Source: Candidatus Coatesiibacteriota bacterium
GTDB lineage: Bacteria; RBG-13-66-14; B26-G2; JAUVZD01
DNA: 64,000 nucleotides
Reading direction: 5' to 3'
Assembly (NCBI GenBank): GCA_030602715.1
Contig: JAUVZD010000006.1
Coordinates: forward strand, 62,001-126,000
Below, one piece after another: positions 1 through 64,000 of the stretch; positions within the stretch are counted from its first letter, which is position 1, and each line of letters begins with the position of its first letter. The notes below the pieces were generated by a model. It was not told where the DNA came from. It did no database searches and worked only from the letters and a program-made list of their open reading frames with translations. The translations under genes were made by a program, and so were the position numbers.

Positions 1-382
1 TGCCGTATTCCTCTGAGGAACAAGCCAGTTGTACCTTCGGGGGGTCGGCTAGAGTGCGGGCTGCTTCAAGAATATACAATGTGGAGAGGACATTGGTAGT
101 TATGGTTTCACCGGGGGCGGACCAGGATGTGGGCACGAAGCTTTGGGCGGCGAGGTGGAAGATGATTTCTGGTTTTGCCTGAGTAATCAGGCTCTTTGTG
201 GAGGAGGAGTCTCGCAGGTCGGTCTCAATCAGATTGACCCTGCCCTCCAGGTGGCGGATGTTCTCCATAGGACTGCGCCAGCGGATGGTGCCGATGATCT
301 CCGCCTGCGGGAAGTTGTCCAGGATATACTCCGCCAGGTGGCTTCCGGCAAATCCGGTTACTCCGGTAATCAAAACTCGCAT
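1..382 (-). CDS. NAD-dependent nucleotide-sugar dehydratase/epimerase (GDP-mannose 4,6-dehydratase-like), N-terminal part
   Basis: Extended short-chain dehydrogenase that would act on a nucleotide sugar for surface polysaccharide synthesis. The first 127 residues are visible; the rest lies beyond the left edge. The start MRVLITGVTGFAGSH carries the GxxGxxG NAD-binding loop, and IIFHLAAQSFVPTSW followed by CSSEEYG fits the GDP-mannose dehydratase/RmlB group, the Ser belonging to the Ser-Tyr-Lys triad region. The ATG at 382 is preceded by a GGAAG ribosome site and a good promoter (430-458). Substrate specificity cannot be fixed from this fragment: dTDP-glucose 4,6-dehydratase or a UDP-sugar epimerase remain possible. 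Confidence 0.88.
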   Translation of the reverse strand, partial: MRVLITGVTGFAGSHLAEYILDNFPQAEIIGTIRWRSPMENIRHLEGRVNLIETDLRDSSSTKSLITQAKPEIIFHLAAQSFVPTSWSAPGETITTNVLSTLYILEAARTLADPPKVQLACSSEEYG

Positions 383-429
383 ATTGACTTCCTGATGGAT
401 GTTTTTGAGGGGAATAATAATTAAATGGG

Positions 430-458
430 ATTATATCCCACTTATATACATGGGTCAA
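430..458 (-). promoter_or_regulatory. Sigma70-type promoter for the dehydratase gene
   Basis: On the minus strand TTGACC (458-453), a 17-bp spacer and a perfect TATAAT (435-430). It lies just downstream of the pyrD stop codon, so the dehydratase gene can be transcribed independently of pyrKD with a leader of about 40 nt. Confidence 0.7.
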
Positions 459-475
459 CCACTTTCGCTTTGGGA

Positions 476-1411
476 TTAGTCTTTCTGTGCCAGTCTGCCC
501 ACTATATCGGTAATTTCTTCATAACCTTTTTCTAAAAGGTATTGACTTAGACCGTCGCAGATTCTCTCGGCAATGTCCGGCTGGACGAAGATGGCGGTTC
601 CCACCTGCACCGCGCTCGCTCCTGCCAGAAGGAAAGCGCAAGCGTCATCAGAACAGCTTATCCCCCCCATCCCCACAACGGGAATCTTGACCGCTTGGGC
701 GACCATATAGACCTGGCGCAGGGCAAAGGGTAGAATCGCTGGACCGGATAGCCCCCCGAAGGTGTTCCCCAGCACTGTTCTTTGGCGTTCAACATCAACA
801 ACCAGGGCGGGGAGGGTATTTACGAGAGAGATGGCGTCGGCGCCGGCGTCCTCGGCGGACCTGGCTATAACCGTGATGTCGGTGACCAGAGGGGCGAGCT
901 TTACCCAGATGGGAAGTGCAGTGGCTTTCTTAACTGCGGAAGTAATTTTAGAGACTACTTTGGGGTCGGTGCCGAAGTGCATTCCCCCGGCTTTAATGTT
1001 GGGGCAGGAGAGGTTTAGCTCCAGAACATCAAGGGGTGAGGCTTGGTTGCACTTCTCGGCCATACTTACAAAACCATTATCGTCGTCTGCGGATAGATTG
1101 AGAATGATGCGGGTGCCGGCGGACGCCAAGTCCTCAAGCTGGGGTAGTTTCTCCTTGATGACCACAGCTATCCCCGGGTTCTCCAGTCCGATGGAGTTGA
1201 CCAATCCCGCCGGCGTCTCCACCAGTCTGGGAGGGGGATTTCCCGCCTGGGGCTTGGGGGTGGTGCCCTTGAGCGCCACCCCGCCGAAGACTCTTGGGTC
1301 GGCGCTGGGTTCATACTCCCTCCCGTAGCCGAAGGTTCCGGATGCGGCTATGATCGGGTTCTTGAACTCCAGACTCCCCACAGTGGTGGCAAGTGACGGA
1401 TGTGTTACCAT
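476..1411 (-). CDS. pyrD: Dihydroorotate dehydrogenase B, catalytic subunit
   Basis: FMN TIM-barrel enzyme of about 311 residues that oxidises dihydroorotate to orotate in pyrimidine synthesis. The class 1 signatures are clear: GTFGYGREY near the N-terminus, ALKGTTPKPQAGNPPPR, the ELNLSCPN loop with the catalytic cysteine typical of class 1 enzymes, and the FMN-phosphate region GMGGISCSDDACAFLLAGA then VQVGTAIF. The adjacent electron-transfer subunit PyrK, overlapped by 7 nt, marks it as class 1B, the NAD-linked heterotetramer. It is the second gene of a two-gene operon. Confidence 0.97.
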   Translation of the reverse strand: MVTHPSLATTVGSLEFKNPIIAASGTFGYGREYEPSADPRVFGGVALKGTTPKPQAGNPPPRLVETPAGLVNSIGLENPGIAVVIKEKLPQLEDLASAGTRIILNLSADDDNGFVSMAEKCNQASPLDVLELNLSCPNIKAGGMHFGTDPKVVSKITSAVKKATALPIWVKLAPLVTDITVIARSAEDAGADAISLVNTLPALVVDVERQRTVLGNTFGGLSGPAILPFALRQVYMVAQAVKIPVVGMGGISCSDDACAFLLAGASAVQVGTAIFVQPDIAERICDGLSQYLLEKGYEEITDIVGRLAQKD

Positions 1412-2199
1412 CTCAGCTCCTCAATTCTGAAAACCGGTCCCTGCCGGCAGACGGTGGCGTAGCTTCCGTCGGCGAGCTGGACGGAGCAACCCAGGCAAGC
1501 CCCCACCCCGCAAGCCATTGTCTCCTCTAGGGAGATAAAGCAGGGGGGGGTTGAGGGGATGACTTCTTTGAGGGCGGAAAGCATCTCCCGGGGACCGCAG
1601 GCATAAACCGCATCGTGGGCACCGGGAAGATGTTCCTTTGCCAGCGTGACTACATCGCCTGCAAAGCCCACGGTCCCGTCCTCGGTGGCTAAATGTATCT
1701 CTGCCCGACCCAGTTCTGGGAGGGGGATGAGCTCATCCTCGGTTCTGGCTCCGAAGAGGATTTTGGGGACTATGAGCTTGTCAAGGAAACGTCTGGCGAG
1801 GAAGTGGAGTGAGGCTATGCCGGTGCCTCCGCCGATTAGCAGGGGGCTTACCCCCTCAATGGGATAAGGTTTTCCCAATGGACCAAGGATGGAGACTTGG
1901 TCTCCAGCCTTCAGGTGGGACATAATCCTCGTCGCTTGCCCTACGACCTTGTAGAGAATTTCCACACGTGGAGCCATCCCTGCAATCTTTGAGGCGTTGA
2001 AGATGGAGAAGGGTCTTCGCAAGAGTGGGGAATGGGTGTCGCCCACCTTGATGGTGAGGAATTGGGCGGGAAGTGACTGAGTTGCCAACTCGGTGTTGAG
2101 CAATGCCAACAGGAATAAGCCCGGCTTCAGTCTGTGATTATACTCAACGGTGGCGGTGTGCAGGCGGGCGGTATTGGTGTGGAGGTGCAAAACAGCCAT
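1405..2199 (-). CDS. pyrK: Dihydroorotate dehydrogenase B, electron-transfer subunit
   Basis: FAD and [2Fe-2S] subunit of about 264 residues that passes electrons from PyrD to NAD+. It has a ferredoxin-reductase-like FAD domain (RRPFSIFNAS), an NAD-binding part (LLIGGGTGIASLHFLA, VYACGPREML) and the C-terminal cluster motif ACGVGACLGC with a fourth Cys in ATVCRQGPVF. The ATG at 2199 lies 8 nt behind a TAATAT -10 box and has no ribosome binding site, so the mRNA is probably leaderless. The 3' end overlaps pyrD, implying translational coupling. Confidence 0.96.
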   Translation of the reverse strand: MAVLHLHTNTARLHTATVEYNHRLKPGLFLLALLNTELATQSLPAQFLTIKVGDTHSPLLRRPFSIFNASKIAGMAPRVEILYKVVGQATRIMSHLKAGDQVSILGPLGKPYPIEGVSPLLIGGGTGIASLHFLARRFLDKLIVPKILFGARTEDELIPLPELGRAEIHLATEDGTVGFAGDVVTLAKEHLPGAHDAVYACGPREMLSALKEVIPSTPPCFISLEETMACGVGACLGCSVQLADGSYATVCRQGPVFRIEELRW

Positions 2200-2207
2200 T
2201 TGGATGA

Positions 2208-2236
2208 ATATTAGGCTATAAATGTTGGCAAGTCAA
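2208..2236 (-). promoter_or_regulatory. Promoter of pyrKD, probably leaderless
   Basis: On the minus strand TTGACT (2236-2231), 17-bp spacer, TAATAT (2213-2208), then only 8 nt (TCATCCAA) before the pyrK ATG. A normal initiation distance puts the transcript start at or next to the start codon. Confidence 0.7.
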
Positions 2237-2265
2237 GGGTGATAATTCCTTTATTCTCACTTAGC

Positions 2266-2294
2266 TTGACAGTGTAATTATCATGTGTTAGAAT
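2266..2294 (+). promoter_or_regulatory. Promoter of the secreted beta-propeller gene
   Basis: TTGACA (2266-2271), 17-bp spacer, TAGAAT (2289-2294) with a TGT extension (TGtTAGAAT). It is divergent from the pyrK promoter about 30 bp away and leaves a leader of about 36 nt before the ATG at 2337. Confidence 0.7.
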
Positions 2295-2336
2295 TACCCA
2301 AGAATATGCGTCTCTTGAGCCCAGGGGGTTAAGGCT

Positions 2337-3155
2337 ATGAAATGGCATATAGTTTTAGTATTCTCTTTGCTTATCGTTGTGCAGGCGGTGTCCCAATCTG
2401 TTTCCGGACCGGTGAGTGTGGTGGATACCTTGGATATCACCGGGATAACCACCGGCGGATTCGGTCTCACCTACGACTGGAGCACGGATTGTCTTTGGGT
2501 CGGCGATCTTGACGCCGGTATTCTTTATCGCATCACCAAAACCAATCCCCCGACCATACAACAGATAGTGCTGGTTCTTGTCGGTCCGAGCGATGTTTAC
2601 GGTTTGACTTACGACAGCTCAACGGTGATGTTGTGCGGCAACGACAAGAAGATCTACACTATGGACCTGGTTACCGGGATTGGCAGCCTTTACCGCAATG
2701 TCCCTGGTTATTGGATTGGGGACCAGCCTTTAGCGCTGGATGTGGTCAACGATGCCATCTATAGCGGTGACTGGGAGGTGGATGACCTGGCTTACGCCAG
2801 TCCGGCCCAGACCGGCAGTTGGCATACCTGGGGCATGACCGATATATCTGGGCTGGCTTGCTCTTTCAGTGGGAGCGAACCTGCGCAGTATCTCTTTGCG
2901 GTGAGTCAACATCCCTCCCAGGGCTACCTTATAATTTACATTCTGGATGGGGGAATTCCCCAGTTCCCCGCCTACGGCATAGAACCACTACCGGAGGAGC
3001 TGTCCCAGATCAATGTCGCTGACTGTGCCTATGACGGGGTCTATCTTTATGTTCTGGATAACCAGGGTTCCGCCAGCTATATCTTTGTGTTGGATTGGCT
3101 GGATAATGTGGTTCAATCGCAGAGCTTAGGGGAGATCAGAGCGCTGTTTAAGTAG
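2337..3155 (+). CDS. Secreted beta-propeller-like protein of unknown function
   Basis: A 272-residue protein with a Sec signal peptide (MKWHIVLVFSLLIVVQAVSQS). Repeated blade-like motifs follow, such as GLTYDWSTDCLWVGD, GLTYDSSTVMLCGND and CAYDGVYLYVLDNQG, each with the spacing of a beta-propeller blade. There is no type IX sorting tail and no catalytic motif. The gene has its own promoter and a terminator at 3184 and stands alone between pyrK and the dcw operon. Similar small propellers occur in secreted proteins of FCB bacteria; no function can be assigned. Confidence 0.75.
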   Translation: MKWHIVLVFSLLIVVQAVSQSVSGPVSVVDTLDITGITTGGFGLTYDWSTDCLWVGDLDAGILYRITKTNPPTIQQIVLVLVGPSDVYGLTYDSSTVMLCGNDKKIYTMDLVTGIGSLYRNVPGYWIGDQPLALDVVNDAIYSGDWEVDDLAYASPAQTGSWHTWGMTDISGLACSFSGSEPAQYLFAVSQHPSQGYLIIYILDGGIPQFPAYGIEPLPEELSQINVADCAYDGVYLYVLDNQGSASYIFVLDWLDNVVQSQSLGEIRALFK

Positions 3156-3183
3156 CACTGCCGAAAGATTGAAGATGTTGGAT

Positions 3184-3207
3184 GGGGCTGATTCAGCCCC
3201 ATTTTTT
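3184..3207 (+). terminator. Rho-independent terminator after the beta-propeller gene
   Basis: GGGGCTGA/TCAGCCCC inverted repeat (3184-3200) followed by a run of six T. Confidence 0.85.
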
Positions 3208-3269
3208 ATTTACGCAATATATGTTGAGTCTGGGAATATAAAAAGTGGAGGGATTTTGCAATTTTTCTC

Positions 3270-3297
3270 TTGACACGGGCAGGTTTTGATGTATAAT
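3270..3297 (+). promoter_or_regulatory. Promoter of the dcw operon (PmraZ)
   Basis: TTGACA (3270-3275), 16-bp spacer, perfect TATAAT (3292-3297). The predicted transcript start falls inside the four-copy repeat that begins at 3298. The leader to the mraZ ATG is about 45 nt. Confidence 0.8.
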
Positions 3298-3332
3298 GGC
3301 AATATAAGGCAAGTATCGGCAAAGTTTGGAAA
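3298..3332 (+). promoter_or_regulatory. Putative MraZ operator: four direct repeats with a 10-bp period
   Basis: GGCAA occurs at 3298, 3308 and 3318 and GGAAA at 3328, exactly 10 bp apart, starting right after the -10 box. MraZ from other bacteria binds three or four short direct repeats with this period upstream of mraZ (TGGG-type in E. coli). The spacing and location are seen directly; the binding is inferred, with a base sequence unlike E. coli. Confidence 0.65.
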
Positions 3333-3347
3333 GTTCGTAAAAAGAGC

Positions 3348-3797
3348 ATGAACTACGAATTCATAGGGCATTATCGTCATTCAATTGACAGCAACGGGCG
3401 CTTGATGGTCCCCAAGAAATTCCGTCAGAACCTGGACGGGGAGATTCTCACCCAGTATTATATGACCCAGGGGTTGGACGGTTGTATCTACATCTTCCCT
3501 CCCGACGAGTGGAAGAAGTTCCAGCGCCAGGTCTATAAGAACCCGGTCAAAAGCCGTGAGGACCGCATCCTGAAACGCTTCTTCTTCTATAATGCGGTTA
3601 CAGTTAAGACTGACTCCATGGGTCGCATCACCATACCCCAGCACCTGAAGGACTACGCCGCCCTTGAAGGAGAGGTGGTGTTAGCCGGCTTCGTCTCCCA
3701 CATTGAGGTGTGGAACCTGGAGAAGTGGGAAGAATTCTCCCAGATTATGAACGATGAGGAGAAGGTCAATCAGCGCCTTATGGAACTGGGCTTCTGA
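3348..3797 (+). CDS. mraZ: Transcriptional regulator MraZ
   Basis: A 149-residue protein with two swapped-hairpin AbrB-type domains, each with a DxxGR core: IDSNGRLMVPKKFR near residue 15 and TDSMGRITIPQHL near residue 88. MraZ forms a ring-shaped oligomer that binds repeats upstream of its own gene and represses the dcw operon. It is the first gene of that operon here, directly behind the four-repeat site. Its TGA overlaps the ATG of rsmH (TGATG). The ribosome site is weak (AAAAAGAG). Confidence 0.97.
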   Translation: MNYEFIGHYRHSIDSNGRLMVPKKFRQNLDGEILTQYYMTQGLDGCIYIFPPDEWKKFQRQVYKNPVKSREDRILKRFFFYNAVTVKTDSMGRITIPQHLKDYAALEGEVVLAGFVSHIEVWNLEKWEEFSQIMNDEEKVNQRLMELGF

Positions 3798-4678
3798 TGA
3801 CCTCCATACATATTCCAGTGATGCTTTCGGAGGTGCTGGACCTGATAAAGCCCCAAGCAGGAAAGACCTACATAGACGTCACCCTGGGTGGAGGAGGACA
3901 CACCAAAGCGCTCCTTGAGGCTTCCGCCCCCACAGGTAGGGTATTTGCCCTGGATTGGGATGCAGGGACTATTGAATCCGCAGAAGCACAGTTGGGGAGA
4001 ACTTATTCCAGATTGACATTGATTGAGGGGAACTTTGCCGACATTGGCGAGCTGGTCGGCGAGAGTGCCGACGGTATCCTCTTTGATTTGGGCTTATCCT
4101 CCGACCAGTTGGCGGATATGGAGAGGGGTTTCAGCTTCACTTCCGATTCATTGCCGGATATGCGCATGAGCCCCAAGGGTCGCCCGGCATATCAGCTTCT
4201 GCAAAAAGGCGGGGAGGAAGAGATAGCCGATGTGCTCTACGAATACGGCGGGGAGAGGCTCTCTCGGCGGATTGCCAGGGCGATAGTCTCCGCCGGCAAG
4301 CGGGGTGAGGAGCTTTCCGCCAAGAGGCTCGCCTCTCTGGTCGCAAAATGCTATCGCCCCGGCAGACATCGCATCCATCCCGCGACCCGCACTTTTCTTG
4401 CTTTGCGCATCTGGGCTAACGATGAGCTCACCAACCTGAAGGCGGGTCTGGAGGGTGCTTGCGGTTTGCTCAATCTTAGGGGAAGGCTCCTGGTCATCTC
4501 CTATCACAGCCTGGAGGACGGCTTGGTCAAGCGCTACTTTCGGGGGTTGGCTGGAAAGGAAAGCGGAGGGAGATTTGAGCTACTCACTAAAAAGCCCCTC
4601 AAGCCTACTCCAGATGAGGTGAGGGAGAACCCCAGGGCTCGCTCGGCAAGGCTACGGGTGATTGAGAGGGTGGCATAA
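3797..4678 (+). CDS. rsmH: 16S rRNA (cytosine-1402-N4)-methyltransferase
   Basis: SAM-dependent methyltransferase (formerly MraW), 293 residues, that modifies C1402 in the ribosomal decoding centre. N-terminal HIPVMLSEVLDLI, the SAM loop DVTLGGGGHTKALLE, the GILFDLGLSSDQLAD signature and C-terminal ISYHSLEDGLVKRYFR are all diagnostic. It has the usual second position in the dcw cluster, with 1-nt coupling to mraZ and a 1-nt gap to ftsL. Confidence 0.98.
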   Translation: MTSIHIPVMLSEVLDLIKPQAGKTYIDVTLGGGGHTKALLEASAPTGRVFALDWDAGTIESAEAQLGRTYSRLTLIEGNFADIGELVGESADGILFDLGLSSDQLADMERGFSFTSDSLPDMRMSPKGRPAYQLLQKGGEEEIADVLYEYGGERLSRRIARAIVSAGKRGEELSAKRLASLVAKCYRPGRHRIHPATRTFLALRIWANDELTNLKAGLEGACGLLNLRGRLLVISYHSLEDGLVKRYFRGLAGKESGGRFELLTKKPLKPTPDEVRENPRARSARLRVIERVA

Positions 4679-4679
4679 T

Positions 4680-5003
4680 ATGGCTTTTTTGCGGGAGAAG
4701 AAGGAGCAGATGAGGAGGGACGAGGGGAGACGCGGTCGGGTTTTTGCCATCTACTCCCTTTGTATCATAATCGTCTTTGGCTTGGTTCTCCTTTACTCCT
4801 ACCAGTATATGAGAATCATAAGCCTGAACTACGAGATAGCTCACAACAAGAACATTCTCTCCCGACTGCGCATTGAGAACGAGGCTTTGAAATCGTCCAT
4901 AACCAAAGAATACTCCCTGGAGAGGATAAAGCAGGAGGCGGAGAAGGAGTTTGGTTTGATGCCTGCGGACCCCTCCCAGGTGGTCTGGGTGCAGGAGCCG
5001 TAA
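4680..5003 (+). CDS. ftsL: Cell division protein FtsL-like
   Basis: A bitopic division protein of 107 residues: a charged cytoplasmic N-terminus, one membrane helix (about residues 20-40, VFAIYSLCIIIVFGLVLLYSY) and a periplasmic coiled coil with heptads (NKNILSRLRIENEALKSSI). FtsL/FtsB-type proteins bridge FtsQ to the FtsW-FtsI synthase. Sequence identity in this family is low, so the call rests on topology and on position between rsmH and the PBP gene. ATG 4680 is preferred over upstream in-frame starts because it follows the rsmH stop by one base. The stop overlaps the next ATG (TAATG). Confidence 0.88.
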   Translation: MAFLREKKEQMRRDEGRRGRVFAIYSLCIIIVFGLVLLYSYQYMRIISLNYEIAHNKNILSRLRIENEALKSSITKEYSLERIKQEAEKEFGLMPADPSQVVWVQEP

Positions 5004-7132
5004 TGGAGCGCGACGAAAAGAGGGAACTGCGCAGATTCCGCATAAAAGTGGGGTTTATCTTCATCCTTCTGGCTGTGTCCTTCATTGCCCTGATTGGCAG
5101 GACCTTCTATCTGCAGGTAGTCCGCGGGGGAGAACTGAGGGAGATTGCGGATAAGAATCAGATAGCCATAGAGGACATACCTGCCGATCGGGGTTTGATT
5201 TTGGACGCCAACGGGGAGCTTTTCGCTACCACCATCATTGCTCCTTCAATTTATGCCCTGCCAAACGACATTCCCGACAAGGAATATACCGCCAAGCAAC
5301 TGTCCCTGGCTCTGGATATGGATGAGGGCTATCTTTTGGGGAGGCTCAATTCAGGCTACCGTTTCGTCTGGCTTGCCCGAAAGATTGAGCCCGGACTGGA
5401 GCAAAGGGTTAAAGAACTGGATTTATTGGGAATAGTGGTCTCCGCTGAACAAGCCCGCCGTTATCCTCTGGGTTCGCTTGCCTGCCACATCCTCGGCTTT
5501 GTGGATGTTGATGGGAGGGCGGTGGGGGGAGTGGAACATTCGCTGGATGAGTATCTGCGGGGATACCCCGGCTTCCGTCTCTCGGTGCACGACGCTTGGG
5601 GTCGCTCGGTGACCTCTGCCGATGATAATTTCATCGCTCCCAGAGACGGCTGTACAGTAACTCTGACCATTGACCAATGGTGCCAGCGAGTGGTGGAGAG
5701 CGAGCTTTCCTTGGCTGTGGAGAGATATGGCGCTAAGGGAGGGACGGTCATCGTCATGGAGGTGGAGAGCGGACGCATCCTGGCTATGGCTTCCCTTCCC
5801 AACTTCAATCCTAATGAATACAAAACCTCCGACCCGACAAGTTGGAAGAATCCGGCGGTCAACCTGGTCTATGAACCCGGCTCCACCATCAAGCCACTCA
5901 TCGTTGCCGCCGCTTTGGAACAGGCTAAGATCGGTGTTTATACCCTCATAAATTGTGAGGGTCCTCTTCAGGTGGGGGAAGCATCCATCACCGATGTGCT
6001 GGTTCATGAGCCCACCCTCTCTATCAGCCAGGTGCTGACCAAATCCAGCAATGTGGGCATCGCCAGGATAGCTATGGACCTGGGGGGAGGAGTCATTCTC
6101 CGGTATATGGAGCTTATGGGCGCAGGAAAGAAGACCGGGATTGAGCTTCCTTATGAATCTGCGGGCATAATCCATTCCCAATGGATGAAGACCAAGGACG
6201 GGGCTGCCTTCACCTCCTTCGGGCAGGGGCTGGCTTTGACCCCACTTCAATTAGCTTGCGCCATTAACACCATCGCCAATGGTGGGACCTGGGTTCAGCC
6301 GACTATCATAGATTCCATCTTTGATGGGGAGGGATACCTGGACTTACCTGAGAGGGAGGAGGTCTCGGTCTTTTCTTCCAAGGTGGCAGGACAAGTCGCT
6401 CTGCTGATGGAGCTGGTGGTGACCGACGGCGGAGGAAAGCTGGCTATGGTGTCCGGCTATCGGGTGGCTGGCAAGACCGGCACCTCGCAGAAGACCAAGG
6501 AAGACGGCGACGGCTATGAGAAGGGCAGCTTCATCGCCTCCTTCGTCGGCTTCGCCCCGGTGGAGGACCCGAAGGTGCTGGTGCTGGTGATGATTGATGA
6601 ACCGACCAACCACCTATACGGCGGCACCGTTGCCGCTCCCACCTTCTCCCGCATCATGGGGGGGATATTGCAGTATCTGGGAATAAGCCCTAGCATCACC
6701 AAACCGCTTACGCCTCCCGATCCCAGGTGGGGATGGGAGCAGGAGGCGATGGATGACCTGTCGCAGATGGATTTGGTGCAGTTGATTCGCTGGGCTAAAC
6801 ATAGTGGGATTGCCCTCCGCCTGGAGGGGGAGGGATCACAGGTTGCGGGCTTTGAGCTACCTTCAGGTGAGAAGTATACCCTCCAAGATTACATCACGGT
6901 TAATCTGACGGAGGGCAATGTAACCATGCCCCGGCTGAGGGGTCTTTCCGTAGGGGAGGCTTACGAGATACTGGTCAACCTGGGGTTGGAGGTGCGGGTT
7001 GAGGGTTGCGGTCCCGTGGTGGTGGGGCAGTATCCGTCGCCGGGCGGGAAAATTGAACCGGAAGTGGTCCTCAGTTTGGGTTGGGGTGATACTGTTCTCG
7101 GCGGTGATGAGCAGGGGAGCGGTATCCTATGA
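5003..7132 (+). CDS. ftsI: Septal peptidoglycan transpeptidase (class B PBP) with C-terminal PASTA domain
   Basis: A 709-residue division transpeptidase that cross-links septal peptidoglycan with FtsW. One N-terminal anchor (residues 15-35), a PBP dimerisation domain, and a transpeptidase domain with S294-T-I-K297, S348-S-N350 and K491-T-G493. The tail (about 632-700, starting NVTMPRLRGLSVGEA) is a PASTA domain, as in SpoVD/PBP2x-type proteins rather than E. coli FtsI. Downstream one would expect murE, but only 45 bp separate this gene from murF. Confidence 0.96.
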   Translation: MERDEKRELRRFRIKVGFIFILLAVSFIALIGRTFYLQVVRGGELREIADKNQIAIEDIPADRGLILDANGELFATTIIAPSIYALPNDIPDKEYTAKQLSLALDMDEGYLLGRLNSGYRFVWLARKIEPGLEQRVKELDLLGIVVSAEQARRYPLGSLACHILGFVDVDGRAVGGVEHSLDEYLRGYPGFRLSVHDAWGRSVTSADDNFIAPRDGCTVTLTIDQWCQRVVESELSLAVERYGAKGGTVIVMEVESGRILAMASLPNFNPNEYKTSDPTSWKNPAVNLVYEPGSTIKPLIVAAALEQAKIGVYTLINCEGPLQVGEASITDVLVHEPTLSISQVLTKSSNVGIARIAMDLGGGVILRYMELMGAGKKTGIELPYESAGIIHSQWMKTKDGAAFTSFGQGLALTPLQLACAINTIANGGTWVQPTIIDSIFDGEGYLDLPEREEVSVFSSKVAGQVALLMELVVTDGGGKLAMVSGYRVAGKTGTSQKTKEDGDGYEKGSFIASFVGFAPVEDPKVLVLVMIDEPTNHLYGGTVAAPTFSRIMGGILQYLGISPSITKPLTPPDPRWGWEQEAMDDLSQMDLVQLIRWAKHSGIALRLEGEGSQVAGFELPSGEKYTLQDYITVNLTEGNVTMPRLRGLSVGEAYEILVNLGLEVRVEGCGPVVVGQYPSPGGKIEPEVVLSLGWGDTVLGGDEQGSGIL

Positions 7133-7177
7133 ATATTATGATACGGCTGTTATGGGATTTCCGGCAGTGGAGGACGG

Positions 7178-8587
7178 GTGGAGAGTAAAACTCATACCGG
7201 TTTGGGCTTCAGCCTGGAGGAGGTGCTGAAGGTTACCTCAGGGCGTCTGGTTTCGGGGGCGGGACCGCACCATTTCAACCGGGTGGGCACCGATAGCCGT
7301 AAGGTTTTTGCCGGGGAGCTCTTCATCGCCCTGAAGGGGGAAAATTTTGACGGTCATCAGTTTGTGCTTCAAGCTTTAGAGGCGGGTGCCTTGGGGGCGA
7401 TTGTAGCAAAACATTTGGAGGGCGAAGTCCCCAAGGATAAGGTGGTCATTGAGGTGGACGACACCTTGCAAGCCCTGCAGAGGTTGGCAGGTTATCATCG
7501 TAGTCGCTTCCAGATACCGGTGGTGGCGATAACCGGCACCGCCGGCAAGACCACCACTAAAAACATGATAGGAGCGATACTTTCCAGCAAGTTCAAAACA
7601 ATGGTGAACCCCGGCAACATCAATAATGAATTCGGCGTGCCCTTAAATCTGCTTTCCATCACACCCCAACATCAGGTTGTGGTGTTAGAGTTGGGGATGA
7701 ACCACCCGGGGGAGGTCGCTCAGTTCACCTCTTTGGTAGCGCCAGATGTGGGTGTAGCCACCAATGTAGGCTTGGGTCATATAGGGTTCTTTGAGAGTAT
7801 TGAGGAGATCGCTCGTGAGAAGGGCTCTCTTTTCACAGCCCTACCGGAGGACGGCTACGCCATACTCAACTACGACGATGAACGGGTGCGGGCTTTTTCC
7901 ACCCCGGCGCACCGGGTGACCTACGGCATCGGTAAAGGTGCCCAGGTGCGTCCGGAGAAAGTGTTTGATAAGGGTCTTGCAGGGATAGAGTTTGTCCTTG
8001 AGGGAGTTACATTCCATCTGCCTATTTTCGGCATCTACAATCTGCATAATGCGCTTGCCGCCTTGGCAGTAGGTTATTCTCTGGGGCTTGCCTGGTCACA
8101 GATGGCTCCTGCGCTGGCAGGTGCCCCGAGCGAGCCTTTGCGTGGAGATCAGGAGGAGATTTGCGGTATAACGGTGATAAATTCCGCCTACAACGCCAAC
8201 CCTCTCTCTCTGACTTCCGCCATCAATTGGCTGGCGACCCTTTCTACCAAGGGGCGAAGGATTCTCCTCTTGGGCGATATGCTGGAGCTTGGCGATACAG
8301 CACCTCAATTGCACCGGGAGATAGGGGCGCTGGTCGCCCGGTTGTGGCGGGAGGGAAAGCTCTACGCCCTGTTAACTGTCGGTGATTTAGGCGGATATAT
8401 CGCCTCCGGCGCCTGGGAGGCGGGGATGAGCAGGGACTTGGCGCTTCATCATGGGAGTCGGGAGGATGTGGTGGAGATGCTTACCGAAATGCTTGAGGAA
8501 GGGGACATTCTACTGGTCAAGGCGAGCCGCATGATGAGACTTGAGGAGTTGGTCGTCTTGCTCAAGGAGCGTTTGGAGCCATCGTAG
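7178..8587 (+). CDS. murF: UDP-MurNAc-tripeptide--D-Ala-D-Ala ligase
   Basis: ATP-dependent Mur ligase of 469 residues that adds D-Ala-D-Ala to the UDP-MurNAc tripeptide. Motifs: GTDSRKVFAGELFIALKG in the N-terminal substrate domain, the P-loop ITGTAGKTTTKNMI, NINNEFGVPLNLL, LELGMNHPGE, and the MurF-specific YNANPLS with ILLLGDMLELG in the C-terminal domain. These separate it from MurE, whose DNPR/DDPR-type signature is absent. The start is GTG at 7178. Confidence 0.95.
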   Translation: MESKTHTGLGFSLEEVLKVTSGRLVSGAGPHHFNRVGTDSRKVFAGELFIALKGENFDGHQFVLQALEAGALGAIVAKHLEGEVPKDKVVIEVDDTLQALQRLAGYHRSRFQIPVVAITGTAGKTTTKNMIGAILSSKFKTMVNPGNINNEFGVPLNLLSITPQHQVVVLELGMNHPGEVAQFTSLVAPDVGVATNVGLGHIGFFESIEEIAREKGSLFTALPEDGYAILNYDDERVRAFSTPAHRVTYGIGKGAQVRPEKVFDKGLAGIEFVLEGVTFHLPIFGIYNLHNALAALAVGYSLGLAWSQMAPALAGAPSEPLRGDQEEICGITVINSAYNANPLSLTSAINWLATLSTKGRRILLLGDMLELGDTAPQLHREIGALVARLWREGKLYALLTVGDLGGYIASGAWEAGMSRDLALHHGSREDVVEMLTEMLEEGDILLVKASRMMRLEELVVLLKERLEPS

Positions 8588-8611
8588 CCTAAAACAGGAG
8601 GGGGGTGCACC

Positions 8612-9712
8612 GTGCTCTACTATCTTCTGTATCCGTTAAAGGAATATTCCACATTCTTCAACCTCTTTCGTTACATCACCTTTCGCTCCGCCGGTGCGGT
8701 GGTCACCGCCATACTGCTCACTTTCATCTTTGCGCCCATTATAATCAGAGCCCTGAAAAAGAGGAAGGTCAGGGAGACGGCGGATACCATTCGGGAGGAG
8801 GGACCGCAGGCTCATCGGGATAACAAAGCGGGGACTCCCTCAATGGGGGGGCTGATAATTCTTCTGGCAATAGTCCTGCCCACACTATTGTGGGCGGATA
8901 TTGCCAATAGATATGTAATTGTAGCCCTTTCGGTTACCGTCATGCTGGGCTTGGTCGGCTTTATTGACGACTATCTGAAGCTGGTGGTAAGGAAAAGAAG
9001 CGGGCTTTTGGGAAGATTCAAGCTGATCGCCCAGATATTGGTGGGACTTGGTGTGGGCGTATTGCTCTACCTCGCTCCTCTGGAAAACGGCATGACTACC
9101 TTTGTTACTATGCCCTTCTTGAAGTCGGTGATTATCCCCCTGGGGATATTCTATATAATCTTTGTAGCCATAGTGGTAGTAGGCAGTTCAAATGCGGTCA
9201 ACCTCACCGACGGTCTTGACGGATTGGCTATCGGCACGATAGCCTTCGCCTCTCTTGCATACGCCGGTTTCTGTTACATCGTGGGTAACTTCAAGATAGC
9301 CGGTTATTTACAGGTGATGTTCATAGACGGTGTTGGAGAGCTGACCGTCTTCATGGCTTCCATTCTGGGAGCCGCATTGGGTTTCTTATGGTACAACTCC
9401 CACCCGGCTGAGGTGTTTATGGGGGATACCGGCTCCCTGTCATTGGGTGGGGCTATCGGCACGGTGGCGGTTTTAATCAAACAGGAGCTTCTTTTAGTCA
9501 TCGTCGGCGGGGTCTTCGTCATAGAAGCCGCCTCGGTCATCATCCAGGTGCTCTATTTCAAGCTCAGCGGCGGAAAGCGGGTCTTTAAGATGGCTCCCCT
9601 GCACCATCATTTTGAACTCATGGGGATACCGGAATCCAAGGTGATAGTGCGCTTCTGGATTCTGGCGGCGATTTTTGCCCTGATCGGTCTTAGCACCCTC
9701 AAGATACGTTGA
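8612..9712 (+). CDS. mraY: Phospho-MurNAc-pentapeptide transferase
   Basis: Polytopic enzyme (366 residues, about ten membrane helices) that transfers phospho-MurNAc-pentapeptide to undecaprenyl phosphate, forming lipid I. Diagnostic segments: AGTPSMGGLIIL, the aspartate motif FIDDYLKLV, the active-site loop NAVNLTDGLDGLAIGT, FMGDTGSLSLGG and the C-terminal APLHHHFELMG. The start is GTG at 8612, behind a GGAGGGGGG ribosome site. Confidence 0.97.
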   Translation: MLYYLLYPLKEYSTFFNLFRYITFRSAGAVVTAILLTFIFAPIIIRALKKRKVRETADTIREEGPQAHRDNKAGTPSMGGLIILLAIVLPTLLWADIANRYVIVALSVTVMLGLVGFIDDYLKLVVRKRSGLLGRFKLIAQILVGLGVGVLLYLAPLENGMTTFVTMPFLKSVIIPLGIFYIIFVAIVVVGSSNAVNLTDGLDGLAIGTIAFASLAYAGFCYIVGNFKIAGYLQVMFIDGVGELTVFMASILGAALGFLWYNSHPAEVFMGDTGSLSLGGAIGTVAVLIKQELLLVIVGGVFVIEAASVIIQVLYFKLSGGKRVFKMAPLHHHFELMGIPESKVIVRFWILAAIFALIGLSTLKIR

Positions 9713-9789
9713 CCGAGAATCGCAATGAAGATAAGCGGTTTGGAGGGGTGACGCTTATCTTATAAACGGCAGAAGGTGGGGAATGTTTT

Positions 9790-11148
9790 GTGGAAAATTA
9801 TGAGCACAAGTTGGTATTGGTGGTCGGTCTAGGCCGAAGTGGTCAGGCGGCGGCATCGCTTCTTGCCCGCAAGGGCGCTCAGGTCAAGGCGGTTGACCTC
9901 CGCTCCCAAGGCTTGGAGGAGGTGGCGGAGTCGCTCGGACGCCAGGGTGTTGACTATCGACTGGGTGGGTATGACCCTGGTGACCTGGCGGGTGTTGACC
10001 TGGTGGTGGTCAGCCCTGGCGTTCCCCCCACCGATAAACTGGTCGGTGCTGCTTATAAGGCGGGTATTGAGGTGGTAGGCGAGCTGGAATTAGCCTACCG
10101 CCACCTGAAGGCGGAGAAGTTGATAGCTGTAACCGGCTCAAACGGCAAGTCCACCACTACAACGCTGGTCGGTGCTCTGCTCACCGGGGCGGGGATAAGC
10201 AACTTCGTGGCTGGAAATATCGGCTCCCCGCTCTCCTCCTTCGTTGATTTGGAGGTTAAAGCTGCGGTGGTGGAGGTATCCACCTTTCAGTTGGAGACCA
10301 CAATTCAATTTCACCCTGATATAGCCGTTCTGCTCAATATTACCCCGGACCATATTGACCGCCACGGTAGTTTTGAGGAGTATGCACGCTTGAAGGGGCG
10401 CATCTTTTCCACCCAGACCGAGGGCGACATAGCGGTAATCAACTTTGACGACCCCACCGCCTGGAATTTCTCCATGTCCTGTTCGGGGGAGGTTCTGCCC
10501 TTCTCCACCAGCCAGAAGATGGAGGTGGGTGCCTGGCTGGAGGAGGGGTTCATCTGGGTCAACCGGGGAGAGGATAGGACCTTCGTCTGCCCAGCGGACA
10601 AGGTCAGCCTGCCGGGCTTGCACAATATGGAGAACATCCTGGCTTCCTCACTCTGCGCCTTGGTCTTGGGTGCCGAGCCAGTCTCTATGAGTATGACCCT
10701 GCAGAGCTTTTCCGGACTTCCCCACCGCATTGAGCTGGTGGCTGAGATAGACGGCGTTTTATATTTCAACGACTCCAAAGCCACCAATGTGGTCAGCATG
10801 GAGAAGGCTTTGGAGAGTTTCAGCGCTCCTCTGGTGGTCATCGCCGGCGGAAGGGATAAGGGGAGCGATTTTGCCCCTTTGGCTCCGCTGGTGAAGGAGC
10901 GGGTGAAGTCTTTGGTCCTGATCGGCGAGGCGGCAAAGAAGCTGGAGGAAGTCTTTTCGGTTTATACTCACATACTGCGTGCGAGTGATTTAGCAACTGC
11001 GGTGCGCGTGAGCCGAGAGGAAGCTTCCCCCGGCGATGTAGTGCTCCTCTCTCCGGGCTGTGCCAGCTTTGATCAGTTTGACAACTTTGAGCACCGGGGC
11101 GACCTTTTCCGGGAAGAAGTGCTCAAGATGAAGGAGGAGGGTCGGTAG
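9790..11148 (+). CDS. murD: UDP-MurNAc-L-alanine--D-glutamate ligase
   Basis: Mur ligase of 452 residues adding D-Glu to UDP-MurNAc-L-Ala. An N-terminal Rossmann-like domain (VVGLGRSGQAAASLLARKGA), the P-loop VTGSNGKSTTTTLVGALL, NITPDHIDRHGSFEEYA in the central domain, and C-terminal YFNDSKATN, VIAGGRDKGSDF and LLSPGCASFDQFDNFEHRG are all MurD-type. GTG start at 9790. The stop TAG overlaps the GTG of ftsW. Confidence 0.97.
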   Translation: MENYEHKLVLVVGLGRSGQAAASLLARKGAQVKAVDLRSQGLEEVAESLGRQGVDYRLGGYDPGDLAGVDLVVVSPGVPPTDKLVGAAYKAGIEVVGELELAYRHLKAEKLIAVTGSNGKSTTTTLVGALLTGAGISNFVAGNIGSPLSSFVDLEVKAAVVEVSTFQLETTIQFHPDIAVLLNITPDHIDRHGSFEEYARLKGRIFSTQTEGDIAVINFDDPTAWNFSMSCSGEVLPFSTSQKMEVGAWLEEGFIWVNRGEDRTFVCPADKVSLPGLHNMENILASSLCALVLGAEPVSMSMTLQSFSGLPHRIELVAEIDGVLYFNDSKATNVVSMEKALESFSAPLVVIAGGRDKGSDFAPLAPLVKERVKSLVLIGEAAKKLEEVFSVYTHILRASDLATAVRVSREEASPGDVVLLSPGCASFDQFDNFEHRGDLFREEVLKMKEEGR

Positions 11149-12305
11149 TGCTTCCTCGTTCCCAGACGGAGATAATACTTACCGGTGCTACCCTATTTTT
11201 GGTCGCTATTGGTATCTATATGGTCTTCTCCGCCTCGGCAGCCATCGGCTACCTGGAGTTTGACGGTGATGCCAACTATTTTATGAAAAAACAGCTCGTG
11301 GGATTGCTTTTAGGGATTGCTGCCTTCATCGTCCTGCGCCGATTGGACTACCACCTCCTCTCCGCATTGAGCCCCTATTTTGTGATGCTCTGCCTGGCGC
11401 TTTTGGTCCTGGTCCTGTTCATCGGCGTGGGTCCGGCAGGCTACGATGTCCACCGTTGGCTCAAGGTGGGTCCCGTGTTCATTCAACCTTCGGAGCTCTC
11501 CAAGCTGGTGCTGGCTTTATACATCCCCCAGGTGCTGATCAAGCTCTCCAAACGTGAGGGTGGGGTGAAGGATTGGCGCAGACCGCTACCATTTCTCTTG
11601 CTCTTTGCAGTGGTATTCGTCCTCATCGCCGCCGAGCCGGATATGAGTATGGCTATTATTATCATGGTCATCGCCTTGATCACCCTCTTTGTGGGTGGGG
11701 TTCGCCTGACCCACATCGCTGCCTTGACTATGGCTTCGGTGCCTTTTGTGTGGTATATGATTGTATCCGAGCCCTATCGCTTCCGACGCATCTTCTCCTT
11801 CCTGGACCCTTGGGCGGACCCCGCAGCGGGTGGCTATCAGGCGGTGCAATCGCTCATATCCATCGGCTCGGGAAAGTTCTTCGGGCTGGGCTTGTGTGCC
11901 AGCCGACAGAAGCTATTCTACCTGCCAGCCCCACACACCGACTTCATCTTCGCTGTGCTGGGGGAGGAGACCGGCTTTTGGGGGACAACTCTGGTAGTGA
12001 CGTTGTTCTTGGTGGTAATGATAGTCTCCCTGCGCATGGCGGTTAAAGCAAAAGACCGGCTGGGAGGTCTGCTCGCCGTTTCCCTTTCGCTGATGATAAC
12101 CGTCCCGGCGCTGGTGAATATGGGTATGGTGGTGGGTCTTCTGCCGGTTACCGGAATACCCCTGCCCTTCATAAGTTATGGAGGGTCTTCGCTGGCGGTA
12201 AGCCTGGCGGCTATGGGGGTGCTGTGCAACATAGCTCACCAGAACCGCAAGGAACAACTGAGACAGATGGAGGATAAAATAACTCCTAAATGGATGGGAG
12301 TATAA
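11148..12305 (+). CDS. ftsW: Septal peptidoglycan polymerase FtsW (SEDS family)
   Basis: Multi-pass SEDS glycosyltransferase of 385 residues that polymerises lipid II at the septum together with FtsI. Family motifs: YFMKKQLVGLLLG, the QPSELSKLVLALY segment, IAAEPDMSMAIII, AVLGEETGFWG and the C-terminal TGIPLPFISYGGSS. About ten membrane helices. GTG start coupled to murD. Position within the dcw cluster supports FtsW rather than RodA. Confidence 0.96.
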   Translation: MLPRSQTEIILTGATLFLVAIGIYMVFSASAAIGYLEFDGDANYFMKKQLVGLLLGIAAFIVLRRLDYHLLSALSPYFVMLCLALLVLVLFIGVGPAGYDVHRWLKVGPVFIQPSELSKLVLALYIPQVLIKLSKREGGVKDWRRPLPFLLLFAVVFVLIAAEPDMSMAIIIMVIALITLFVGGVRLTHIAALTMASVPFVWYMIVSEPYRFRRIFSFLDPWADPAAGGYQAVQSLISIGSGKFFGLGLCASRQKLFYLPAPHTDFIFAVLGEETGFWGTTLVVTLFLVVMIVSLRMAVKAKDRLGGLLAVSLSLMITVPALVNMGMVVGLLPVTGIPLPFISYGGSSLAVSLAAMGVLCNIAHQNRKEQLRQMEDKITPKWMGV

Positions 12306-12306
12306 A

Positions 12307-13401
12307 ATGAGAAAGTCAACGATAATCATTGCCGGTGGAGGAACCGGGGGTCATCTCTTCCCCGGGGTGGCTGTAGCCGAAGCCCTGTGCCGACTGGACC
12401 CCAGCCGGCGGATAATCTTCACCATAAGCGGGTCCCGGGAGAATAGACATCTAAAACCATATCAACTAGAGGTAGTCAGGATAAGTTCAGCACCATTTTA
12501 CAGAGGATTGGATCCAAGGATATTTGCATCACTCGTCATCACCTTTCTTGGTTTGATACAGTCACTGGCGCTGATAATGCGGGTGCGACCGGAGGTGGTG
12601 GTGGGGATGGGGGGCTATGTAGCCGGTCCGGTGACCTTAGCCGCATACCTGAGAGGGGTTCCGAGTATAATCTGTGAACAGAATGCGGTCCCCGGGTTGA
12701 CCAATCGGCTCCTTGCCCGCCTGGCGGATATTGTTGCAATGTCCTTTGAGGATACACCCATTAAGAGTAAAGCGAGGCTGGTGGTTACCGGAAACCCCAT
12801 TCGTGAGGAGTGTCGTCCCTTACCCAAGGGTAAGGCGCGTGCCCGGTTGGGCATTTCCAGATCAAAACCTGTAATTCTGGTGATGGGAGGAAGCCAGGGG
12901 GCACACCGCATAAACCGGGCGGTCATCCGGGCTTTTGAGATGGGCTTTGGAAGGAGGTATCGGTTTATCCTCCAGACCGGCGAGGCTGATTTCTCGGCGG
13001 TGAAGGAAGCGGTGGACAGAGCGGGGATAAGTGCTTTGGTTCGCCCCTTCTACGAGAGGATGGGAGCCATCTATGGCGCCGCCGACCTGGCTCTGACCCG
13101 CTCCGGTGGGGGCACCTTTGAACTTCTGGCTTGCGGCATCCCCCTCATATTGGTCCCCTATCCCTATGCCGCCGCCGGTCACCAAACCGCAAACGCCCTT
13201 CACTGGCAGAGGGGCGGAGCGGCGGTGGTCGTCAAGGACCGGGAGTTTGACGGTGAGAGGTTCGCTAAACTTATAGACGATTTGATGGCGGATAAGGGAA
13301 GACTGAAGCGGATGGCGAAATCTTCCCGTAAAATGGCTCATCCTCATGCCGCTGGTGTTGTGGCACAGTTGGCGCTTGAGCTGGCGGGAGGCGAAAAGTG
13401 A
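12307..13401 (+). CDS. murG: UDP-GlcNAc:lipid I GlcNAc transferase
   Basis: GT-B enzyme of 364 residues that converts lipid I to lipid II on the inner membrane face. Signature motifs: IAGGGTGGHLFPGVAVAEAL, GMGGYVAGPVTLAAY, CEQNAVPGLTNRLLA, VMGGSQGAHRIN and the UDP-binding LTRSGGGTFELLACGIPLILVP stretch (13096-13161). It begins 1 nt after ftsW, and its TGA overlaps the murC start. Confidence 0.97.
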   Translation: MRKSTIIIAGGGTGGHLFPGVAVAEALCRLDPSRRIIFTISGSRENRHLKPYQLEVVRISSAPFYRGLDPRIFASLVITFLGLIQSLALIMRVRPEVVVGMGGYVAGPVTLAAYLRGVPSIICEQNAVPGLTNRLLARLADIVAMSFEDTPIKSKARLVVTGNPIREECRPLPKGKARARLGISRSKPVILVMGGSQGAHRINRAVIRAFEMGFGRRYRFILQTGEADFSAVKEAVDRAGISALVRPFYERMGAIYGAADLALTRSGGGTFELLACGIPLILVPYPYAAAGHQTANALHWQRGGAAVVVKDREFDGERFAKLIDDLMADKGRLKRMAKSSRKMAHPHAAGVVAQLALELAGGEK

Positions 13402-14795
13402 TGTTTGGAAAGGTGCGCCACATACATTTTGTGGGCATAGGCGGGGCTGGCATGTGCGGGCTTGCAGAACTGCTGCACAACCTTAGTTTTACGGTCACCG
13501 GCTCCGATTTGGTGGAGGGTGAGACGGTGAAGCGGCTGAAGAAGTTGGGGGTGAAGGTGGTTTTGGGTCATAAGGCACGGAACTGCTCGGGTGCTGAGGT
13601 GGTGATCTATTCCTCGGCAATTCCGGAGGATAATCCCGAGATGACCTGGGCTCGCCGGGAGGGGGTGCCCATCATCCCCCGGGCGGAGATGCTCGCCGAG
13701 CTGATGCGCTTGAAGGTGGGGATAGCGGTTGCCGGCACCCATGGCAAGACCACCACTACCTCCATTCTGGCTTCAATACTGGCTTCGGCCGGCTTGGACC
13801 CCACCTATGTCATCGGCGGTCGGCTGAACAGTATCGGGGCGGGAGCCAAGCTGGGCGACGGACAGTATCTGGTAGCCGAAGCCGATGAGAGCGATGGCTC
13901 CTTCCTCAAGCTTTCTCCCATCTATGTGATCGTAACCAATATTGACCGGGACCACCTGGATTATTACCCCGACCTGGCGGCGATACAGGAGGCGTTTGTG
14001 CAGTTTATCAATAAAGTGCCTTTCTACGGTGCCGCCTTCATCTGCGGAGACGACCCCAATCTGGCTACCATTAGACCGCACATCAATCGCCGGGTGCGCA
14101 TCTATGGAATGACTTCGCAGGCGGAGCTCTCTGCCTTTGATGTGCACCACCGACCGATGTCCTCCAGCTTCCGCCTGAACATAGAAGGGGAGGATGTGGG
14201 GGAGATTGAGGTCAACCTGCCCGGTCGGCATAATGTCTATAACGCCCTGGCGTCCATCGGTGTGGCTTTAGAGCTGGGGGTGGAGTGGGAGGATATTCGC
14301 CGGGCACTTTCCACCTTTGACGGCATAGAGATGCGCTTTCAGGTGGTGGGCAAGACCGCAGATGACATCATCATCATGCACGATTATGCACATCATCCGA
14401 CGGAGATAAAAGCCACCCTCAAAGCCTTGGTTGATTCCTGGAATAAGCGCATACTGGCAATATTCCAGCCCCACCGTTATTCCCGCACCCAGCACCTGAC
14501 CGAGGAGTTTGCTCGTTCCTTCTTCCAGGCTGATGAGCTGATAGTTACCGATATCTATCCTGCAGGGGAGGAGCCTATAGACGGGGTGAGGGCGGAGACG
14601 ATGGTGGAGATGGCTCGGGCTTTCGGACACAGGCGTGCAACTTACATCGCCGATAAGGAGAAGATACCGGCGGTGGTCGCAGAGAGAGCCCAGCCTGACG
14701 ATATGGTAATCCTGATGGGGGCTGGTGATGTATGGAAGGTAGCGCGAAAGGTCGCCGAACTGCTTGAGGAGGGTCATGGAAGGACAGATGGTTAA
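13401..14795 (+). CDS. murC: UDP-MurNAc--L-alanine ligase
   Basis: Mur ligase of 464 residues adding L-Ala to UDP-MurNAc. It has the N-terminal nucleotide-binding HFVGIGGAGMCGLAELL, the P-loop VAGTHGKTTTTSILASIL, EADESDGSF, the hinge HDYAHHPTEI and FQPHRYSRT in the C-terminal domain. ATG 13401 overlaps the murG stop by one base; a GTG one codon earlier is an equally placed alternative. The 3' end overlaps murB. Confidence 0.97.
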   Translation: MFGKVRHIHFVGIGGAGMCGLAELLHNLSFTVTGSDLVEGETVKRLKKLGVKVVLGHKARNCSGAEVVIYSSAIPEDNPEMTWARREGVPIIPRAEMLAELMRLKVGIAVAGTHGKTTTTSILASILASAGLDPTYVIGGRLNSIGAGAKLGDGQYLVAEADESDGSFLKLSPIYVIVTNIDRDHLDYYPDLAAIQEAFVQFINKVPFYGAAFICGDDPNLATIRPHINRRVRIYGMTSQAELSAFDVHHRPMSSSFRLNIEGEDVGEIEVNLPGRHNVYNALASIGVALELGVEWEDIRRALSTFDGIEMRFQVVGKTADDIIIMHDYAHHPTEIKATLKALVDSWNKRILAIFQPHRYSRTQHLTEEFARSFFQADELIVTDIYPAGEEPIDGVRAETMVEMARAFGHRRATYIADKEKIPAVVAERAQPDDMVILMGAGDVWKVARKVAELLEEGHGRTDG

Positions 14796-15708
14796 AGGAC
14801 TTTCCATAGAGGACATCCCGGGACTGACCCTGCTTTATGATGAGCCCGCCTCCCGCCACACTACCTTGCAGGTGGGGGGACCGATGGACCTTCTGGTCAT
14901 ACCGAAGAGCAAACAGGCTCTGGTCAAGCTGGTTCGTCGGCTCAGGGAGGTGGGAGTGAAACCGTTAGTCATCGGCGCCGGCACCAACCTGCTGGTGCGG
15001 GACGGCGGTATACGTGGTGTGGTGGTCAAGGTTGGGGAGGAGTTGGGAGGAGTTACTTGGGGAAGTGAGGGAGTGACCGTTGGGGCTGGAGAACCGCTTA
15101 TTGACCTCTCCCGCCAGGCAGTGGAGCGGGGAATGAGCGGTCTGGAGTATGCCTGCGGTATTCCCGGAACCATTGGTGGTGCTCTGTATATGAACGCCGG
15201 TGCCTACGGCTGGAGCGTGGCTGATGTGGTGAGTGAGGTGGAACTACTCTCTTACAGCGGGAGGGTGCAGAGAGTTGACCCACGCCTGCTCAAGTTCGGT
15301 TACCGCTCAAGCGTTCTTGGGGATAAGGGTATAGCTCTGTCCTGCAGGATGAGCTTGCTTGCAGGCGACAGTAAATTGCTCAAGCGCCTGGTTGACGAGG
15401 TGCTTGCGGTTCGCCGGGAAAAGATGCCGCTGGATTATCCCAGCGCCGGCTCATTTTTCAAGAACCCGTCAAAGGAGCTTCCCGCCGGACGACTTCTGGA
15501 GGAGGCTGGCTGTAAGGGAATGCGGGTGGGGAAGGCGGAAATTAGCGAAAAACACGCAAATTTCATCGTCAACACCGGTGGGGCTTCCTCTGCGGATATT
15601 CTCAACCTGATGGAGTTGGCACAGGAGAAAGTGCGGCGACTGTTTGGGATGAAGCTTGAGCCGGAGGTATGCATCGTTGGAGAGGAGGAGGTGAAGGATG
15701 GCAAATAG
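14788..15708 (+). CDS. murB: UDP-N-acetylenolpyruvoylglucosamine reductase
   Basis: FAD-dependent reductase (306 residues from ATG 14788) that forms UDP-MurNAc. Motifs: TTLQVGGPMDLLV, the FAD-binding VIGAGTNLLVRDGGIRGVV, GLEYACGIPGTIGGALYMNAGAYG, the catalytic region YPSAGSFFKNP and C-terminal KHANFIVN. The short form with GSFFKNP points to a type II MurB. ATG 14788 has GGAAGGA at 5-nt spacing; ATG 14776 directly behind GAGGAGGG is an alternative. No ddl gene follows. Confidence 0.95.
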   Translation: MVKGLSIEDIPGLTLLYDEPASRHTTLQVGGPMDLLVIPKSKQALVKLVRRLREVGVKPLVIGAGTNLLVRDGGIRGVVVKVGEELGGVTWGSEGVTVGAGEPLIDLSRQAVERGMSGLEYACGIPGTIGGALYMNAGAYGWSVADVVSEVELLSYSGRVQRVDPRLLKFGYRSSVLGDKGIALSCRMSLLAGDSKLLKRLVDEVLAVRREKMPLDYPSAGSFFKNPSKELPAGRLLEEAGCKGMRVGKAEISEKHANFIVNTGGASSADILNLMELAQEKVRRLFGMKLEPEVCIVGEEEVKDGK

Positions 15709-16537
15709 GGATATGGTCTTTGGTAATAGGGTGACGCTGGACCGGGCGCGGGTGGCAGAGAGAACCACCAGAGCGCCAAAAAGGGGTTTTATCCACCGGC
15801 TGGTGGAAGTATTGCTGATGTTTGCCGTGGCGATGGGAATAGCCTTCGGGATAGTCAAGCTGTCACTCTTTTTGGGGCTGATAGAGGTGGACAGGATAAC
15901 AGTTGAGGGCAACTGCTTCATCTCCGACGATGAGGTGGCTCGGCTTGCCGGCATCGCCGTCGGACAAAATATTGAGGAGATAGACGAAGGTAAGGTGGCA
16001 GACGCCCTCCTATCTAACCCCAGAGTTATGTCGGTGGTGGTCAATAAGTCTCTCTCCGGTGAGGTGGTCATCCAGATCACCGAGTCCATCCCCGTAGCTC
16101 TCATTCGTCTGGGGGATAGTCTGCGAGTGGTGGACAACCACAGTTGTCTTTATGACAGCAGTGGTGAGGTGGTGCGTGGTGAACTTCCTCTCATCGGTCC
16201 TACGGTCTTTGAGGATGCCGATGGAGACGGTCACATTGAAAGTGAGGATCTGCAGTCTGCCCTTGATGTCCTTACCAGCATGCGCAAGGAGAATCTGTAT
16301 CTTGGGGCAAGGCTCTGCTATTTTGACCTTGATGAGTTTAGAGGATATACCGTTGAAGGCATCTCGGTGGTATTTGCCCCCGATATGAGCAAGAAGGAAC
16401 TTGTCCGTGCTTCGGCAATATATCGTCTTGCGGTGGAGAAGGGATGGGTGGAGGTTGATGCTCGGTTTGATGACCGTATTATCGTTGATAAAGGGGAGGT
16501 AATAAATGGAAGTGAGCCGAAGGGAGAGGAGGGATGA
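15698..16537 (+). CDS. ftsQ: Cell division protein FtsQ/DivIB (POTRA domain)
   Basis: Bitopic divisome protein of 279 residues: basic cytoplasmic tail, one membrane helix (about residues 33-58, VEVLLMFAVAMGIAFGIVKL), then a POTRA domain (VDRITVEGNCFISDDEVARLAG...NPRVMSVVVNKSLSGEVVIQI) and a beta domain. It links FtsL/FtsB to the Z-ring side and regulates FtsWI. It overlaps murB by 11 nt and ftsA by 4 nt (ATGA). Downstream of the POTRA sequence identity is low, as is usual in this family. Confidence 0.93.
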   Translation: MANRDMVFGNRVTLDRARVAERTTRAPKRGFIHRLVEVLLMFAVAMGIAFGIVKLSLFLGLIEVDRITVEGNCFISDDEVARLAGIAVGQNIEEIDEGKVADALLSNPRVMSVVVNKSLSGEVVIQITESIPVALIRLGDSLRVVDNHSCLYDSSGEVVRGELPLIGPTVFEDADGDGHIESEDLQSALDVLTSMRKENLYLGARLCYFDLDEFRGYTVEGISVVFAPDMSKKELVRASAIYRLAVEKGWVEVDARFDDRIIVDKGEVINGSEPKGEEG

Positions 16538-17760
16538 TGGCTGAAAGTGAGGAGTTGGTTTTGGGACTTGACATCGGCACCACCAAGATAGCTGCGATCA
16601 TCTGTGAGGTCGGCGAACTGGGGAAGGTTAGTGTCGTGGGGGTGGGTATGCATCCCTCCAAGGGCTTGAAGAGAGGTGCGGTGGTCAACCTGGAGGAGAC
16701 GGTTCACTCCGTCACTAATGCCATACATTCTGCGGAGCTGATGGCTGGTGTAAGTATGGACGAGGTTTTGGTGGGTATCGCCGGCGAACACATAGAAAGC
16801 ACCGACAGCAGGGGGGTAATCGCCATCTCCGCACCCAATCGGGAGATAACCCACGAGGATGTCAACCGGGTTATTGAGGCGGCAAGTGCGATAGCCCTAC
16901 CGGCGGACAGGCGCATTGTGGACATCATCCCCCAGAAGTTTGAGATAGATGACCAGGGGGGGGTGGACAATCCGGTGGGTCTGACCGGTACCCGTCTGGA
17001 AGCCACCGTTCATCTGGTGACCTGCGCCGAGGGCTTTGCCGAGAATATCATCAAATCGGTGGAGCGGGCTGGCTACGGCGTCTCCCGCCTGGTCCTGGAA
17101 CCCCTGGCGAGTGCCGAGGCGGTGCTGACCGAAGATGAGAAGGAGCTTGGCGTGGTGCTTCTGGATATTGGCGGAGGGACTACAGATACAGCGGTCTTTC
17201 TGGATAGATGTATAACCAAGACCTTTGTGGTTCCCTTGGGTGGAAACGACATGACCCGTGATTTAGCCATCGGTCTGCGCACCCCCATGAACAGTGCCGA
17301 GGAATTGAAGAAGGAGTTCGGTTCGGTGTGGATGCCCTTGATAGATGAGGATGAGAGCGTGGAGGTTCCCGGAGTGGGAGGGCGGGCGGCTAAGATGGTA
17401 GCCCAGACCTCCCTGGTGGAGATATTGGGTGCAAGGATGGAGGAGATATATCTGTGGGCAAAGCGGGAGATACATAAGTTGAACCTCTATGACATGTTAG
17501 CCGCCGGGGTGGTCATCACCGGTGGTTCAGCCAAGATATCCGGAGCGGTGGAGCTGGCGGAGGAGGTCTTTGAGCTTCCTACCCGCCTGGGCGCTCCACA
17601 CGATATCGGTGGGTTGGGTGATGTCATCGGCGACCCCATCTATGCCACCGGTGTAGGCTTGGTGCTATACGATATACTGCAGGAGCAACCCAAAGCACGC
17701 AAGCGCCGTCGGGTTGGGGTGTTCCGTTGGTTCAGAGAGCTCTTTCAGGACTTTTCCTAA
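16534..17760 (+). CDS. ftsA: Cell division protein FtsA
   Basis: Actin-like ATPase of 408 residues that tethers FtsZ to the membrane. Phosphate-1 motif LGLDIGTTKIAAIICE, SHS2/1C region VSVVGVGMHPSKGLKRGAVVNLEETV, HVVT-like VHLVTCAEGF, phosphate-2 VVLLDIGGGTTDTAVF and adenosine motif GVVITGGSAKI. The last residues (VGVFRWFRELFQDF after KARKRRR) form the amphipathic membrane-targeting helix. Start ATG 16534 or the next codon. Confidence 0.97.
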   Translation: MMAESEELVLGLDIGTTKIAAIICEVGELGKVSVVGVGMHPSKGLKRGAVVNLEETVHSVTNAIHSAELMAGVSMDEVLVGIAGEHIESTDSRGVIAISAPNREITHEDVNRVIEAASAIALPADRRIVDIIPQKFEIDDQGGVDNPVGLTGTRLEATVHLVTCAEGFAENIIKSVERAGYGVSRLVLEPLASAEAVLTEDEKELGVVLLDIGGGTTDTAVFLDRCITKTFVVPLGGNDMTRDLAIGLRTPMNSAEELKKEFGSVWMPLIDEDESVEVPGVGGRAAKMVAQTSLVEILGARMEEIYLWAKREIHKLNLYDMLAAGVVITGGSAKISGAVELAEEVFELPTRLGAPHDIGGLGDVIGDPIYATGVGLVLYDILQEQPKARKRRRVGVFRWFRELFQDFS

Positions 17761-17851
17761 AAAAAGTATTAAGGGTGTTGGATATGGTCTTTCATTTCGG
17801 ATTCATCAATGGGTTCATTAATTCTTTTAAACAAGAAAGGAGGTGGGGAGG

Positions 17852-18973
17852 ATGATTACCTCCCAACCATCCGAGATGCTTCATTTTGAGCAGGAGTATC
17901 AAGCAGGTGCGACCATCAAGGTGGTGGGTGTGGGCGGCGGGGGTGGAAATGCGGTAAACCGTATGATTGAGAGCCACTTGCGGGGTGTGGAGTTCATCGC
18001 CGTCAACACCGATGCTCAAGTCCTGCGGAACAATAAAGCCATACAAAAGGTGCAGATAGGAAGCAAGCTGACCAAGGGTCTGGGTGCTGGAGCCTGTCCG
18101 GAGATTGGGCGGGCAGCCGCACAGGAGGACGAGGGCAGTCTGGTAAAAGCTCTGGAAGGGTCGGATATGGTCTTTATCACCTGCGGGCTCGGCGGAGGCA
18201 CCGGCACTGGGGCATCACCGATAATTGCGGACATCGCCAAGAGCCTTGGCTCTCTGGTCGTGGCTGTAATTACCAAGCCTTTTGAATTTGAGGGGAAAAA
18301 GCGTATGCGTCAGGCGAATTCGGGGCTCAGCGACTTGAAGGGACGATTGGATACTGTAATAGTCATTCCCAATCAAAGGCTATTTTCCGTGGTGGATAAG
18401 AACACCTCGTTCATTGAAGCTTTTCGCCTGGCGGATGATGTGCTGGTGCGGGCGGTGCGGGGTATCTCCGACCTCATCACCGTGCCCGGGTTGATTAATG
18501 TTGATTTTGCCGACGTGCGCACGGTGATGGCTGAATGCGGTGGGGGCGCCATCATGGGCACCGGTCAAGCAAGTGGTGAGAACAGGGCGGCACAAGCCGC
18601 TGAGGAGGCTATCAGCAGTCCCCTGCTTGAGGGATATACCATCAGCGGAGCAAAGGGATTGCTGATAAACATCACCGGGGACCCTTCTATGACTCTGAAC
18701 GATGTTCAACAAGCCACAGAAGTTATCACCGGGGTGGCGGACGAGGAAGCCAACATAATCTTCGGAGCGGCTATCAAGGAGGGACAGAGCGACTTCTCCG
18801 TCACCGTCATCGCCACCGGTTTCCCCCAGGACGGCGATGATCCAAGCCGCAAGTATCCGGAGATAATAGAGTTCGTCCCGGAGCAGGGAGTTGTCGGCGG
18901 GGCGAGGATGGTTGAAGATCGGAGCGTTCCCGCCTATCTGCGGAAGGAGGAGATAGTCAAGGAGATGGAGTAG
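17852..18973 (+). CDS. ftsZ: Cell division GTPase FtsZ
   Basis: Tubulin-like GTPase (373 residues from ATG 17852) forming the Z-ring. G-box GGGTGTG (about residues 114-120), N-terminal VVGVGGGGGNAVNRMI, the T7 catalytic loop NVDFADVRTVM, and the conserved C-terminal peptide VPAYLRKEE that binds FtsA. ATG 17852 is chosen because an AAAGGAGGT ribosome site lies 7 nt upstream, better than the in-frame GTG at 17843. It is the last gene of the dcw operon. Confidence 0.98.
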   Translation: MITSQPSEMLHFEQEYQAGATIKVVGVGGGGGNAVNRMIESHLRGVEFIAVNTDAQVLRNNKAIQKVQIGSKLTKGLGAGACPEIGRAAAQEDEGSLVKALEGSDMVFITCGLGGGTGTGASPIIADIAKSLGSLVVAVITKPFEFEGKKRMRQANSGLSDLKGRLDTVIVIPNQRLFSVVDKNTSFIEAFRLADDVLVRAVRGISDLITVPGLINVDFADVRTVMAECGGGAIMGTGQASGENRAAQAAEEAISSPLLEGYTISGAKGLLINITGDPSMTLNDVQQATEVITGVADEEANIIFGAAIKEGQSDFSVTVIATGFPQDGDDPSRKYPEIIEFVPEQGVVGGARMVEDRSVPAYLRKEEIVKEME

Positions 18974-19062
18974 GTGAAATTTGGAGAGATTTCAGGTTGC
19001 CTTTACGAGTGGGGATTTTGCTGGTTTAATCCCCGAAGATAGGATAGTTCTATAATTAAGCC

Positions 19063-19089
19063 GGGACGGCGGACGCCGTCCCATTTTTT
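19063..19089 (+). terminator. Terminator closing the dcw operon
   Basis: GGGACGGC-GGAC-GCCGTCCC hairpin (19063-19082), 8-bp stem with a 4-nt loop, then six T. It lies 90 nt after the ftsZ stop. The rest of the 18974-19188 interval shows only a TATAAT-like stretch at 19051 without a -35 partner. Confidence 0.9.
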
Positions 19090-19188
19090 ATTGTCAAACT
19101 ACTATAGAAAGCCCGGTTTCCCGGTCTGAGATATTTGCCCTTCCTTTAATAACCTCCACATAAAAACCTCTCTCCTTTACAGATTCCG

Positions 19189-20892
19189 CTAGTCTACCCG
19201 AGGCGAACCCAGACCCCCGTCCAGCACCCTGTCCGGTGTGATCACAAAATATTGATAACCCTGTTCGGTGAGAAACAGTTGGCGTTTCTTGGAGAACTCC
19301 TCCTCGGAGGTCTCCTCGCTTACCAAGGTGTAGAAGTAAGCCATATTTTCGCCCTTTTTGGGGCGCAGGATTCTGCCCAGCCTCTGCGCCTCCTCCTGGC
19401 GGGAGCCGAAGGTGCCGGATATTTGTATGGCAACATTGGCGTCGGGGAGGTCCACAGCGAAGTTGGCTACCTTACTGACCACGATGATGCGCTGTATCCC
19501 CCTGCGGAAGGCGTCGTAAATCTTCTCCCGCTCGGTGGTGGGCATGGAGCCTTGAATGAGGGGCACCCCTAACATCTTTGCCACCTTACGTAGTTGGGAG
19601 AGATAGAGCCCGATGACCAGGATCTGGGCCTGGGGATGGCGGCCAATTATGGTTTTTATCAGCGGCAGTTTCTCGGGGTTTTCGCTGGCGATGCGGAACT
19701 TGGTGCGCACCTCGCTGGTGACATAGGAGAGTCGTTCGCTCTTGGGCATGGGCACCCGCACCTCGTAGCAGGAGGCGATGGCAATCCAGCCGGCTTTTTC
19801 CAGCCGGCGCCAGGCAATATCATATTTCTTGGGTCCGATGAGGGAGAAGACATCCCCCTCCCGACCGTCCTCCCGGATGAGAGTGGCGGTCAAGCCCAGC
19901 CGGCGCTTAGCCTGAATCTGAGCGGTGATGCGGAATATGGGAGCGGGAAGAAGATGCACCTCGTCGTAAAGAACCAGCCCCCACTCCTCCTTATCAAAGA
20001 GGGTAAAGTGGGGGAATCCGCTCGTCTTGTCCTTTCGCCAGGTCAGTATCTGGTAGGTGGCTATGGTTACCGGTTTGATTGCCTTGCGCTCTCCGGAATA
20101 CTCCGCTACCTCATCTTCGGTCAGGGTGGTTTTGTCCAGCAGTTCGTCTATCCACTGCCGGGCGGCGGTGATGTTGGTGACCACGATGAGCGTCCAGCTG
20201 GCTACCTTTTCCATAATTCCCATCCCCAAGATGGTCTTTCCCGCCCCGCAGGGCAGAACCACCACTCCGCTTCCTCCGGTGGTAGCCCCCTCGGCGTAGA
20301 AGGCTCGCATAGCCGACTGCTGATAATCTCGCAAAAGGAAGGGTTCACCCGATAAGGCGGTTTCTCTGAGGGAGAAGGACAGCGGTGCGCCGTCTATATA
20401 GCCGGCGGTGTCCTCAACCGGATGACCCAGGTGGATGAGTATCTGCTTGATGAGACCTCTGGACATATCCTTGACCAGCAGATTGCGCTCATCTACCTGA
20501 CCGATTATATGGGGTTTTGCCTTGCGCAGGTTGGCTATCTCCTCTATGAGCAGGGGGTCTTCGGAGGTGAGCAGGAGCCCTTCGTCTGCGCGCACCAACT
20601 TGAGACGACCGTATCTGCCAATCTGCTGGATGATGAAGGAGCGGATGTTTTGGGGAATCTCGTATCTGCCGTAGCGCTCCAGGGTGGCTAAGATGAAGAC
20701 ATCGTCAATTCCCCCGGAGGCGGCGTTCCACAGGGAGATGGGGGAGATGCGGTAGGTGTGGATATGCTCCGGAGATTTGACCAGTTCGGCGAAGGTGAGC
20801 AGATGGTCGCGCACCTCCTCAAAGAGGGGCGAGTCCACCTCCAGGAGGATGGTGTAGTCGGATTGAACGATGAGGGGCTTTTCTCTTGTCAT
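19189..20892 (-). CDS. XPB/Rad25-type DNA helicase
   Basis: Superfamily 2 helicase of 567 residues related to eukaryotic and archaeal XPB, a 3'-5' translocase of repair and transcription. The N-terminal 130 residues form the XPB N-terminal domain (PLIVQSDYTILLEVD). Then come Walker A PCGAGKT (214-220), DEVH (310-313), the XPB-specific R340-E-D342 motif in LTATLIREDGREGDVF, and QRLGRILRPK (503-512). A stand-alone protein with a similar N-terminal domain is encoded at 42769-44586. The role in bacteria is unsettled; DNA repair is likely. Confidence 0.94.
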   Translation of the reverse strand: MTREKPLIVQSDYTILLEVDSPLFEEVRDHLLTFAELVKSPEHIHTYRISPISLWNAASGGIDDVFILATLERYGRYEIPQNIRSFIIQQIGRYGRLKLVRADEGLLLTSEDPLLIEEIANLRKAKPHIIGQVDERNLLVKDMSRGLIKQILIHLGHPVEDTAGYIDGAPLSFSLRETALSGEPFLLRDYQQSAMRAFYAEGATTGGSGVVVLPCGAGKTILGMGIMEKVASWTLIVVTNITAARQWIDELLDKTTLTEDEVAEYSGERKAIKPVTIATYQILTWRKDKTSGFPHFTLFDKEEWGLVLYDEVHLLPAPIFRITAQIQAKRRLGLTATLIREDGREGDVFSLIGPKKYDIAWRRLEKAGWIAIASCYEVRVPMPKSERLSYVTSEVRTKFRIASENPEKLPLIKTIIGRHPQAQILVIGLYLSQLRKVAKMLGVPLIQGSMPTTEREKIYDAFRRGIQRIIVVSKVANFAVDLPDANVAIQISGTFGSRQEEAQRLGRILRPKKGENMAYFYTLVSEETSEEEFSKKRQLFLTEQGYQYFVITPDRVLDGGLGSPRVD

Positions 20893-20983
20893 AGCTTGCC
20901 TGGGGAAAAGTCCCCGGAGGGCAATTGGTCAGACTAACATAGCTGAGGTAAAATTGGAAGGGGAAAAGGGAGGAAGAGAAGCG

Positions 20984-21016
20984 AAAAAAACCCGCCCCAG
21001 ATGATTGGGGCGGGTT
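20984..21016 (-). terminator. Terminator of the PD40 lipoprotein gene
   Basis: On the minus strand AACCCGCCCCA-ATCATC-TGGGGCGGGTT with an 11-bp stem (21016-20989), then a run of T (plus-strand A run 20984-20990). Confidence 0.92.
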
Positions 21017-21033
21017 AAAGTGATGAATTACGC

Positions 21034-21966
21034 CTACTCCACATACACCTTCCAGAGTTCGCGCCACATAAGGTCATAGACTATCCATTTGCCGTCGGGG
21101 GACCAGGAGAGTGAGCTCACCCCTGGCATCTCTAAGCCAGGGCCGTAGGGGAAGTAGGTTAGCCTTTCAGGTTCTCCCCCCTCGGCGGATATAATCCATA
21201 CCTCCTTATGACCATATTCATAGCCCGGGGGAACATAATAGCCGCCAAATGCTATCCACTCTCCATCGTAAGACCAGCGGGGAAAACAGAGGTCAAGGTT
21301 GGTCTCGTATATTACCTCTTCGTTCTGGGATGGCAAATCATAGACGCACAGTTCGTATTCCCAATCGTTTTGTCCAAGAGGTATCCCTCTTATGTAGGTT
21401 AACATCGTCCCATCGTGAGACCAGTCAATACCGTATATGAAGTCTCCCTCCGCAACCAACTGGGGTTCGGAGCCGTGGATGTCGGACAGGTATATGCCGT
21501 TGCTCAACACGTCATATTCATGGATAAGGTATGCGATGTTGTAGGTTCCATCTATGTTGCCTTTAACTGTAGGAGTTGAGCCCGGGAATAAATATACCGG
21601 TTCATTCCCTTGCGGGGGGATATAATAAATATTTCCGGGAAGTAGGCTAGAGTCGTCAGTGAACAGAAGGTAGCAGTCATCACTGTAATCGTAGGGGTAG
21701 AGAGCGTTTGCTGGCGGGTCGAACTCATTGGTGCTTAGAAAAAGTGTTAGATTTCCCCCCTCCGGGTCTATGGTCCAAAGCTCAAAACTCGAGAAAACTA
21801 TGGTATCCCCCAAAGGAGACCATACGGGATGTTCCGCGTCTATCTCATCAAAGATTAGTTGAGGCGTTTTGGATGAGACGTTGTCATACTCCTCCGAACA
21901 TCCCCAAAGAAGTAGAGCGAGCCCTAAAAGTCCCAAAAGGACTGTGAATATGATTGTGTTCTTCAT
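21034..21966 (-). CDS. TolB-like PD40 beta-propeller lipoprotein
   Basis: A 310-residue protein with a lipoprotein signal (MKNTIIFTVLLGLLGLALLLWGC; the Cys is the likely lipidation site, although Trp at -2 is unusual). The body has PD40/WD40-like repeats: HPVWSPLGDTIVFSS, GIDWSHDGTMLTYIRG, FPRWSYDGEWIAFGG and LSWSPDGKWIVYD. Such propellers in the envelope usually mediate protein interaction. ATG 21966 has AGGAG at 9-nt spacing; an in-frame TTG upstream is less likely. It sits 22 nt behind the remnant at 21989-22180 and ends in a strong terminator. Confidence 0.85.
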   Translation of the reverse strand: MKNTIIFTVLLGLLGLALLLWGCSEEYDNVSSKTPQLIFDEIDAEHPVWSPLGDTIVFSSFELWTIDPEGGNLTLFLSTNEFDPPANALYPYDYSDDCYLLFTDDSSLLPGNIYYIPPQGNEPVYLFPGSTPTVKGNIDGTYNIAYLIHEYDVLSNGIYLSDIHGSEPQLVAEGDFIYGIDWSHDGTMLTYIRGIPLGQNDWEYELCVYDLPSQNEEVIYETNLDLCFPRWSYDGEWIAFGGYYVPPGYEYGHKEVWIISAEGGEPERLTYFPYGPGLEMPGVSSLSWSPDGKWIVYDLMWRELWKVYVE

Positions 21967-21988
21967 TCCTATCAACTCCTTTTTGCCT

Positions 21989-22180
21989 TTATGGTGCGAA
22001 AACTATCTTGCGAGACTCGCATAGCCCGGGGGCGGAGACGTGGATAAAATAAACTCCAGACTCCAGCCCCAGGTTGTTGAGGGGAAAAAATAGAAATGTA
22101 CAGGTGAATCGGTAAGAGAGCAGGTGAAATGCGGGCTTTATCTTTAATGTCCTGCTGTTCCTTAACATTACAATACCCAC
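21989..22180 (-). pseudogene. Remnant of a type IX secretion sorting domain
   Basis: An orphan 63-codon reading frame. Its last 30 residues (LNNLGLESGVYFIHVSAPGL, then CESRKIVFAP) match the end of a Por-secretion C-terminal (type A) sorting domain, where SGVYFxxxxA..G...TRKxVxx is typical. The rest of such a domain and any cargo domain are missing upstream, and no start with a ribosome site is visible. It is best read as the surviving 3' end of a deleted or degraded type IX cargo gene. Confidence 0.6.
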
Positions 22181-22386
22181 TTGTATGAGGTTATAAATCG
22201 CATATTTGGGAAATATTTCACATTATTAAACTTTTCTAACATAATAGCACAGATTAGGTCAAGTTGTCAAGTGTAAAAAGAAAAGAATGTGAGAAAAAGT
22301 CTTAGTTTTTTCTAGCTTTCCCGGCAATGATAAAACCGAGGGGCGAGTCCTCGGCTGAAAATGTCATGATTTGCTTAAATCTTATC
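22181..22386 (-). other. Non-coding interval upstream of the sorting-domain remnant
   Basis: AT-rich sequence between the remnant and the amrS-like gene. Apart from the amrS terminator at 22332-22354 I see no gene, tRNA or recognisable RNA here. With the remnant it forms a 420-bp stretch without an intact gene, consistent with gene decay. Confidence 0.5.
22332..22354 (-). terminator. Terminator of the amrS-like gene
   Basis: On the minus strand CCGAGG-ACTCGCC-CCTCGG (22354-22336) followed by TTTTATC, about 30 nt after the stop codon. Confidence 0.75.
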
Positions 22387-23370
22387 CTACCTCCACACTC
22401 CGGGAATCTCCCTCCCGCAGAAGAGGCATCTGCCCTCAGCGGTCAGCTTCACCTCGCCGATGTTGTAGCCCCTGCGCCTGATGATGGTGGCACCACAGCC
22501 GGGGCAGTAGGTGGACTCTCCGGGGTGACCGGGCATGTTGCCCACATAGACATAGTTGTGTCCCACCTCCAGGGCGATATTGCGGGCTCGGGTGAGGGTG
22601 GAGGTTGGGGTGGGGGGGAGGTTGCTCAGTTTGTAGGTGGGGTAGAAGCGGGAGAGGTGGAGGGGGATGTCGGGACCCAGCTCGTCCAGCACCCAGTGGA
22701 AGTAGTCGTAGAACTCCTCGTCGGTGTCGTTTAAAGTGGGGATGATCAGATAGGTCAGCTCCTGCCAAACCCCTTCCTGCTGGATTGTCTTTATAGCCCT
22801 CTGCACCGGGGGCAGTTCCCCGTCGCATATCTCCTGATAGTATTCGTTGCGGATGGACTTCAGGTCGGTGTTGGTGGCGTCAATGAACTGACAGAGCTCC
22901 CTTAGAGGCTTCTCGTCTATGAAGGCGGCGGTGACCAGAACATTGCGCAGTCCCTCACCGCGAGCCAGGCGGGCGGTGTCTTTGACATACTCATAGAAGA
23001 CCACCGGCTCGGAGTAGGTGTAAGCCACCGAACCGCATCCGCTAGCTTTTGCCTCGGCGACCACATCGGCCGGCACCAGGCGGAAGTTTCTGGTGTCCTC
23101 CGGGTTGGATTGGGAGAGCTGCCAGTTCTGGCAGAATTTGCAGTGCAGGTTGCAACCGGCGGTGGCGATGGAGAATATCCAGGTAGCCGGCAGGAAGTGG
23201 AAGAGGGGTTTCTTCTCCATAGGGTCAATGTTGGCGGAGCAAGCCTCTGCCCAGACCAGGGTATGGAGCTCCCCGCCCACATTCACCCGCACCCTGCAGT
23301 CGCCCCGTTCATATTCTCGCAGTTCGCAGTGGCGGGGACAGAGCAGACATTGGACTTGTTTAGTCGCCAC
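22387..23370 (-). CDS. amrS: AmrS-type radical SAM protein (AmmeMemoRadiSam family)
   Basis: Radical SAM enzyme of 327 residues. The cluster motif C73-NLH-C77-KF-C80 lies in ATAGCNLHCKFCQNW, preceded by N-terminal cysteines CLLCPRHC and the family-typical NIDPMEKKPLFHFLP. A C-terminal zinc-ribbon-like part holds CPGCGATIIRR and CLFCGREI. AmrS proteins are usually encoded near AmrA (AMMECR1) and AmrB (Memo), and their modification chemistry is poorly defined. Neither partner is in this window. GTG start; the first codons overlap the end of the small membrane gene upstream. Confidence 0.92.
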   Translation of the reverse strand: MATKQVQCLLCPRHCELREYERGDCRVRVNVGGELHTLVWAEACSANIDPMEKKPLFHFLPATWIFSIATAGCNLHCKFCQNWQLSQSNPEDTRNFRLVPADVVAEAKASGCGSVAYTYSEPVVFYEYVKDTARLARGEGLRNVLVTAAFIDEKPLRELCQFIDATNTDLKSIRNEYYQEICDGELPPVQRAIKTIQQEGVWQELTYLIIPTLNDTDEEFYDYFHWVLDELGPDIPLHLSRFYPTYKLSNLPPTPTSTLTRARNIALEVGHNYVYVGNMPGHPGESTYCPGCGATIIRRRGYNIGEVKLTAEGRCLFCGREIPGVWR

Positions 23371-23599
23371 CTTCCACCTCCAGCGGTTTCCAGTGCTCCG
23401 CCGGATGGAGCTCCAGATTTCCCTTCTCCAGAGCCTTCAGGAACTGGTCCTTGCGCTCCTCGGTCAGTTGCGCCTCGCGCTCCTCAGGCGTGGGCGGAAA
23501 GACGCTGTCATATATCGCCCACCAGGCAAGGGCGACCACGGAGACGATTATCGCCAGAAGGGTGAAAGCTCCGATGATATTCTGTAAACGCCTGCTCAT
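23360..23599 (-). CDS. Small single-pass membrane protein
   Basis: A 79-residue protein with one hydrophobic helix near the N-terminus (IIGAFTLLAIIVSVVALAWWAIY) and a charged tail (PPTPEEREAQLTEERKDQFLKALEKG). I recognise no family. Support comes from its 11-nt overlap with the amrS start and a perfect TATAAT 7 nt before its ATG. It may anchor or serve the radical SAM protein; that is inference from the overlap alone. Confidence 0.7.
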   Translation of the reverse strand: MSRRLQNIIGAFTLLAIIVSVVALAWWAIYDSVFPPTPEEREAQLTEERKDQFLKALEKGNLELHPAEHWKPLEVEGGD

Positions 23600-23606
23600 T
23601 ATCTAT

Positions 23607-23612
23607 ATTATA
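23607..23612 (-). promoter_or_regulatory. -10 box of the small-membrane-protein/amrS operon, probably leaderless
   Basis: On the minus strand TATAAT (23612-23607), then ATAGATA (7 nt) and the ATG. There is no ribosome binding site and no good -35 box at the usual distance. Confidence 0.5.
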
Positions 23613-23643
23613 CAACAAATTTTAACGCAGATGGGTTCATTTT

Positions 23644-24975
23644 TCATGATTTGATGGCTCCCCTGGGGCAGACCCGGAAGCACTCCCCGCAACGGAGGCA
23701 GAGGGTGGGGTCAATGTAAGGGAGCGTCTCTCCCCCGGTTATGCTGATTGCCTCCACCGGGCATGCGGGGATGCACCGTTCGCATAGGTCACAGTTTTTA
23801 TCCTTGCGCACCGCCACCGGAGCGAATGCCGAACAGGCTCCCAGGATAGCTCCCACGCCACAGAGATAACGGCACCAGAGATAAGGGTATAGTAAGCTTG
23901 CGGAGAAGATGGCTATGGTCAAGATGACCACAGCGAATTTAATTCCGGTGAGATAGAGGATGGTGAAGGGTTCCCAGCCGGCGGGACCCACCCCGCCCAC
24001 ATGGAGGCATAAGAGCACGACCAGTATTAACAGGATGTATTTGACCGCACCGGCAGAATGTTTTGCCCAGCTGGGTATTTTCGCCTGGGGCGTCTTCAGG
24101 CGATAAGCCAGGTCCATCACCAAGCCCAGTGGACAGAGGTATCCGCAGTAGGTTCGTCCGAAGATAGTCGTAGTAAGGAGGGAGAGGAAAAGAAGCAGGT
24201 AGAAGATGGGGATGACCAGCAGGGGTTGGGGCTTGCCCATAAGCAGGTAAGCCAATCCCTGCAGGGAGAGAAAGATTCCCCAAATGAGTGCCACTAGAAT
24301 GGTGAAGGTGAGGATTGATAGGTAACGGAGCAGGCGGCTTTTTGGTTTAAGTTTTGCCAGGGAGAATGCCCCGATGAAGATCAGGAAAACGACGGAGAGC
24401 TTGATGATGGTCGCTGTCCGGTTGCCCCCTTCGGCCGAGAAAGAGACGTCCCTCTTGAGAACTCCGGTGGATATGACCGCGGCAATCTCTTTAGTGCCCA
24501 AGACGATCGCTTGCCAGGTCACCGTGGCTCGGCTCACACCGTCCAGGTCATCACCGATTGCGAATCTGTCGCTTATGCTCTTTCCGCTCAGGGCGGAGAA
24601 GGCTTTGGACTCCAGCACCTTATATAGGTAGTTGGGGGTCTCAGCGTTGCCCAGCACCACCACCCCAGCCACCCTTCCCTCTACATCCAAACCCACTACC
24701 AGCTCCATAGCCCCTCCGTAACCGCTCACCTCTATACCCAGGGCGGAGCTGGAGGCGGAGTAGCCAAGGAGCTCTCCTTCTCCATCGTAGACTCCATAGA
24801 TACCCGCTATATCGGGATAGGGTTTCCCCTTGCTTGCGCCGGGGAAGGGGAGCAGGGCGGATTCTTCAGAGAAGGGCGGGGGTTCATCTTCGGGGAAGAA
24901 AAGCCCCCAGAACAGGGGCAGAGCGGCGAGCGCCACAAGGAAGAGGGGCTTTAGGCGGGAGAGTTTCATGGTCAT
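23644..24975 (-). CDS. NosR/RnfG-like membrane flavo-iron-sulfur protein
   Basis: A 443-residue redox protein. A signal/anchor helix is followed by a periplasmic FMN-binding domain with a flavinylation-like motif GVSRATVTWQA (SRAT where SGAT is usual). Then come about five to six membrane helices with CGYLCPLGLVMDL and CRYLCGVGAILG, and a C-terminal cytoplasmic pair of 4Fe-4S motifs (CDLCERCIPACPVEAI; CLRCGECFRVCPRGAI). NosR-, RnfG- and PceC-type proteins of this build pass electrons across the membrane to a reductase. No nos or rnf partner is nearby, so the acceptor is unknown. Confidence 0.88.
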   Translation of the reverse strand: MTMKLSRLKPLFLVALAALPLFWGLFFPEDEPPPFSEESALLPFPGASKGKPYPDIAGIYGVYDGEGELLGYSASSSALGIEVSGYGGAMELVVGLDVEGRVAGVVVLGNAETPNYLYKVLESKAFSALSGKSISDRFAIGDDLDGVSRATVTWQAIVLGTKEIAAVISTGVLKRDVSFSAEGGNRTATIIKLSVVFLIFIGAFSLAKLKPKSRLLRYLSILTFTILVALIWGIFLSLQGLAYLLMGKPQPLLVIPIFYLLLFLSLLTTTIFGRTYCGYLCPLGLVMDLAYRLKTPQAKIPSWAKHSAGAVKYILLILVVLLCLHVGGVGPAGWEPFTILYLTGIKFAVVILTIAIFSASLLYPYLWCRYLCGVGAILGACSAFAPVAVRKDKNCDLCERCIPACPVEAISITGGETLPYIDPTLCLRCGECFRVCPRGAIKS

Positions 24976-25052
24976 AGAGATTTTACGGAAGGGGCGAATA
25001 CAAAATTATTTAGCTTTTGGTCTCAGGGGATTGAGTCCATCAAGGGGTAAGG

Positions 25053-25676
25053 CTATCGCTCACCGGTCTGTTCACCGCTGTCCTTCTCCTTTTTCTCCTC
25101 CTTCACCTTCTCCTCCTCATCCCGCCCCCGTCTTTTCTCCTTTTTGTATTCTTTTTCTCGGCGCCAGGCGGAGGTTTCCTTTTGAAGTAAGTTGTAGATA
25201 AACCCCACCGCCAGGCCTCCCAGCAGGCAGGCGACCACTCCGCCTAGAGCCCATCCGCCCAGCACGGTGCGGGGGAACTGGGTGTGGATGGCTAGGAGCG
25301 CCCAGACGGGAACCTGTCCCAGTAACCAGGCGAAGAGACCGAAGGTCAGACCGGAGAAAATCCAGTGGCGAGGAAGTGATTTTCGCAGATAGACATAGCC
25401 GAGACCCCAAAGGAAGCCGAGGATGATATTGGCGCCGAGCAGGGTGATGTAGTTACGCAGTCCGCCGGTATTGGCGAAGAGCTGAGGTATAAATGCCAGT
25501 TCCGGGTTGTCCATCAGCCTTTTCAGTTGGGCGGAGTTAATGACCTCGGTGGAGACCTTCTGGAAATAATCCGGGGCGACGATATCCTTCCAGATTATGA
25601 TGAAGGCGATTATGGTGATGGTAATGATGATGCCGGCTACAATCCCGGCAAGTATGCCGTTTAGGAATGAGCGCAT
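25053..25676 (-). CDS. Polytopic membrane protein of unknown function
   Basis: A 207-residue protein with about four to five hydrophobic segments (GILAGIVAGIIITITIIAFI; LLGANIILGFLWGLGYVYL; GLTFGLFAWLLGQVPVWALL; GWALGGVVACLLGGLAVGFI) and a highly charged Lys/Glu-rich tail. No family is recognised. ATG 25676 is chosen because AAGGAGG lies 5 nt before it; the 14 codons upstream are unlikely to be translated. Confidence 0.75.
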   Translation of the reverse strand: MRSFLNGILAGIVAGIIITITIIAFIIIWKDIVAPDYFQKVSTEVINSAQLKRLMDNPELAFIPQLFANTGGLRNYITLLGANIILGFLWGLGYVYLRKSLPRHWIFSGLTFGLFAWLLGQVPVWALLAIHTQFPRTVLGGWALGGVVACLLGGLAVGFIYNLLQKETSAWRREKEYKKEKRRGRDEEEKVKEEKKEKDSGEQTGER

Positions 25677-25776
25677 CTTTACCTCCTTGTCGGGGGGATG
25701 TCGTATGAATATTAGCATAGTTTATCCATTATGTCAATTGTGGCGAAATCCACTGGTCTAACCAACCTGACTGTGT

Positions 25777-25782
25777 TAGATT
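25777..25782 (+). promoter_or_regulatory. Extended -10 box, probably leaderless promoter of the second radical SAM gene
   Basis: TGtTAGATT with the hexamer at 25777-25782, then CTATCT (6 nt) and the ATG at 25789. No ribosome site is present. Confidence 0.5.
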
Positions 25783-25788
25783 CTATCT

Positions 25789-26703
25789 ATGGGCGAAGCC
25801 GAAACCTGGCCGGCTTATCTGGAGCTTTTTGAGGAGGGGAGGCTGGCGGAGCTTGCCGATAAGTTCACCGCCCGCCTCTCCGAATGCGACCTGTGCCCCC
25901 GCCTCTGCAAGGTGAACCGCATCGGAGGGGAGCTTGGCTTCTGTCGGGGAGGGGAGAGGGCGCTGGTGGCAAGCTATGGACCCCATTATGGCGAGGAGCG
26001 TCCCCTGGTTGGGGTTCGTGGTTCCGGGACCATCTTCTTCGCCGGCTGTAATCTGGGCTGTATATTCTGTCAGAACTACGACATCAGCCACGGCTTGGCT
26101 GGAAAAGAATCATCCCCCGAGGAGCTTTCTGAGATAATGCTCCAATTGCAGTCCATCGGCTGTCACAATATCAACCTGGTGACCCCCACCCATTTTCTCC
26201 CCCAGATTCTCTCCGCTTTGGTCCTCGCAGTGGAGGGGGGCTTACGCCTTCCGCTGGTCTATAATTGCGGTGGATATGAGCTTGCCGGGATTTTGCGGGA
26301 GATGGATGGCGTAGTTGACATCTACATGCCCGATTTCAAATATTGGGACGAGGAGGTGGCGGAGAGCTATTCTCAGGCGCCGGACTATCCACGGCGCGCC
26401 CGGGACGCTCTGCGGGAGATGCACCGCCAGGTGGGTGATTTGCAGGTGGATGATGGGGGCATCGCCCGACGGGGGATTATCCTTCGCCATCTGGTGATGC
26501 CCGAGGGCATCGCCGGAACCGCCGAAGTGGCTGAGTTTGTTGCCGAGGAGATATCAAAAGGCACCTATTTTAACCTGATGGACCAGTATTATCCCACCTA
26601 TAAAGCCTCCCAGTATTCCCAGCTCTCCAGAAGGATCAACCGGGATGAGTGGAATGAAGCCCTTCAGGAGGCACGGCGGGCCGGCCTGCGCCGTTTTGAC
26701 TGA
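25789..26703 (+). CDS. PflX/AmrS-like radical SAM protein (COG1313 type)
   Basis: A 304-residue radical SAM protein annotated in other genomes as a putative pyruvate formate-lyase-activating enzyme. N-terminal cysteines CDLCPRLCKVNR and GFCRGG precede FFAGCNLGCIFCQNYDIS with C87, C91 and C94 binding the [4Fe-4S] cluster; then NINLVTPTHFLPQI, YNCGGYE, YMPDFKYW and QYYPTYKA, all standard for this group. The true substrate is unknown. Its promoter seems leaderless. It is separated by 2.4 kb from the amrS-like gene on the other strand. Confidence 0.9.
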   Translation: MGEAETWPAYLELFEEGRLAELADKFTARLSECDLCPRLCKVNRIGGELGFCRGGERALVASYGPHYGEERPLVGVRGSGTIFFAGCNLGCIFCQNYDISHGLAGKESSPEELSEIMLQLQSIGCHNINLVTPTHFLPQILSALVLAVEGGLRLPLVYNCGGYELAGILREMDGVVDIYMPDFKYWDEEVAESYSQAPDYPRRARDALREMHRQVGDLQVDDGGIARRGIILRHLVMPEGIAGTAEVAEFVAEEISKGTYFNLMDQYYPTYKASQYSQLSRRINRDEWNEALQEARRAGLRRFD

Positions 26704-26744
26704 GCGGGGTATCTCACCTCACATATTCGTCCCTATATCCCTGT

Positions 26745-26768
26745 CCTATGCTATAATCCTGAAAAGCC
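26745..26768 (+). repeat. Left copy of a promoter-like direct repeat flanking the RM/Ntn cassette
   Basis: A 24-nt segment with an extended -10 box TGCTATAAT (hexamer 26752-26757) and CTGAAAAGCC. It matches 30993-31017 at about 22 of 25 positions in the same orientation. This copy drives no gene: the next feature is a convergent cassette on the minus strand. Confidence 0.75.
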
Positions 26769-26781
26769 AGGTCCTTTGTTT

Positions 26782-26819
26782 GCAGGCGACCCCGCCAAAG
26801 GCGGGGAATCCTCGCCTGC
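26782..26819. repeat. Nested palindrome with CCCCGCC/GGCGGGG core
   Basis: Outer arms GCAGGCGA (26782-26789) and TCGCCTGC (26812-26819) enclose inner arms CCCCGCC (26790-26796) and GGCGGGG (26800-26806) with loop AAA. The inner core recurs at 29256, 29623 and 49687. No T run follows, so it does not look like a plain terminator. Confidence 0.8.
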
Positions 26820-26922
26820 TGGAAGCCTTCCCTTTATCTCCTCCTCCGTCAGGTCACTAATAGACAATAATTATTATTAGTATTGTTCATACACCTATTC
26901 GATAATGACTCTTGCGACGGGG

Positions 26923-28023
26923 CTATTTATCTTTTTTTCTAGGCTCACGATTATCACAACCAGAAATACATTTTTCTATGTCATTTAATCCAATTCCTCC
27001 ATTCCCAATCTGACAACACATAGAATGTTTAACGAATTCTGGGCCCTGGAAACTCCTTGTGATTATTACATTAATGTGAAAGTTCTTGCAATTTACTTCA
27101 TCATGAATTTTAGATAATTCACATTTTTTACATACATCTGTGCTTATAACATTTGTCTCACCTGGAATTCTAAAATTATCACGATACTCAGCTTTTTCAC
27201 ATACTAAATCATCTTTTCTTTCATACCTATACGGACAATAAGAAACTTCTCTTTTGATTTTTTCTTTATCGTATGAATAATATTTTGACCTTTTAACTTC
27301 ATGATACTTATACCAATCATCCGGGTCATGTCTTAAAAAAGATAGTAATGTTCCCTTTAAAAATTTTTCTTTTTTAATTCTATATAAATCAATTGGACCA
27401 TCATAAAAATATGCTTGTTTTTCCGCTTGTAAAGACAAAGCTCTTTCCCAAATATATGTTAGCCACACAATTGCCTCGTTATAATTTCTAAATTTCTCTC
27501 CTTTAATATTCATTTTTTGATTCAATGCCAAAACTTCCTCGTTTATAAAATTTGTGTAGCCAATTGCTTTTACGTGATTAAAACCTTCTGATAAATCTGG
27601 AGTTATTTGACAATCGTAATGTCTCAAATTATTGTTATATTTACGTTTTCTTCCACTAATATAAAATCTTTTATTTTCTCTATCATATCCGCAATGCACA
27701 ATATGAACAACATCATCTAAAGGTTCTTCCGGAAAGGTTTCTGAAAATACAATATCAAATCGTGATGTTTGAATAGATAAACTTATAGTATTAGAAAAAT
27801 ATTTATCACCATATCTTTCCAGTATACGTTCTCTTGTATTTTCAATATGTTTGTCTATGTTTTTTCCACTCCAAGATGATAAACCTAATGTTGCAATAAC
27901 ATGGTTATCAGACCATTCATAAATTTTTTCACCTTTCTCATAGGTTCCATCACTATTTGAAATTAGTCTATCACTTGTAACAATTAATTCTTCCTCTGTT
28001 AAAACAGTGATAACTAATGTCAT
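26923..28023 (-). CDS. Orphan Ntn-hydrolase (proteasome beta/HslV-like) with cysteine-rich C-terminus
   Basis: A 366-residue protein, strongly AT-rich compared with its surroundings. The N-terminus reads M-T-LVITVLTEEELIVTSDR, then GEKIYEW and HVIATLG. Counting from Thr2 as residue 1 gives Thr1, Asp17 (SDR) and Lys32, with a glycine near 46. This is nearly the Thr1/Asp17/Lys33/Gly47 pattern of proteasome beta subunits and HslV. The last 110 residues are cysteine-rich (CPYRYERKDDLVC, CKKC, CC, CISGC) and could bind zinc or an Fe-S cluster. It follows the type IIG RM gene by 3 nt, so the two are co-translated. Function is unknown; peptidase activity is inferred from residues only. Confidence 0.7.
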   Translation of the reverse strand: MTLVITVLTEEELIVTSDRLISNSDGTYEKGEKIYEWSDNHVIATLGLSSWSGKNIDKHIENTRERILERYGDKYFSNTISLSIQTSRFDIVFSETFPEEPLDDVVHIVHCGYDRENKRFYISGRKRKYNNNLRHYDCQITPDLSEGFNHVKAIGYTNFINEEVLALNQKMNIKGEKFRNYNEAIVWLTYIWERALSLQAEKQAYFYDGPIDLYRIKKEKFLKGTLLSFLRHDPDDWYKYHEVKRSKYYSYDKEKIKREVSYCPYRYERKDDLVCEKAEYRDNFRIPGETNVISTDVCKKCELSKIHDEVNCKNFHINVIITRSFQGPEFVKHSMCCQIGNGGIGLNDIEKCISGCDNREPRKKDK

Positions 28024-28026
28024 CTT

Positions 28027-30921
28027 TTAATCCACCCCCTCCACCACCCTTATCTCCTCCTCCGTCAGCCCATACAGCTCATAGACTAGAGCGTCAATCT
28101 TTTTATCGGTCTTCTTTATGGCGCGCTCCAGGCGGGTGCGGTCGGCGTCGCTCTTCACACCCGCAAGCCGTTCGTGGAGAGTGAGCATCTCCTCCACCAG
28201 CCCCACCATTCGGTCGTGTAGCTTCACATCATCTGGGTTTGTGAAGTCTATTGAGCGGATGGGGATAGAATGAATTTCATACGTTGAAACAGTAGCAGTT
28301 CGATAATAGAAACCATACCAGAAATTTATCATCTTTGAATTTAATATGCCAGTTATGTATTTCACATTTATATCATCTGGCACATTTTTTGATACATAAC
28401 AAGTATCAAGCGCAAAAAACTGTTCATTATCATATCCAGCGATAATATTCCTACCACTCCTCCCCTGCAAAATTATTTTTTCATTAACCAAAAATAGTGA
28501 TTTTGTGTGAGTTAAGCAACCAACCTTCTCCTTCATCAAATCTGGTCTATACCATATCCAAAGCCCTTTATAGTTAAAATAATATCTTTCAATATCCCTT
28601 CCCCTTAGCAATTTATAACAATCATCATTTTTTTTCTCATTCAATACAAATTTATTATCATTTGAAGTTTTTACTGCCCTTGTAAATTTTATAAGGTCTC
28701 CCAATTTATTATGCATTTCTATCTTACTAAGAACTTTATCCAATTTTTCGTCAAGCTCTAGAATAAACATATTCCTTTCAATTTCTCCAATTCTTTCCTG
28801 TGAAATATTATTTTCTTCTTCTGCTACTCCATTTTCATCCAGTGATTTTACCGATATCACATTACCCTTCCTCTTTTTTCTATTTAAGACCAAAATTATT
28901 GTTTCAACTGTTGCTTCTTTGAAAGTGCCCAAAGGCATCGGAACAAGTTCATAGATGGAAGTTTTTTCTAGCAATAATTTTCTTAACTTATCAAAACTTA
29001 CTGTTGTTAGCCAGGTCGAAGATATTATGTAACCTAAATATCCATAAGGCTTCAATAAATCATTTACTATCAATTCAATGAAAAAAGAGTAAAGGTCACT
29101 CTTATTTTTGTAGATTTTATACTTTTTCTTCAAATAATTTCTCGTTCTTGATTCTATGTTAAAAATATTCACATACGGTGGATTTCCTATAACCGCATCA
29201 AACCCCGCATGTTGCGGGGCAGGACCCGCATGTTGCGGGGCAGGACCCCCCCCGCCCCCGCCATAGGCGGGGCGGGGCTTCATTATCCCCTCAAACTCGT
29301 CCTCCCAGTCAAAGGTGTTCACCCGCCTCTCCTCTGAAAGTGTTCGCTCGAATAACTCACCCTGCTTATCACGGACGAAGTCCCAGTAGTCGGAACCTAT
29401 CAGTGAGTTCCCGCACTTCACATTGCGGTGCAGGGGCGGCAGAAGGGCGGTCTTTATCAGAAACTCAACATTGGTATCCTCAAGCACTTTCAAATATAGA
29501 CTCATTATCGTAACCTCAACAGCAGAGGGGTCTATGTCCACCCCATGTATGTTATTGACGAGTATCTTGCCCTTCTCCTTTGCGGTCAGTTTCCACCTCT
29601 CCGTCTCTTTATCATACCAGCACCCCGCCAAGGCGGGGCCTATGCCCTTCCGTATCTTATCCGGGTTTTCGTTGTAATAGTCCTCGTGCCAGTCAATCAG
29701 TGTCTGGAACGCCCCCAGCAGGAAACTACCGCTACCGCAGGCGGGGTCAAGGATTTTCAGGTTCGCCACCGCCCTGGGGGTCTTGCACTTCTTCAAGAGT
29801 TCCCCGACCGTATTCTCCACGATGTAGTCCACGATGTATTTCGGCGTGTAATATACTCCTCTCGCCTTCCGAACCTCCGGCTTCTTCTCAACCTTCGCCC
29901 GGTGTGCGGGGGTGAGCCGTATGGTTGAGCCCAGAAACCGCTCATAGATGGTGCCCAGCATTTCAACGCCTATCTTATTGAACTGGTAGGGAGACTTGGG
30001 GTAGTAGAGGGACTCTATGAATTGCCTAACCAGGTCATCGTCTATGATTAGGTTCTCTGATAGGGGGTGTTTTTCAAATAGTTGCCCGTTGTAGTGGGGG
30101 TCAAGGTATCTGAACTTGTCCACCACATACTGATAGAGCGGTTTTTCTTTCTCATCAGACCAGCGATTGAGGGCGTCCCTCAGCAGTTGGACGGACTCTA
30201 TCCCCCTGTCCTCAATAACTCTTATGAAGACCATCCTGTCCAGAATTCGCTGGACCGCCTCGTTTATCAGGTATTCGTCGTTGAGGTGGGGGTTGCGGAG
30301 TGCTATCACCTTTGCGAAATCCTCCCGCCACTCGGTCAGGCTCTCAAAGAACTTAACATCCAGCGCCTCCTTGTTCCGCACTCTTCTGGACTTCGGTATC
30401 AGTTCAACCAGGGACCCACCCTCAACCGCACTGCGTGAGAACATCTCATATATGTCGTCCCACCTGTCAAGGTAGTCCGCATAAGAGAGGTCGTATTTTT
30501 TGATGAGCCCTCTGGCGGGGTTATCGTAGTCGGGCTCAAGCCCGGTGTCATATAGGCGGAAGCGTCCGAAGTTGGTCAGGACGCCCAGGGGTGCGGGGAG
30601 GTTGTATCCGTATAATTTTGTCTGGAAGATGTAGTCGCTGTTGGTGAGTTTCTTATTGATGTTCTTGGTCTCAACTATGAACTGCGGTTTGTTGTTTAGT
30701 AGAAAGCAGTAGTCAGCTGATTTAGTGCTCTCCCTTATGTGAACTCTTTTTTCAACCGATACCTCGCTGGGGTTGCGGACATTCCAGCCGAGTTCCTCAA
30801 AGAAGGGGTTTATGAATGACTGCTTGAGTTGCGCCTCGTCAAAACTATCGGGAACCCTCCCCGATGTGAGGGTCTCGTAATATTCAACTAACTTCGCTAT
30901 TTTATCCGGTGTTTCCTGCAT
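28027..30921 (-). CDS. Type IIG restriction-modification enzyme (Eco57I-like)
   Basis: A 964-residue single-chain restriction endonuclease and adenine methyltransferase. The N-terminus has a PD-(D/E)xK pattern D70...E84-T-K86 (SADYCFLL..FIVETKN). The methylase domain has motif I DPACGSGSF (392-400), GVDIDPSAVE and motif IV NPPY (580-583). A target-recognition region (about 600-890) with RGRDIERYY and GLWIWYRPDLMKEK follows, then a C-terminal coiled coil. The recognition region is much more AT-rich than the rest, suggesting exchange. Palindromes are inserted in frame at residues 548-573 and near 429. No ribosome site precedes the ATG. Confidence 0.92.
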   Translation of the reverse strand: MQETPDKIAKLVEYYETLTSGRVPDSFDEAQLKQSFINPFFEELGWNVRNPSEVSVEKRVHIRESTKSADYCFLLNNKPQFIVETKNINKKLTNSDYIFQTKLYGYNLPAPLGVLTNFGRFRLYDTGLEPDYDNPARGLIKKYDLSYADYLDRWDDIYEMFSRSAVEGGSLVELIPKSRRVRNKEALDVKFFESLTEWREDFAKVIALRNPHLNDEYLINEAVQRILDRMVFIRVIEDRGIESVQLLRDALNRWSDEKEKPLYQYVVDKFRYLDPHYNGQLFEKHPLSENLIIDDDLVRQFIESLYYPKSPYQFNKIGVEMLGTIYERFLGSTIRLTPAHRAKVEKKPEVRKARGVYYTPKYIVDYIVENTVGELLKKCKTPRAVANLKILDPACGSGSFLLGAFQTLIDWHEDYYNENPDKIRKGIGPALAGCWYDKETERWKLTAKEKGKILVNNIHGVDIDPSAVEVTIMSLYLKVLEDTNVEFLIKTALLPPLHRNVKCGNSLIGSDYWDFVRDKQGELFERTLSEERRVNTFDWEDEFEGIMKPRPAYGGGGGGPAPQHAGPAPQHAGFDAVIGNPPYVNIFNIESRTRNYLKKKYKIYKNKSDLYSFFIELIVNDLLKPYGYLGYIISSTWLTTVSFDKLRKLLLEKTSIYELVPMPLGTFKEATVETIILVLNRKKRKGNVISVKSLDENGVAEEENNISQERIGEIERNMFILELDEKLDKVLSKIEMHNKLGDLIKFTRAVKTSNDNKFVLNEKKNDDCYKLLRGRDIERYYFNYKGLWIWYRPDLMKEKVGCLTHTKSLFLVNEKIILQGRSGRNIIAGYDNEQFFALDTCYVSKNVPDDINVKYITGILNSKMINFWYGFYYRTATVSTYEIHSIPIRSIDFTNPDDVKLHDRMVGLVEEMLTLHERLAGVKSDADRTRLERAIKKTDKKIDALVYELYGLTEEEIRVVEGVD
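29203..29272. repeat. Array of three small palindromes inside the RM gene
   Basis: Three hairpins back to back: CCCCGCA-TGT-TGCGGGG (29203-29219), CCCGCA-TGT-TGCGGG (29225-29239) and CCCCGCC-ATA-GGCGGGG (29256-29272). The first two also form a direct repeat including GCAGGACCC. Read on the minus strand they encode a Gly/Pro/Ala/Gln-rich insert just before the methylase NPPY motif, in frame. Confidence 0.85.
29623..29638. repeat. Single CCCCGCC/GGCGGGG palindrome in the RM gene
   Basis: CCCCGCC (29623-29629), loop AA, GGCGGGG (29632-29638). It encodes PALAG in the methyltransferase (context GPALAGCWYDKE), in frame between motif I and the catalytic motif. Confidence 0.75.
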
Positions 30922-30928
30922 GATATAA

Positions 30929-30957
30929 ATCTTATCATAAATATTTTTAAATCACAA
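30929..30957 (-). promoter_or_regulatory. Putative leaderless promoter of the RM/Ntn operon
   Basis: On the minus strand TTGTGA (30957-30952), 17-bp spacer, TAAGAT (30934-30929), then TTATATC (7 nt) and the ATG at 30921. No ribosome site is visible. Confidence 0.5.
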
Positions 30958-30992
30958 ATAGAAAGAAGGGTAGCATGGTCATCCCACCCAAA

Positions 30993-31017
30993 CCTGTGCT
31001 ATAATTCTGAAAAAGCC
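30993..31017 (+). promoter_or_regulatory. Right copy of the direct repeat; extended -10 promoter of the YfhO-like gene
   Basis: A 25-nt segment matching 26745-26768, with TGCTATAAT (hexamer 31000-31005). Transcription would start near 31012, about 32 nt before the GGAGG-preceded CTG codon of the YfhO-like gene. Confidence 0.7.
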
Positions 31018-31043
31018 GAGCTTTATCAATCTGGAGGTTTTCC

Positions 31044-33437
31044 CTGAAGCGTGAGCTTTCATGGCTTAGCCCGGTTTTGGGCATAATTTTGGTAATCAAT
31101 CTACCCCTGCTCATAGCCGTCCTGGACGCCAAGGACTGCGTGACTTTCTCCTATCCCCACAGTTACCTGCTCGGTAGAGCCCTATCTGAAGGTCGTATCC
31201 CCCTGTGGTCACAGGTGCTCAACTACCCCATCCACGCCGAAAGCCAGGGGGGCTACACCTATCCGCCCCATCTCCTCCTGGGCTTGATGGCTCCACCCTG
31301 GCTGGCGCACAACCTGGACATCCTCCTCCACCTCCTGCTCGCTGCCACCGCCGCATATGCGTTCATCCGGCTTCTGGGGCTTTCACCCCCCTCAGCGGCT
31401 CTGGGCGCATTGGCTTACGGGCTCTCTTCCCATTTCACCATCCGATTGGGCATCCTCCCCTTCATACACGGCGGAGCGTTCCTGCCCCTCTTCTTCCTCC
31501 TGGTAGCCCTCTACCACCGCAGGGGCAAGTGGCGCTGGCTTTTGGGTTTGGGGCTTGCTTTCGGGATAGCCCTTCTTGCCGGGCATTTTCAGTTTACCGT
31601 CTACGGGATGATGGCTGCCCTGGTTTTTCTGGTCTGGGGTGGTAAGGCGGAGAGCAGGGCGGAGTTCTGGCGCCGGGTGGTGGCGGTGGCTTGGGTTCCG
31701 CTTCTGGGGCTTTTGGTCGCCGGGGTGCAGGTTCTGCCCAGCGGGGAGCTCGCCCTGGACAGCGTTAGAGGGGGATTGGGAGACGGTGAAAAGCTGGCTT
31801 TCTCCTGGCTTCCTCTGCAGGGGGTGAGCTTTCTCCTTCCCCAGTTTTTCGGTCAGGTCAGCCATCCGACGGTCCTCCTGGAGCATTTCGGCACTTTTGA
31901 CAATTATTTCGGGGTCGGCAGTTTCTTTGAGGGGACCTATTATGTGGGCATCATTCCCCTCCTCTTAAGCCTCCTCGCCTTGGGCTGGCTGGGGAAGGGG
32001 AAGCCCCATCGCCGACAGGTGTGTTTCTTTGGGGTATTGATACTGGTCTCATTCTTCCTTGCCTTGGGGAAGTATAACCCCGTTTATGGTCTGCTCAACC
32101 ATCTGCCACCCTTCAGCTTCTTTCGCCATCCGGTGCGCTTTCTTCTGCTAGCCTGCTTCGGGTTTTCGGTTCTTGCCGGCTTCGGGGTGAGGCGATTGGT
32201 GGAGGATGGCACCTCACCACGCTTTCGTCTGGTTATGGTGGTGGTAGTGATAACCGCCGTAGCCCTGCCAGTCGCCGGCTGGGTGGGGGTGCATTATTTC
32301 GGTAATTGGCTGAGCGATGCGATGGCGAATTATTTTTATGGTGGTGGAGGGGGGCTTTCCTTTGGGGGGGCGAAGGATAAGGCTCTGGAATACCTCAGTC
32401 GTATGGAGACCACCTGGAGCATCTATAACCGTCAGTTGATGTGGCAGATAGCCCTGGTCGCCTTGACGGTAGCGGTTATCGGACTGATGGGGCGTCGCAG
32501 GAAGCTGAAATTGGGGGGGGTCTTGCTCTTTATCATACTGGTAATAGACCTGGGCGGTTTTGCCCGGGGGCGGCACTTCTTCGTCACCCATCAGATGCTC
32601 ACAGAAAATGAGGTGGAGCTTTCCGCTCACGGTGAGAACGGTCCCCTTGTTCGCATCTTCTCCGCCGGCTGGGAGCTTTCCGCCCAGGAGACCCATCTCT
32701 CCTCCAGTCTGCGCATCCCCAATATTCCCGCAATTGTCGGGGACTGTTCTTTGCTGGTGCCTCGGGTCTCTCTGCTCTGTGACCGGTCGGCGGAGCTGGA
32801 GGAAGCCTTATGGTCGGCGGTTTTCCTGCCGGGGGACGGTTCCTATCCCTTGCGGGCTTATGTCCCTGCAGGAGAACTCCCCCAGCCGGAACTGCTCCGT
32901 CGCCTGGGGGTGGAGTATCTCTATAAGCGGGTGCCGCTTAATAAACGGGTGCTTGCCGGGGGAGAGGAGCTGTTGCCGAAGGATGATGGGGAGATATTTC
33001 TCTATAACTTTGACGACCCCTGGCGGAGGGCTTTCATCATTGCCGGGGCTAAGCCCCAGGAGTTCACCGAGCTTTCCGCCCTCCTTGATGATGCACTGAC
33101 CCCGGAAGGCGAGGTTCATTTTCTGGAATACTCCGATGAGCTGATTCGCATGCAGGTGGAAGGACCGCAAGGTCTTTTGGTGCTAAGCGACCTCTTCTAC
33201 CCCGGCTGGCGGGCTGGTATTGACGGCAGGAGGGTGGAGGTGGCGAAAATCTTCGGCGGTATGCGGGGGGTGGAGTTTCCCGGCGGGGAGCATGTCGTTG
33301 AGTTTGAGTTTCAACCGTGGACTTTCTGGCTGGGTTTGGCGTTGAGCCTGCTCAGCTTCGGGGGGATAATGGTGGCATTGACCGCAGGCGTTGCTTTCGG
33401 TAGAAAGGGGAAAGATGGAATCTCCCCGAAAAGCTGA
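31044..33437 (+). CDS. YfhO-like polytopic membrane protein (GT-C-type)
   Basis: About 797 residues, a dozen or more membrane helices, with the YfhO-family C-terminal periplasmic domain (LVLSDLFYPGWRAGIDGRRV...GEHVVEFEFQPWTFW). YfhO proteins are GT-C-fold relatives implicated in glycosylating surface polymers; the donor is probably a lipid-linked sugar. I place the start at CTG 31044 (then KRELSWLSPVLGIILVIN) because GGAGG lies 6 nt before it and this gives a proper basic N-terminus before the first helix. The conventional alternative, TTG 31077, would cut into that helix. The 3' end overlaps the next gene by 23 nt. Confidence 0.82.
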   Translation: MKRELSWLSPVLGIILVINLPLLIAVLDAKDCVTFSYPHSYLLGRALSEGRIPLWSQVLNYPIHAESQGGYTYPPHLLLGLMAPPWLAHNLDILLHLLLAATAAYAFIRLLGLSPPSAALGALAYGLSSHFTIRLGILPFIHGGAFLPLFFLLVALYHRRGKWRWLLGLGLAFGIALLAGHFQFTVYGMMAALVFLVWGGKAESRAEFWRRVVAVAWVPLLGLLVAGVQVLPSGELALDSVRGGLGDGEKLAFSWLPLQGVSFLLPQFFGQVSHPTVLLEHFGTFDNYFGVGSFFEGTYYVGIIPLLLSLLALGWLGKGKPHRRQVCFFGVLILVSFFLALGKYNPVYGLLNHLPPFSFFRHPVRFLLLACFGFSVLAGFGVRRLVEDGTSPRFRLVMVVVVITAVALPVAGWVGVHYFGNWLSDAMANYFYGGGGGLSFGGAKDKALEYLSRMETTWSIYNRQLMWQIALVALTVAVIGLMGRRRKLKLGGVLLFIILVIDLGGFARGRHFFVTHQMLTENEVELSAHGENGPLVRIFSAGWELSAQETHLSSSLRIPNIPAIVGDCSLLVPRVSLLCDRSAELEEALWSAVFLPGDGSYPLRAYVPAGELPQPELLRRLGVEYLYKRVPLNKRVLAGGEELLPKDDGEIFLYNFDDPWRRAFIIAGAKPQEFTELSALLDDALTPEGEVHFLEYSDELIRMQVEGPQGLLVLSDLFYPGWRAGIDGRRVEVAKIFGGMRGVEFPGGEHVVEFEFQPWTFWLGLALSLLSFGGIMVALTAGVAFGRKGKDGISPKS

Positions 33438-35100
33438 GCGGACGAGGAGGCTATGGCTTCTTTTTGCCCTTTTGGGGGTGATGGTGCTTGCCGGCGTACT
33501 GCGCTTGTGGGGCATCGGTCACAACCTGCCGGACCTGACCATTGCCGATGAGTTTCAAGTTGTTGAGCGAGCATTGCGCTGTGGCACCGGCGACTTAAAC
33601 CCCCATCTTTTCACCTGGCCGGGCAGTCTTCCCATCTATGCCACCTTCATCGTCTATGGATTGGTCGCTCTGGGATCGCTTCTGACCGGCTCTGTCTCCT
33701 CGCTTCACAGTTTTGCCCAGAGCTATTTTCTCAATCCGACTCCATTTTTCGTCCTGGCACGACTGCTTGCGGCCGGTTTCGGCATCTGGGCGGTGTGGGC
33801 GACATATCGGGCTGGCAAGCGCAGTTACGGAGGGAGCTCCGGGCTACTTTCCGCCCTTATTTTAGCCCTTGTCTGGATAGCGATTTGGTCCTCCCATACC
33901 GCTCTGCCGGATACCTTCGCCTTGGCGTTTCTGCCTTTAGCCCTCATCTTCATTGAACGTTGGTGGCAGGAGGGGAGGTGGCGTTGGATCCTTCTTGCCG
34001 GAATGATGGTCGGTTTGGGAACCGCGGCAAAATATAATCTGGGCTTCCTCGGTGCGGCGATGCTTTCGGCGCCGCTCCTTGTGCCCCGACTCCCCTGGCG
34101 GAAGCGCTTCCTTGCCTGGATTTTGCTGGTTGTGGGGGGTCTGGCTGGTTTTATATTCGCCTGCCCCTTCTGCATACTGGATTTTTCCCAATTCACTCAT
34201 GACATCGGCTCCACCTTCATCAGGGTAGGCTCCTCCCGCCAGGGCGCCTTCACCCTACAGCACGGCTATCTTCTGGGGATGGTTCTCCCCTTCGCTATGA
34301 GCTGGCCGCTTGCGGTGTGCGGGCTTTTGGGTTTGGTCCGCGCCCTGTGGAAGCGTAGCAGGATGGATATTTTGCTGGTTATCTTCATAGTGTTCTATAT
34401 CCTGGTCGCCGGGGGACGGTGGGCTCCCCCCAAACACATACTTCCATTGGTGGGCGCGCTGGCGATATTGGGTGGGCGTGCGCTTGCGGATATATGCGGA
34501 TGGATATATGGACAATTCAAGGGAAGAGGGCAGGTTGGTCGGGGTGGACTGGTGGTGGCGCTTCTGCTGGTAGCATTCTTCATCTATCCCCTGGTGCTGG
34601 ACAGCTACCGGATGGAGGAGTTCACCCTGCCCGATGGGAGGGCTCTGGCAAGGTGTTGGATTGAGGAGAACATCCCTCCGGGGAGCAGTATATTGATAGA
34701 TTCGGCGGCGCCGGATGTTGACTGCCCCCAACTTCTGCCCGATGAGGAGACCATGGTTGAGCTGATCGCCGGGGACAAGGGAGCCGGTCGCTACAGCTAT
34801 TTTCTGGAAAGCGAGGACTATCCCTTTGGACGACCTACCTATAGGTTGTATCTTCGCCCCTGGGTATCGGGTGGACCGATAGCCTTCATAACCTCCCGGC
34901 AGGTGGACTATGTGGTGACCTGCGAGTTTTTAGATAGGGGTCATTATTTTGACCAGGTTCTTCTGCCCGGTGAGGACCATTACCAGGGCGAGGGGGAGTA
35001 TCACCGGTGGCTGGCAGAGAATTGTGTCTTAGTAAACGCCTTCGGTCCCAGCTTCGGGGAGGCGAGTGTGGCGAATGTTTATATTTATAAGGTGAAATAG
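33415..35100 (+). CDS. GT39/ArnT-like membrane glycosyltransferase
   Basis: A 561-residue polytopic protein. The first periplasmic loop has the acidic motif TIADEFQVVERA typical of PMT/ArnT-type GT-C enzymes, followed by HLFTWPGSLPIYATF, multiple membrane helices and a soluble C-terminal domain (IPPGSSILIDSAAPDVDCPQ). It probably transfers a sugar from a polyprenyl-phosphate donor to a surface molecule. ATG 33415 follows GAAAGGGG. It forms an operon with the YfhO-like gene and ends before a shared terminator. Confidence 0.83.
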   Translation: MESPRKAERTRRLWLLFALLGVMVLAGVLRLWGIGHNLPDLTIADEFQVVERALRCGTGDLNPHLFTWPGSLPIYATFIVYGLVALGSLLTGSVSSLHSFAQSYFLNPTPFFVLARLLAAGFGIWAVWATYRAGKRSYGGSSGLLSALILALVWIAIWSSHTALPDTFALAFLPLALIFIERWWQEGRWRWILLAGMMVGLGTAAKYNLGFLGAAMLSAPLLVPRLPWRKRFLAWILLVVGGLAGFIFACPFCILDFSQFTHDIGSTFIRVGSSRQGAFTLQHGYLLGMVLPFAMSWPLAVCGLLGLVRALWKRSRMDILLVIFIVFYILVAGGRWAPPKHILPLVGALAILGGRALADICGWIYGQFKGRGQVGRGGLVVALLLVAFFIYPLVLDSYRMEEFTLPDGRALARCWIEENIPPGSSILIDSAAPDVDCPQLLPDEETMVELIAGDKGAGRYSYFLESEDYPFGRPTYRLYLRPWVSGGPIAFITSRQVDYVVTCEFLDRGHYFDQVLLPGEDHYQGEGEYHRWLAENCVLVNAFGPSFGEASVANVYIYKVK

Positions 35101-35130
35101 ATGGTTTGAGGAGGGTCCATTTCGGTAATT

Positions 35131-35160
35131 AAAAAATGCAGGCTTTCAAGCCTGCATTTT
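35131..35160. terminator. Bidirectional terminator between convergent genes
   Basis: A 13-bp inverted repeat AAAATGCAGGCTT/AAGCCTGCATTTT (35133-35145 and 35148-35160) with A and T runs on either side. It can end both the glycosyltransferase transcript and the DUF5916 transcript. Confidence 0.9.
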
Positions 35161-35201
35161 CCTTATATGAAGGTGAAACGATTGGCGGAATAATCTGAAC
35201 C

Positions 35202-37421
35202 CTACAACCCCAGATTATAGCTTGCTTTGAGCAGTAGTATCCGTCCCAGCAGGGGCTTGCCGGGGACGGTGTATTCACGCCACTCGTTGTAAGCCAGGTA
35301 GATGTTTGAGCCGGGGAGGTAGTTGTAACCCAGAAGACCGTTGAAGGTCCAGGTGTAGTCCAGACCGCTGGACTGTATGAAAGCACGGGCGAAGAGTTGT
35401 TTGGTAATCTGATAGTTGAGCTTGACGATGAATATCCAGATGTCCTCGGTGGGCTTAAGCCCAAGACCTTGATTGAGATATTCGTCCTGCGTATTCAGGC
35501 GCTCATATTCCACACTGAACTCCAAGCCCAGGTTGGGAAGTATCTTGAGGGCGGTGAAGAGGTTGACATAGTGCATGTTCCAATAGTAGTGACTGCCATA
35601 CATATACCAGATGTAGGTTGATGCCCACTCCATCATCTTGTAGCCCACAAAAATGTCGTAGTAGCGGTTGCGGAATTCCTCAAAGCGTTGTTCCGCCCAC
35701 TCGGGTCCGTAGTCCCATAGGCGGTAGTTCCACTCATAGCCACCGGATATCTCCAGTTGATTCTCAAAGTAGATGCCGGAGTTGGTGTAGTAGCTCTGGC
35801 GGGACTTCATCCCGTGGTAATTGTCATAGTGGTAGAAGCTGTGGTAGGTGTTCAACTTCTCAATCCCGCCGGCATAGAGCCAGTAGTTGTAATCAAAGGA
35901 ACTCCAGCCGCCCTTTATGCCCGGCACCGGCAGATATGACATTGTGGCTCGCTCATATTCCTCCGGTACCGCCTCAAAGCCCACATCGTAGCTGAAGGTG
36001 GCGTCGGAGCGATAAGCACCCAGGTAGTAGGCAATGGGGCGTTTATTGAGGGCATAATCGTCCATTACCACCACCTGACCGTCTACGACCGCCAGATCGC
36101 CGAGCGAGAGGGTGGTGTCAAAGGAGCCCAGGGTGTTGTTGCCCTGCTTCTGGTTGCGGTTGAGTAAGGTCATCCCCACCGACCAGTAAGGCAGAATCCC
36201 CTGATTGAGGCGCCCGGCGAACCAGTTGTAATACTCGGGGCTCTTCTTCTTCATATCCCGGGCGTCATTTGCCTCCACATCCAGGAGAGAGAGCGAGGTC
36301 TTGCCGAAGGTGGTGTTGAGCTTTCCGCCGTATCTGATGTCCCCTATTCGTCTGCTGTAAAAAATTGAGAATGGGGTCATGAAATGCTCCTGACCCTCTA
36401 AGAAGAAGGGGCGCCTCTCTGGATAGTAGAGCTCGGTGTCCGGGTCCAGGTTTATCTCGTCGGGGTCCGCCTCCAGTTGAATGAAGTCAGGATATATTGT
36501 GCCGGAAACGGTGGTATTGGGGAGGATGCGGGAGGAGAAATCAATTCCCCCGCCGAAGTCCACCTCTCTTTCCGTCCCACCCCCTTCCCAGTCAATCTGG
36601 GTGGAGGCGTAGGGCTTGAGGTCCAGGGTGATGCCCCGACGGATGTCTTCTTTAAGTTCCATAGTGCCGTAGCGGGAGATGCGGTAGAGGTTGTCGCCGG
36701 GGTCTTTCCACAGCGACTGGTCGTTGATGCGACGGTCCAGGCGGAAGAAGTTTATCGCCCAGGTCTTATTCTTGGTAATGTTCATGCGAAAAACCCTGAA
36801 GGGGATAGCCATCTCCGCCACCCATCCATACTCGTCTATCTTGGTAGCCGACTTCCACACGCAGTCCCAGTTGATGTTTTCCATCTCCCCCTCACGGATC
36901 AGATAACCCTCCATCTGGACATTCTTGGGGGTTACGCCGAAATAGTAGGCGCTGGAGCGGTCGTTGGTGGGGTCTATAATGACCTGGACATGGTCGTCGT
37001 ACCACAGGGAGGAGTCACGGATCAGCAGATTGGAGACTATCTGGGAGGTGTCCGCCAGGGCGCAGTCCCAGGCAAAATAGAGATAATCGCTGTCGTAGGC
37101 GGACCAGACTGTGGTTTGATTCTCAGCATACCAGGGCGGGGAGATTCCCCGATAGACGAAGTCGTAGGCTATGGCACCATCGTTGCTGTCGGCGATATAC
37201 CAGGCATCGTCGTCCAGTATGCCGTCAATGATCGGCGGATGGGGGATATAGACCGGGCGCAGGACATATTCATCGTAGGCAGTCTCCTCGTCGATCAAAT
37301 ACTCCAGCCCCCCGAGTATATCTTTGGCGTCCGCCATTGTAATCGACATAGAGAGTATTACCAGGCAGATAAAGGTCGGTAAAAGAGCCTTGAGAGATGA
37401 TGGCGATCTCAATGGGTTCAA
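35202..37421 (-). CDS. DUF5916 outer-membrane protein with CBM9-like domain
   Basis: A 739-residue exported protein. A signal peptide (ALLPTFICLVILSMSITMADA) precedes a CBM9/DOMON-like beta sandwich (PPIIDGILDDDAW..., DDHVQVIIDP, WVAEMAIPF). The DUF5916 hallmark TELYYPERRPFFLEGQEHF comes next, then a long series of amphipathic beta strands rich in Tyr/Trp ending in LLKASYNLGL, typical of an outer-membrane barrel. The family is often encoded with degradative systems, but its function is unproven. TTG start at 37421 behind GGAGG at 7 nt. Confidence 0.85.
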   Translation of the reverse strand: MNPLRSPSSLKALLPTFICLVILSMSITMADAKDILGGLEYLIDEETAYDEYVLRPVYIPHPPIIDGILDDDAWYIADSNDGAIAYDFVYRGISPPWYAENQTTVWSAYDSDYLYFAWDCALADTSQIVSNLLIRDSSLWYDDHVQVIIDPTNDRSSAYYFGVTPKNVQMEGYLIREGEMENINWDCVWKSATKIDEYGWVAEMAIPFRVFRMNITKNKTWAINFFRLDRRINDQSLWKDPGDNLYRISRYGTMELKEDIRRGITLDLKPYASTQIDWEGGGTEREVDFGGGIDFSSRILPNTTVSGTIYPDFIQLEADPDEINLDPDTELYYPERRPFFLEGQEHFMTPFSIFYSRRIGDIRYGGKLNTTFGKTSLSLLDVEANDARDMKKKSPEYYNWFAGRLNQGILPYWSVGMTLLNRNQKQGNNTLGSFDTTLSLGDLAVVDGQVVVMDDYALNKRPIAYYLGAYRSDATFSYDVGFEAVPEEYERATMSYLPVPGIKGGWSSFDYNYWLYAGGIEKLNTYHSFYHYDNYHGMKSRQSYYTNSGIYFENQLEISGGYEWNYRLWDYGPEWAEQRFEEFRNRYYDIFVGYKMMEWASTYIWYMYGSHYYWNMHYVNLFTALKILPNLGLEFSVEYERLNTQDEYLNQGLGLKPTEDIWIFIVKLNYQITKQLFARAFIQSSGLDYTWTFNGLLGYNYLPGSNIYLAYNEWREYTVPGKPLLGRILLLKASYNLGL

Positions 37422-37497
37422 GGGTTTTCCTCCCGAAGCGGTTATCTGTTTATAAACAATATATCACAACCCGGGCGGTTTGGGAATCTTTTTGTGC

Positions 37498-39924
37498 TCA
37501 CAGCACCCGTCTTTGGGCACCGTATAGCTTTACCTCCGGAATCTCTTTGATGCGGATCTCAAACCAGTATTCCACGATGGAGCGCTCATAGGAGATGCGC
37601 ACCTCCGCCTCCCAGCAGTGCAGGTCACGGTAGATGCGGAACGACTGGCGTTGGAAGCGGTTGTTGACGATATCGTAGTAGGTCTCGTAGCTGACCGCCC
37701 AGTTGGTGGTGATGGGAAGGCTGAACTTACCACGGATGGACTGCAGGGCGCTGGTATAGTAACGATATTTGGAATAGTCGTAGTATAAAGAGAGCTTCCA
37801 GCCCTTGGAGATTCCCTCGCCCACCCCCAGTTGCCTTTGACCGAAGGTGTCGGTGCGATAAGGGTCTTCGGATAGATAATCCTCGTAAGTTTCCCCCTCT
37901 TCCTCGGTCTCCTCTTCCTCCTCTCTCGTTGCCACTGCGGAGGGGCTCATCAGATCCAGCGATGTGGTAAAGTTTATCTGTTCCAGCAGCAAGTCGTAAA
38001 GGTCGTGGCGCATGGTCAGTCGGGTGTTTATGCTATACCAATCGGAGAAGGTGGGGGCGATGTCCATGGTGGTAAACAGGCTGGAGAGGGGGCGTTCCTC
38101 CTCCTTGAAGTTGTAGGATATACTGCTCCTCCAATCCAGGATGGTGGTGGCTTGTCCCTGACTGCTCCCTTCCTCGTCCCTCTGGGGCATGAGCACGAAG
38201 GATTGACCCAGCGAGAGACCAATTGAATTACTGCCAAAAGAGCTGCTCCCGCCGGTAGGTTTCCAGGAGGAGTCGTAGGGTGGGGTATAGGTGTAGCTTA
38301 CCGAGGGGGCGATGATGTGGCGGAATTCTCGGTGGTAGGGATGGAAGATGCCGTATATCTTCGTTGAGGCGGTGGTGCGGAATGTGTAGTTGCCCATAAA
38401 GAGGTTGGGGTCGCCGTGTTTATCCTGCCAATACCATTCGCCGCTCCCGCTCAGACTGGGTTCTACCTGCAGGAAACCGAGGAGGCGAGTGGGGCGAGAG
38501 AGGGAGATGTTGGTGGAGGCACTGCGATTGTATAGCTCGCTGTTCAGGTAACGATTCTGGAAATTGCCCGACCAGCCGAGGAAGAATTTGGTCCCCCAGA
38601 GTTCCACCTTGGGACTGGAGATGGAGATGCGGGGGAAGAGGTCCTGCACATTTCTATCCACACTTTCTAAATATTGGGGGACTGCTTCTTCGGCGGTGCC
38701 CTCGCTGGTCAGTGATGTGGTGCGGCTGACCTCAATGGTGGTGGAGAGGTGCTCACGACGATGGGAGAGGGTGGCGAAGGAGGCAAGTTCTTTTCTGGTG
38801 CGCACCTCAAAGCTTTCGTCAAAATAACGGTCAAAGGAGGTATCGTTGCGCATATCCAGGCGCAGGAGGGCGTAGGTATTGTAATTGATCTCTTGCCGGT
38901 GGGAGGTATATATCTTCCACCATTCTCTGAGTGTGTCCCGTTCACGATAGTGTGCGAAGTAAGCCGAGTTGACCGAGGTATTGGAGCCGAAAAGGTAGTT
39001 GAAATTGACCTTCTGTCCCCATCCTTTTCGGCTGTTGTAATCCAACATGGCGGTCAGGTCACAGTAGTCGTTGATTGCCCAGAAATAACCGTTGTTTATA
39101 ATGTAGTAATGACCTCCCAGGTAGCGTAGATGGGGCGGTAGGAATCCGGAGTGGCGTTCCCGCTTGAGGGAGAGGATATAGTAGGGCAGGGCAAGGATAG
39201 GGATGCCCTGAAGGTGCATGACCACCGGTTTGGCGATCACTTTGTCCCCAACATAGATTTTAAGCTTCGGCGACCAGAAATGATAGTGGCTTTGGGCATA
39301 CTCGCAGGAGGTGAATACACCTCCGGAGGCACAGAGTATCTTCTCGGCGACCTTCTTTACTCGCTCACCCCTGAAGAAGCCGGTCTCAATCTCGGATTCA
39401 CCGAAATAGACCACCCCCTTCTTGGTCTTGAAGCTGTAGGTCATCCTCTCGCCCTCCACCACCCCCTCGCTGTCGGCTAACTTCGCCTCCCCCTGGGCGT
39501 CAATTATCTTCGTCTCCGTGTGATAGAATACCTCATGAGCCTCCAGGTGGATGTCGCTGTATTCCATCTGAGCCCGATTCTTTAATATAATCAGGTCATC
39601 CTGCACCCGATACTCTATCCAGCCCAGTTCGGGGTCCACCCAATAACGGGTCTCTCCTTCCTTCAAGGGGGTGTTGAATGGAGATTGGTAGATAGCCAGC
39701 GACTTCTCCCCCTCATATTCAGCCATTCCCTCAATCTCCTCGGTGTATAGACCGGTCTCGGTTATCAAGCCGGGCAGAACTCCCTCTACGGTGACCTGGG
39801 AAAGGTCGCTTCCTCCGGGGTCCTGGATGACCGTGGCTGAAGCGGGTCCTCCGACCAGCAACATAATCAGAGAGAGCGTTATGTTGGGGAACCGCTTATT
39901 GAGGATGTCGGTGGTATGAGCCAT
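37498..39924 (-). CDS. lptD: LPS-assembly outer-membrane protein LptD-like
   Basis: An 808-residue protein: signal peptide (LSLIMLLVGGPASA), an OstA-type beta-jellyroll (YSDIHLEAHEVFYHTETKIIDAQG...GERMTYSFKTKKG), then a large LptD beta barrel (GIPILALPYYILSLKRERHSGFLPP is a recognisable segment). LptD inserts LPS into the outer leaflet, so the cell is a diderm with LPS or a similar glycolipid. ATG 39924 lies 6 nt behind TATAAT, so the mRNA appears leaderless; upstream in-frame starts would lie inside the promoter. LptE was not seen. Confidence 0.9.
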   Translation of the reverse strand: MAHTTDILNKRFPNITLSLIMLLVGGPASATVIQDPGGSDLSQVTVEGVLPGLITETGLYTEEIEGMAEYEGEKSLAIYQSPFNTPLKEGETRYWVDPELGWIEYRVQDDLIILKNRAQMEYSDIHLEAHEVFYHTETKIIDAQGEAKLADSEGVVEGERMTYSFKTKKGVVYFGESEIETGFFRGERVKKVAEKILCASGGVFTSCEYAQSHYHFWSPKLKIYVGDKVIAKPVVMHLQGIPILALPYYILSLKRERHSGFLPPHLRYLGGHYYIINNGYFWAINDYCDLTAMLDYNSRKGWGQKVNFNYLFGSNTSVNSAYFAHYRERDTLREWWKIYTSHRQEINYNTYALLRLDMRNDTSFDRYFDESFEVRTRKELASFATLSHRREHLSTTIEVSRTTSLTSEGTAEEAVPQYLESVDRNVQDLFPRISISSPKVELWGTKFFLGWSGNFQNRYLNSELYNRSASTNISLSRPTRLLGFLQVEPSLSGSGEWYWQDKHGDPNLFMGNYTFRTTASTKIYGIFHPYHREFRHIIAPSVSYTYTPPYDSSWKPTGGSSSFGSNSIGLSLGQSFVLMPQRDEEGSSQGQATTILDWRSSISYNFKEEERPLSSLFTTMDIAPTFSDWYSINTRLTMRHDLYDLLLEQINFTTSLDLMSPSAVATREEEEETEEEGETYEDYLSEDPYRTDTFGQRQLGVGEGISKGWKLSLYYDYSKYRYYTSALQSIRGKFSLPITTNWAVSYETYYDIVNNRFQRQSFRIYRDLHCWEAEVRISYERSIVEYWFEIRIKEIPEVKLYGAQRRVL

Positions 39925-39930
39925 ATGTTG

Positions 39931-39960
39931 ATTATAACAGAGACGGCTGCTTCGGTTCAA
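39931..39960 (-). promoter_or_regulatory. Leaderless promoter of lptD
   Basis: On the minus strand TTGAAC (39960-39955), 18-bp spacer, TATAAT (39936-39931), then CAACAT (6 nt) and ATG. Initiation at the normal distance falls on the start codon. Confidence 0.65.
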
Positions 39961-39999
39961 TAACCAAAGAGCCGTCTTTCCAGACTCCTTTAAAGAAGG

Positions 40000-40860
40000 T
40001 TATTTCCCCTTGGGTTTGAGGAAGAGGTCCAGCAGTAGAATTAACTTCTCTCTTAGCTCAGCCCGTTCGCAGATGAGGTCCACGAAGCCCCTCTCCAGCA
40101 TAAACTCGGTGCGCTGGAAACCCTCGGGGAGTTCCTGACGGATGGTCTCCTTTATCACTCGTGGACCGGCGAAGCCCATGAGCGCCCCCGGCTCGGCGAT
40201 GTTGAGGTCGCCGATGGAGGCGTAGGATGCCATGACCCCAGCCATGGTGGGGTCCATGCAGATGGAGAGAAAGAGCAAGCCCATCTCGTCGTGGGCGGCG
40301 ATGACCGCATTGGTCTTTGCCATCTGCATCAGGGAGAGGATGCCCTCCTGCATGCGGGCTCCGCCGGAGGTGGAGACGATGAGCACCGGCAACTTCTTTT
40401 CCATAGCTGTCTCAAAGAGCCTGGTTACCTTCTCCCCCACCACCGAGCCCATAGAACCGCCGATGAACTGGAAATCCATCACTCCCAGGGCGACATCGTG
40501 CCCGCCCATTCTGGCAATGCCGGTGCGGATGGCTTCGGTCAGCCCGGTCTTCTCCTGCACCTGTTTTAAGCGGTCGGTGTATTTCAGGCGATCTACGAAA
40601 GCCAGAGGGTCAACCGGGGTCAGGTCAGCGTCTATCTCTTTGAAGGTGGCCTCGTCAGCCAGCATCTCAATGCGTTCGTTGGAGGAGAGCTTGAAGCGGT
40701 AGTTGCAGTGTTCGCAGATGCCGAAGTTGCGCCCAAGCTCCTTTTTGAAGAGGGTTTCACCGCACTTGGGACATTTTAACCACAAGTCCGCGGGGAAACC
40801 CTTTTTTGGGGATTGCTGAGCTTTTTGCGAGGAGCTTTTTCTGGACTTCTTTTCAGCCAT
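40000..40860 (-). CDS. accD: Acetyl-CoA carboxylase carboxyltransferase subunit beta
   Basis: A 286-residue subunit that transfers carboxyl from biotin to acetyl-CoA with AccA. The zinc ribbon LKCPKCGETLFKKEL...ICEHCNYRF is at the N-terminus; the crotonase-fold core has GGSMGSVVGEKVTRLFE, VSTSGGARMQEGILSLMQMAK and GFAGPRVIKETIRQ. Its basic N-terminus is rich in Lys/Ser. ATG 40860 is preferred; a GTG three codons upstream directly abuts the stop of the PorV-like gene. accA is not in this window. Confidence 0.97.
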   Translation of the reverse strand: MAEKKSRKSSSQKAQQSPKKGFPADLWLKCPKCGETLFKKELGRNFGICEHCNYRFKLSSNERIEMLADEATFKEIDADLTPVDPLAFVDRLKYTDRLKQVQEKTGLTEAIRTGIARMGGHDVALGVMDFQFIGGSMGSVVGEKVTRLFETAMEKKLPVLIVSTSGGARMQEGILSLMQMAKTNAVIAAHDEMGLLFLSICMDPTMAGVMASYASIGDLNIAEPGALMGFAGPRVIKETIRQELPEGFQRTEFMLERGFVDLICERAELREKLILLLDLFLKPKGK

Positions 40861-40869
40861 AGCTATCAC

Positions 40870-41808
40870 TCATAGGAAGAAGGTTAGCTCCACCCGATGG
40901 GTGTTACCCAAATACCCGGTCAAGCCGAATCCGTAGCGGATGCGCAGAAAATCGTAGCGGAATCCCGCTCCTGCGGTTATCTCCCGGTTATCGGATGAGT
41001 ATCCGCCCAGTATGCTGAGCGTTGGGTGAGGTCTTATCTCCCCGCCCATATGTCCGGAGAGCCTGCCGGAGAGCTGGAGACTACATGCCGCAGAGAGCGT
41101 GGCATAACCAAACAGGTCGTAGCTTGCTCCCAGCCAGGTGGTGAAGGGGCGTATGTCGCTTTCCTCTTTCAAGGTTATCTGGGGTTGATGGATGTTCTCC
41201 AGTTTGATGCCCAGTTTGAACTGGGGAAGGAGATAGGTGATGAAACCGAGGTCAAAGCCGAAGCCGGAATCGGAGTAATCATATAAGCGGAAATTCTCCA
41301 CTTTAAAAGCCAAACCGAAGGCGCTGTTCTTGCCGATGGATTTGGAGTAGCCGAAGGTGGCTGTCAAGTCGGTGTTGGTGAATGTGCGCCCGGTGTATCC
41401 GCCGGGTTCGGTCTCGGCAAGCCCCCCGACACGGGAGTAAGCCACCCCGAAGGCTATGGTGCCCAGGGAGCTGGTCAGCTCGGGGATGTCCCCCAACGAG
41501 TAGATTAGAGGTTTAGCCATAACGATGCTTTGGTAGCTGATTCCGGAGGCTTTGGAGAAGGGGCGGCAGTAGAAGGCGGAGACCTCCGTCTCGGTTAAGA
41601 GACCCAAACCGGCTGGGTTCCAGCAGAGTGCTGAGGCGTCATCGGCAAGCCCGACGAAGGCTTTGCCCATTATGACCGCCTTCAATCCCAAGCCCCACTG
41701 GGAGTATATGCCCTCGGTTCCGCCGTATTTTGGAATTGCAGGTGCTATGCCCACGGCTATATTGAAAAGAAAGATTGCAATTAGAACGATTATCCTGGGC
41801 AAACACAT
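40870..41808 (-). CDS. PorV/PorQ-family outer-membrane protein
   Basis: A 312-residue exported beta-barrel protein. After the signal peptide comes the family signature GLGLKAVIMGKAFVGLADDASALCWNPAGLGLL, followed by alternating strands ending in an aromatic residue (RVELTFFL). PorV-type proteins shuttle cargo in type IX secretion; related FadL-like members have other roles, so the assignment is to the family. It fits with the sorting tails seen at 49.5 kb and 22.0 kb. An AAAGGAGAG site precedes the ATG. It directly precedes accD. Confidence 0.85.
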   Translation of the reverse strand: MCLPRIIVLIAIFLFNIAVGIAPAIPKYGGTEGIYSQWGLGLKAVIMGKAFVGLADDASALCWNPAGLGLLTETEVSAFYCRPFSKASGISYQSIVMAKPLIYSLGDIPELTSSLGTIAFGVAYSRVGGLAETEPGGYTGRTFTNTDLTATFGYSKSIGKNSAFGLAFKVENFRLYDYSDSGFGFDLGFITYLLPQFKLGIKLENIHQPQITLKEESDIRPFTTWLGASYDLFGYATLSAACSLQLSGRLSGHMGGEIRPHPTLSILGGYSSDNREITAGAGFRYDFLRIRYGFGLTGYLGNTHRVELTFFL

Positions 41809-42015
41809 TATCTCTCCTTTGGGAATGAATGTAATGCGGATATGATTATTATTTTTATCAAGCGGTAGAGGTTATACTGGGGATGAGGTGTTCTATACAG
41901 AATACAGTGACGCCGGCGATAAAGATAGTATAAATGAAGCCGGTCACAATATCTGCGAAATAGACATTTTGATAGTGGTCCGTATCACCTCTTAATCGTT
42001 TTAAGAAGAGTATTC

Positions 42016-42108
42016 TTACCGGTCACCGGGTTCCCCCTCCTGGAAGATCACCTGCCCGTCTTTGTAAGCCTTGACGAATATATTATATACCTCTTCTCCC
42101 AGTTTCAT
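42016..42108 (-). pseudogene. Truncated start of a cyclic-nucleotide-binding (CRP-like) gene
   Basis: A 30-codon frame with an intact GGAGG site 5 nt before its ATG. It encodes MKLGEEVYNIFVKAYKDGQV then IFQEGEPGDR and stops with TAA. The second half matches the opening strand of cNMP-binding domains (YxxGxxIFxEGEPGDxMY). The remainder of that domain cannot be found in any frame downstream. Either a decayed regulator or a peptide that retains only this motif. Confidence 0.55.
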
Positions 42109-42131
42109 GATTACCTCCAGGACGAAAATTC

Positions 42132-42158
42132 AAAAATAGGCGGTCTTTTCGAGCCGCC
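42132..42158 (-). terminator. Terminator of the 42.2-44.6 kb minus-strand operon
   Basis: On the minus strand GGCGG-CTCGAAAAGA-CCGCC (42158-42139) followed by TATTTTT. A TTTT on the plus side makes it weakly bidirectional. Confidence 0.75.
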
Positions 42159-42231
42159 TTTTACCCTCGCATATTCTATCATCTAACGACGGAACATGTC
42201 AAGGGAAGAAAATTATTGTATCTGCTTTTTA

Positions 42232-42756
42232 TCATTTTTGCACCTCTTTACCCACGGACCGTTTACTTCCGCCTGCCTTCTCCTTGACCTGGGAACTGCT
42301 TATCCGAGCGAGACGCTTCTCCTTTGCCTGAGCCAGTCGCTCCTTGATGAATGCCAGTACCTCCTGGCGATTATCTTTGGAAAAGAGCAATGAAGTCCCT
42401 CGGAAAGGATCCAGACGGGAGGGTCGGGTGAAGGTGGATAGTTGCACCCCACGTTTGTCGGCGTAGTAGATGCGAAAGTGGCTCCAGGGGCGCATCTGGC
42501 GGAAGAAGATACCTTTGACTGTAACCCCCTCGCCGTTGACTTTATAGCGGGTGGGAAAGAAGTATGAGCTGAGACTGGTAAACAGGAAGGCAGCGGCAAG
42601 AAGGACTATGAAGAAACTCTGGAAGGAGAAGTATATACCCACCTCCAGAGCCACCAGGAAGAGGAGCAGTAGGATGGTGGTTCTGGGTCGCTCCCGGGCT
42701 GGATGTGCCGTCCAGGAGGTCTCTTGGAGTTTCTTCTTGCTCTTTTCTCCGGTCAT
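42232..42756 (-). CDS. Membrane protein with bacterial PH-like domain
   Basis: A 174-residue protein: charged N-terminus, two closely spaced hydrophobic helices (TTILLLLFLVALEVGIYFSF; FIVLLAAAFLFTSLSSYFF), then a YcxB/bPH-like beta domain (TRYKVNGEGVTVKGIFFRQM, WSHFRIYYADKRGVQLST) and a Lys-rich tail. Function unknown. It lies 12 nt behind the XPB-N-terminal-domain gene and shares its terminator. Confidence 0.72.
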   Translation of the reverse strand: MTGEKSKKKLQETSWTAHPARERPRTTILLLLFLVALEVGIYFSFQSFFIVLLAAAFLFTSLSSYFFPTRYKVNGEGVTVKGIFFRQMRPWSHFRIYYADKRGVQLSTFTRPSRLDPFRGTSLLFSKDNRQEVLAFIKERLAQAKEKRLARISSSQVKEKAGGSKRSVGKEVQK

Positions 42757-42768
42757 GTGCGGTTGTGC

Positions 42769-44586
42769 TTAAAGGGACAGAACCTGTATCTTGGAGATGG
42801 GTATATCGCTTATACTCTTGCCCTCGCCCGGGCGATACTGTAATCTCGGCTTCTTGCCAGAACCTACAAGTTTGATTGGGGAGACCTCCTCGTCCTGGGT
42901 TTCGCCGTCTTCACCGGTGAAGGAGAGTTTGGTTTTTATCCCCGACTGGATGGCGAATTTTAAAACCATAATCATCTGTTCGTCGCAATTGGGGCTTTCC
43001 AGGCGGCTGATGGGTAGAATCATCGGTGCTTGGTGGGTTTTAATCATCAGTGAGGAATCTGAGAGTGGTTTGGGAAGATACCCTTCCGCCAACAGATTTT
43101 CATATAATTGCTCGTAGCTCTCCAAATCCATAATCAGAATGCGGTTGAGGAGTTTTTCTTTGATGAAGGGTTTGACTTTGCGGGAAGCGAAAAGCTCGTC
43201 GCAGAGCTCTTCATCCGAGACCACCAGGAATAAACCACTGAAGAAGGTCAGGCGTCCGAAGCTCTTAGCCCACTGGGTGATGGAGTAGGTGATATTCTGC
43301 GGTGGGGTGGTGGAGCTGTGTTCCCGTAGTAAGGTGAGTATCTCCTCCTCGCTCATCCCTTCAATGAGGGCTCGATAGACGGTGTCTTTGTCCAGTTTAT
43401 ACTGCAACATCTGGTCGCACTTCTCCAGGTCGCAAAATCTCTCCAGCTTGTAGCGGAGCTCCAAACTGATCTCTTTGGAGGATAAAATTGTATAATCTGC
43501 TTGCACCGTCAGGCGGTTGTCCTGCGGTGCTCTGTAGGTGGATTCGTAGCCCTGTAAGATAGCCTTCCCCAACCGGGTTACAGCGAAGGTGACCGCCTTG
43601 CCCTCCTCGGATAGACCGATATCTGCAAGTCCGAAGGTGCACAGATGCTGTATGTCCTCAAGAATGGTGCGGGGCTTTAAGGTTATCTCCTGGGTGGCTT
43701 TAGCCATCTTGCGCACGGTGGATCGGAATTCGTTATAGGAGAAGAGCTTATCTACCCGCAAGCTGGTCAGCAGAGCCTTGACAATGTAGTAGCCTACCCT
43801 TCCCCTTCTATTGTTGTTCTCCCAATATGTCAGCAGGTCGGTGACCCTTTCCCCAATGGGTTGCGAGTGCCAAGCCCTCTCCGCTTCCTCATAGGGACGG
43901 ATATTTCCCCCAACGATAGCCACAATGTTTTTATATAGTAGATAGTTGATGATAAACTCCAAACGTCTGCCGTCTTCCTCCAGTGGGAAGGGTGGTTTGG
44001 TGGGCTTGGTCTCAAAGAGATCTATGATGGATTGGGTGGAGCGACGGAAGAGCTTGCCTTGCTTGGTAATGCGTAACTGTCCCTTGTGCGCCAGGGAGAT
44101 GATGGTGAAGATGTCGTGCAGGAGGGCTAAACCGTTTTGGCGCAGGTAAGCGGGTTGTTTCTCGGTCTCAGCGAGCTGAGGAAGTCGGGGAGCGAAATAC
44201 TTCTTCAGGGGCACAATTATCTCCCGGGGAACATACAGTCCCCCTTTAGAGCCGGAGTCCAGAGTAAACAGCAGACCGAAGTTCAGCAGGTCGCGCAGAT
44301 AACCCTTAGGGATTTTGGGGAGTATGCTGGAAGACGGTAGGTCTGCTTCCTCCAGTAGGGTGATTATGGAAAGCCACGCCTGACACTGGGGAGGGAGCTT
44401 TTCTATGAGATTTATTACGGAGCCAATGTTCGCCAGGGTGGCGGGGAGGGTCTTCATCAACCGTGCTCTGCTGATAAGTCCTTCTTCAAGTCCCAGATGG
44501 TGAGCAATCGCCTTGAGCTGGTCCAGGGGGGTATTTGCCAGCAGATTTCGCAGACTGAGGGGGCTGTCTTTACCACTTTTTGGCAT
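42769..44586 (-). CDS. Stand-alone XPB N-terminal-domain (helicase-associated) protein
   Basis: A 605-residue protein without helicase motifs. Residues about 350-510 (RLTVQADYTILSSKEISLEL, then SYSITQWAKSFGRLTFFSG) match the XPB/Ssl2 N-terminal domain (Helicase_C_3), the same domain that opens the helicase at 19189-20892 (IVQSDYTILLEVD). The first 300 residues are helical, with winged-helix-like stretches. In actinobacteria a comparable protein is encoded next to XPB; here the two are 22 kb apart. It probably works with the helicase. Its promoter is a perfect TTGACA-N17-TATAAT. Confidence 0.8.
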   Translation of the reverse strand: MPKSGKDSPLSLRNLLANTPLDQLKAIAHHLGLEEGLISRARLMKTLPATLANIGSVINLIEKLPPQCQAWLSIITLLEEADLPSSSILPKIPKGYLRDLLNFGLLFTLDSGSKGGLYVPREIIVPLKKYFAPRLPQLAETEKQPAYLRQNGLALLHDIFTIISLAHKGQLRITKQGKLFRRSTQSIIDLFETKPTKPPFPLEEDGRRLEFIINYLLYKNIVAIVGGNIRPYEEAERAWHSQPIGERVTDLLTYWENNNRRGRVGYYIVKALLTSLRVDKLFSYNEFRSTVRKMAKATQEITLKPRTILEDIQHLCTFGLADIGLSEEGKAVTFAVTRLGKAILQGYESTYRAPQDNRLTVQADYTILSSKEISLELRYKLERFCDLEKCDQMLQYKLDKDTVYRALIEGMSEEEILTLLREHSSTTPPQNITYSITQWAKSFGRLTFFSGLFLVVSDEELCDELFASRKVKPFIKEKLLNRILIMDLESYEQLYENLLAEGYLPKPLSDSSLMIKTHQAPMILPISRLESPNCDEQMIMVLKFAIQSGIKTKLSFTGEDGETQDEEVSPIKLVGSGKKPRLQYRPGEGKSISDIPISKIQVLSL

Positions 44587-44610
44587 GGTATTTTAATTAG
44601 GTAAAGAGCC

Positions 44611-44639
44611 ATTATAACTAGAAAATTTGGTAATGTCAA
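44611..44639 (-). promoter_or_regulatory. Consensus promoter of the XPB-associated gene
   Basis: On the minus strand TTGACA (44639-44634), 17-bp spacer, TATAAT (44616-44611), a full consensus. The leader is about 18 nt (ends AATTAAAATACC) and has no ribosome binding site. Confidence 0.8.
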
Positions 44640-44719
44640 GGGTTTAGAGATTGACTTTGGTGTTGGGTGGGATAGTTTGAAGGGAGGGTTTTCCCGCTCC
44701 CTTCGTTGATTGTAATAGG

Positions 44720-45199
44720 TTATCCACCGAAGGTTGAACCTATCCAATCGCCGACAAAGTGGGTTGCAGTTATCACGAACCCCGCAATGAGTAGGTGCTC
44801 TAGAATGACCTTCCATGGCTTTGCCTTTTGCTCTTTGGCGATGAAAAAACTCAGAGCTGCCAGTAGAAATAATCCCCAGGCTACACTCACGATGATAGCA
44901 GTGGTGAGGGGAAACATCAGGACTGGAACCACGAAAGTCAAAGCGAAGACTAACTTGGAAAAGAAGGTCCATATGGTGGATTCCCATATCTCCTTGGTGG
45001 TGTGCTTGTTCTCAGATTCCTCGGATATATGGATACCCAGGGCATCGGAGAATGCATCTGCTATGGCAATGACAAGTATTCCGCCGAGGATTACCCCCTT
45101 GGAGTGGGTGCCGGAGTGTAAACCCACGATCAACCCGATGGTGGTAATAACCCCCGATGTGGAACCAAAACATAACCCTATCTTTAGTGAATGTTTCAT
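44720..45199 (-). CDS. VIT1/CCC1-like membrane transporter
   Basis: A 159-residue protein with about five hydrophobic segments. GSTSGVITTIGLIVGLHSGTH followed by LGGILVIAIADAFSDALGIHISEESE parallels the VIT1/CCC1 iron/manganese transporter pattern (DGLxxxxALVAG ... GAxSMAxGEYxSxxSE), although the usual Met/Asp signature is replaced (AIADAFSDALG). A cytoplasmic metal-binding insert is missing. Divalent-metal transport is inferred; the substrate is uncertain. Confidence 0.65.
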   Translation of the reverse strand: MKHSLKIGLCFGSTSGVITTIGLIVGLHSGTHSKGVILGGILVIAIADAFSDALGIHISEESENKHTTKEIWESTIWTFFSKLVFALTFVVPVLMFPLTTAIIVSVAWGLFLLAALSFFIAKEQKAKPWKVILEHLLIAGFVITATHFVGDWIGSTFGG

Positions 45200-45368
45200 T
45201 TGAGAGAGGTCTTTCCTTTTACTTTACTGTATCCCTTTTCACATGGTTAGGGGTATGGTAGCGCTCTGTGGTTGTTCATTAATGATGATGAGGGCGGACT
45301 GTTGTCCGCCGCCATAATTGAGCAGGTTACGGTTCATCCCTGCCGATCTTTGACAGTAATATCTTTGC

Positions 45369-45710
45369 CTAGTGCAATCTTCCCTGCCAGGCGTTGCTGG
45401 TTTCCCAGCCAGCCTGCGATTCATAATCAACGACGTATATCAATAGGTCCGCCTGGGATTCGTAATCCACGAAGTAGATGCTTACATCAGCCTGGGATTC
45501 GTAATCCACCATATACCACAGCGCGTCATCGTCCGCCTGCGATTCGTAATCCACATAATAGACGCAGAGGTCGGCTTGCGATTCATAGTCAACCACATAG
45601 ACGGTCAGGTCTGCCTGGCTTTCGTAGTCTACTACATAGATATTTCCGGCGCCTGCAGGCAGAGCCGAACTGAATGCAAGGATTAACAATAGCACTAAAA
45701 TCTTCTTCAT
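45369..45710 (-). CDS. Secreted DUF6150-like (septoil-knot) repeat protein
   Basis: A 113-residue exported protein: signal peptide MKKILVLLLILAFSSALPAGA, then six near-identical 13-15-residue repeats of YxVDYESQAD(L/V)xx(Y/W), the last ending SQAG. The repeat matches what I recall of DUF6150 proteins, a small family in which structure prediction and later work reported a 7_1 protein knot. The family name is from memory, whereas the repeats are seen directly. GGGAGGG precedes the ATG. No function is known. It is a single gene between a VIT1-like gene and murJ. Confidence 0.78.
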   Translation of the reverse strand: MKKILVLLLILAFSSALPAGAGNIYVVDYESQADLTVYVVDYESQADLCVYYVDYESQADDDALWYMVDYESQADVSIYFVDYESQADLLIYVVDYESQAGWETSNAWQGRLH

Positions 45711-45862
45711 CGCAAATCCCTCCCGCTATGGTTAGATTTTGGTTTGAGTGAAAAAATCCTCATACGCAGAGTATTATAGCACAAATTTAGAACGGAAAAA
45801 AACGGTAAAGCTTAGTGTATTTCCTTTTCTGTTGAGTCCGACTCTGGGTTTCCCGGAGCGGT

Positions 45863-47473
45863 CTATCCGTTACCTATTCCGCCGCCTTCGTCATCTCTCC
45901 CTCCACCCAGCTTCCTTTTGACCATCGCCAGAAGGTCGGTTATCTCCTGCACCCGGAAGAGGCGGGCGAAAGCGATATAGACCCCTCCCGCTACGACGAC
46001 CGCTATGAGGATGGTTGAGATCTGGTAAAGTAGCCCGCCCCCCAGCAAACCGTTCAGATACCACCAGGTGAAGTAACCTGCGGAAGCCGAGGGCAGGGAG
46101 GCTAAAACCGCTTTGACACCGGTCGTGGCTACCGCTCGCAAGCCGAGGGGACCTACCTTTCGGCGCAGGAGCCATAGCAGGACGCCGGTGTTAGCGAATG
46201 CGGACAGGGAGGTTGCCAGGGCTATGCCGGCAATTCCCAGGGGAAAGATGAGGGCTATATTGAGTATGCCGTTTACGATGAGGGCGGCAAGGGCGCCGAA
46301 GACCGGGGTGCGGGTGTCCTGCCGGGAGTAGAAGCCGGGCACCACCACCTGCACTCCCACGAAACCCACCAAACCCACGGTGAAAGCCAGAAGGGTTTGG
46401 GTGGTGTAGAAGGTATCTACAGCGCTGAAGTTGCCGTGCTGGTAGATTAGCCGCACCACCGGCATCGCCAGAACCGCAAGTCCCAGAGTTGCCGGAATGC
46501 ACAGCACCAGCATAAAGCGCAGGGCGAAGTTGAGTGTCTCCTTATACTTTGCGGTATCCCCCTTGGAGATGTATTGGGAGAGCAGGGGAAGGATGGCGGT
46601 GGAGATGCCGAAACCCAAAGCTCCCAGGGGGAACTGTAGAAGCCGCTCGCCGTAGTTGAGATAGGAGATGTTGCCCTCACCCAGGAAAGAGGCGATGACC
46701 GTATCCAGCAGAAGATTGATGCGCACGATGCCTATGACGAAGATAGCTGGTCCCATAAGCAAAAGCATCCGTTTGATGCCCGGGTGGCGAAAGTTTAAGC
46801 GGGGGCGATAGACGAAGCCCCTGCGAGTGAGTGCCGGAAGTTGTACCGCCACCTGAAGGATTCCACCCACCAGGATGCCGTAGGCGATACCCTGAATCTG
46901 CAAATATATAGTATCGCCCATATGGGGGCAGAGAAATAGCAGGGCGCCTATGAAGCAGATGTTCATCACCACCGGAGCCATAGCCGGTGAGAGGAAGTGG
47001 CGGTAGGAGTTGAGGATGCCCATACTTAAGGCGCTGGTCATCATCAACAACATGTAGGGGATCATCAGCCGGGCAAGGAAGACAGCCAGATGGAATGCTT
47101 CCGGATTTTCCCGCAGACCGGGGGCGATGATGAAGACGATTGCCGGGGCGACGGCGATGAATACGGCGATGATGGCTATGACTATCAGGGCGAAGGCGGT
47201 GTAGGCGGAGTTGGCGAACTCCTTTGCCGCTTCCTCGCCCTCCTTTGAGCGGATGTCGGTGAAGACCGGCACCAGGAAGGCGGACATAGCCCCCTCGCCG
47301 AGCAAGCGCCGCAGTAAGTAAGGGATGGCGTAGGCGACACGGAAGGCGTCGGTTATGAAGTTGGCTCCGAACATGGAGGCGAAGATAACCTCCCGAGCCA
47401 ATCCCAGCAGGCGGCTGAGTATGGTGGCGGAGGAGATAACCCCCGCCGAGCGGATTATTACTTTCTTGGACAT
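45863..47473 (-). CDS. murJ: Lipid II flippase MurJ
   Basis: MOP-superfamily protein of 536 residues with about 14 membrane helices that flips lipid II across the inner membrane. N-terminal SAGVISSATILSRLLGLAREVIFASMFGA, AYAIPYLLRRLLGEGAMSAFLVPVF and GILNSYRHFLSPAMAPVV are characteristic. It complements the dcw enzymes 27 kb away (MraY, MurG, FtsW). A polar tail (VKRKLGGGRDDEGGGIGNG) follows the last helix. No ribosome site is evident before the ATG. Confidence 0.96.
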   Translation of the reverse strand: MSKKVIIRSAGVISSATILSRLLGLAREVIFASMFGANFITDAFRVAYAIPYLLRRLLGEGAMSAFLVPVFTDIRSKEGEEAAKEFANSAYTAFALIVIAIIAVFIAVAPAIVFIIAPGLRENPEAFHLAVFLARLMIPYMLLMMTSALSMGILNSYRHFLSPAMAPVVMNICFIGALLFLCPHMGDTIYLQIQGIAYGILVGGILQVAVQLPALTRRGFVYRPRLNFRHPGIKRMLLLMGPAIFVIGIVRINLLLDTVIASFLGEGNISYLNYGERLLQFPLGALGFGISTAILPLLSQYISKGDTAKYKETLNFALRFMLVLCIPATLGLAVLAMPVVRLIYQHGNFSAVDTFYTTQTLLAFTVGLVGFVGVQVVVPGFYSRQDTRTPVFGALAALIVNGILNIALIFPLGIAGIALATSLSAFANTGVLLWLLRRKVGPLGLRAVATTGVKAVLASLPSASAGYFTWWYLNGLLGGGLLYQISTILIAVVVAGGVYIAFARLFRVQEITDLLAMVKRKLGGGRDDEGGGIGNG

Positions 47474-47554
47474 ATGTCGGCGATTGCCTGAGGAGATGGA
47501 TTTATTAAAGCTAACATATAACCCCCGGTCGGTAAAGCTGAAATGGGTAATCCC

Positions 47555-47583
47555 TTGACAGCGACATGCTTATGTATTAAAAT
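47555..47583 (+). promoter_or_regulatory. Promoter of the secreted zinc peptidase gene
   Basis: TTGACA (47555-47560), 17-bp spacer, TAAAAT (47578-47583). It shares GTATTAAAAT with the promoter at 49812. The leader to 47720 is unusually long, about 130 nt, with no recognised RNA motif. Confidence 0.7.
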
Positions 47584-47719
47584 TTGCCTCTTTGCAAGGC
47601 AATAGAAATCCTATAGAAAGTGGAAACTAATGCCAGCGTTTGATGGTTATATTTTTTAATAGAGGCGATTTTTGGTCTCCGCTGATGAAAAAGTAGACTA
47701 AAAGAAGGTGAAGGTGAAG

Positions 47720-49723
47720 ATGAAAGGGATTTTGACAATTGTGTGCACACTGCCATTCTTGCTCCTGTCGCAGGGACTTTCGGAGGCAATGGCGGTTAAC
47801 TGCTACACCTATTTTTACGATTTGGGTGAACCGCTACCTGTTTTTGGTGATTTTCGGGAGATGGCTAATCTCACCCCCTACGGACCTCCTCCCGACCCGC
47901 AGGTGGGCGATGAATGGTTGTGGTATTGTTGGGACCTTTCTGGATACCCCACCGCCGAACTCAAACCCTGCACCGTCCGGGGTAGGGGCGATAATATCTA
48001 TGTGGTGGTGGAGAACAGCCAGTGGAATGTAAATGTTGACCAGACAGATGTGGACCAGATTTTGCTGTGGTTTGACGATGAAAGTTTGGGGGATTTTCCC
48101 GATGCGGGGGTTTGGGAGCTGAACACTGAAACTTTTGGAGAACCCCCCGACTTTGACGGGCTTTCACGGATTTTCTACATGTATTTAGATTTCAATCAGC
48201 CCGGCGCCGACGGATTTTTCTGGTGGTATGACCAGTATCCCGACGGCACCCAGGACTTTGCCTCAAATGAGTGTGATGTCATCTATTTGAATTGTGCCGT
48301 GGCTGACCCGGGAAGTGCCTATCTTAATGCGGTGGGCGCACATGAGTTTGAGCACCTGATCCATTTCAACTATGATATGTATGAGGATACCTGGGTGGAT
48401 GAGGGCTGTGCCGAATTAGCCATGTGGCTCTTTGGAAATCCGGATTCCATATCCGGCTTCCCCGGCAACCCGGACAACAACCTCACCGAATGGAGTGGGG
48501 AGTGGGCGGACTACATAAAGACCTATCTGTGGACTTTATACATCTATGAGCATTATGGGGAATACATCAGCACCCCCCTGATAAACACTTTGGTCAGCGA
48601 AACCGCTCACGGTGTTACCGGGGTCAACAATGCTCTGGCGGACTGCGGTTATAGCCAGACTATGGCTGATGTTTTCAATGACTGGGTGGTGGCTAATTAT
48701 CTGGATGATACGACTGTGGGCGATGGGCAGTATGGCTACGATACCGAGGACCTGCCCAGCTTCCATTGCGTCAGCACCTGGGACGATTTTCCGGTAGACC
48801 AGAACGGGAGCTTGAACCATTGGGCTGGGGAATACATCATGTTTGTCAGCGGAGGCGTCTGGTTCGGTCTGGGCGGTGATTTCACCGGTCAAAGCTCCGC
48901 CGACTACATACTACGGTCGATAAAGACCTCCGGCGCCAGCCCCACCACAGTTGAGGAGATTGACCTGGATGAAGATAACCACGGAGAGTTCACCTATGAC
49001 GATTTCGGCAGTGACTACGACCAGATATTGCTGGTGCCCATCAATCGCACTTTAGGTGTGGGCACAAACACCTACTCCTATACTGCCGACTCCGGCGAGG
49101 TGGATGTGGAGTTGCTTTATTTCACCGCAGAGCCTGAGGGGGAGGGAGCGATCGTCCTGAAGTGGGGCGTGGAGACGACCGAAGCCGAGGAAATCCTGGG
49201 CTATAACCTTTACCGCAGGGAGATAGAAACAACGCTTGAAAGAAGTAGTCTGGGAGGTAAGACCAAGGATGCTTTGTCCGCTGAATGGATGAAACTGAAC
49301 ACCTATCTGATTGTCGGTGACAGCCCTTACAGCTTCGTTGATGAGGGAGTAGAGGCAAGGACCGCCTACGAATACAAGCTGGAGGCTGTGCTGGAGAGTA
49401 GTGCGGAGACCCTGGGCACCACCCAGGTTACAGCCGGGCTACCACCCGCATCCTTCGCCATCTTAGCCCTATATCCCAATCCGGCAAGTGATACGCTGAC
49501 CTGTCTTTTCGCGGTTCCCGATGCAGGTGCAGTGGAGTTAGCCCTATACGATCTTTCGGGAAGGCTGGTGATTGAGAGACGAATAGAGGTGACCGAACCG
49601 AGCGAGATTAAAGTGTTGTTTGATGTCTCCGGTCTGGCTAGCGGGGTTTATACCCTGCGGGCGTCATCAGGTGGAGCGGAGGTGAGCCCCGCCTGTGGCG
49701 GGGTGGCGGTGGTGATACACTGA
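47720..49723 (+). CDS. Secreted zinc metallopeptidase with type IX sorting tail
   Basis: A 667-residue exported protein. After the signal peptide (MKGILTIVCTLPFLLLSQGLSEA) comes a peptidase-like domain with HEFEH (about 208-212) and a downstream WVDEGCAELA that supplies the third zinc ligand, a gluzincin arrangement. A fibronectin-like module follows (about 470-580: LKWGVETTEAEEILGYNLYR). The end carries a Por-secretion sorting domain (LYPNPASDTLTCLF, LYDLSGRLVIERR, VSGLASGVYTLRAS). A palindrome at 49687-49703 extends the reading frame beyond the normal end of that domain (SPACGGVAVVIH). GTG 47708 is an alternative start. Confidence 0.83.
   Translation: MKGILTIVCTLPFLLLSQGLSEAMAVNCYTYFYDLGEPLPVFGDFREMANLTPYGPPPDPQVGDEWLWYCWDLSGYPTAELKPCTVRGRGDNIYVVVENSQWNVNVDQTDVDQILLWFDDESLGDFPDAGVWELNTETFGEPPDFDGLSRIFYMYLDFNQPGADGFFWWYDQYPDGTQDFASNECDVIYLNCAVADPGSAYLNAVGAHEFEHLIHFNYDMYEDTWVDEGCAELAMWLFGNPDSISGFPGNPDNNLTEWSGEWADYIKTYLWTLYIYEHYGEYISTPLINTLVSETAHGVTGVNNALADCGYSQTMADVFNDWVVANYLDDTTVGDGQYGYDTEDLPSFHCVSTWDDFPVDQNGSLNHWAGEYIMFVSGGVWFGLGGDFTGQSSADYILRSIKTSGASPTTVEEIDLDEDNHGEFTYDDFGSDYDQILLVPINRTLGVGTNTYSYTADSGEVDVELLYFTAEPEGEGAIVLKWGVETTEAEEILGYNLYRREIETTLERSSLGGKTKDALSAEWMKLNTYLIVGDSPYSFVDEGVEARTAYEYKLEAVLESSAETLGTTQVTAGLPPASFAILALYPNPASDTLTCLFAVPDAGAVELALYDLSGRLVIERRIEVTEPSEIKVLFDVSGLASGVYTLRASSGGAEVSPACGGVAVVIH
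49687..49703. repeat. CCCCGCC/GGCGGGG palindrome at the 3' end of the peptidase gene
   Basis: CCCCGCC-TGT-GGCGGGG, encoding PACGG near the C-terminus. It has the same core as the palindromes at 26790, 29256 and 29623. Confidence 0.75.
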
Positions 49724-49750
49724 ATAGGGAACGCATCTGGTTTAATAGTG

Positions 49751-49780
49751 CAGGCGGGGTTACACCCTGCCTGTTTTTTT
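49751..49780 (+). terminator. Terminator of the zinc peptidase gene
   Basis: CAGGCGGGGT (49751-49760), loop TAC, ACCCTGCCTG (49764-49773) with one G-T pair, then seven T. Confidence 0.9.
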
Positions 49781-49811
49781 ACGATGTTACCAAGCCCAAA
49801 TGCGTAACCTC

Positions 49812-49840
49812 TTGACACCGCCACACCCCTGTATTAAAAT
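49812..49840 (+). promoter_or_regulatory. Promoter of the 49.9-62.3 kb envelope operon
   Basis: TTGACA (49812-49817), 17-bp spacer, TAAAAT (49835-49840). It is the only good promoter before the six closely packed genes that follow. Confidence 0.75.
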
Positions 49841-49898
49841 AGTTTGCAGATTATTTTAATAATGGGGGAGTATACCCATCTGTTATTCTTAATTTCAG

Positions 49899-50879
49899 TT
49901 GGGGAGAGGATTTAAGCATAAACTGCTCAAGGGTAAGTGGCTTTTTATCTGGATTGGGGCGGTGGTGCTGATAGCTGTGGGGGTGGTGCTGTTCCTGGGC
50001 ATAAAGAGCGTGGAGGTGGACAAGGACCTCTCGGTCCGGCTCATCTTCGGCAAGATGGAGGAGAACGACTCTCATCGGGTGCTCACCCGCGCCGAGGAAT
50101 ATCTCAAGGGGGATGATTTTGCCACCTGCCGGCGCCTGGCAAACTTCGTGGTCGCCCACGGCGGGGAGTATGCCGACGACGGCTTGCTTTTGGTTGCCAG
50201 AGCCTTCCACCGTGAGGGCGACATTGACGGCACCTATGAGACGCTGAATACTATATTAATCAACCATCCCGGATGCTCGGCTGTGGAGGAGGCGGAGTTC
50301 GGCAACCTGGCGACGAGGTCGCTGGAGCTACTTCTGGCTGAGATTCCTCTGGACATCAGCCGGGTGGGTAAGTTTCTGCGCCTTCTGGCTGATGGCGACT
50401 CCCCCTATTTCCCCGAGGCGAAAAAACAGTTTGATGAGACCCTCTCCGGGAGGCAGGACCTGACCGTGGAATACATCTTTGAGAGCAAGAAGGTGATGGT
50501 GCTCAAGTCCGATGCGGTCAAAGACGCCAAGGCGGAGGCGCTGTTCTTCTCCAAGCAGAAGACCCCGGATAAGATGATTGAGAAAATAAACACCCTGATA
50601 GTCCTGGAGGGTCTGATTGACTCGGCGGCTATTGATACCTATGTGCGCAAGAACCTGGTCTATGACACCAGGGTGGATGAGGTGGAGAGATCCCCTTTGT
50701 ATGGTGAGGAGCTTGTTCCCATATCCACTGGAGATGAATTCGTCAAACAGGACTTCGGCTATAAGGTCAGAGTGCGCTGTATCGGCAAGATAGAGGATTT
50801 CTCCCTGGCTGACCTCTTCCAGCAGGCCGGAGTGGACCCCTACCAAGTGGCTACAATGGGACCCAAAGCGGTAGAATAG
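49899..50879 (+). CDS. Membrane-anchored TPR-like protein
   Basis: A 326-residue protein with a basic N-terminus, one membrane helix (WLFIWIGAVVLIAVGVVLFLG) and a helical TPR-like region (LTRAEEYLKGDDFATCRRLANFVVAHGGEYADDGLLLVARAFHREGD) followed by a charged C-terminal domain. It probably scaffolds a complex at the inner membrane. The start is uncertain: TTG 49899 opens the frame, but a GGGGAGAGG ribosome-like site lies just inside it, so a later non-ATG start is possible. First gene of the operon. Confidence 0.72.
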   Translation: MGRGFKHKLLKGKWLFIWIGAVVLIAVGVVLFLGIKSVEVDKDLSVRLIFGKMEENDSHRVLTRAEEYLKGDDFATCRRLANFVVAHGGEYADDGLLLVARAFHREGDIDGTYETLNTILINHPGCSAVEEAEFGNLATRSLELLLAEIPLDISRVGKFLRLLADGDSPYFPEAKKQFDETLSGRQDLTVEYIFESKKVMVLKSDAVKDAKAEALFFSKQKTPDKMIEKINTLIVLEGLIDSAAIDTYVRKNLVYDTRVDEVERSPLYGEELVPISTGDEFVKQDFGYKVRVRCIGKIEDFSLADLFQQAGVDPYQVATMGPKAVE

Positions 50880-50882
50880 AAA

Positions 50883-51716
50883 GTGCAGAAGGAACTATTC
50901 CCCGAGGAGAGGAAATCTCCCCCGACAGGTAAGATACTGGTGGGAACCTCCGGCTTCAGCTACGATGACTGGGTGGGTCCTTTCTATCCCCCCGGCACCA
51001 GGAAGTCGGATATGCTAACCGTATATAGCCGTCATTTTCCCGCCGTGGAGATAAACTTTACCTATTACCGCCTGCCACCTCCCTCCACGATGAGCAGTCT
51101 GGTGAAGAAGAGTGAGGGTTCGGTCATCTTTGCGGTCAAACTCAATAAGGATATTACTCATACCCGGGACGAGGTGGCGGACGATCTCTTCCGGAAATTT
51201 CTTGCGGGGATAGAGCCGATGCGTCAGGCTGGGGTTTTGGGTGCGCTACTCGCCCAGTATCCCTGGCAGTTCAAGAATTTCCCCGAGAACTGGCGGAGGT
51301 TGGAGCAGGTGCGCAGGATGTTACCGGACGACGATGTAGTGGTGGAGTTTCGCCACGACAGTTGGGCTGAACCTGCGGTAGAGGAGGGGCTTCGGGAGCT
51401 GGGACTGGGCTTCTGCACCGTGGATGAGCCCCAGATGAGCAAACTGATGCCCATGCGACTCTGGCTCACCTCCGATGTCGCCTATCTTCGCTTTCACGGA
51501 CGCAACTACAAGAAGTGGTTCAAGCATGACCACCCCAGCGAACGATATGACTATCTCTACAAGAAGGAAGAGTTGGAGGAATGGGTGCCCCGCATAAAGG
51601 GGCTTGCCAGCGACGCCAAGAAGGTCTATGTCTTTATGAACAACCACCCCATCGGGCAGGCGATAGTCAACGCCCGGATGTTGATGGATATGCTCTTTTC
51701 GGACCTCAATAAGTAG
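50883..51716 (+). CDS. DUF72 (YecE-like) family protein
   Basis: A 277-residue TIM-barrel-like protein of the DUF72 family. LVGTSGFSYDDWVGPFYPPG, AVEINFTYYRLP, FAVKLNKDITH, VVEFRHDSWAEPAV and LRFHGRN are the conserved strand ends. The biochemical role is not established. GTG start 3 nt after the preceding stop. Its presence within an envelope operon is unexplained. Confidence 0.92.
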   Translation: MQKELFPEERKSPPTGKILVGTSGFSYDDWVGPFYPPGTRKSDMLTVYSRHFPAVEINFTYYRLPPPSTMSSLVKKSEGSVIFAVKLNKDITHTRDEVADDLFRKFLAGIEPMRQAGVLGALLAQYPWQFKNFPENWRRLEQVRRMLPDDDVVVEFRHDSWAEPAVEEGLRELGLGFCTVDEPQMSKLMPMRLWLTSDVAYLRFHGRNYKKWFKHDHPSERYDYLYKKEELEEWVPRIKGLASDAKKVYVFMNNHPIGQAIVNARMLMDMLFSDLNK

Positions 51717-51734
51717 AGGGATAAGGATATAACC

Positions 51735-53042
51735 ATGTCCCAACTGCAGCAATCTGATGAACGGGGGAAGGCTTCTCCACTTGGGAAGTTTAAAGGATTG
51801 AAGGGGATATTCGGGCGAAAGAACCTGCGCTGGCTGTGGATTACCCTGGCGTTTGCGGGGGTTTGCGCAATCTCCGTCGGGTTGGGGATAGCTCTGGGGG
51901 GCTTTTTCAGCGATGATACTCCTCCCACAATACTGCTCTTTGCACCGCTTGATGGGCAGGTGTGCGAGGGGGAGATAGTCCTGGACTTCGGTGTGGGCGA
52001 CAACCGCTCAAAGATAACCTCGGTGGTGGTGCGTGTAGACGGACAGAATTATCCCATAGAACAGCCGGGGGAAGGCTTCGGTCACTTTCGGCGGTTCAAC
52101 CTCAACCTGGACACTACCAAGCTCTCCGAGGGCTTCCATAAGCTGGAGATAATCGCCCAAAACAGCGAGGGTGAGGGCTTGGTGAGCACTCTGTCCATCA
52201 ACTTTGAGGTGGATAACATCGTCATCCACCTGAGCCTTTCAACCGACAAGACAGAGATCAAGCCCGGACATACCCTCTTCGCCCTTCTGGAGAGCAACGA
52301 GACCTGCGAGATTATAGAATCATACTTTGATACCGAGGAGGTCTATTTCTACCCGCAGGGCAACAACTGGGAGAGCATCATGCCCATCAGGGCGGCAAAG
52401 GAGCCCGGTGAGTATCAACTTTCGGTCAAGGTTCTGCGGGTGGACGGGGAGGAGGAGACCCTAACCCGGGATATAACCGTGGTCTCCGGCAACTTTGAGC
52501 ACGAATATATCGTGATAAGTGCCAAGGCTTGCGGTGAAGGGGTTCCTCAGTGGAAGCTGGACGAGGAGGCGCAGAAGGTGGCAACCACTCAGCGAACCCG
52601 CACCTCCGACCAGCTGTGGGACGGTTCTTTCATCATCCCCCTGCAGGGCAAGCTGACCAGCCCCTTCGGCACCTATCGGGAGTATTCCACCGGCTCGTTG
52701 GGACGGCATCTGGGGATAGACATCGCTGCACCGGAAGGCACACCCATCCTGGCTTGTGGCGACGGCGTGGTGGCGCTTGCCGAGGAGCTCTCCCTGCAGG
52801 GGGGATGCATCATCATTGACCACGGGCGAGGGGTGCACTCCGAGTATCATCATCTCTCCGAGATACTGGTGGAGGTGGGGCAGGTTGTAGAACGGGGTGA
52901 TGTCATCGGCGAGGTGGGTGCCACCGGTATGGCTACCGGTTCGCACCTGCACTGGCAGATAAATATCGGTCGCTGGGTGGTTGATCCCTTTGAGTGGGTG
53001 GAGGAGGAATTCATTTATGGTAGGGGAGTCGTGGGTGAGTAG
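51735..53042 (+). CDS. M23 (LytM) peptidoglycan endopeptidase, membrane anchored
   Basis: A 435-residue protein with a membrane helix (about 36-57), Ig-like beta domains (PPTILLFAPLDGQVCEGEIVLDF; VVRVDGQNYPIE) and a C-terminal LytM domain. The zinc ligands H325xxxD329 (GRHLGIDIA) and H404-L-H406 (GSHLHWQI) and the H372/H373 pair are all present, so it should be active, cleaving peptide cross-links in the wall. It sits between DUF72 and the TPR-DUF3857 giants, fitting local wall opening for surface assembly. Confidence 0.93.
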   Translation: MSQLQQSDERGKASPLGKFKGLKGIFGRKNLRWLWITLAFAGVCAISVGLGIALGGFFSDDTPPTILLFAPLDGQVCEGEIVLDFGVGDNRSKITSVVVRVDGQNYPIEQPGEGFGHFRRFNLNLDTTKLSEGFHKLEIIAQNSEGEGLVSTLSINFEVDNIVIHLSLSTDKTEIKPGHTLFALLESNETCEIIESYFDTEEVYFYPQGNNWESIMPIRAAKEPGEYQLSVKVLRVDGEEETLTRDITVVSGNFEHEYIVISAKACGEGVPQWKLDEEAQKVATTQRTRTSDQLWDGSFIIPLQGKLTSPFGTYREYSTGSLGRHLGIDIAAPEGTPILACGDGVVALAEELSLQGGCIIIDHGRGVHSEYHHLSEILVEVGQVVERGDVIGEVGATGMATGSHLHWQINIGRWVVDPFEWVEEEFIYGRGVVGE

Positions 53043-53078
53043 GCGCAATTTATCGCAATTTTTTAAGATCGGGCGCAG

Positions 53079-56000
53079 ATGGCAATCACGAAAAGAATAA
53101 TAGCTGTTCTGTGGGTGCTGACTTGCCTTTCAGGACAAGCTCTTGCCCTGGAGCCGGGGGCGAGCCTTGAGGCGCTGATAGAGGAGAGCGTCGCCTCTCC
53201 CTCGGCGGAGGTCTATGCCCGTCTGGGATGGGCATACCTTTTGGACAATCAGCTGGCCTCAGCTTCTTCCTCCTTCAAGCAGGCGCTCACCTATTACCCT
53301 TACCAAGTTGACGCCCGGGAGGGAATGGCTCTGAATGCGCTGATGCTCGGCAGAGGTGGAGAAGCTGTGGAGTTGATGCTTGCCCTGGTGAGGGACCATC
53401 CCTTTGACGTCCGCAGTCAGGTCTATCTTTGTCTCGCCTATTCTCTCCTTGAAGAGACGGGTGGGCAGGGGGAGTTTCTGGCGGCCTTGGAGGGGATTTT
53501 GGCGGAGAGTATGGATGCCAACCTCCGCCAGCAGATGTTCATCATCCAGGGTCTGCTTTACACCCAGATGGGGAAGAAGGAGGAAGCTCTTTCGGTCTCC
53601 GCCCAGCTCAACCTGGTGGATGACTGGCAGGTGGTGGGTCCCTTCGCCAACATCCGCAAGGCGGGTCACGATACGGTCTATCCCCCGGAGGAGTTTCCCG
53701 CCGACCTCGCCGCAATCTACGACGGCAAGGAGGAGGAGGTGGGCTGGCGCAGAATTCCCTTCCCCCTCCCCTTCGGCGTCCTTCCCCTGGACAGCCTGCT
53801 CTATCCCCAGGAGGAATGCACCGCCTATGCCCTGAGTGCGGTCTATTCTCCCACCGACCGGGCGGTAGCCCTGCGGTTGGGCGCAAGCGGGGCGCTCAAG
53901 GTGTGGCTCAACGGCGAGCTGGTCTGGGAAAACGACCTTTATCGTCCCTATGCGATTGATCAGGATGTGGTGGCGGTGGGGCTTTCTTCCGGTTGGAACC
54001 TGCTCCTGGTCAAGGTGGGGAATATGACCGAGGGCAAATGGCAGGTCTCAGCCCGCTTCACCGCTCTGGATGGTGGGAGCCTATCCGACCTTTCCTGCTC
54101 GGCGGAGGCGACGGATATCGCAAAAGCTCAAAGGCAGATGCCATACCCGGTATCGGAGGAGGAGCTCTCCTCTCTAAACTATGGAGCAAGACAACACTAC
54201 CAGATGTTTACCGGCGAGGGGGAGGGCGACCCTACCTGTTATATCTATCTGGCGGTTTTGGAGGAGATGTTTAATGGACATGATCCCAATGAGGATTTCG
54301 CCGGTCAGGTTAGCCGGTATGCACAGAGACTTGCTCCGGGTTGGGCTCTGCCCTACTACTATCAGGGGCTCTATGACTCCGACCGAGACCGGGGACGGGA
54401 AGCCTTTGAGATGGCGCTTTTCCTTCTGCCGGAGATGGTGCCGGCAGGGACAGAGTTGGGCATCTACTATCTGAGCCTGGGACGGCAGGAGAAGGCTTGG
54501 GATATTTTTCGTCAGATAGCCGATGAGCATCCTCATGCCCTCAGGGCCAGGCAGTACCTGGCGAAGATCAGCTACGAAAACAGCTGGTATGTGCCTATGA
54601 GGCACTATATCGCCGAGATTGAGGAACTCTCGCCCGATTATTACTATGTGTTTCTGGATAAGGGGCTTCTAGCCGAGCACAGGGGGAGCCTGGAGGATGC
54701 GGAGTTGGCTTATCGGCAGGTGTTGGAATATAAATTCTCCTCCTCTGCCAGGGACAATCTGGTGGACATCTTGGTCAGCACGGGGCGCCTTGAGGAAGCC
54801 ACCGACTTGATTAAAGAGGGCATAGACATCTTCCCTTACAATCTAGATTGGCGGATGGATTTGGTTAGGTTTTATGAGGATGCAGAACGCCATTCCGAAT
54901 CCATCGCCTTTGCCGATGAGGTGCTTTCCGTATCCCCCAATCACTGGGAGGCTTTGACCTGGCGGGGGTTCGCCCATCAGCGGTTGGGGCAGACCGAGCT
55001 TGCCCTGACCGACTTTGAACGGGCAATGGAGTTGCGCCACAGTTATCCCTGGCTTTTGCAGTATATAGAATATATTACCCCCCAGGAGGAGGATTACTAC
55101 TCGCCGTATAAGCGGGAGCTTGATGAAGTACTGATGGACGCCGGGGAGCTCAGTTCGTATGTGGGGGAGATCGCCGTCTATCTGTTGGATCAGAAGGTGT
55201 GTAGGGTCCTGCCCAACGGCACCGCCAGCTACACAGTCCATAAGGTGATAAGATTGCTCTCCGACGAGGCGGTTCCCAGGTTCTCCACAATGTATATTGA
55301 CTACTCCCCTTCTACCGAGGAGGTGAAGATTCGCTCCGCACGGGTCATCCTGCCCACAGGTGAGGAGTTGAACGCCACCCAGTTTGAGGACCTGTCGGTG
55401 TCCAGTGAGGAGGCTCGCCTCTACTACGATATCCTGAGCAAGGCGGTGACCATGCCCGGCTTGAGGGAGGGAGCGATAATTGACTTTGAGTATTCGGTGG
55501 AATCCAAGGGGAAGAATATCTATTCCGACTATTTCGGGGAGCAGTTTTACTTCGGAAACTACGATCCCACCGGGCTCTCCGAGTATGTGCTGATACTCCC
55601 CCCCCAGCGCAGATTTCACTTCCATCACCTGAACGGAGAGACGCCGGCGGAGGTGCTGACCACACCGCAGGCGGTGACTTACATCTTCCGGCGGGAGGAT
55701 ATCCCCGGCATAGTGCTGGAGGGGAGTATGCCCTCGTTTGCCGAACTAATCCCCATCGTTCAGGTCTCCACCTTCTCCACCTGGGAGGAGATAGGAGAAT
55801 GGTATTGGAACCTGATAGAGGACCAGTTTGTTGCCACCGACCGCATCAAACAGAAGGTGGGGGAACTGACCGCAGGCATTGGGACGACGATGGAGAAGGC
55901 GAAGGCTTTATACAACTTCGTGGTCAGCGATGTGCGCTATGTGGGGCTGGAGTTCGGCATCGGCGGTTACCTGCCCCATAAGGCGGAGGAATGCCTGGCC

Positions 56001-56948
56001 GCGAGCTACGGCGATTGTAAGGACAAGGGCACCCTGCTCATAACTATGTTAAGGGAGATTGGCGTGGAGGCGGATGTGGTGCTCATTCGCACCCGGGATC
56101 TGGGGGAGATTGACTACCAACAACCCATGTTGGGACTGTTCAATCATTTTATCATTTTGGCTCACACTCCTGAAGGAGAACTGTTCTTGGACGGCACGGC
56201 GGAGTTTCACGCCTATGACCAACTTCCCTGGGGTGACCAGGGGGTGCAGGTGTTCATCATAAACTCCTCCGGCAGTTATTTTGCCACCACCCCCATGAAG
56301 ACCGCCGAGGATAATTATATTTATATGAATATGGTGGTGAATGTCGCCCCGGACGGCTCCGCCACTGCAACTCGCCATCTTTCCTACGGCGACTATTTTG
56401 CTCCCGGGCAGCGCTCTCGCTACCTCAACCCCTCACGGCGGCAGGACCAACTGGCGGAGTATTGGAACGCCCTCTATGGAGGGACAATGGTAAGCGACTT
56501 ACAGTTCAGCAACCTGGGGGATCTGGACGAGGCGGTTACCTTCGGCTACCGACTGGAGATACCCCGCCTGATCCGTGAGGAGAAGGAGACTTACTATCTG
56601 CCCAGCCGTATACCGGTGGATAACCTGGTGGCGTCGCTTGCCTCCAACTCCTCACGGAGGTTTCCTCTGGAGATGGATGCACCTTACTCCATCCGCAGTA
56701 GTATTGAATACCACCTGCCAGAAGGTGCCCAGTTGGGCGAGAATCTGCCCCAGAATTTCAGTGTGGAGAACGATTTCGGCAGTTTTCGGGTGGACTATGA
56801 ATATTCTGAGGGTTCGGTGCGGGTGGATATGGATGTGCAGATAGATGTCTTTTGGGTGGAGATCGGCGAATATGCTTACTTCCGCTCCTTCCTCGCCGAA
56901 TGCGACCGCCGTGAAGATGCGGAGATCCCCTATACTTTGGCTAAGTAG
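53079..56948 (+). CDS. TPR-DUF3857-transglutaminase surface protein (catalytic)
   Basis: A 1289-residue exported protein: signal peptide (MAITKRIIAVLWVLTCLSGQ), TPRs, a PA14-like beta sandwich (VALRLGASGALKVWLNGELVWEND), more TPRs to about residue 670, a DUF3857 domain (CRVLPNGTASYTVHKVIRLL...RLYYDILSKAVTMPGL) and a transglutaminase-like domain. The triad is complete: C980 in YGDCKDKG, H1023 in FNHFII, D1038 in LDGTAE. Transglutaminase-fold enzymes of this type act as peptidases or cross-linkers; the substrate is unknown. It is followed by a paralogue 10 nt downstream. Confidence 0.9.
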   Translation: MAITKRIIAVLWVLTCLSGQALALEPGASLEALIEESVASPSAEVYARLGWAYLLDNQLASASSSFKQALTYYPYQVDAREGMALNALMLGRGGEAVELMLALVRDHPFDVRSQVYLCLAYSLLEETGGQGEFLAALEGILAESMDANLRQQMFIIQGLLYTQMGKKEEALSVSAQLNLVDDWQVVGPFANIRKAGHDTVYPPEEFPADLAAIYDGKEEEVGWRRIPFPLPFGVLPLDSLLYPQEECTAYALSAVYSPTDRAVALRLGASGALKVWLNGELVWENDLYRPYAIDQDVVAVGLSSGWNLLLVKVGNMTEGKWQVSARFTALDGGSLSDLSCSAEATDIAKAQRQMPYPVSEEELSSLNYGARQHYQMFTGEGEGDPTCYIYLAVLEEMFNGHDPNEDFAGQVSRYAQRLAPGWALPYYYQGLYDSDRDRGREAFEMALFLLPEMVPAGTELGIYYLSLGRQEKAWDIFRQIADEHPHALRARQYLAKISYENSWYVPMRHYIAEIEELSPDYYYVFLDKGLLAEHRGSLEDAELAYRQVLEYKFSSSARDNLVDILVSTGRLEEATDLIKEGIDIFPYNLDWRMDLVRFYEDAERHSESIAFADEVLSVSPNHWEALTWRGFAHQRLGQTELALTDFERAMELRHSYPWLLQYIEYITPQEEDYYSPYKRELDEVLMDAGELSSYVGEIAVYLLDQKVCRVLPNGTASYTVHKVIRLLSDEAVPRFSTMYIDYSPSTEEVKIRSARVILPTGEELNATQFEDLSVSSEEARLYYDILSKAVTMPGLREGAIIDFEYSVESKGKNIYSDYFGEQFYFGNYDPTGLSEYVLILPPQRRFHFHHLNGETPAEVLTTPQAVTYIFRREDIPGIVLEGSMPSFAELIPIVQVSTFSTWEEIGEWYWNLIEDQFVATDRIKQKVGELTAGIGTTMEKAKALYNFVVSDVRYVGLEFGIGGYLPHKAEECLAASYGDCKDKGTLLITMLREIGVEADVVLIRTRDLGEIDYQQPMLGLFNHFIILAHTPEGELFLDGTAEFHAYDQLPWGDQGVQVFIINSSGSYFATTPMKTAEDNYIYMNMVVNVAPDGSATATRHLSYGDYFAPGQRSRYLNPSRRQDQLAEYWNALYGGTMVSDLQFSNLGDLDEAVTFGYRLEIPRLIREEKETYYLPSRIPVDNLVASLASNSSRRFPLEMDAPYSIRSSIEYHLPEGAQLGENLPQNFSVENDFGSFRVDYEYSEGSVRVDMDVQIDVFWVEIGEYAYFRSFLAECDRREDAEIPYTLAK

Positions 56949-56958
56949 GGAAGAGACC

Positions 56959-59900
56959 GTGACCTCTGCAAAAAGCTTCATCTTTATACTGCTCGCTATT
57001 GCTCTGCTTCCCGCAATCTGCCGCGGCGTAGCTGAGGAATACATCGCTTATAGCGACCCTTACGGTGCTTATGAATATTACCAGTCGCTTATCCAGTCGG
57101 GCGGAGAAGGAGCGGACTACGCCGACCATTTCGCCCGCCTGGGGTGGATAGGACATTACTTCTGGGGCGAAAATGAAACTGCGCTTAAGCATTTTCAGAC
57201 CGCCCTCTCCTATGATGCGGAGAATGAAGCCGCCCTGGAGGGTCTGGCGGTTGTCTCCATGCTCTCTGGGGACATGGGGGAGAGCCTACGCGCCTGGCTG
57301 GATTTGGGAGAAGTCAATTTACACAACCCCGTCTTTCCAGCCCTATTGCTCAACATGGACTTCTTTGCCAATACTACCCCCCTCTATGAGAGCTTGCCTG
57401 AGGAACTCTCCTACTTTGATGCCGGGGAGGATTTTTGGCTGGAAGGTTTTCGGAAGATTAAGCTCGCTCAGTTTCTTTACGAACGGGGAGATGCGGAAAG
57501 CCTTGCCGAAGTGGCGAAACTGAGTGCGGATGTGGGCTACTGGGGCAGTTGGGAGATTGTGGGTCCCTTTAGGCTCTACGGCAAGGTGGACATCTATCAT
57601 CCCTTCCCGCCGGAGGAGAAGCCCCGGGAGGAAAGTTACGGTTCCGCCCGAAACGAGATGTGGCTACCCGCCCAGGTGGATATTGACGGCTATATGTTGA
57701 TAGACGAGTTGACCGGGGCTGATGAGGGCTGTGTCTATCTGCGCACCGGGCTCTACTCCGAAAGCGAGCAGAGAATCTATCTCTGCCTGGATGCCAACTG
57801 TGCGCTTGTGGTTTGGGCTGGTGGAGAGCTGGTCTATGAACGCAACTCCTTCCGTGACCAGCGGGGGGAGTATGAGGTGGTGGCAATGGATATCGGAGAG
57901 GGGGTAACCCCACTCCTGGTCAAGTGCTTGCGCAACAGCGGTCTTTACTATTTGAGCGGTAACTGGTCTTTTGGTGTTAGGGTGATAGATGAGGAGGGGA
58001 AACCCCTGGGGGAGGAGATACCCCAAGGGGCGGACATCGCCCCCAAGCCCAAGAATATAGAGCAGGTATGGGAGGGGACGCTCTCAGCGCTCACCGCAGA
58101 GAGCACTAATCCCTTTGATTATTTCTATCGGTCTCTTACCGCTTTGGTCTATGGTTATATGGATACCTCCATCGCCCTGGCGGAGAGGGCGGTGGAGCTT
58201 TCCCCCGCTTATCCCTTCTTCCGGGTGATGCTTGCTTATATCTACATCGCCTCCGGTTTTGAGTGGCAACTGCAGGCGGCTCGCAACCAACTGAACACCT
58301 CTATCTCCCTGGACAGCGGTTGCGTTTTGGCGCAGGAGGAGCTTGCGGTCTATTATAAGTCCGAGGATAAGCAGAAGCAGGCTCTGGAAGCCTACCGGGC
58401 AACCATTGAGTTGAACCCGGAATATGTGAGCGCCCGCCTGGGTCTTGCCGACCTACTGCTCTCCCTCCACTATGAGCGGGAGTATATGGAGCAGATCGTG
58501 GCTATAGAGGAGCTTTATCCGGAAAACCCCAATATGCTCACTCAGCTCTACACATTCTACAACCAGCGGGGGATTTACTCGGCGGCGGAGACCTACTGCC
58601 GACGCTATCTTGATGTGCGAACCAGTGATAGGGATATGTGGGCTAATCTGGCTTACCTGCTTGAGGATGCGGGCGACCTGGAGGGCGCAATGGAAGTGTG
58701 GCGGAAGCTGCTTACGATGGACGCCCGTTATATCTCCTACTATGTCGAGCTGGGACGGATACAGGAACGGCGGGGTGACCTAGTCGGTGCGGAAGAAACC
58801 TATCTTTCAGCGATTGAGCATTGCCCCTACAGCCATAAGGGCTACCAGATGCTGGGACTGCTCAAGGAGCAGATGTGGTTGGAGGTGCACAAATATTGTG
58901 GAGTGCTCGGGGTTGATGCCCAGATGTTGGGACTGCTTAAGGAGCGGATGGGATTGGAGGAGGAGGCAATAGCCGACCTGCTCAAGGCAAAGGAGATGAA
59001 CCCCAGCGACTGGTGGCTGGACGAATACCTGCGCACTACCCAGGATTTGGACACATTACTACTGGGGTTTGAGGTTGATGCCGGCGAGGTGCTGAAAGAT
59101 AGAGTCCGGGAGGGGGACTATCCCGGCGCCGATGCGGTGATCTTGCTCAATCAATTGGTGGTGGAGGTTCACTCCGACTACACCTTCACCGAGACCTTTC
59201 ACAAATTCATCCAGATAATGAACCCCAGGGGGCGGGAGATGTGGGGCGAGTTCAGCGTCCCCAGCGGTGCGGGGGTTACTTTGCTTGAGGCTCGCACCTT
59301 TCTCCCCGATGGGGGTTATCTGGAAGCGACGTCAATAAAGGATATTGGGGGAAGCACGGTCATCTCCCTGGAGGGATTGGTGGACGGCTCGGTCATTGAG
59401 GTCAAGTATCGCAATAGTCAGGGGCGGCGGATGGTAGATGACCTGAGCGAGTTCTTCTCCGCCGGCTTCGCCTTCTGCGAATTTAACGACCCCTGCCTGA
59501 GGAACCGCTATGTGGTCATCCTCCCCGAGGGGATGGAGATAGGCTTTGCCCGGAATAAATTCAAAGGAAAGCACGAAAAAATTGAGGGGGAGGGGCGCAT
59601 AGCCCATATCTTCGTGATGAATGATGTGGACGGTATAATCTTCGAGCCGTTGATGCCCATCTTCACCGAGGTGGCACCTCAGATACAGCCCAGCACCATG
59701 AAAGACCCTACACCGCTGATTGAGTGGTATAGAGGGGAGATGTGGGGGTTGGGTTGGACCTCACAGCAGGTAAAGGAGAGGGTGAGGGAGCTCTGCGCCG
59801 GCAAGACCGGCGATTTGGAGAGGGCAAAGGTCATCTATTATTGGGTAATGCACAGCATCAAAGGCTACGGAGGGAGTATCTACTATCCGTATGAGGCAAA

Positions 59901-60864
59901 TCAGACTTTCTACAGTAAGCAGGGGAGACCTGTAGATAGAGCGGTGTTGATTATGGCTATGCTTTCAGAGGTGGGGATAGATTCACAGTTCGTTCTGCTC
60001 TCCACCTCGGAGCAATTGGAGGGGGCTTGGAAGCACCCCAATTCGGGGATATTTGATACCTGTCTGGTATATTTGCCTGATGTGGAGGGCGAGGAGTACT
60101 ATCTGGATGTGCTCATAGGGGATTTGACCTTTGGGGATTTCTGGAGCGATGCTTACGGTAGGAAGGCGGCATTTATAAAAGACGATGGTTTTTACTTTGA
60201 TAAGGTGCTCACCAAACCGCTTGACAGGGATTACACCGGCTTCAATGCTACGCTGGAAATTGGAGAGGACGGCGGTTTGCAGGTTGAGGGAAGCCATCGC
60301 TTCTTCGGATTGCGGGGCAGTTATCGCGGTCTTTATCGTGACCCTCGGGACCGGGACATGATGATAGAGTCAATGCTCACCTACCTATTCTCCAGCCCCA
60401 CTCTGGAGGAGGTGGAGTTCTTCAATCTTGATGATGTGGATGAGCTCTTCTATTATACCTTTCGCTTGACAGCGCCCAACTACGCAAAGGTGGAGGGGGA
60501 GGAGCTGGTATTCTCCGCACTGCCCGGTCAGTTCGGCTTGACCTCAGCCTATGTCAACAGCAAGGAGCGGCGCTGGCCCTTGAAACTTACCCGCACCGAG
60601 ACCATGCGGGATTCGGTGGTGGTGAAACTGCCCCCGGGCTTTGAGGTGGTCAGCCTGCCCCCGGACCTGCACCTGAAAGAGTATTTCGGGGAGTATGAGC
60701 TGAGCTTTCGGCAGGAGGGCGGGGGGGTCTATATTGAACGTTACTTACATTTGAACAGGAAGACTATAAAGGTCTCCGACTACGATGAATTCATCAACTT
60801 CTGTGCCCGGGTGGATGAGGCGGAGAAAGGGAACATCCGCATAAAGCCGGAGGGAAGTCATTAG
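56959..60864 (+). CDS. TPR-DUF3857-transglutaminase-like protein, catalytically degenerate
   Basis: A 1301-residue paralogue of the preceding protein with the same order: signal peptide (SFIFILLAIALLPAICRG), beta sandwich (QRIYLCLDANCALVVWAGGE), TPRs (ALEAYRATIELNPEYVSARL), DUF3857 and a transglutaminase fold. The active-site segment reads QGRPVDRA, so Pro991 replaces the Cys, and FDTCLV replaces the His with Thr; only the Asp (YYLD) remains. It is probably a pseudoenzyme partner. GTG 56959 is chosen since it follows GGGAAGAG and begins the signal peptide; the frame continues upstream only by overlapping the previous gene. A 75-bp internal duplication is at 58846-58960. Confidence 0.88.
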   Translation: MTSAKSFIFILLAIALLPAICRGVAEEYIAYSDPYGAYEYYQSLIQSGGEGADYADHFARLGWIGHYFWGENETALKHFQTALSYDAENEAALEGLAVVSMLSGDMGESLRAWLDLGEVNLHNPVFPALLLNMDFFANTTPLYESLPEELSYFDAGEDFWLEGFRKIKLAQFLYERGDAESLAEVAKLSADVGYWGSWEIVGPFRLYGKVDIYHPFPPEEKPREESYGSARNEMWLPAQVDIDGYMLIDELTGADEGCVYLRTGLYSESEQRIYLCLDANCALVVWAGGELVYERNSFRDQRGEYEVVAMDIGEGVTPLLVKCLRNSGLYYLSGNWSFGVRVIDEEGKPLGEEIPQGADIAPKPKNIEQVWEGTLSALTAESTNPFDYFYRSLTALVYGYMDTSIALAERAVELSPAYPFFRVMLAYIYIASGFEWQLQAARNQLNTSISLDSGCVLAQEELAVYYKSEDKQKQALEAYRATIELNPEYVSARLGLADLLLSLHYEREYMEQIVAIEELYPENPNMLTQLYTFYNQRGIYSAAETYCRRYLDVRTSDRDMWANLAYLLEDAGDLEGAMEVWRKLLTMDARYISYYVELGRIQERRGDLVGAEETYLSAIEHCPYSHKGYQMLGLLKEQMWLEVHKYCGVLGVDAQMLGLLKERMGLEEEAIADLLKAKEMNPSDWWLDEYLRTTQDLDTLLLGFEVDAGEVLKDRVREGDYPGADAVILLNQLVVEVHSDYTFTETFHKFIQIMNPRGREMWGEFSVPSGAGVTLLEARTFLPDGGYLEATSIKDIGGSTVISLEGLVDGSVIEVKYRNSQGRRMVDDLSEFFSAGFAFCEFNDPCLRNRYVVILPEGMEIGFARNKFKGKHEKIEGEGRIAHIFVMNDVDGIIFEPLMPIFTEVAPQIQPSTMKDPTPLIEWYRGEMWGLGWTSQQVKERVRELCAGKTGDLERAKVIYYWVMHSIKGYGGSIYYPYEANQTFYSKQGRPVDRAVLIMAMLSEVGIDSQFVLLSTSEQLEGAWKHPNSGIFDTCLVYLPDVEGEEYYLDVLIGDLTFGDFWSDAYGRKAAFIKDDGFYFDKVLTKPLDRDYTGFNATLEIGEDGGLQVEGSHRFFGLRGSYRGLYRDPRDRDMMIESMLTYLFSSPTLEEVEFFNLDDVDELFYYTFRLTAPNYAKVEGEELVFSALPGQFGLTSAYVNSKERRWPLKLTRTETMRDSVVVKLPPGFEVVSLPPDLHLKEYFGEYELSFRQEGGGVYIERYLHLNRKTIKVSDYDEFINFCARVDEAEKGNIRIKPEGSH
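58846..58960 (+). repeat. In-frame 75-bp-period direct repeat within the second giant protein
   Basis: About 40 bp beginning CAGATGCTGGGACTGCTCAA (58846) recurs at 58921 with a few changes, giving QMLGLLKEQMWLE and QMLGLLKERMGLE 25 residues apart. It looks like a recent TPR-helix duplication. Confidence 0.8.
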
Positions 60865-60866
60865 TT

Positions 60867-62282
60867 GTGAATGCTATTCTTCTAGTGGTTACAATCATTC
60901 TGGATTTAGCGCTAGTTGCTCTGGCAATGGTCGGCGCTTACCATATCAGGTTTTACTGGGGTTGGATACCGCTGGTAGCCGGCATCCCCCCGCTTGCCAG
61001 CTATTTGAGAGTGATACCGTTGATTCTTGCGGTCTGGGCGTTGACCTATCGCTACAGCGAGCTTTATTCCAACTGGGGGAGGAGACGGGGAATTGACGAG
61101 TTCTTTTCCATTATCGGGGCGGCGGTGCTCTCCGTCCTGGTGGTTCTGGCTCTGGCTTTCTTCTACAGAGGCTTCTCCTACTCCCGGATAGTCCTGGTCA
61201 TCTTCGGCTTTCTCCTGTTGGTCTTCATCTCCGTGAACCGTCTGCTCATGTTTGGGATTACCCGGCTGTTGTGGCGGAGGGGAAAGGGTTTGCGCAGGGC
61301 GGTGGTGGCTGGTGGTGGGGATATGGCTCGGGTGCTGGTCAAGAAGCTGGTCGGTGGGGACGGAGCCGGCTATAAGCTCCTGGGGCTGGTTTATACCGAC
61401 GGCGCAGGCGATGTGGAGGAGCTAAAGGATTGGGCGGAAGGTGAGCTGGGCGTGGATTTGAGGTGCCTTGGAAAGATTTCCAATATGCACGAGTGGGTTG
61501 GCGCTGAGGGGGTGGATACTGTCTTTGTTGCCGGCGAGATGGAGCGAAATGAGTTGACCAAGATACTCCCGCTGGCGGAAAAACTGGAGGTGGACCTGAA
61601 GCTGGTGCCCGACCTGCTGGGGATTATGCGCACCAAGGTGCGCGCCGACAGTCGTTTCGGCTTGCCTTTGTTCTCTCTGCGCAAACTGCCCATGAACTGG
61701 CTGGGACGGGCGGCGAAACGGATGATGGATATCATTATATCCTTGATAGCTCTCATCCTTTTCGCTCCCCTTGCGGGGGTGATCGCAGTGGCAATTAAAT
61801 TGAACTCGCCGGGACCCGTTTTCTACATCCAGGAGAGAGTGGGTTTGGATGGGCGCACTTTCAATATTTATAAGTTCCGCACAATGCGCATAAGTGCAGA
61901 GGCAGAGAGCGGACCGGTCTGGGCGAAGAAAGACGACCCTCGTCGCACTGCCATCGGTAGTTTTCTGCGCAAGACCAGCCTGGATGAGGTGCCACAGTGT
62001 CTGAATGTCCTTGCCGGGGAGATGAGCGTGGTCGGTCCCCGACCGGAGAGACCCTATTTTGTGGAGAAATTCAGCAACCAGGTGCCCCGCTACCTGGAAC
62101 GGCATAAGGTGAAGAGCGGTATCACCGGCTGGGCGCAGGTCAATGGACTTAGGGGGGATACATCTTTGGAGGATAGGGTGGAGTATGATATATATTATGT
62201 TGAGAACTGGTCGCTGATCTTTGATTTGAAGATAATCATTTTGACCGTCTTTAACCTGTTCAGCTCGGAGAGGGTAGGGTAA
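60867..62282 (+). CDS. Polyprenyl-phosphate sugar-1-phosphate transferase (WbaP/WcaJ-like)
   Basis: A 471-residue initiating transferase of exopolysaccharide synthesis. Four to five N-terminal helices, a Rossmann-like CoA-binding-type domain ([18 protein letters not shown]), then the catalytic bacterial sugar transferase domain (about 275-470: [85 protein letters not shown]). It loads the first sugar onto undecaprenyl phosphate. GTG start 2 nt after the preceding stop; last gene of the operon. Confidence 0.95.
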
Positions 62283-62302
62283 GGGAATGAGGAGGAGGAT
62301 TT

Positions 62303-62325
62303 GAGACCTTTAGGTCTCGTCTTTT
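62303..62325 (+). terminator. Terminator of the envelope operon
   Basis: GAGACC-TTTA-GGTCTC hairpin (62303-62318) followed by GTCTTTT. Confidence 0.75.
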
Positions 62326-62375
62326 GCAATTAGTTGTTTTTGATTACCTGAGTCATTCACGAAAAGTATTCTAAT

Positions 62376-64000
62376 ATGTCCCCACAAGCACATATTCGCA
62401 ATTTCTGTATAATCGCCCACATTGACCACGGTAAGTCCACCCTTGCTGACCGACTGCTGGAGCTTACCGAGACCATAGAGCCCAGGCGGATGAGGGAGCA
62501 GGTCCTTGACGGTATGGAGCTGGAGCGGGAACGGGGCATCACCATTAAGATGCACCCGGTAACCATGCTCTACCACCACACCGACGGTGCAACTTATACC
62601 TTTAATCTTATAGACACCCCCGGTCATGTGGATTTCACCTACGAGGTCTCACGCTCAATGGCTGCCTGCGAAGGAGCTCTATTGGTGGTAGATGCCAGCC
62701 AGGGCATTGAAGCCCAGACCCTGGCAAATACTTACATGGCTGTAGAGGCGGGCTTGGAAATTATTCCGGTAATAAACAAGATAGACCTCTCAAGCGCCAG
62801 ACCCGAGATGGTAGCTGAGGAGATATGCAAGATATTGGGTCTGCCTCACACCCAAGCACTCCTGGTCAGCGCCAAGGAGGGCACCGGCTGTGAAGGGATA
62901 CTTCCAGCAATCGTGGAGCGCATTCCGGCTCCGGCGGGAGATGAGGACGCTCCCCTCCGGGCTCTGGTCTTTGATTCGGTCTATGACAGCTATCGTGGGG
63001 TGCTTGCCTATGTGCGGGTGATGGATGGTGCGGTGGAGGATAGGGCAAAGCTCAGGTTTGTTAACTCCGATCTGGAGTTTGAGGTGCTGGAGTTGGGCAT
63101 TTTCCGCCCCCAGATGGAGCAGAAGCGGGTGCTTGAGTGTGGTCAGGTGGGTTACATCGCCACCGGGGTTAAGGATATCCGTGGTGTGCCTGTGGGAGAT
63201 ACAATAACCACGGCTAAGGCTTTGAACTTACAGCTTCTGCCCGGTTACCAGGAGACCAAGCCGGTGGTTTTCTGCGGGCTTTATCCGGTGGAGGCTGATG
63301 ATTATAATGAACTGACTATGGCTCTGGAGAAGCTCTCCTTAAACGATTCCAGCTTCCATTATGAGCCGGAGACCTCAAACGCCCTGGGCTTCGGCTTCCG
63401 CCTGGGCTTTCTCGGACTTCTTCATATGGAGATAGTCCAGGAGCGGTTGGAGCGGGAGTTCGGTTTGCGGCTGGTCACCACGACTCCCAATGTGGCTTTC
63501 AAGGTGGTGACCGAGGGAGGGGAGACCCTCTACATAGAAAACCCGGCAAAACTGCCCACGGAGGAGGATATCGTCTCCATCGCCGAGCCCTTCATTCGGG
63601 CGTCACTGGTGACCCCGACGGAGTTCATCGGCGATTTGATGAAATTGTGCGAGAACCGGCGGGGGGATTACATAGAAATGGAATACATTGACCCGGAGCG
63701 GGTCATCCTCTCTTATTACCTTCCCCTCTCGGAGATAATGGTAGATTTCTACGACCAGTTGAAGAGCCTATCCCGGGGCTATGCCAGCCTGGACTACGAC
63801 CTTGCCGACTATCGCCCCTCGGAGATGGTCAAGCTGGACATCCTGGTCAACGGTGACGAGGTGGACGCCCTCTCCACAATCGTGCACAAAGATAAGGCTT
63901 ACCGAATGGGCACCGGACTGGTCTCCAAGCTGAAGAAGCTCATTCCCCGCCAAATGTTTGAGGTCGTAATCCAGGCGAAAGCTCAGGGGCGCATCATCAG
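62376..64000 (+). CDS. lepA: Elongation factor 4 (LepA), 3' end beyond the window
   Basis: Ribosomal back-translocase GTPase. About 541 of the usual 600 residues are visible. G1 IIAHIDHGKST (residues 12-22), switch region ERERGITIKM, G3 IDTPGHVDFTYE and G4 INKIDLSSARPE are present, followed by domains II, III and V and the start of the LepA-specific C-terminal domain (DYRPSEMVKLDILVNGDEVDALSTIVHK). ATG 62376 fits the family N-terminus (IRNFCIIAHIDHGK); it has no ribosome binding site, and the upstream terminator implies its own promoter, which I could not define. Confidence 0.97.
   Translation, partial: MSPQAHIRNFCIIAHIDHGKSTLADRLLELTETIEPRRMREQVLDGMELERERGITIKMHPVTMLYHHTDGATYTFNLIDTPGHVDFTYEVSRSMAACEGALLVVDASQGIEAQTLANTYMAVEAGLEIIPVINKIDLSSARPEMVAEEICKILGLPHTQALLVSAKEGTGCEGILPAIVERIPAPAGDEDAPLRALVFDSVYDSYRGVLAYVRVMDGAVEDRAKLRFVNSDLEFEVLELGIFRPQMEQKRVLECGQVGYIATGVKDIRGVPVGDTITTAKALNLQLLPGYQETKPVVFCGLYPVEADDYNELTMALEKLSLNDSSFHYEPETSNALGFGFRLGFLGLLHMEIVQERLEREFGLRLVTTTPNVAFKVVTEGGETLYIENPAKLPTEEDIVSIAEPFIRASLVTPTEFIGDLMKLCENRRGDYIEMEYIDPERVILSYYLPLSEIMVDFYDQLKSLSRGYASLDYDLADYRPSEMVKLDILVNGDEVDALSTIVHKDKAYRMGTGLVSKLKKLIPRQMFEVVIQAKAQGRII

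Follow-up and report, generated by a model that had tools for sequence, protein, structure and literature searches.

Fuchs, Alva and Lupas (2021; PMC8665760) described 22 new families of proteasome-like proteins that lack propeptides and have no known AAA+ partner. Their functions are unknown and their gene context gave no hint, and proteasome-like homologues also occur in phages (PMC8665760). Connectase, another member of the superfamily, is a ligase that has been described from certain methanogens only (PMC8665760). Here we analysed a window of 64,000 nucleotides, i.e. the whole stretch of DNA to which the positions below refer, from a Candidatus Coatesiibacteriota bacterium (contig JAUVZD010000006.1), in which a proteasome-like gene lies directly behind a type IIG restriction-modification (RM) gene. 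We favour, with a probability of about 0.62, the reading that its product is a stand-alone hydrolase with an N-terminal threonine, closest to the group II PMI-like proteins, whose gene is a recently acquired AT-rich cargo in a variable slot behind the RM gene.

The RM gene and its neighbour

Both genes are located on the minus strand. The RM gene (28027..30921) encodes a protein of 964 aa with an HSDR_N-type nuclease containing ETK, an Eco57I/N6 methyltransferase containing NPPY and a TaqI_C specificity domain. It is followed, after a gap of 3 nt between its stop codon and the next ATG (28024..28026, minus strand), by the gene of a 366-aa N-terminal nucleophile (Ntn) hydrolase of the proteasome superfamily (26923..28023), which starts with Met-Thr and has Thr2 as the predicted nucleophile. 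The junction reads GTGGATTAAAAGATGACA, where the stop codon TAA and the triplet AAG precede ATG ACA. A preliminary description of the locus had given the same spacing, which was borne out by the reading frame coordinates and by the junction sequence. The 3-nt gap suggests that the two genes are co-transcribed and that their translation is coupled. The products of the ten genes flanking the pair comprise a helicase, radical SAM, ferredoxin/FMN, YfhO, PMT, LptD and similar proteins. An unfoldase of the HslU or Mpa type was not found among them, in agreement with the earlier remark that no ATPase partner is nearby, and the HslV of this genome is encoded on a different contig.

The assignment of the RM gene to type IIG was also confirmed. 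Nuclease, N6 methyltransferase and specificity domain were matched in a single chain, the ETK and NPPY motifs were present, and the protein matched REase_MTase_IIG of PADLOC with 3.4e-156. The GC3 of the gene is about 0.56-0.76 upstream of the specificity part, 0.25-0.35 in the specificity part (28250..29160, minus strand) and 0.68 at the 3' end, so that the gene is a GC mosaic whose specificity domain was probably exchanged. In the Ntn gene GC3 is 0.12-0.26, and the flanking genes mostly have 53-63% GC. The low GC3 of both the Ntn gene and the specificity part of the RM gene fits a recent acquisition from an AT-rich donor.

GC-rich palindromes of the form CCCCGCC..GGCGGGG were observed at 26790-26806, 29256-29277, 29623-29638 and 49687-49703, with 0 expected from shuffles. 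Two of the four fall within the RM gene, where they are translated in frame. Directly before GFDAVIGNPPY the RM protein carries an insert (PRPAYGGGGGGPAPQHAGPAPQHA) of about 22 residues that nearly all of 20 relatives lack. At this site a paralogue from the same genome (L051) has PRPPADGGA, and another relative (L042) has a short insert too. The palindromes resemble repetitive elements that have inserted into coding sequence.

Sequence and predicted fold of the Ntn protein

After removal of the initiator methionine the Ntn protein has Thr1, Asp17, Lys32 and Gly46, exactly the residues first claimed for it, and no propeptide. The lysine and the glycine come one residue early compared with the Lys33/Gly47 frame in mature numbering. 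The core of the protein (residues 1-245; 27289..28023, minus strand) aligns with columns conserved in 58 relatives, which in precursor numbering correspond to Thr2, Asp18, Lys33, Gly47, G112-Y113, G155, A184 and DGPID (208-212). The C-terminal tail (residues 255-366 and the stop codon; 26923..27261, minus strand) is rich in cysteines. Of eleven cysteines in the protein (111, 138, 263, 275, 298, 301, 312, 336, 337, 352 and 356), the last 112 residues hold nine, close to the count of about ten in 110 residues made before, and these include a CxxC (298/301) and a CC (336/337). The tail may bind a metal, possibly zinc. When it was used as a query, just short weak matches were obtained, and such a tail was found nowhere else in this analysis. 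Three of the matched ORFs lie beside methyltransferase genes (L199, L205 and L206); they do not share the cysteine pattern and were judged to be chance matches.

The Ntn protein gave no match up to E 10 in Pfam, NCBIfam and PADLOC, nor to any described anti-phage system family of PADLOC 2.0 at this threshold. No match to PDB sequences was obtained with phmmer, and one weak match was seen in PHROG (E 0.46). Single-sequence searches of viral, genome, plasmid and phage collections recovered no close relatives, and none turned up in two samples of 386 partly overlapping genomes. Nothing was found with the alignments A1 and A3, in which artificial query variants served as probes, or when a relative from the same phylum was searched against viral contigs and plasmids. 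Weak matches to parts of a 1444-aa and a 766-aa frame (L003 and L004; E 0.002-0.01) were judged to be chance.

Since the standard libraries were silent on this protein, a profile of relatives was built. It was seeded with tandem proteasome-like genes from two genomes of the same phylum, which led to a set of 15 diverse proteins, and then to 15 viral loci and 80 loci from named genomes. The larger profile comprised 103 relatives. The relatives were collected partly by their QDAID motif. The tandem pairs (L069, 313-1863; L071, 1207-2823) show about 48-50% identity within the pair and stay just under the cut-off of PF00227. The viral loci (L103-L117) are QDAID-bearing proteasome-like genes from 15 contigs in the collection of viral sequences.

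When the single Ntn sequence was compared with the 15-protein profile by hhalign, a score of 82.5% was obtained, as against 1.9% for the best of 60 shuffles, 0.1% for the reversed sequence and 3.7% for the best of 38 other proteins of the window. With the 103 relatives the score, a probability, was 93.9-94.8%, with an E of 5e-8 to 1.5e-7 for a single comparison. The best of 30 shuffles reached 1.1% with this profile, and over all profiles tested shuffles reached at most 2.4%. Of the 2,699 ORFs in the window and in 50 RM-related loci, a family HMM gave the top rank to the Ntn reading frame, with an E that was modest (0.0003-0.002). Among the 58 aligned relatives, serine or threonine at T2, D18 and K33 were each conserved in 57, G47 in 52, G112 in 57, G155 in all 58 and the GPID residues in 46 to 57. 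Judged from these alignments, the family match is solid and places the Ntn protein in the proteasome superfamily. Within the superfamily the protein stands apart as a divergent outlier, without a demonstrable place in a named cluster. Conserved Gly12 is changed to Glu and the Ser after Asp17 to Arg, and where helix H4 of the relatives starts with QDAID, the Ntn protein has NEAIV at 182-186.

The fold was predicted with AlphaFold2. With 58 relatives in the alignment, residues 1-245 were modelled with a pLDDT of 76.5 and a pTM of 0.75 as the alpha-beta-beta-alpha sandwich of Ntn hydrolases, whereas the model made without relatives had a pLDDT of 33 and was useless. The evidence from fold and from homology is therefore not fully independent. 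A Foldseek search with the model, as proposed in the preliminary description, recovered the proteasome fold, with 20S subunits at E 7e-8. In VIA comparisons the model aligned to human 20S over 185 residues (Z 16.6, 3.0 A) and to Anbu over 208 residues (Z 16.3, 3.9 A). Some ten residues lie between the helices 158-170 and 181-202, and a short turn joins the strands 34-38 and 41-47. The protein had been described as a proteasome-like Ntn hydrolase with nearly the catalytic frame of proteasome beta subunits and HslV. The fold and the Thr/Asp/Lys/Gly frame were recovered, whereas kinship to HslV was rejected, as the comparison with a profile of 11 HslV proteins from the same phylum gave 0.1%.

The slot behind related RM genes

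The downstream gene was compared among 20 related RM loci whose flanks covered several kb. It differed from locus to locus or was absent. The slot was occupied by DUF4268 (PADLOC PDC-S11) in L035, DUF3800 in L045, GIY-YIG/DUF4357 (PDC-S14) in L054, a hexapeptide-transferase-like protein in L049 and unknown proteins in L036, L037, L041 and L043. In L044 a gene about 0.5 kb downstream of the RM gene encodes a DUF6575 protein, which matches PD-T4-10_B weakly. The family HMM detected no other proteasome-like ORF in the RM-related loci. Conversely, a search for homologues of the Ntn gene beside Eco57I-like genes had been proposed, and none of 95 loci with proteasome-like relatives has a type IIG RM partner that would repeat the pair. 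Among these 95 loci, only the flanks of L131 and L146 matched the RM protein, the latter weakly. On L131, a contig from Shapirobacteria, the genes concerned lie at 1118-2578 and 3563-4297; about 1 kb separates the proteasome-like gene from a type II methyltransferase gene on the other strand. Clustering of the neighbours around the relatives gave gene families that recur in up to 11 loci; they were taken for synteny within lineages rather than for a partner.

Since the slot genes differ and the pair is not repeated, the position behind the RM gene is best described as a variable cargo slot, partly of defence type, and the pairing as local. A defence role of some kind is plausible for the Ntn protein because the slot of RM relatives holds defence candidates, although some of these are called so by their neighbourhood, an argument that is partly circular. 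In the literature searched, no report of a role for proteasome-like proteins in phage defence was found, and the DefensePredictor main text does not mention such a protein.

The preliminary description had proposed an abortive-infection or RM-safety module. In such a dedicated module the protease would degrade either the RM enzyme or some target in the host upon RM inhibition or DNA damage. The shared strand, the 3-nt spacing and the defence candidates in the slot of RM relatives are consistent with this, and the cysteine tail could sense the redox or metal state. However, the pair was seen in one genome only, and neither the 20 RM relatives nor the 95 loci of proteasome-like relatives repeat it, so this proposal is unlikely. 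It is likewise improbable that the gene encodes an immune effector, namely a threonine protease of the proteasome family whose tail binds metal, which would be exchangeable cargo behind type IIG RM genes and become active once restriction is overcome. Somewhat unlikely is a neutral or decaying passenger, a proteasome-like gene borne by a phage or an island that landed behind the RM gene and has no role there. The very AT-rich gene without close relatives would suit such an origin, and proteasome-like relatives are present in viral contigs and, according to PMC8665760, in phages. Against this stands the intact frame of 366 codons, and the retention of the catalytic frame and the core columns at such great divergence argues for selection on catalysis. 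Catalysis of another kind, by a sequence-specific protein ligase or an amidase instead of a protease, has a precedent in connectase (PMC8665760) and would fit the absence of an unfoldase nearby. The signature insert of connectase between S3 and S4 was not seen in the model and connectase has been described only in some methanogens (PMC8665760), which makes this alternative very unlikely.

For the favoured stand-alone hydrolase, the Ntn gene would be expressed from the same operon as the RM gene, and methionine aminopeptidase would remove the initiator methionine and expose Thr1. The hydroxyl of Thr1, activated by Lys32 and Asp17, would then attack a peptide or amide bond. The cysteine tail may bind zinc and serve, in place of an ATPase, as the module that recognises a substrate or a partner. 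As there is no unfoldase, the substrates would be unfolded, small or specifically recruited. The action of the Ntn protein would not depend on the RM enzyme, and its gene would most likely belong to a set of several interchangeable cargo genes of defence type. The locus offers a testable lead, a single case so far, for a proteasome homologue in phage defence.

Comparison with known systems

The RM gene of the window matches the type IIG enzymes of the Eco57I/TaqI_C type throughout and differs from them by its in-frame GC-rich palindromic inserts and its AT-rich specificity part. With HslV and the 20S beta subunits the Ntn protein shares the fold and the catalytic frame, but it does not match PF00227, and HslU or a proteasomal ATPase is absent nearby. 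Anbu has the same fold and also lacks a propeptide; here the Ntn protein differs by its cysteine-rich tail and showed no sequence match to the solved structures (phmmer, PDB).

The collected relatives probably correspond to the group II 'PMI-like' proteins of Fuchs et al. (2021). This type, which occurs in prokaryotes and phages and has no known AAA+ partner, shares with the Ntn protein the proteasome fold, the Met-Ser/Thr start without a propeptide, the Thr/Ser1-Asp17-Lys33-Gly47 frame and the GGPID strand. In contrast, the identity in the alignment is just 12-23%, and the Ntn protein lacks the H3/H4 insertion, the QDAID motif and the conserved Gly12 and Ser19. Because this insertion is typical of PMI-2 to PMI-6, the Ntn protein was not filed under these families. 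Group II PMI-like proteins are probably its closest described counterparts, from which it is further set apart by an extra cysteine-rich tail of 112 residues.
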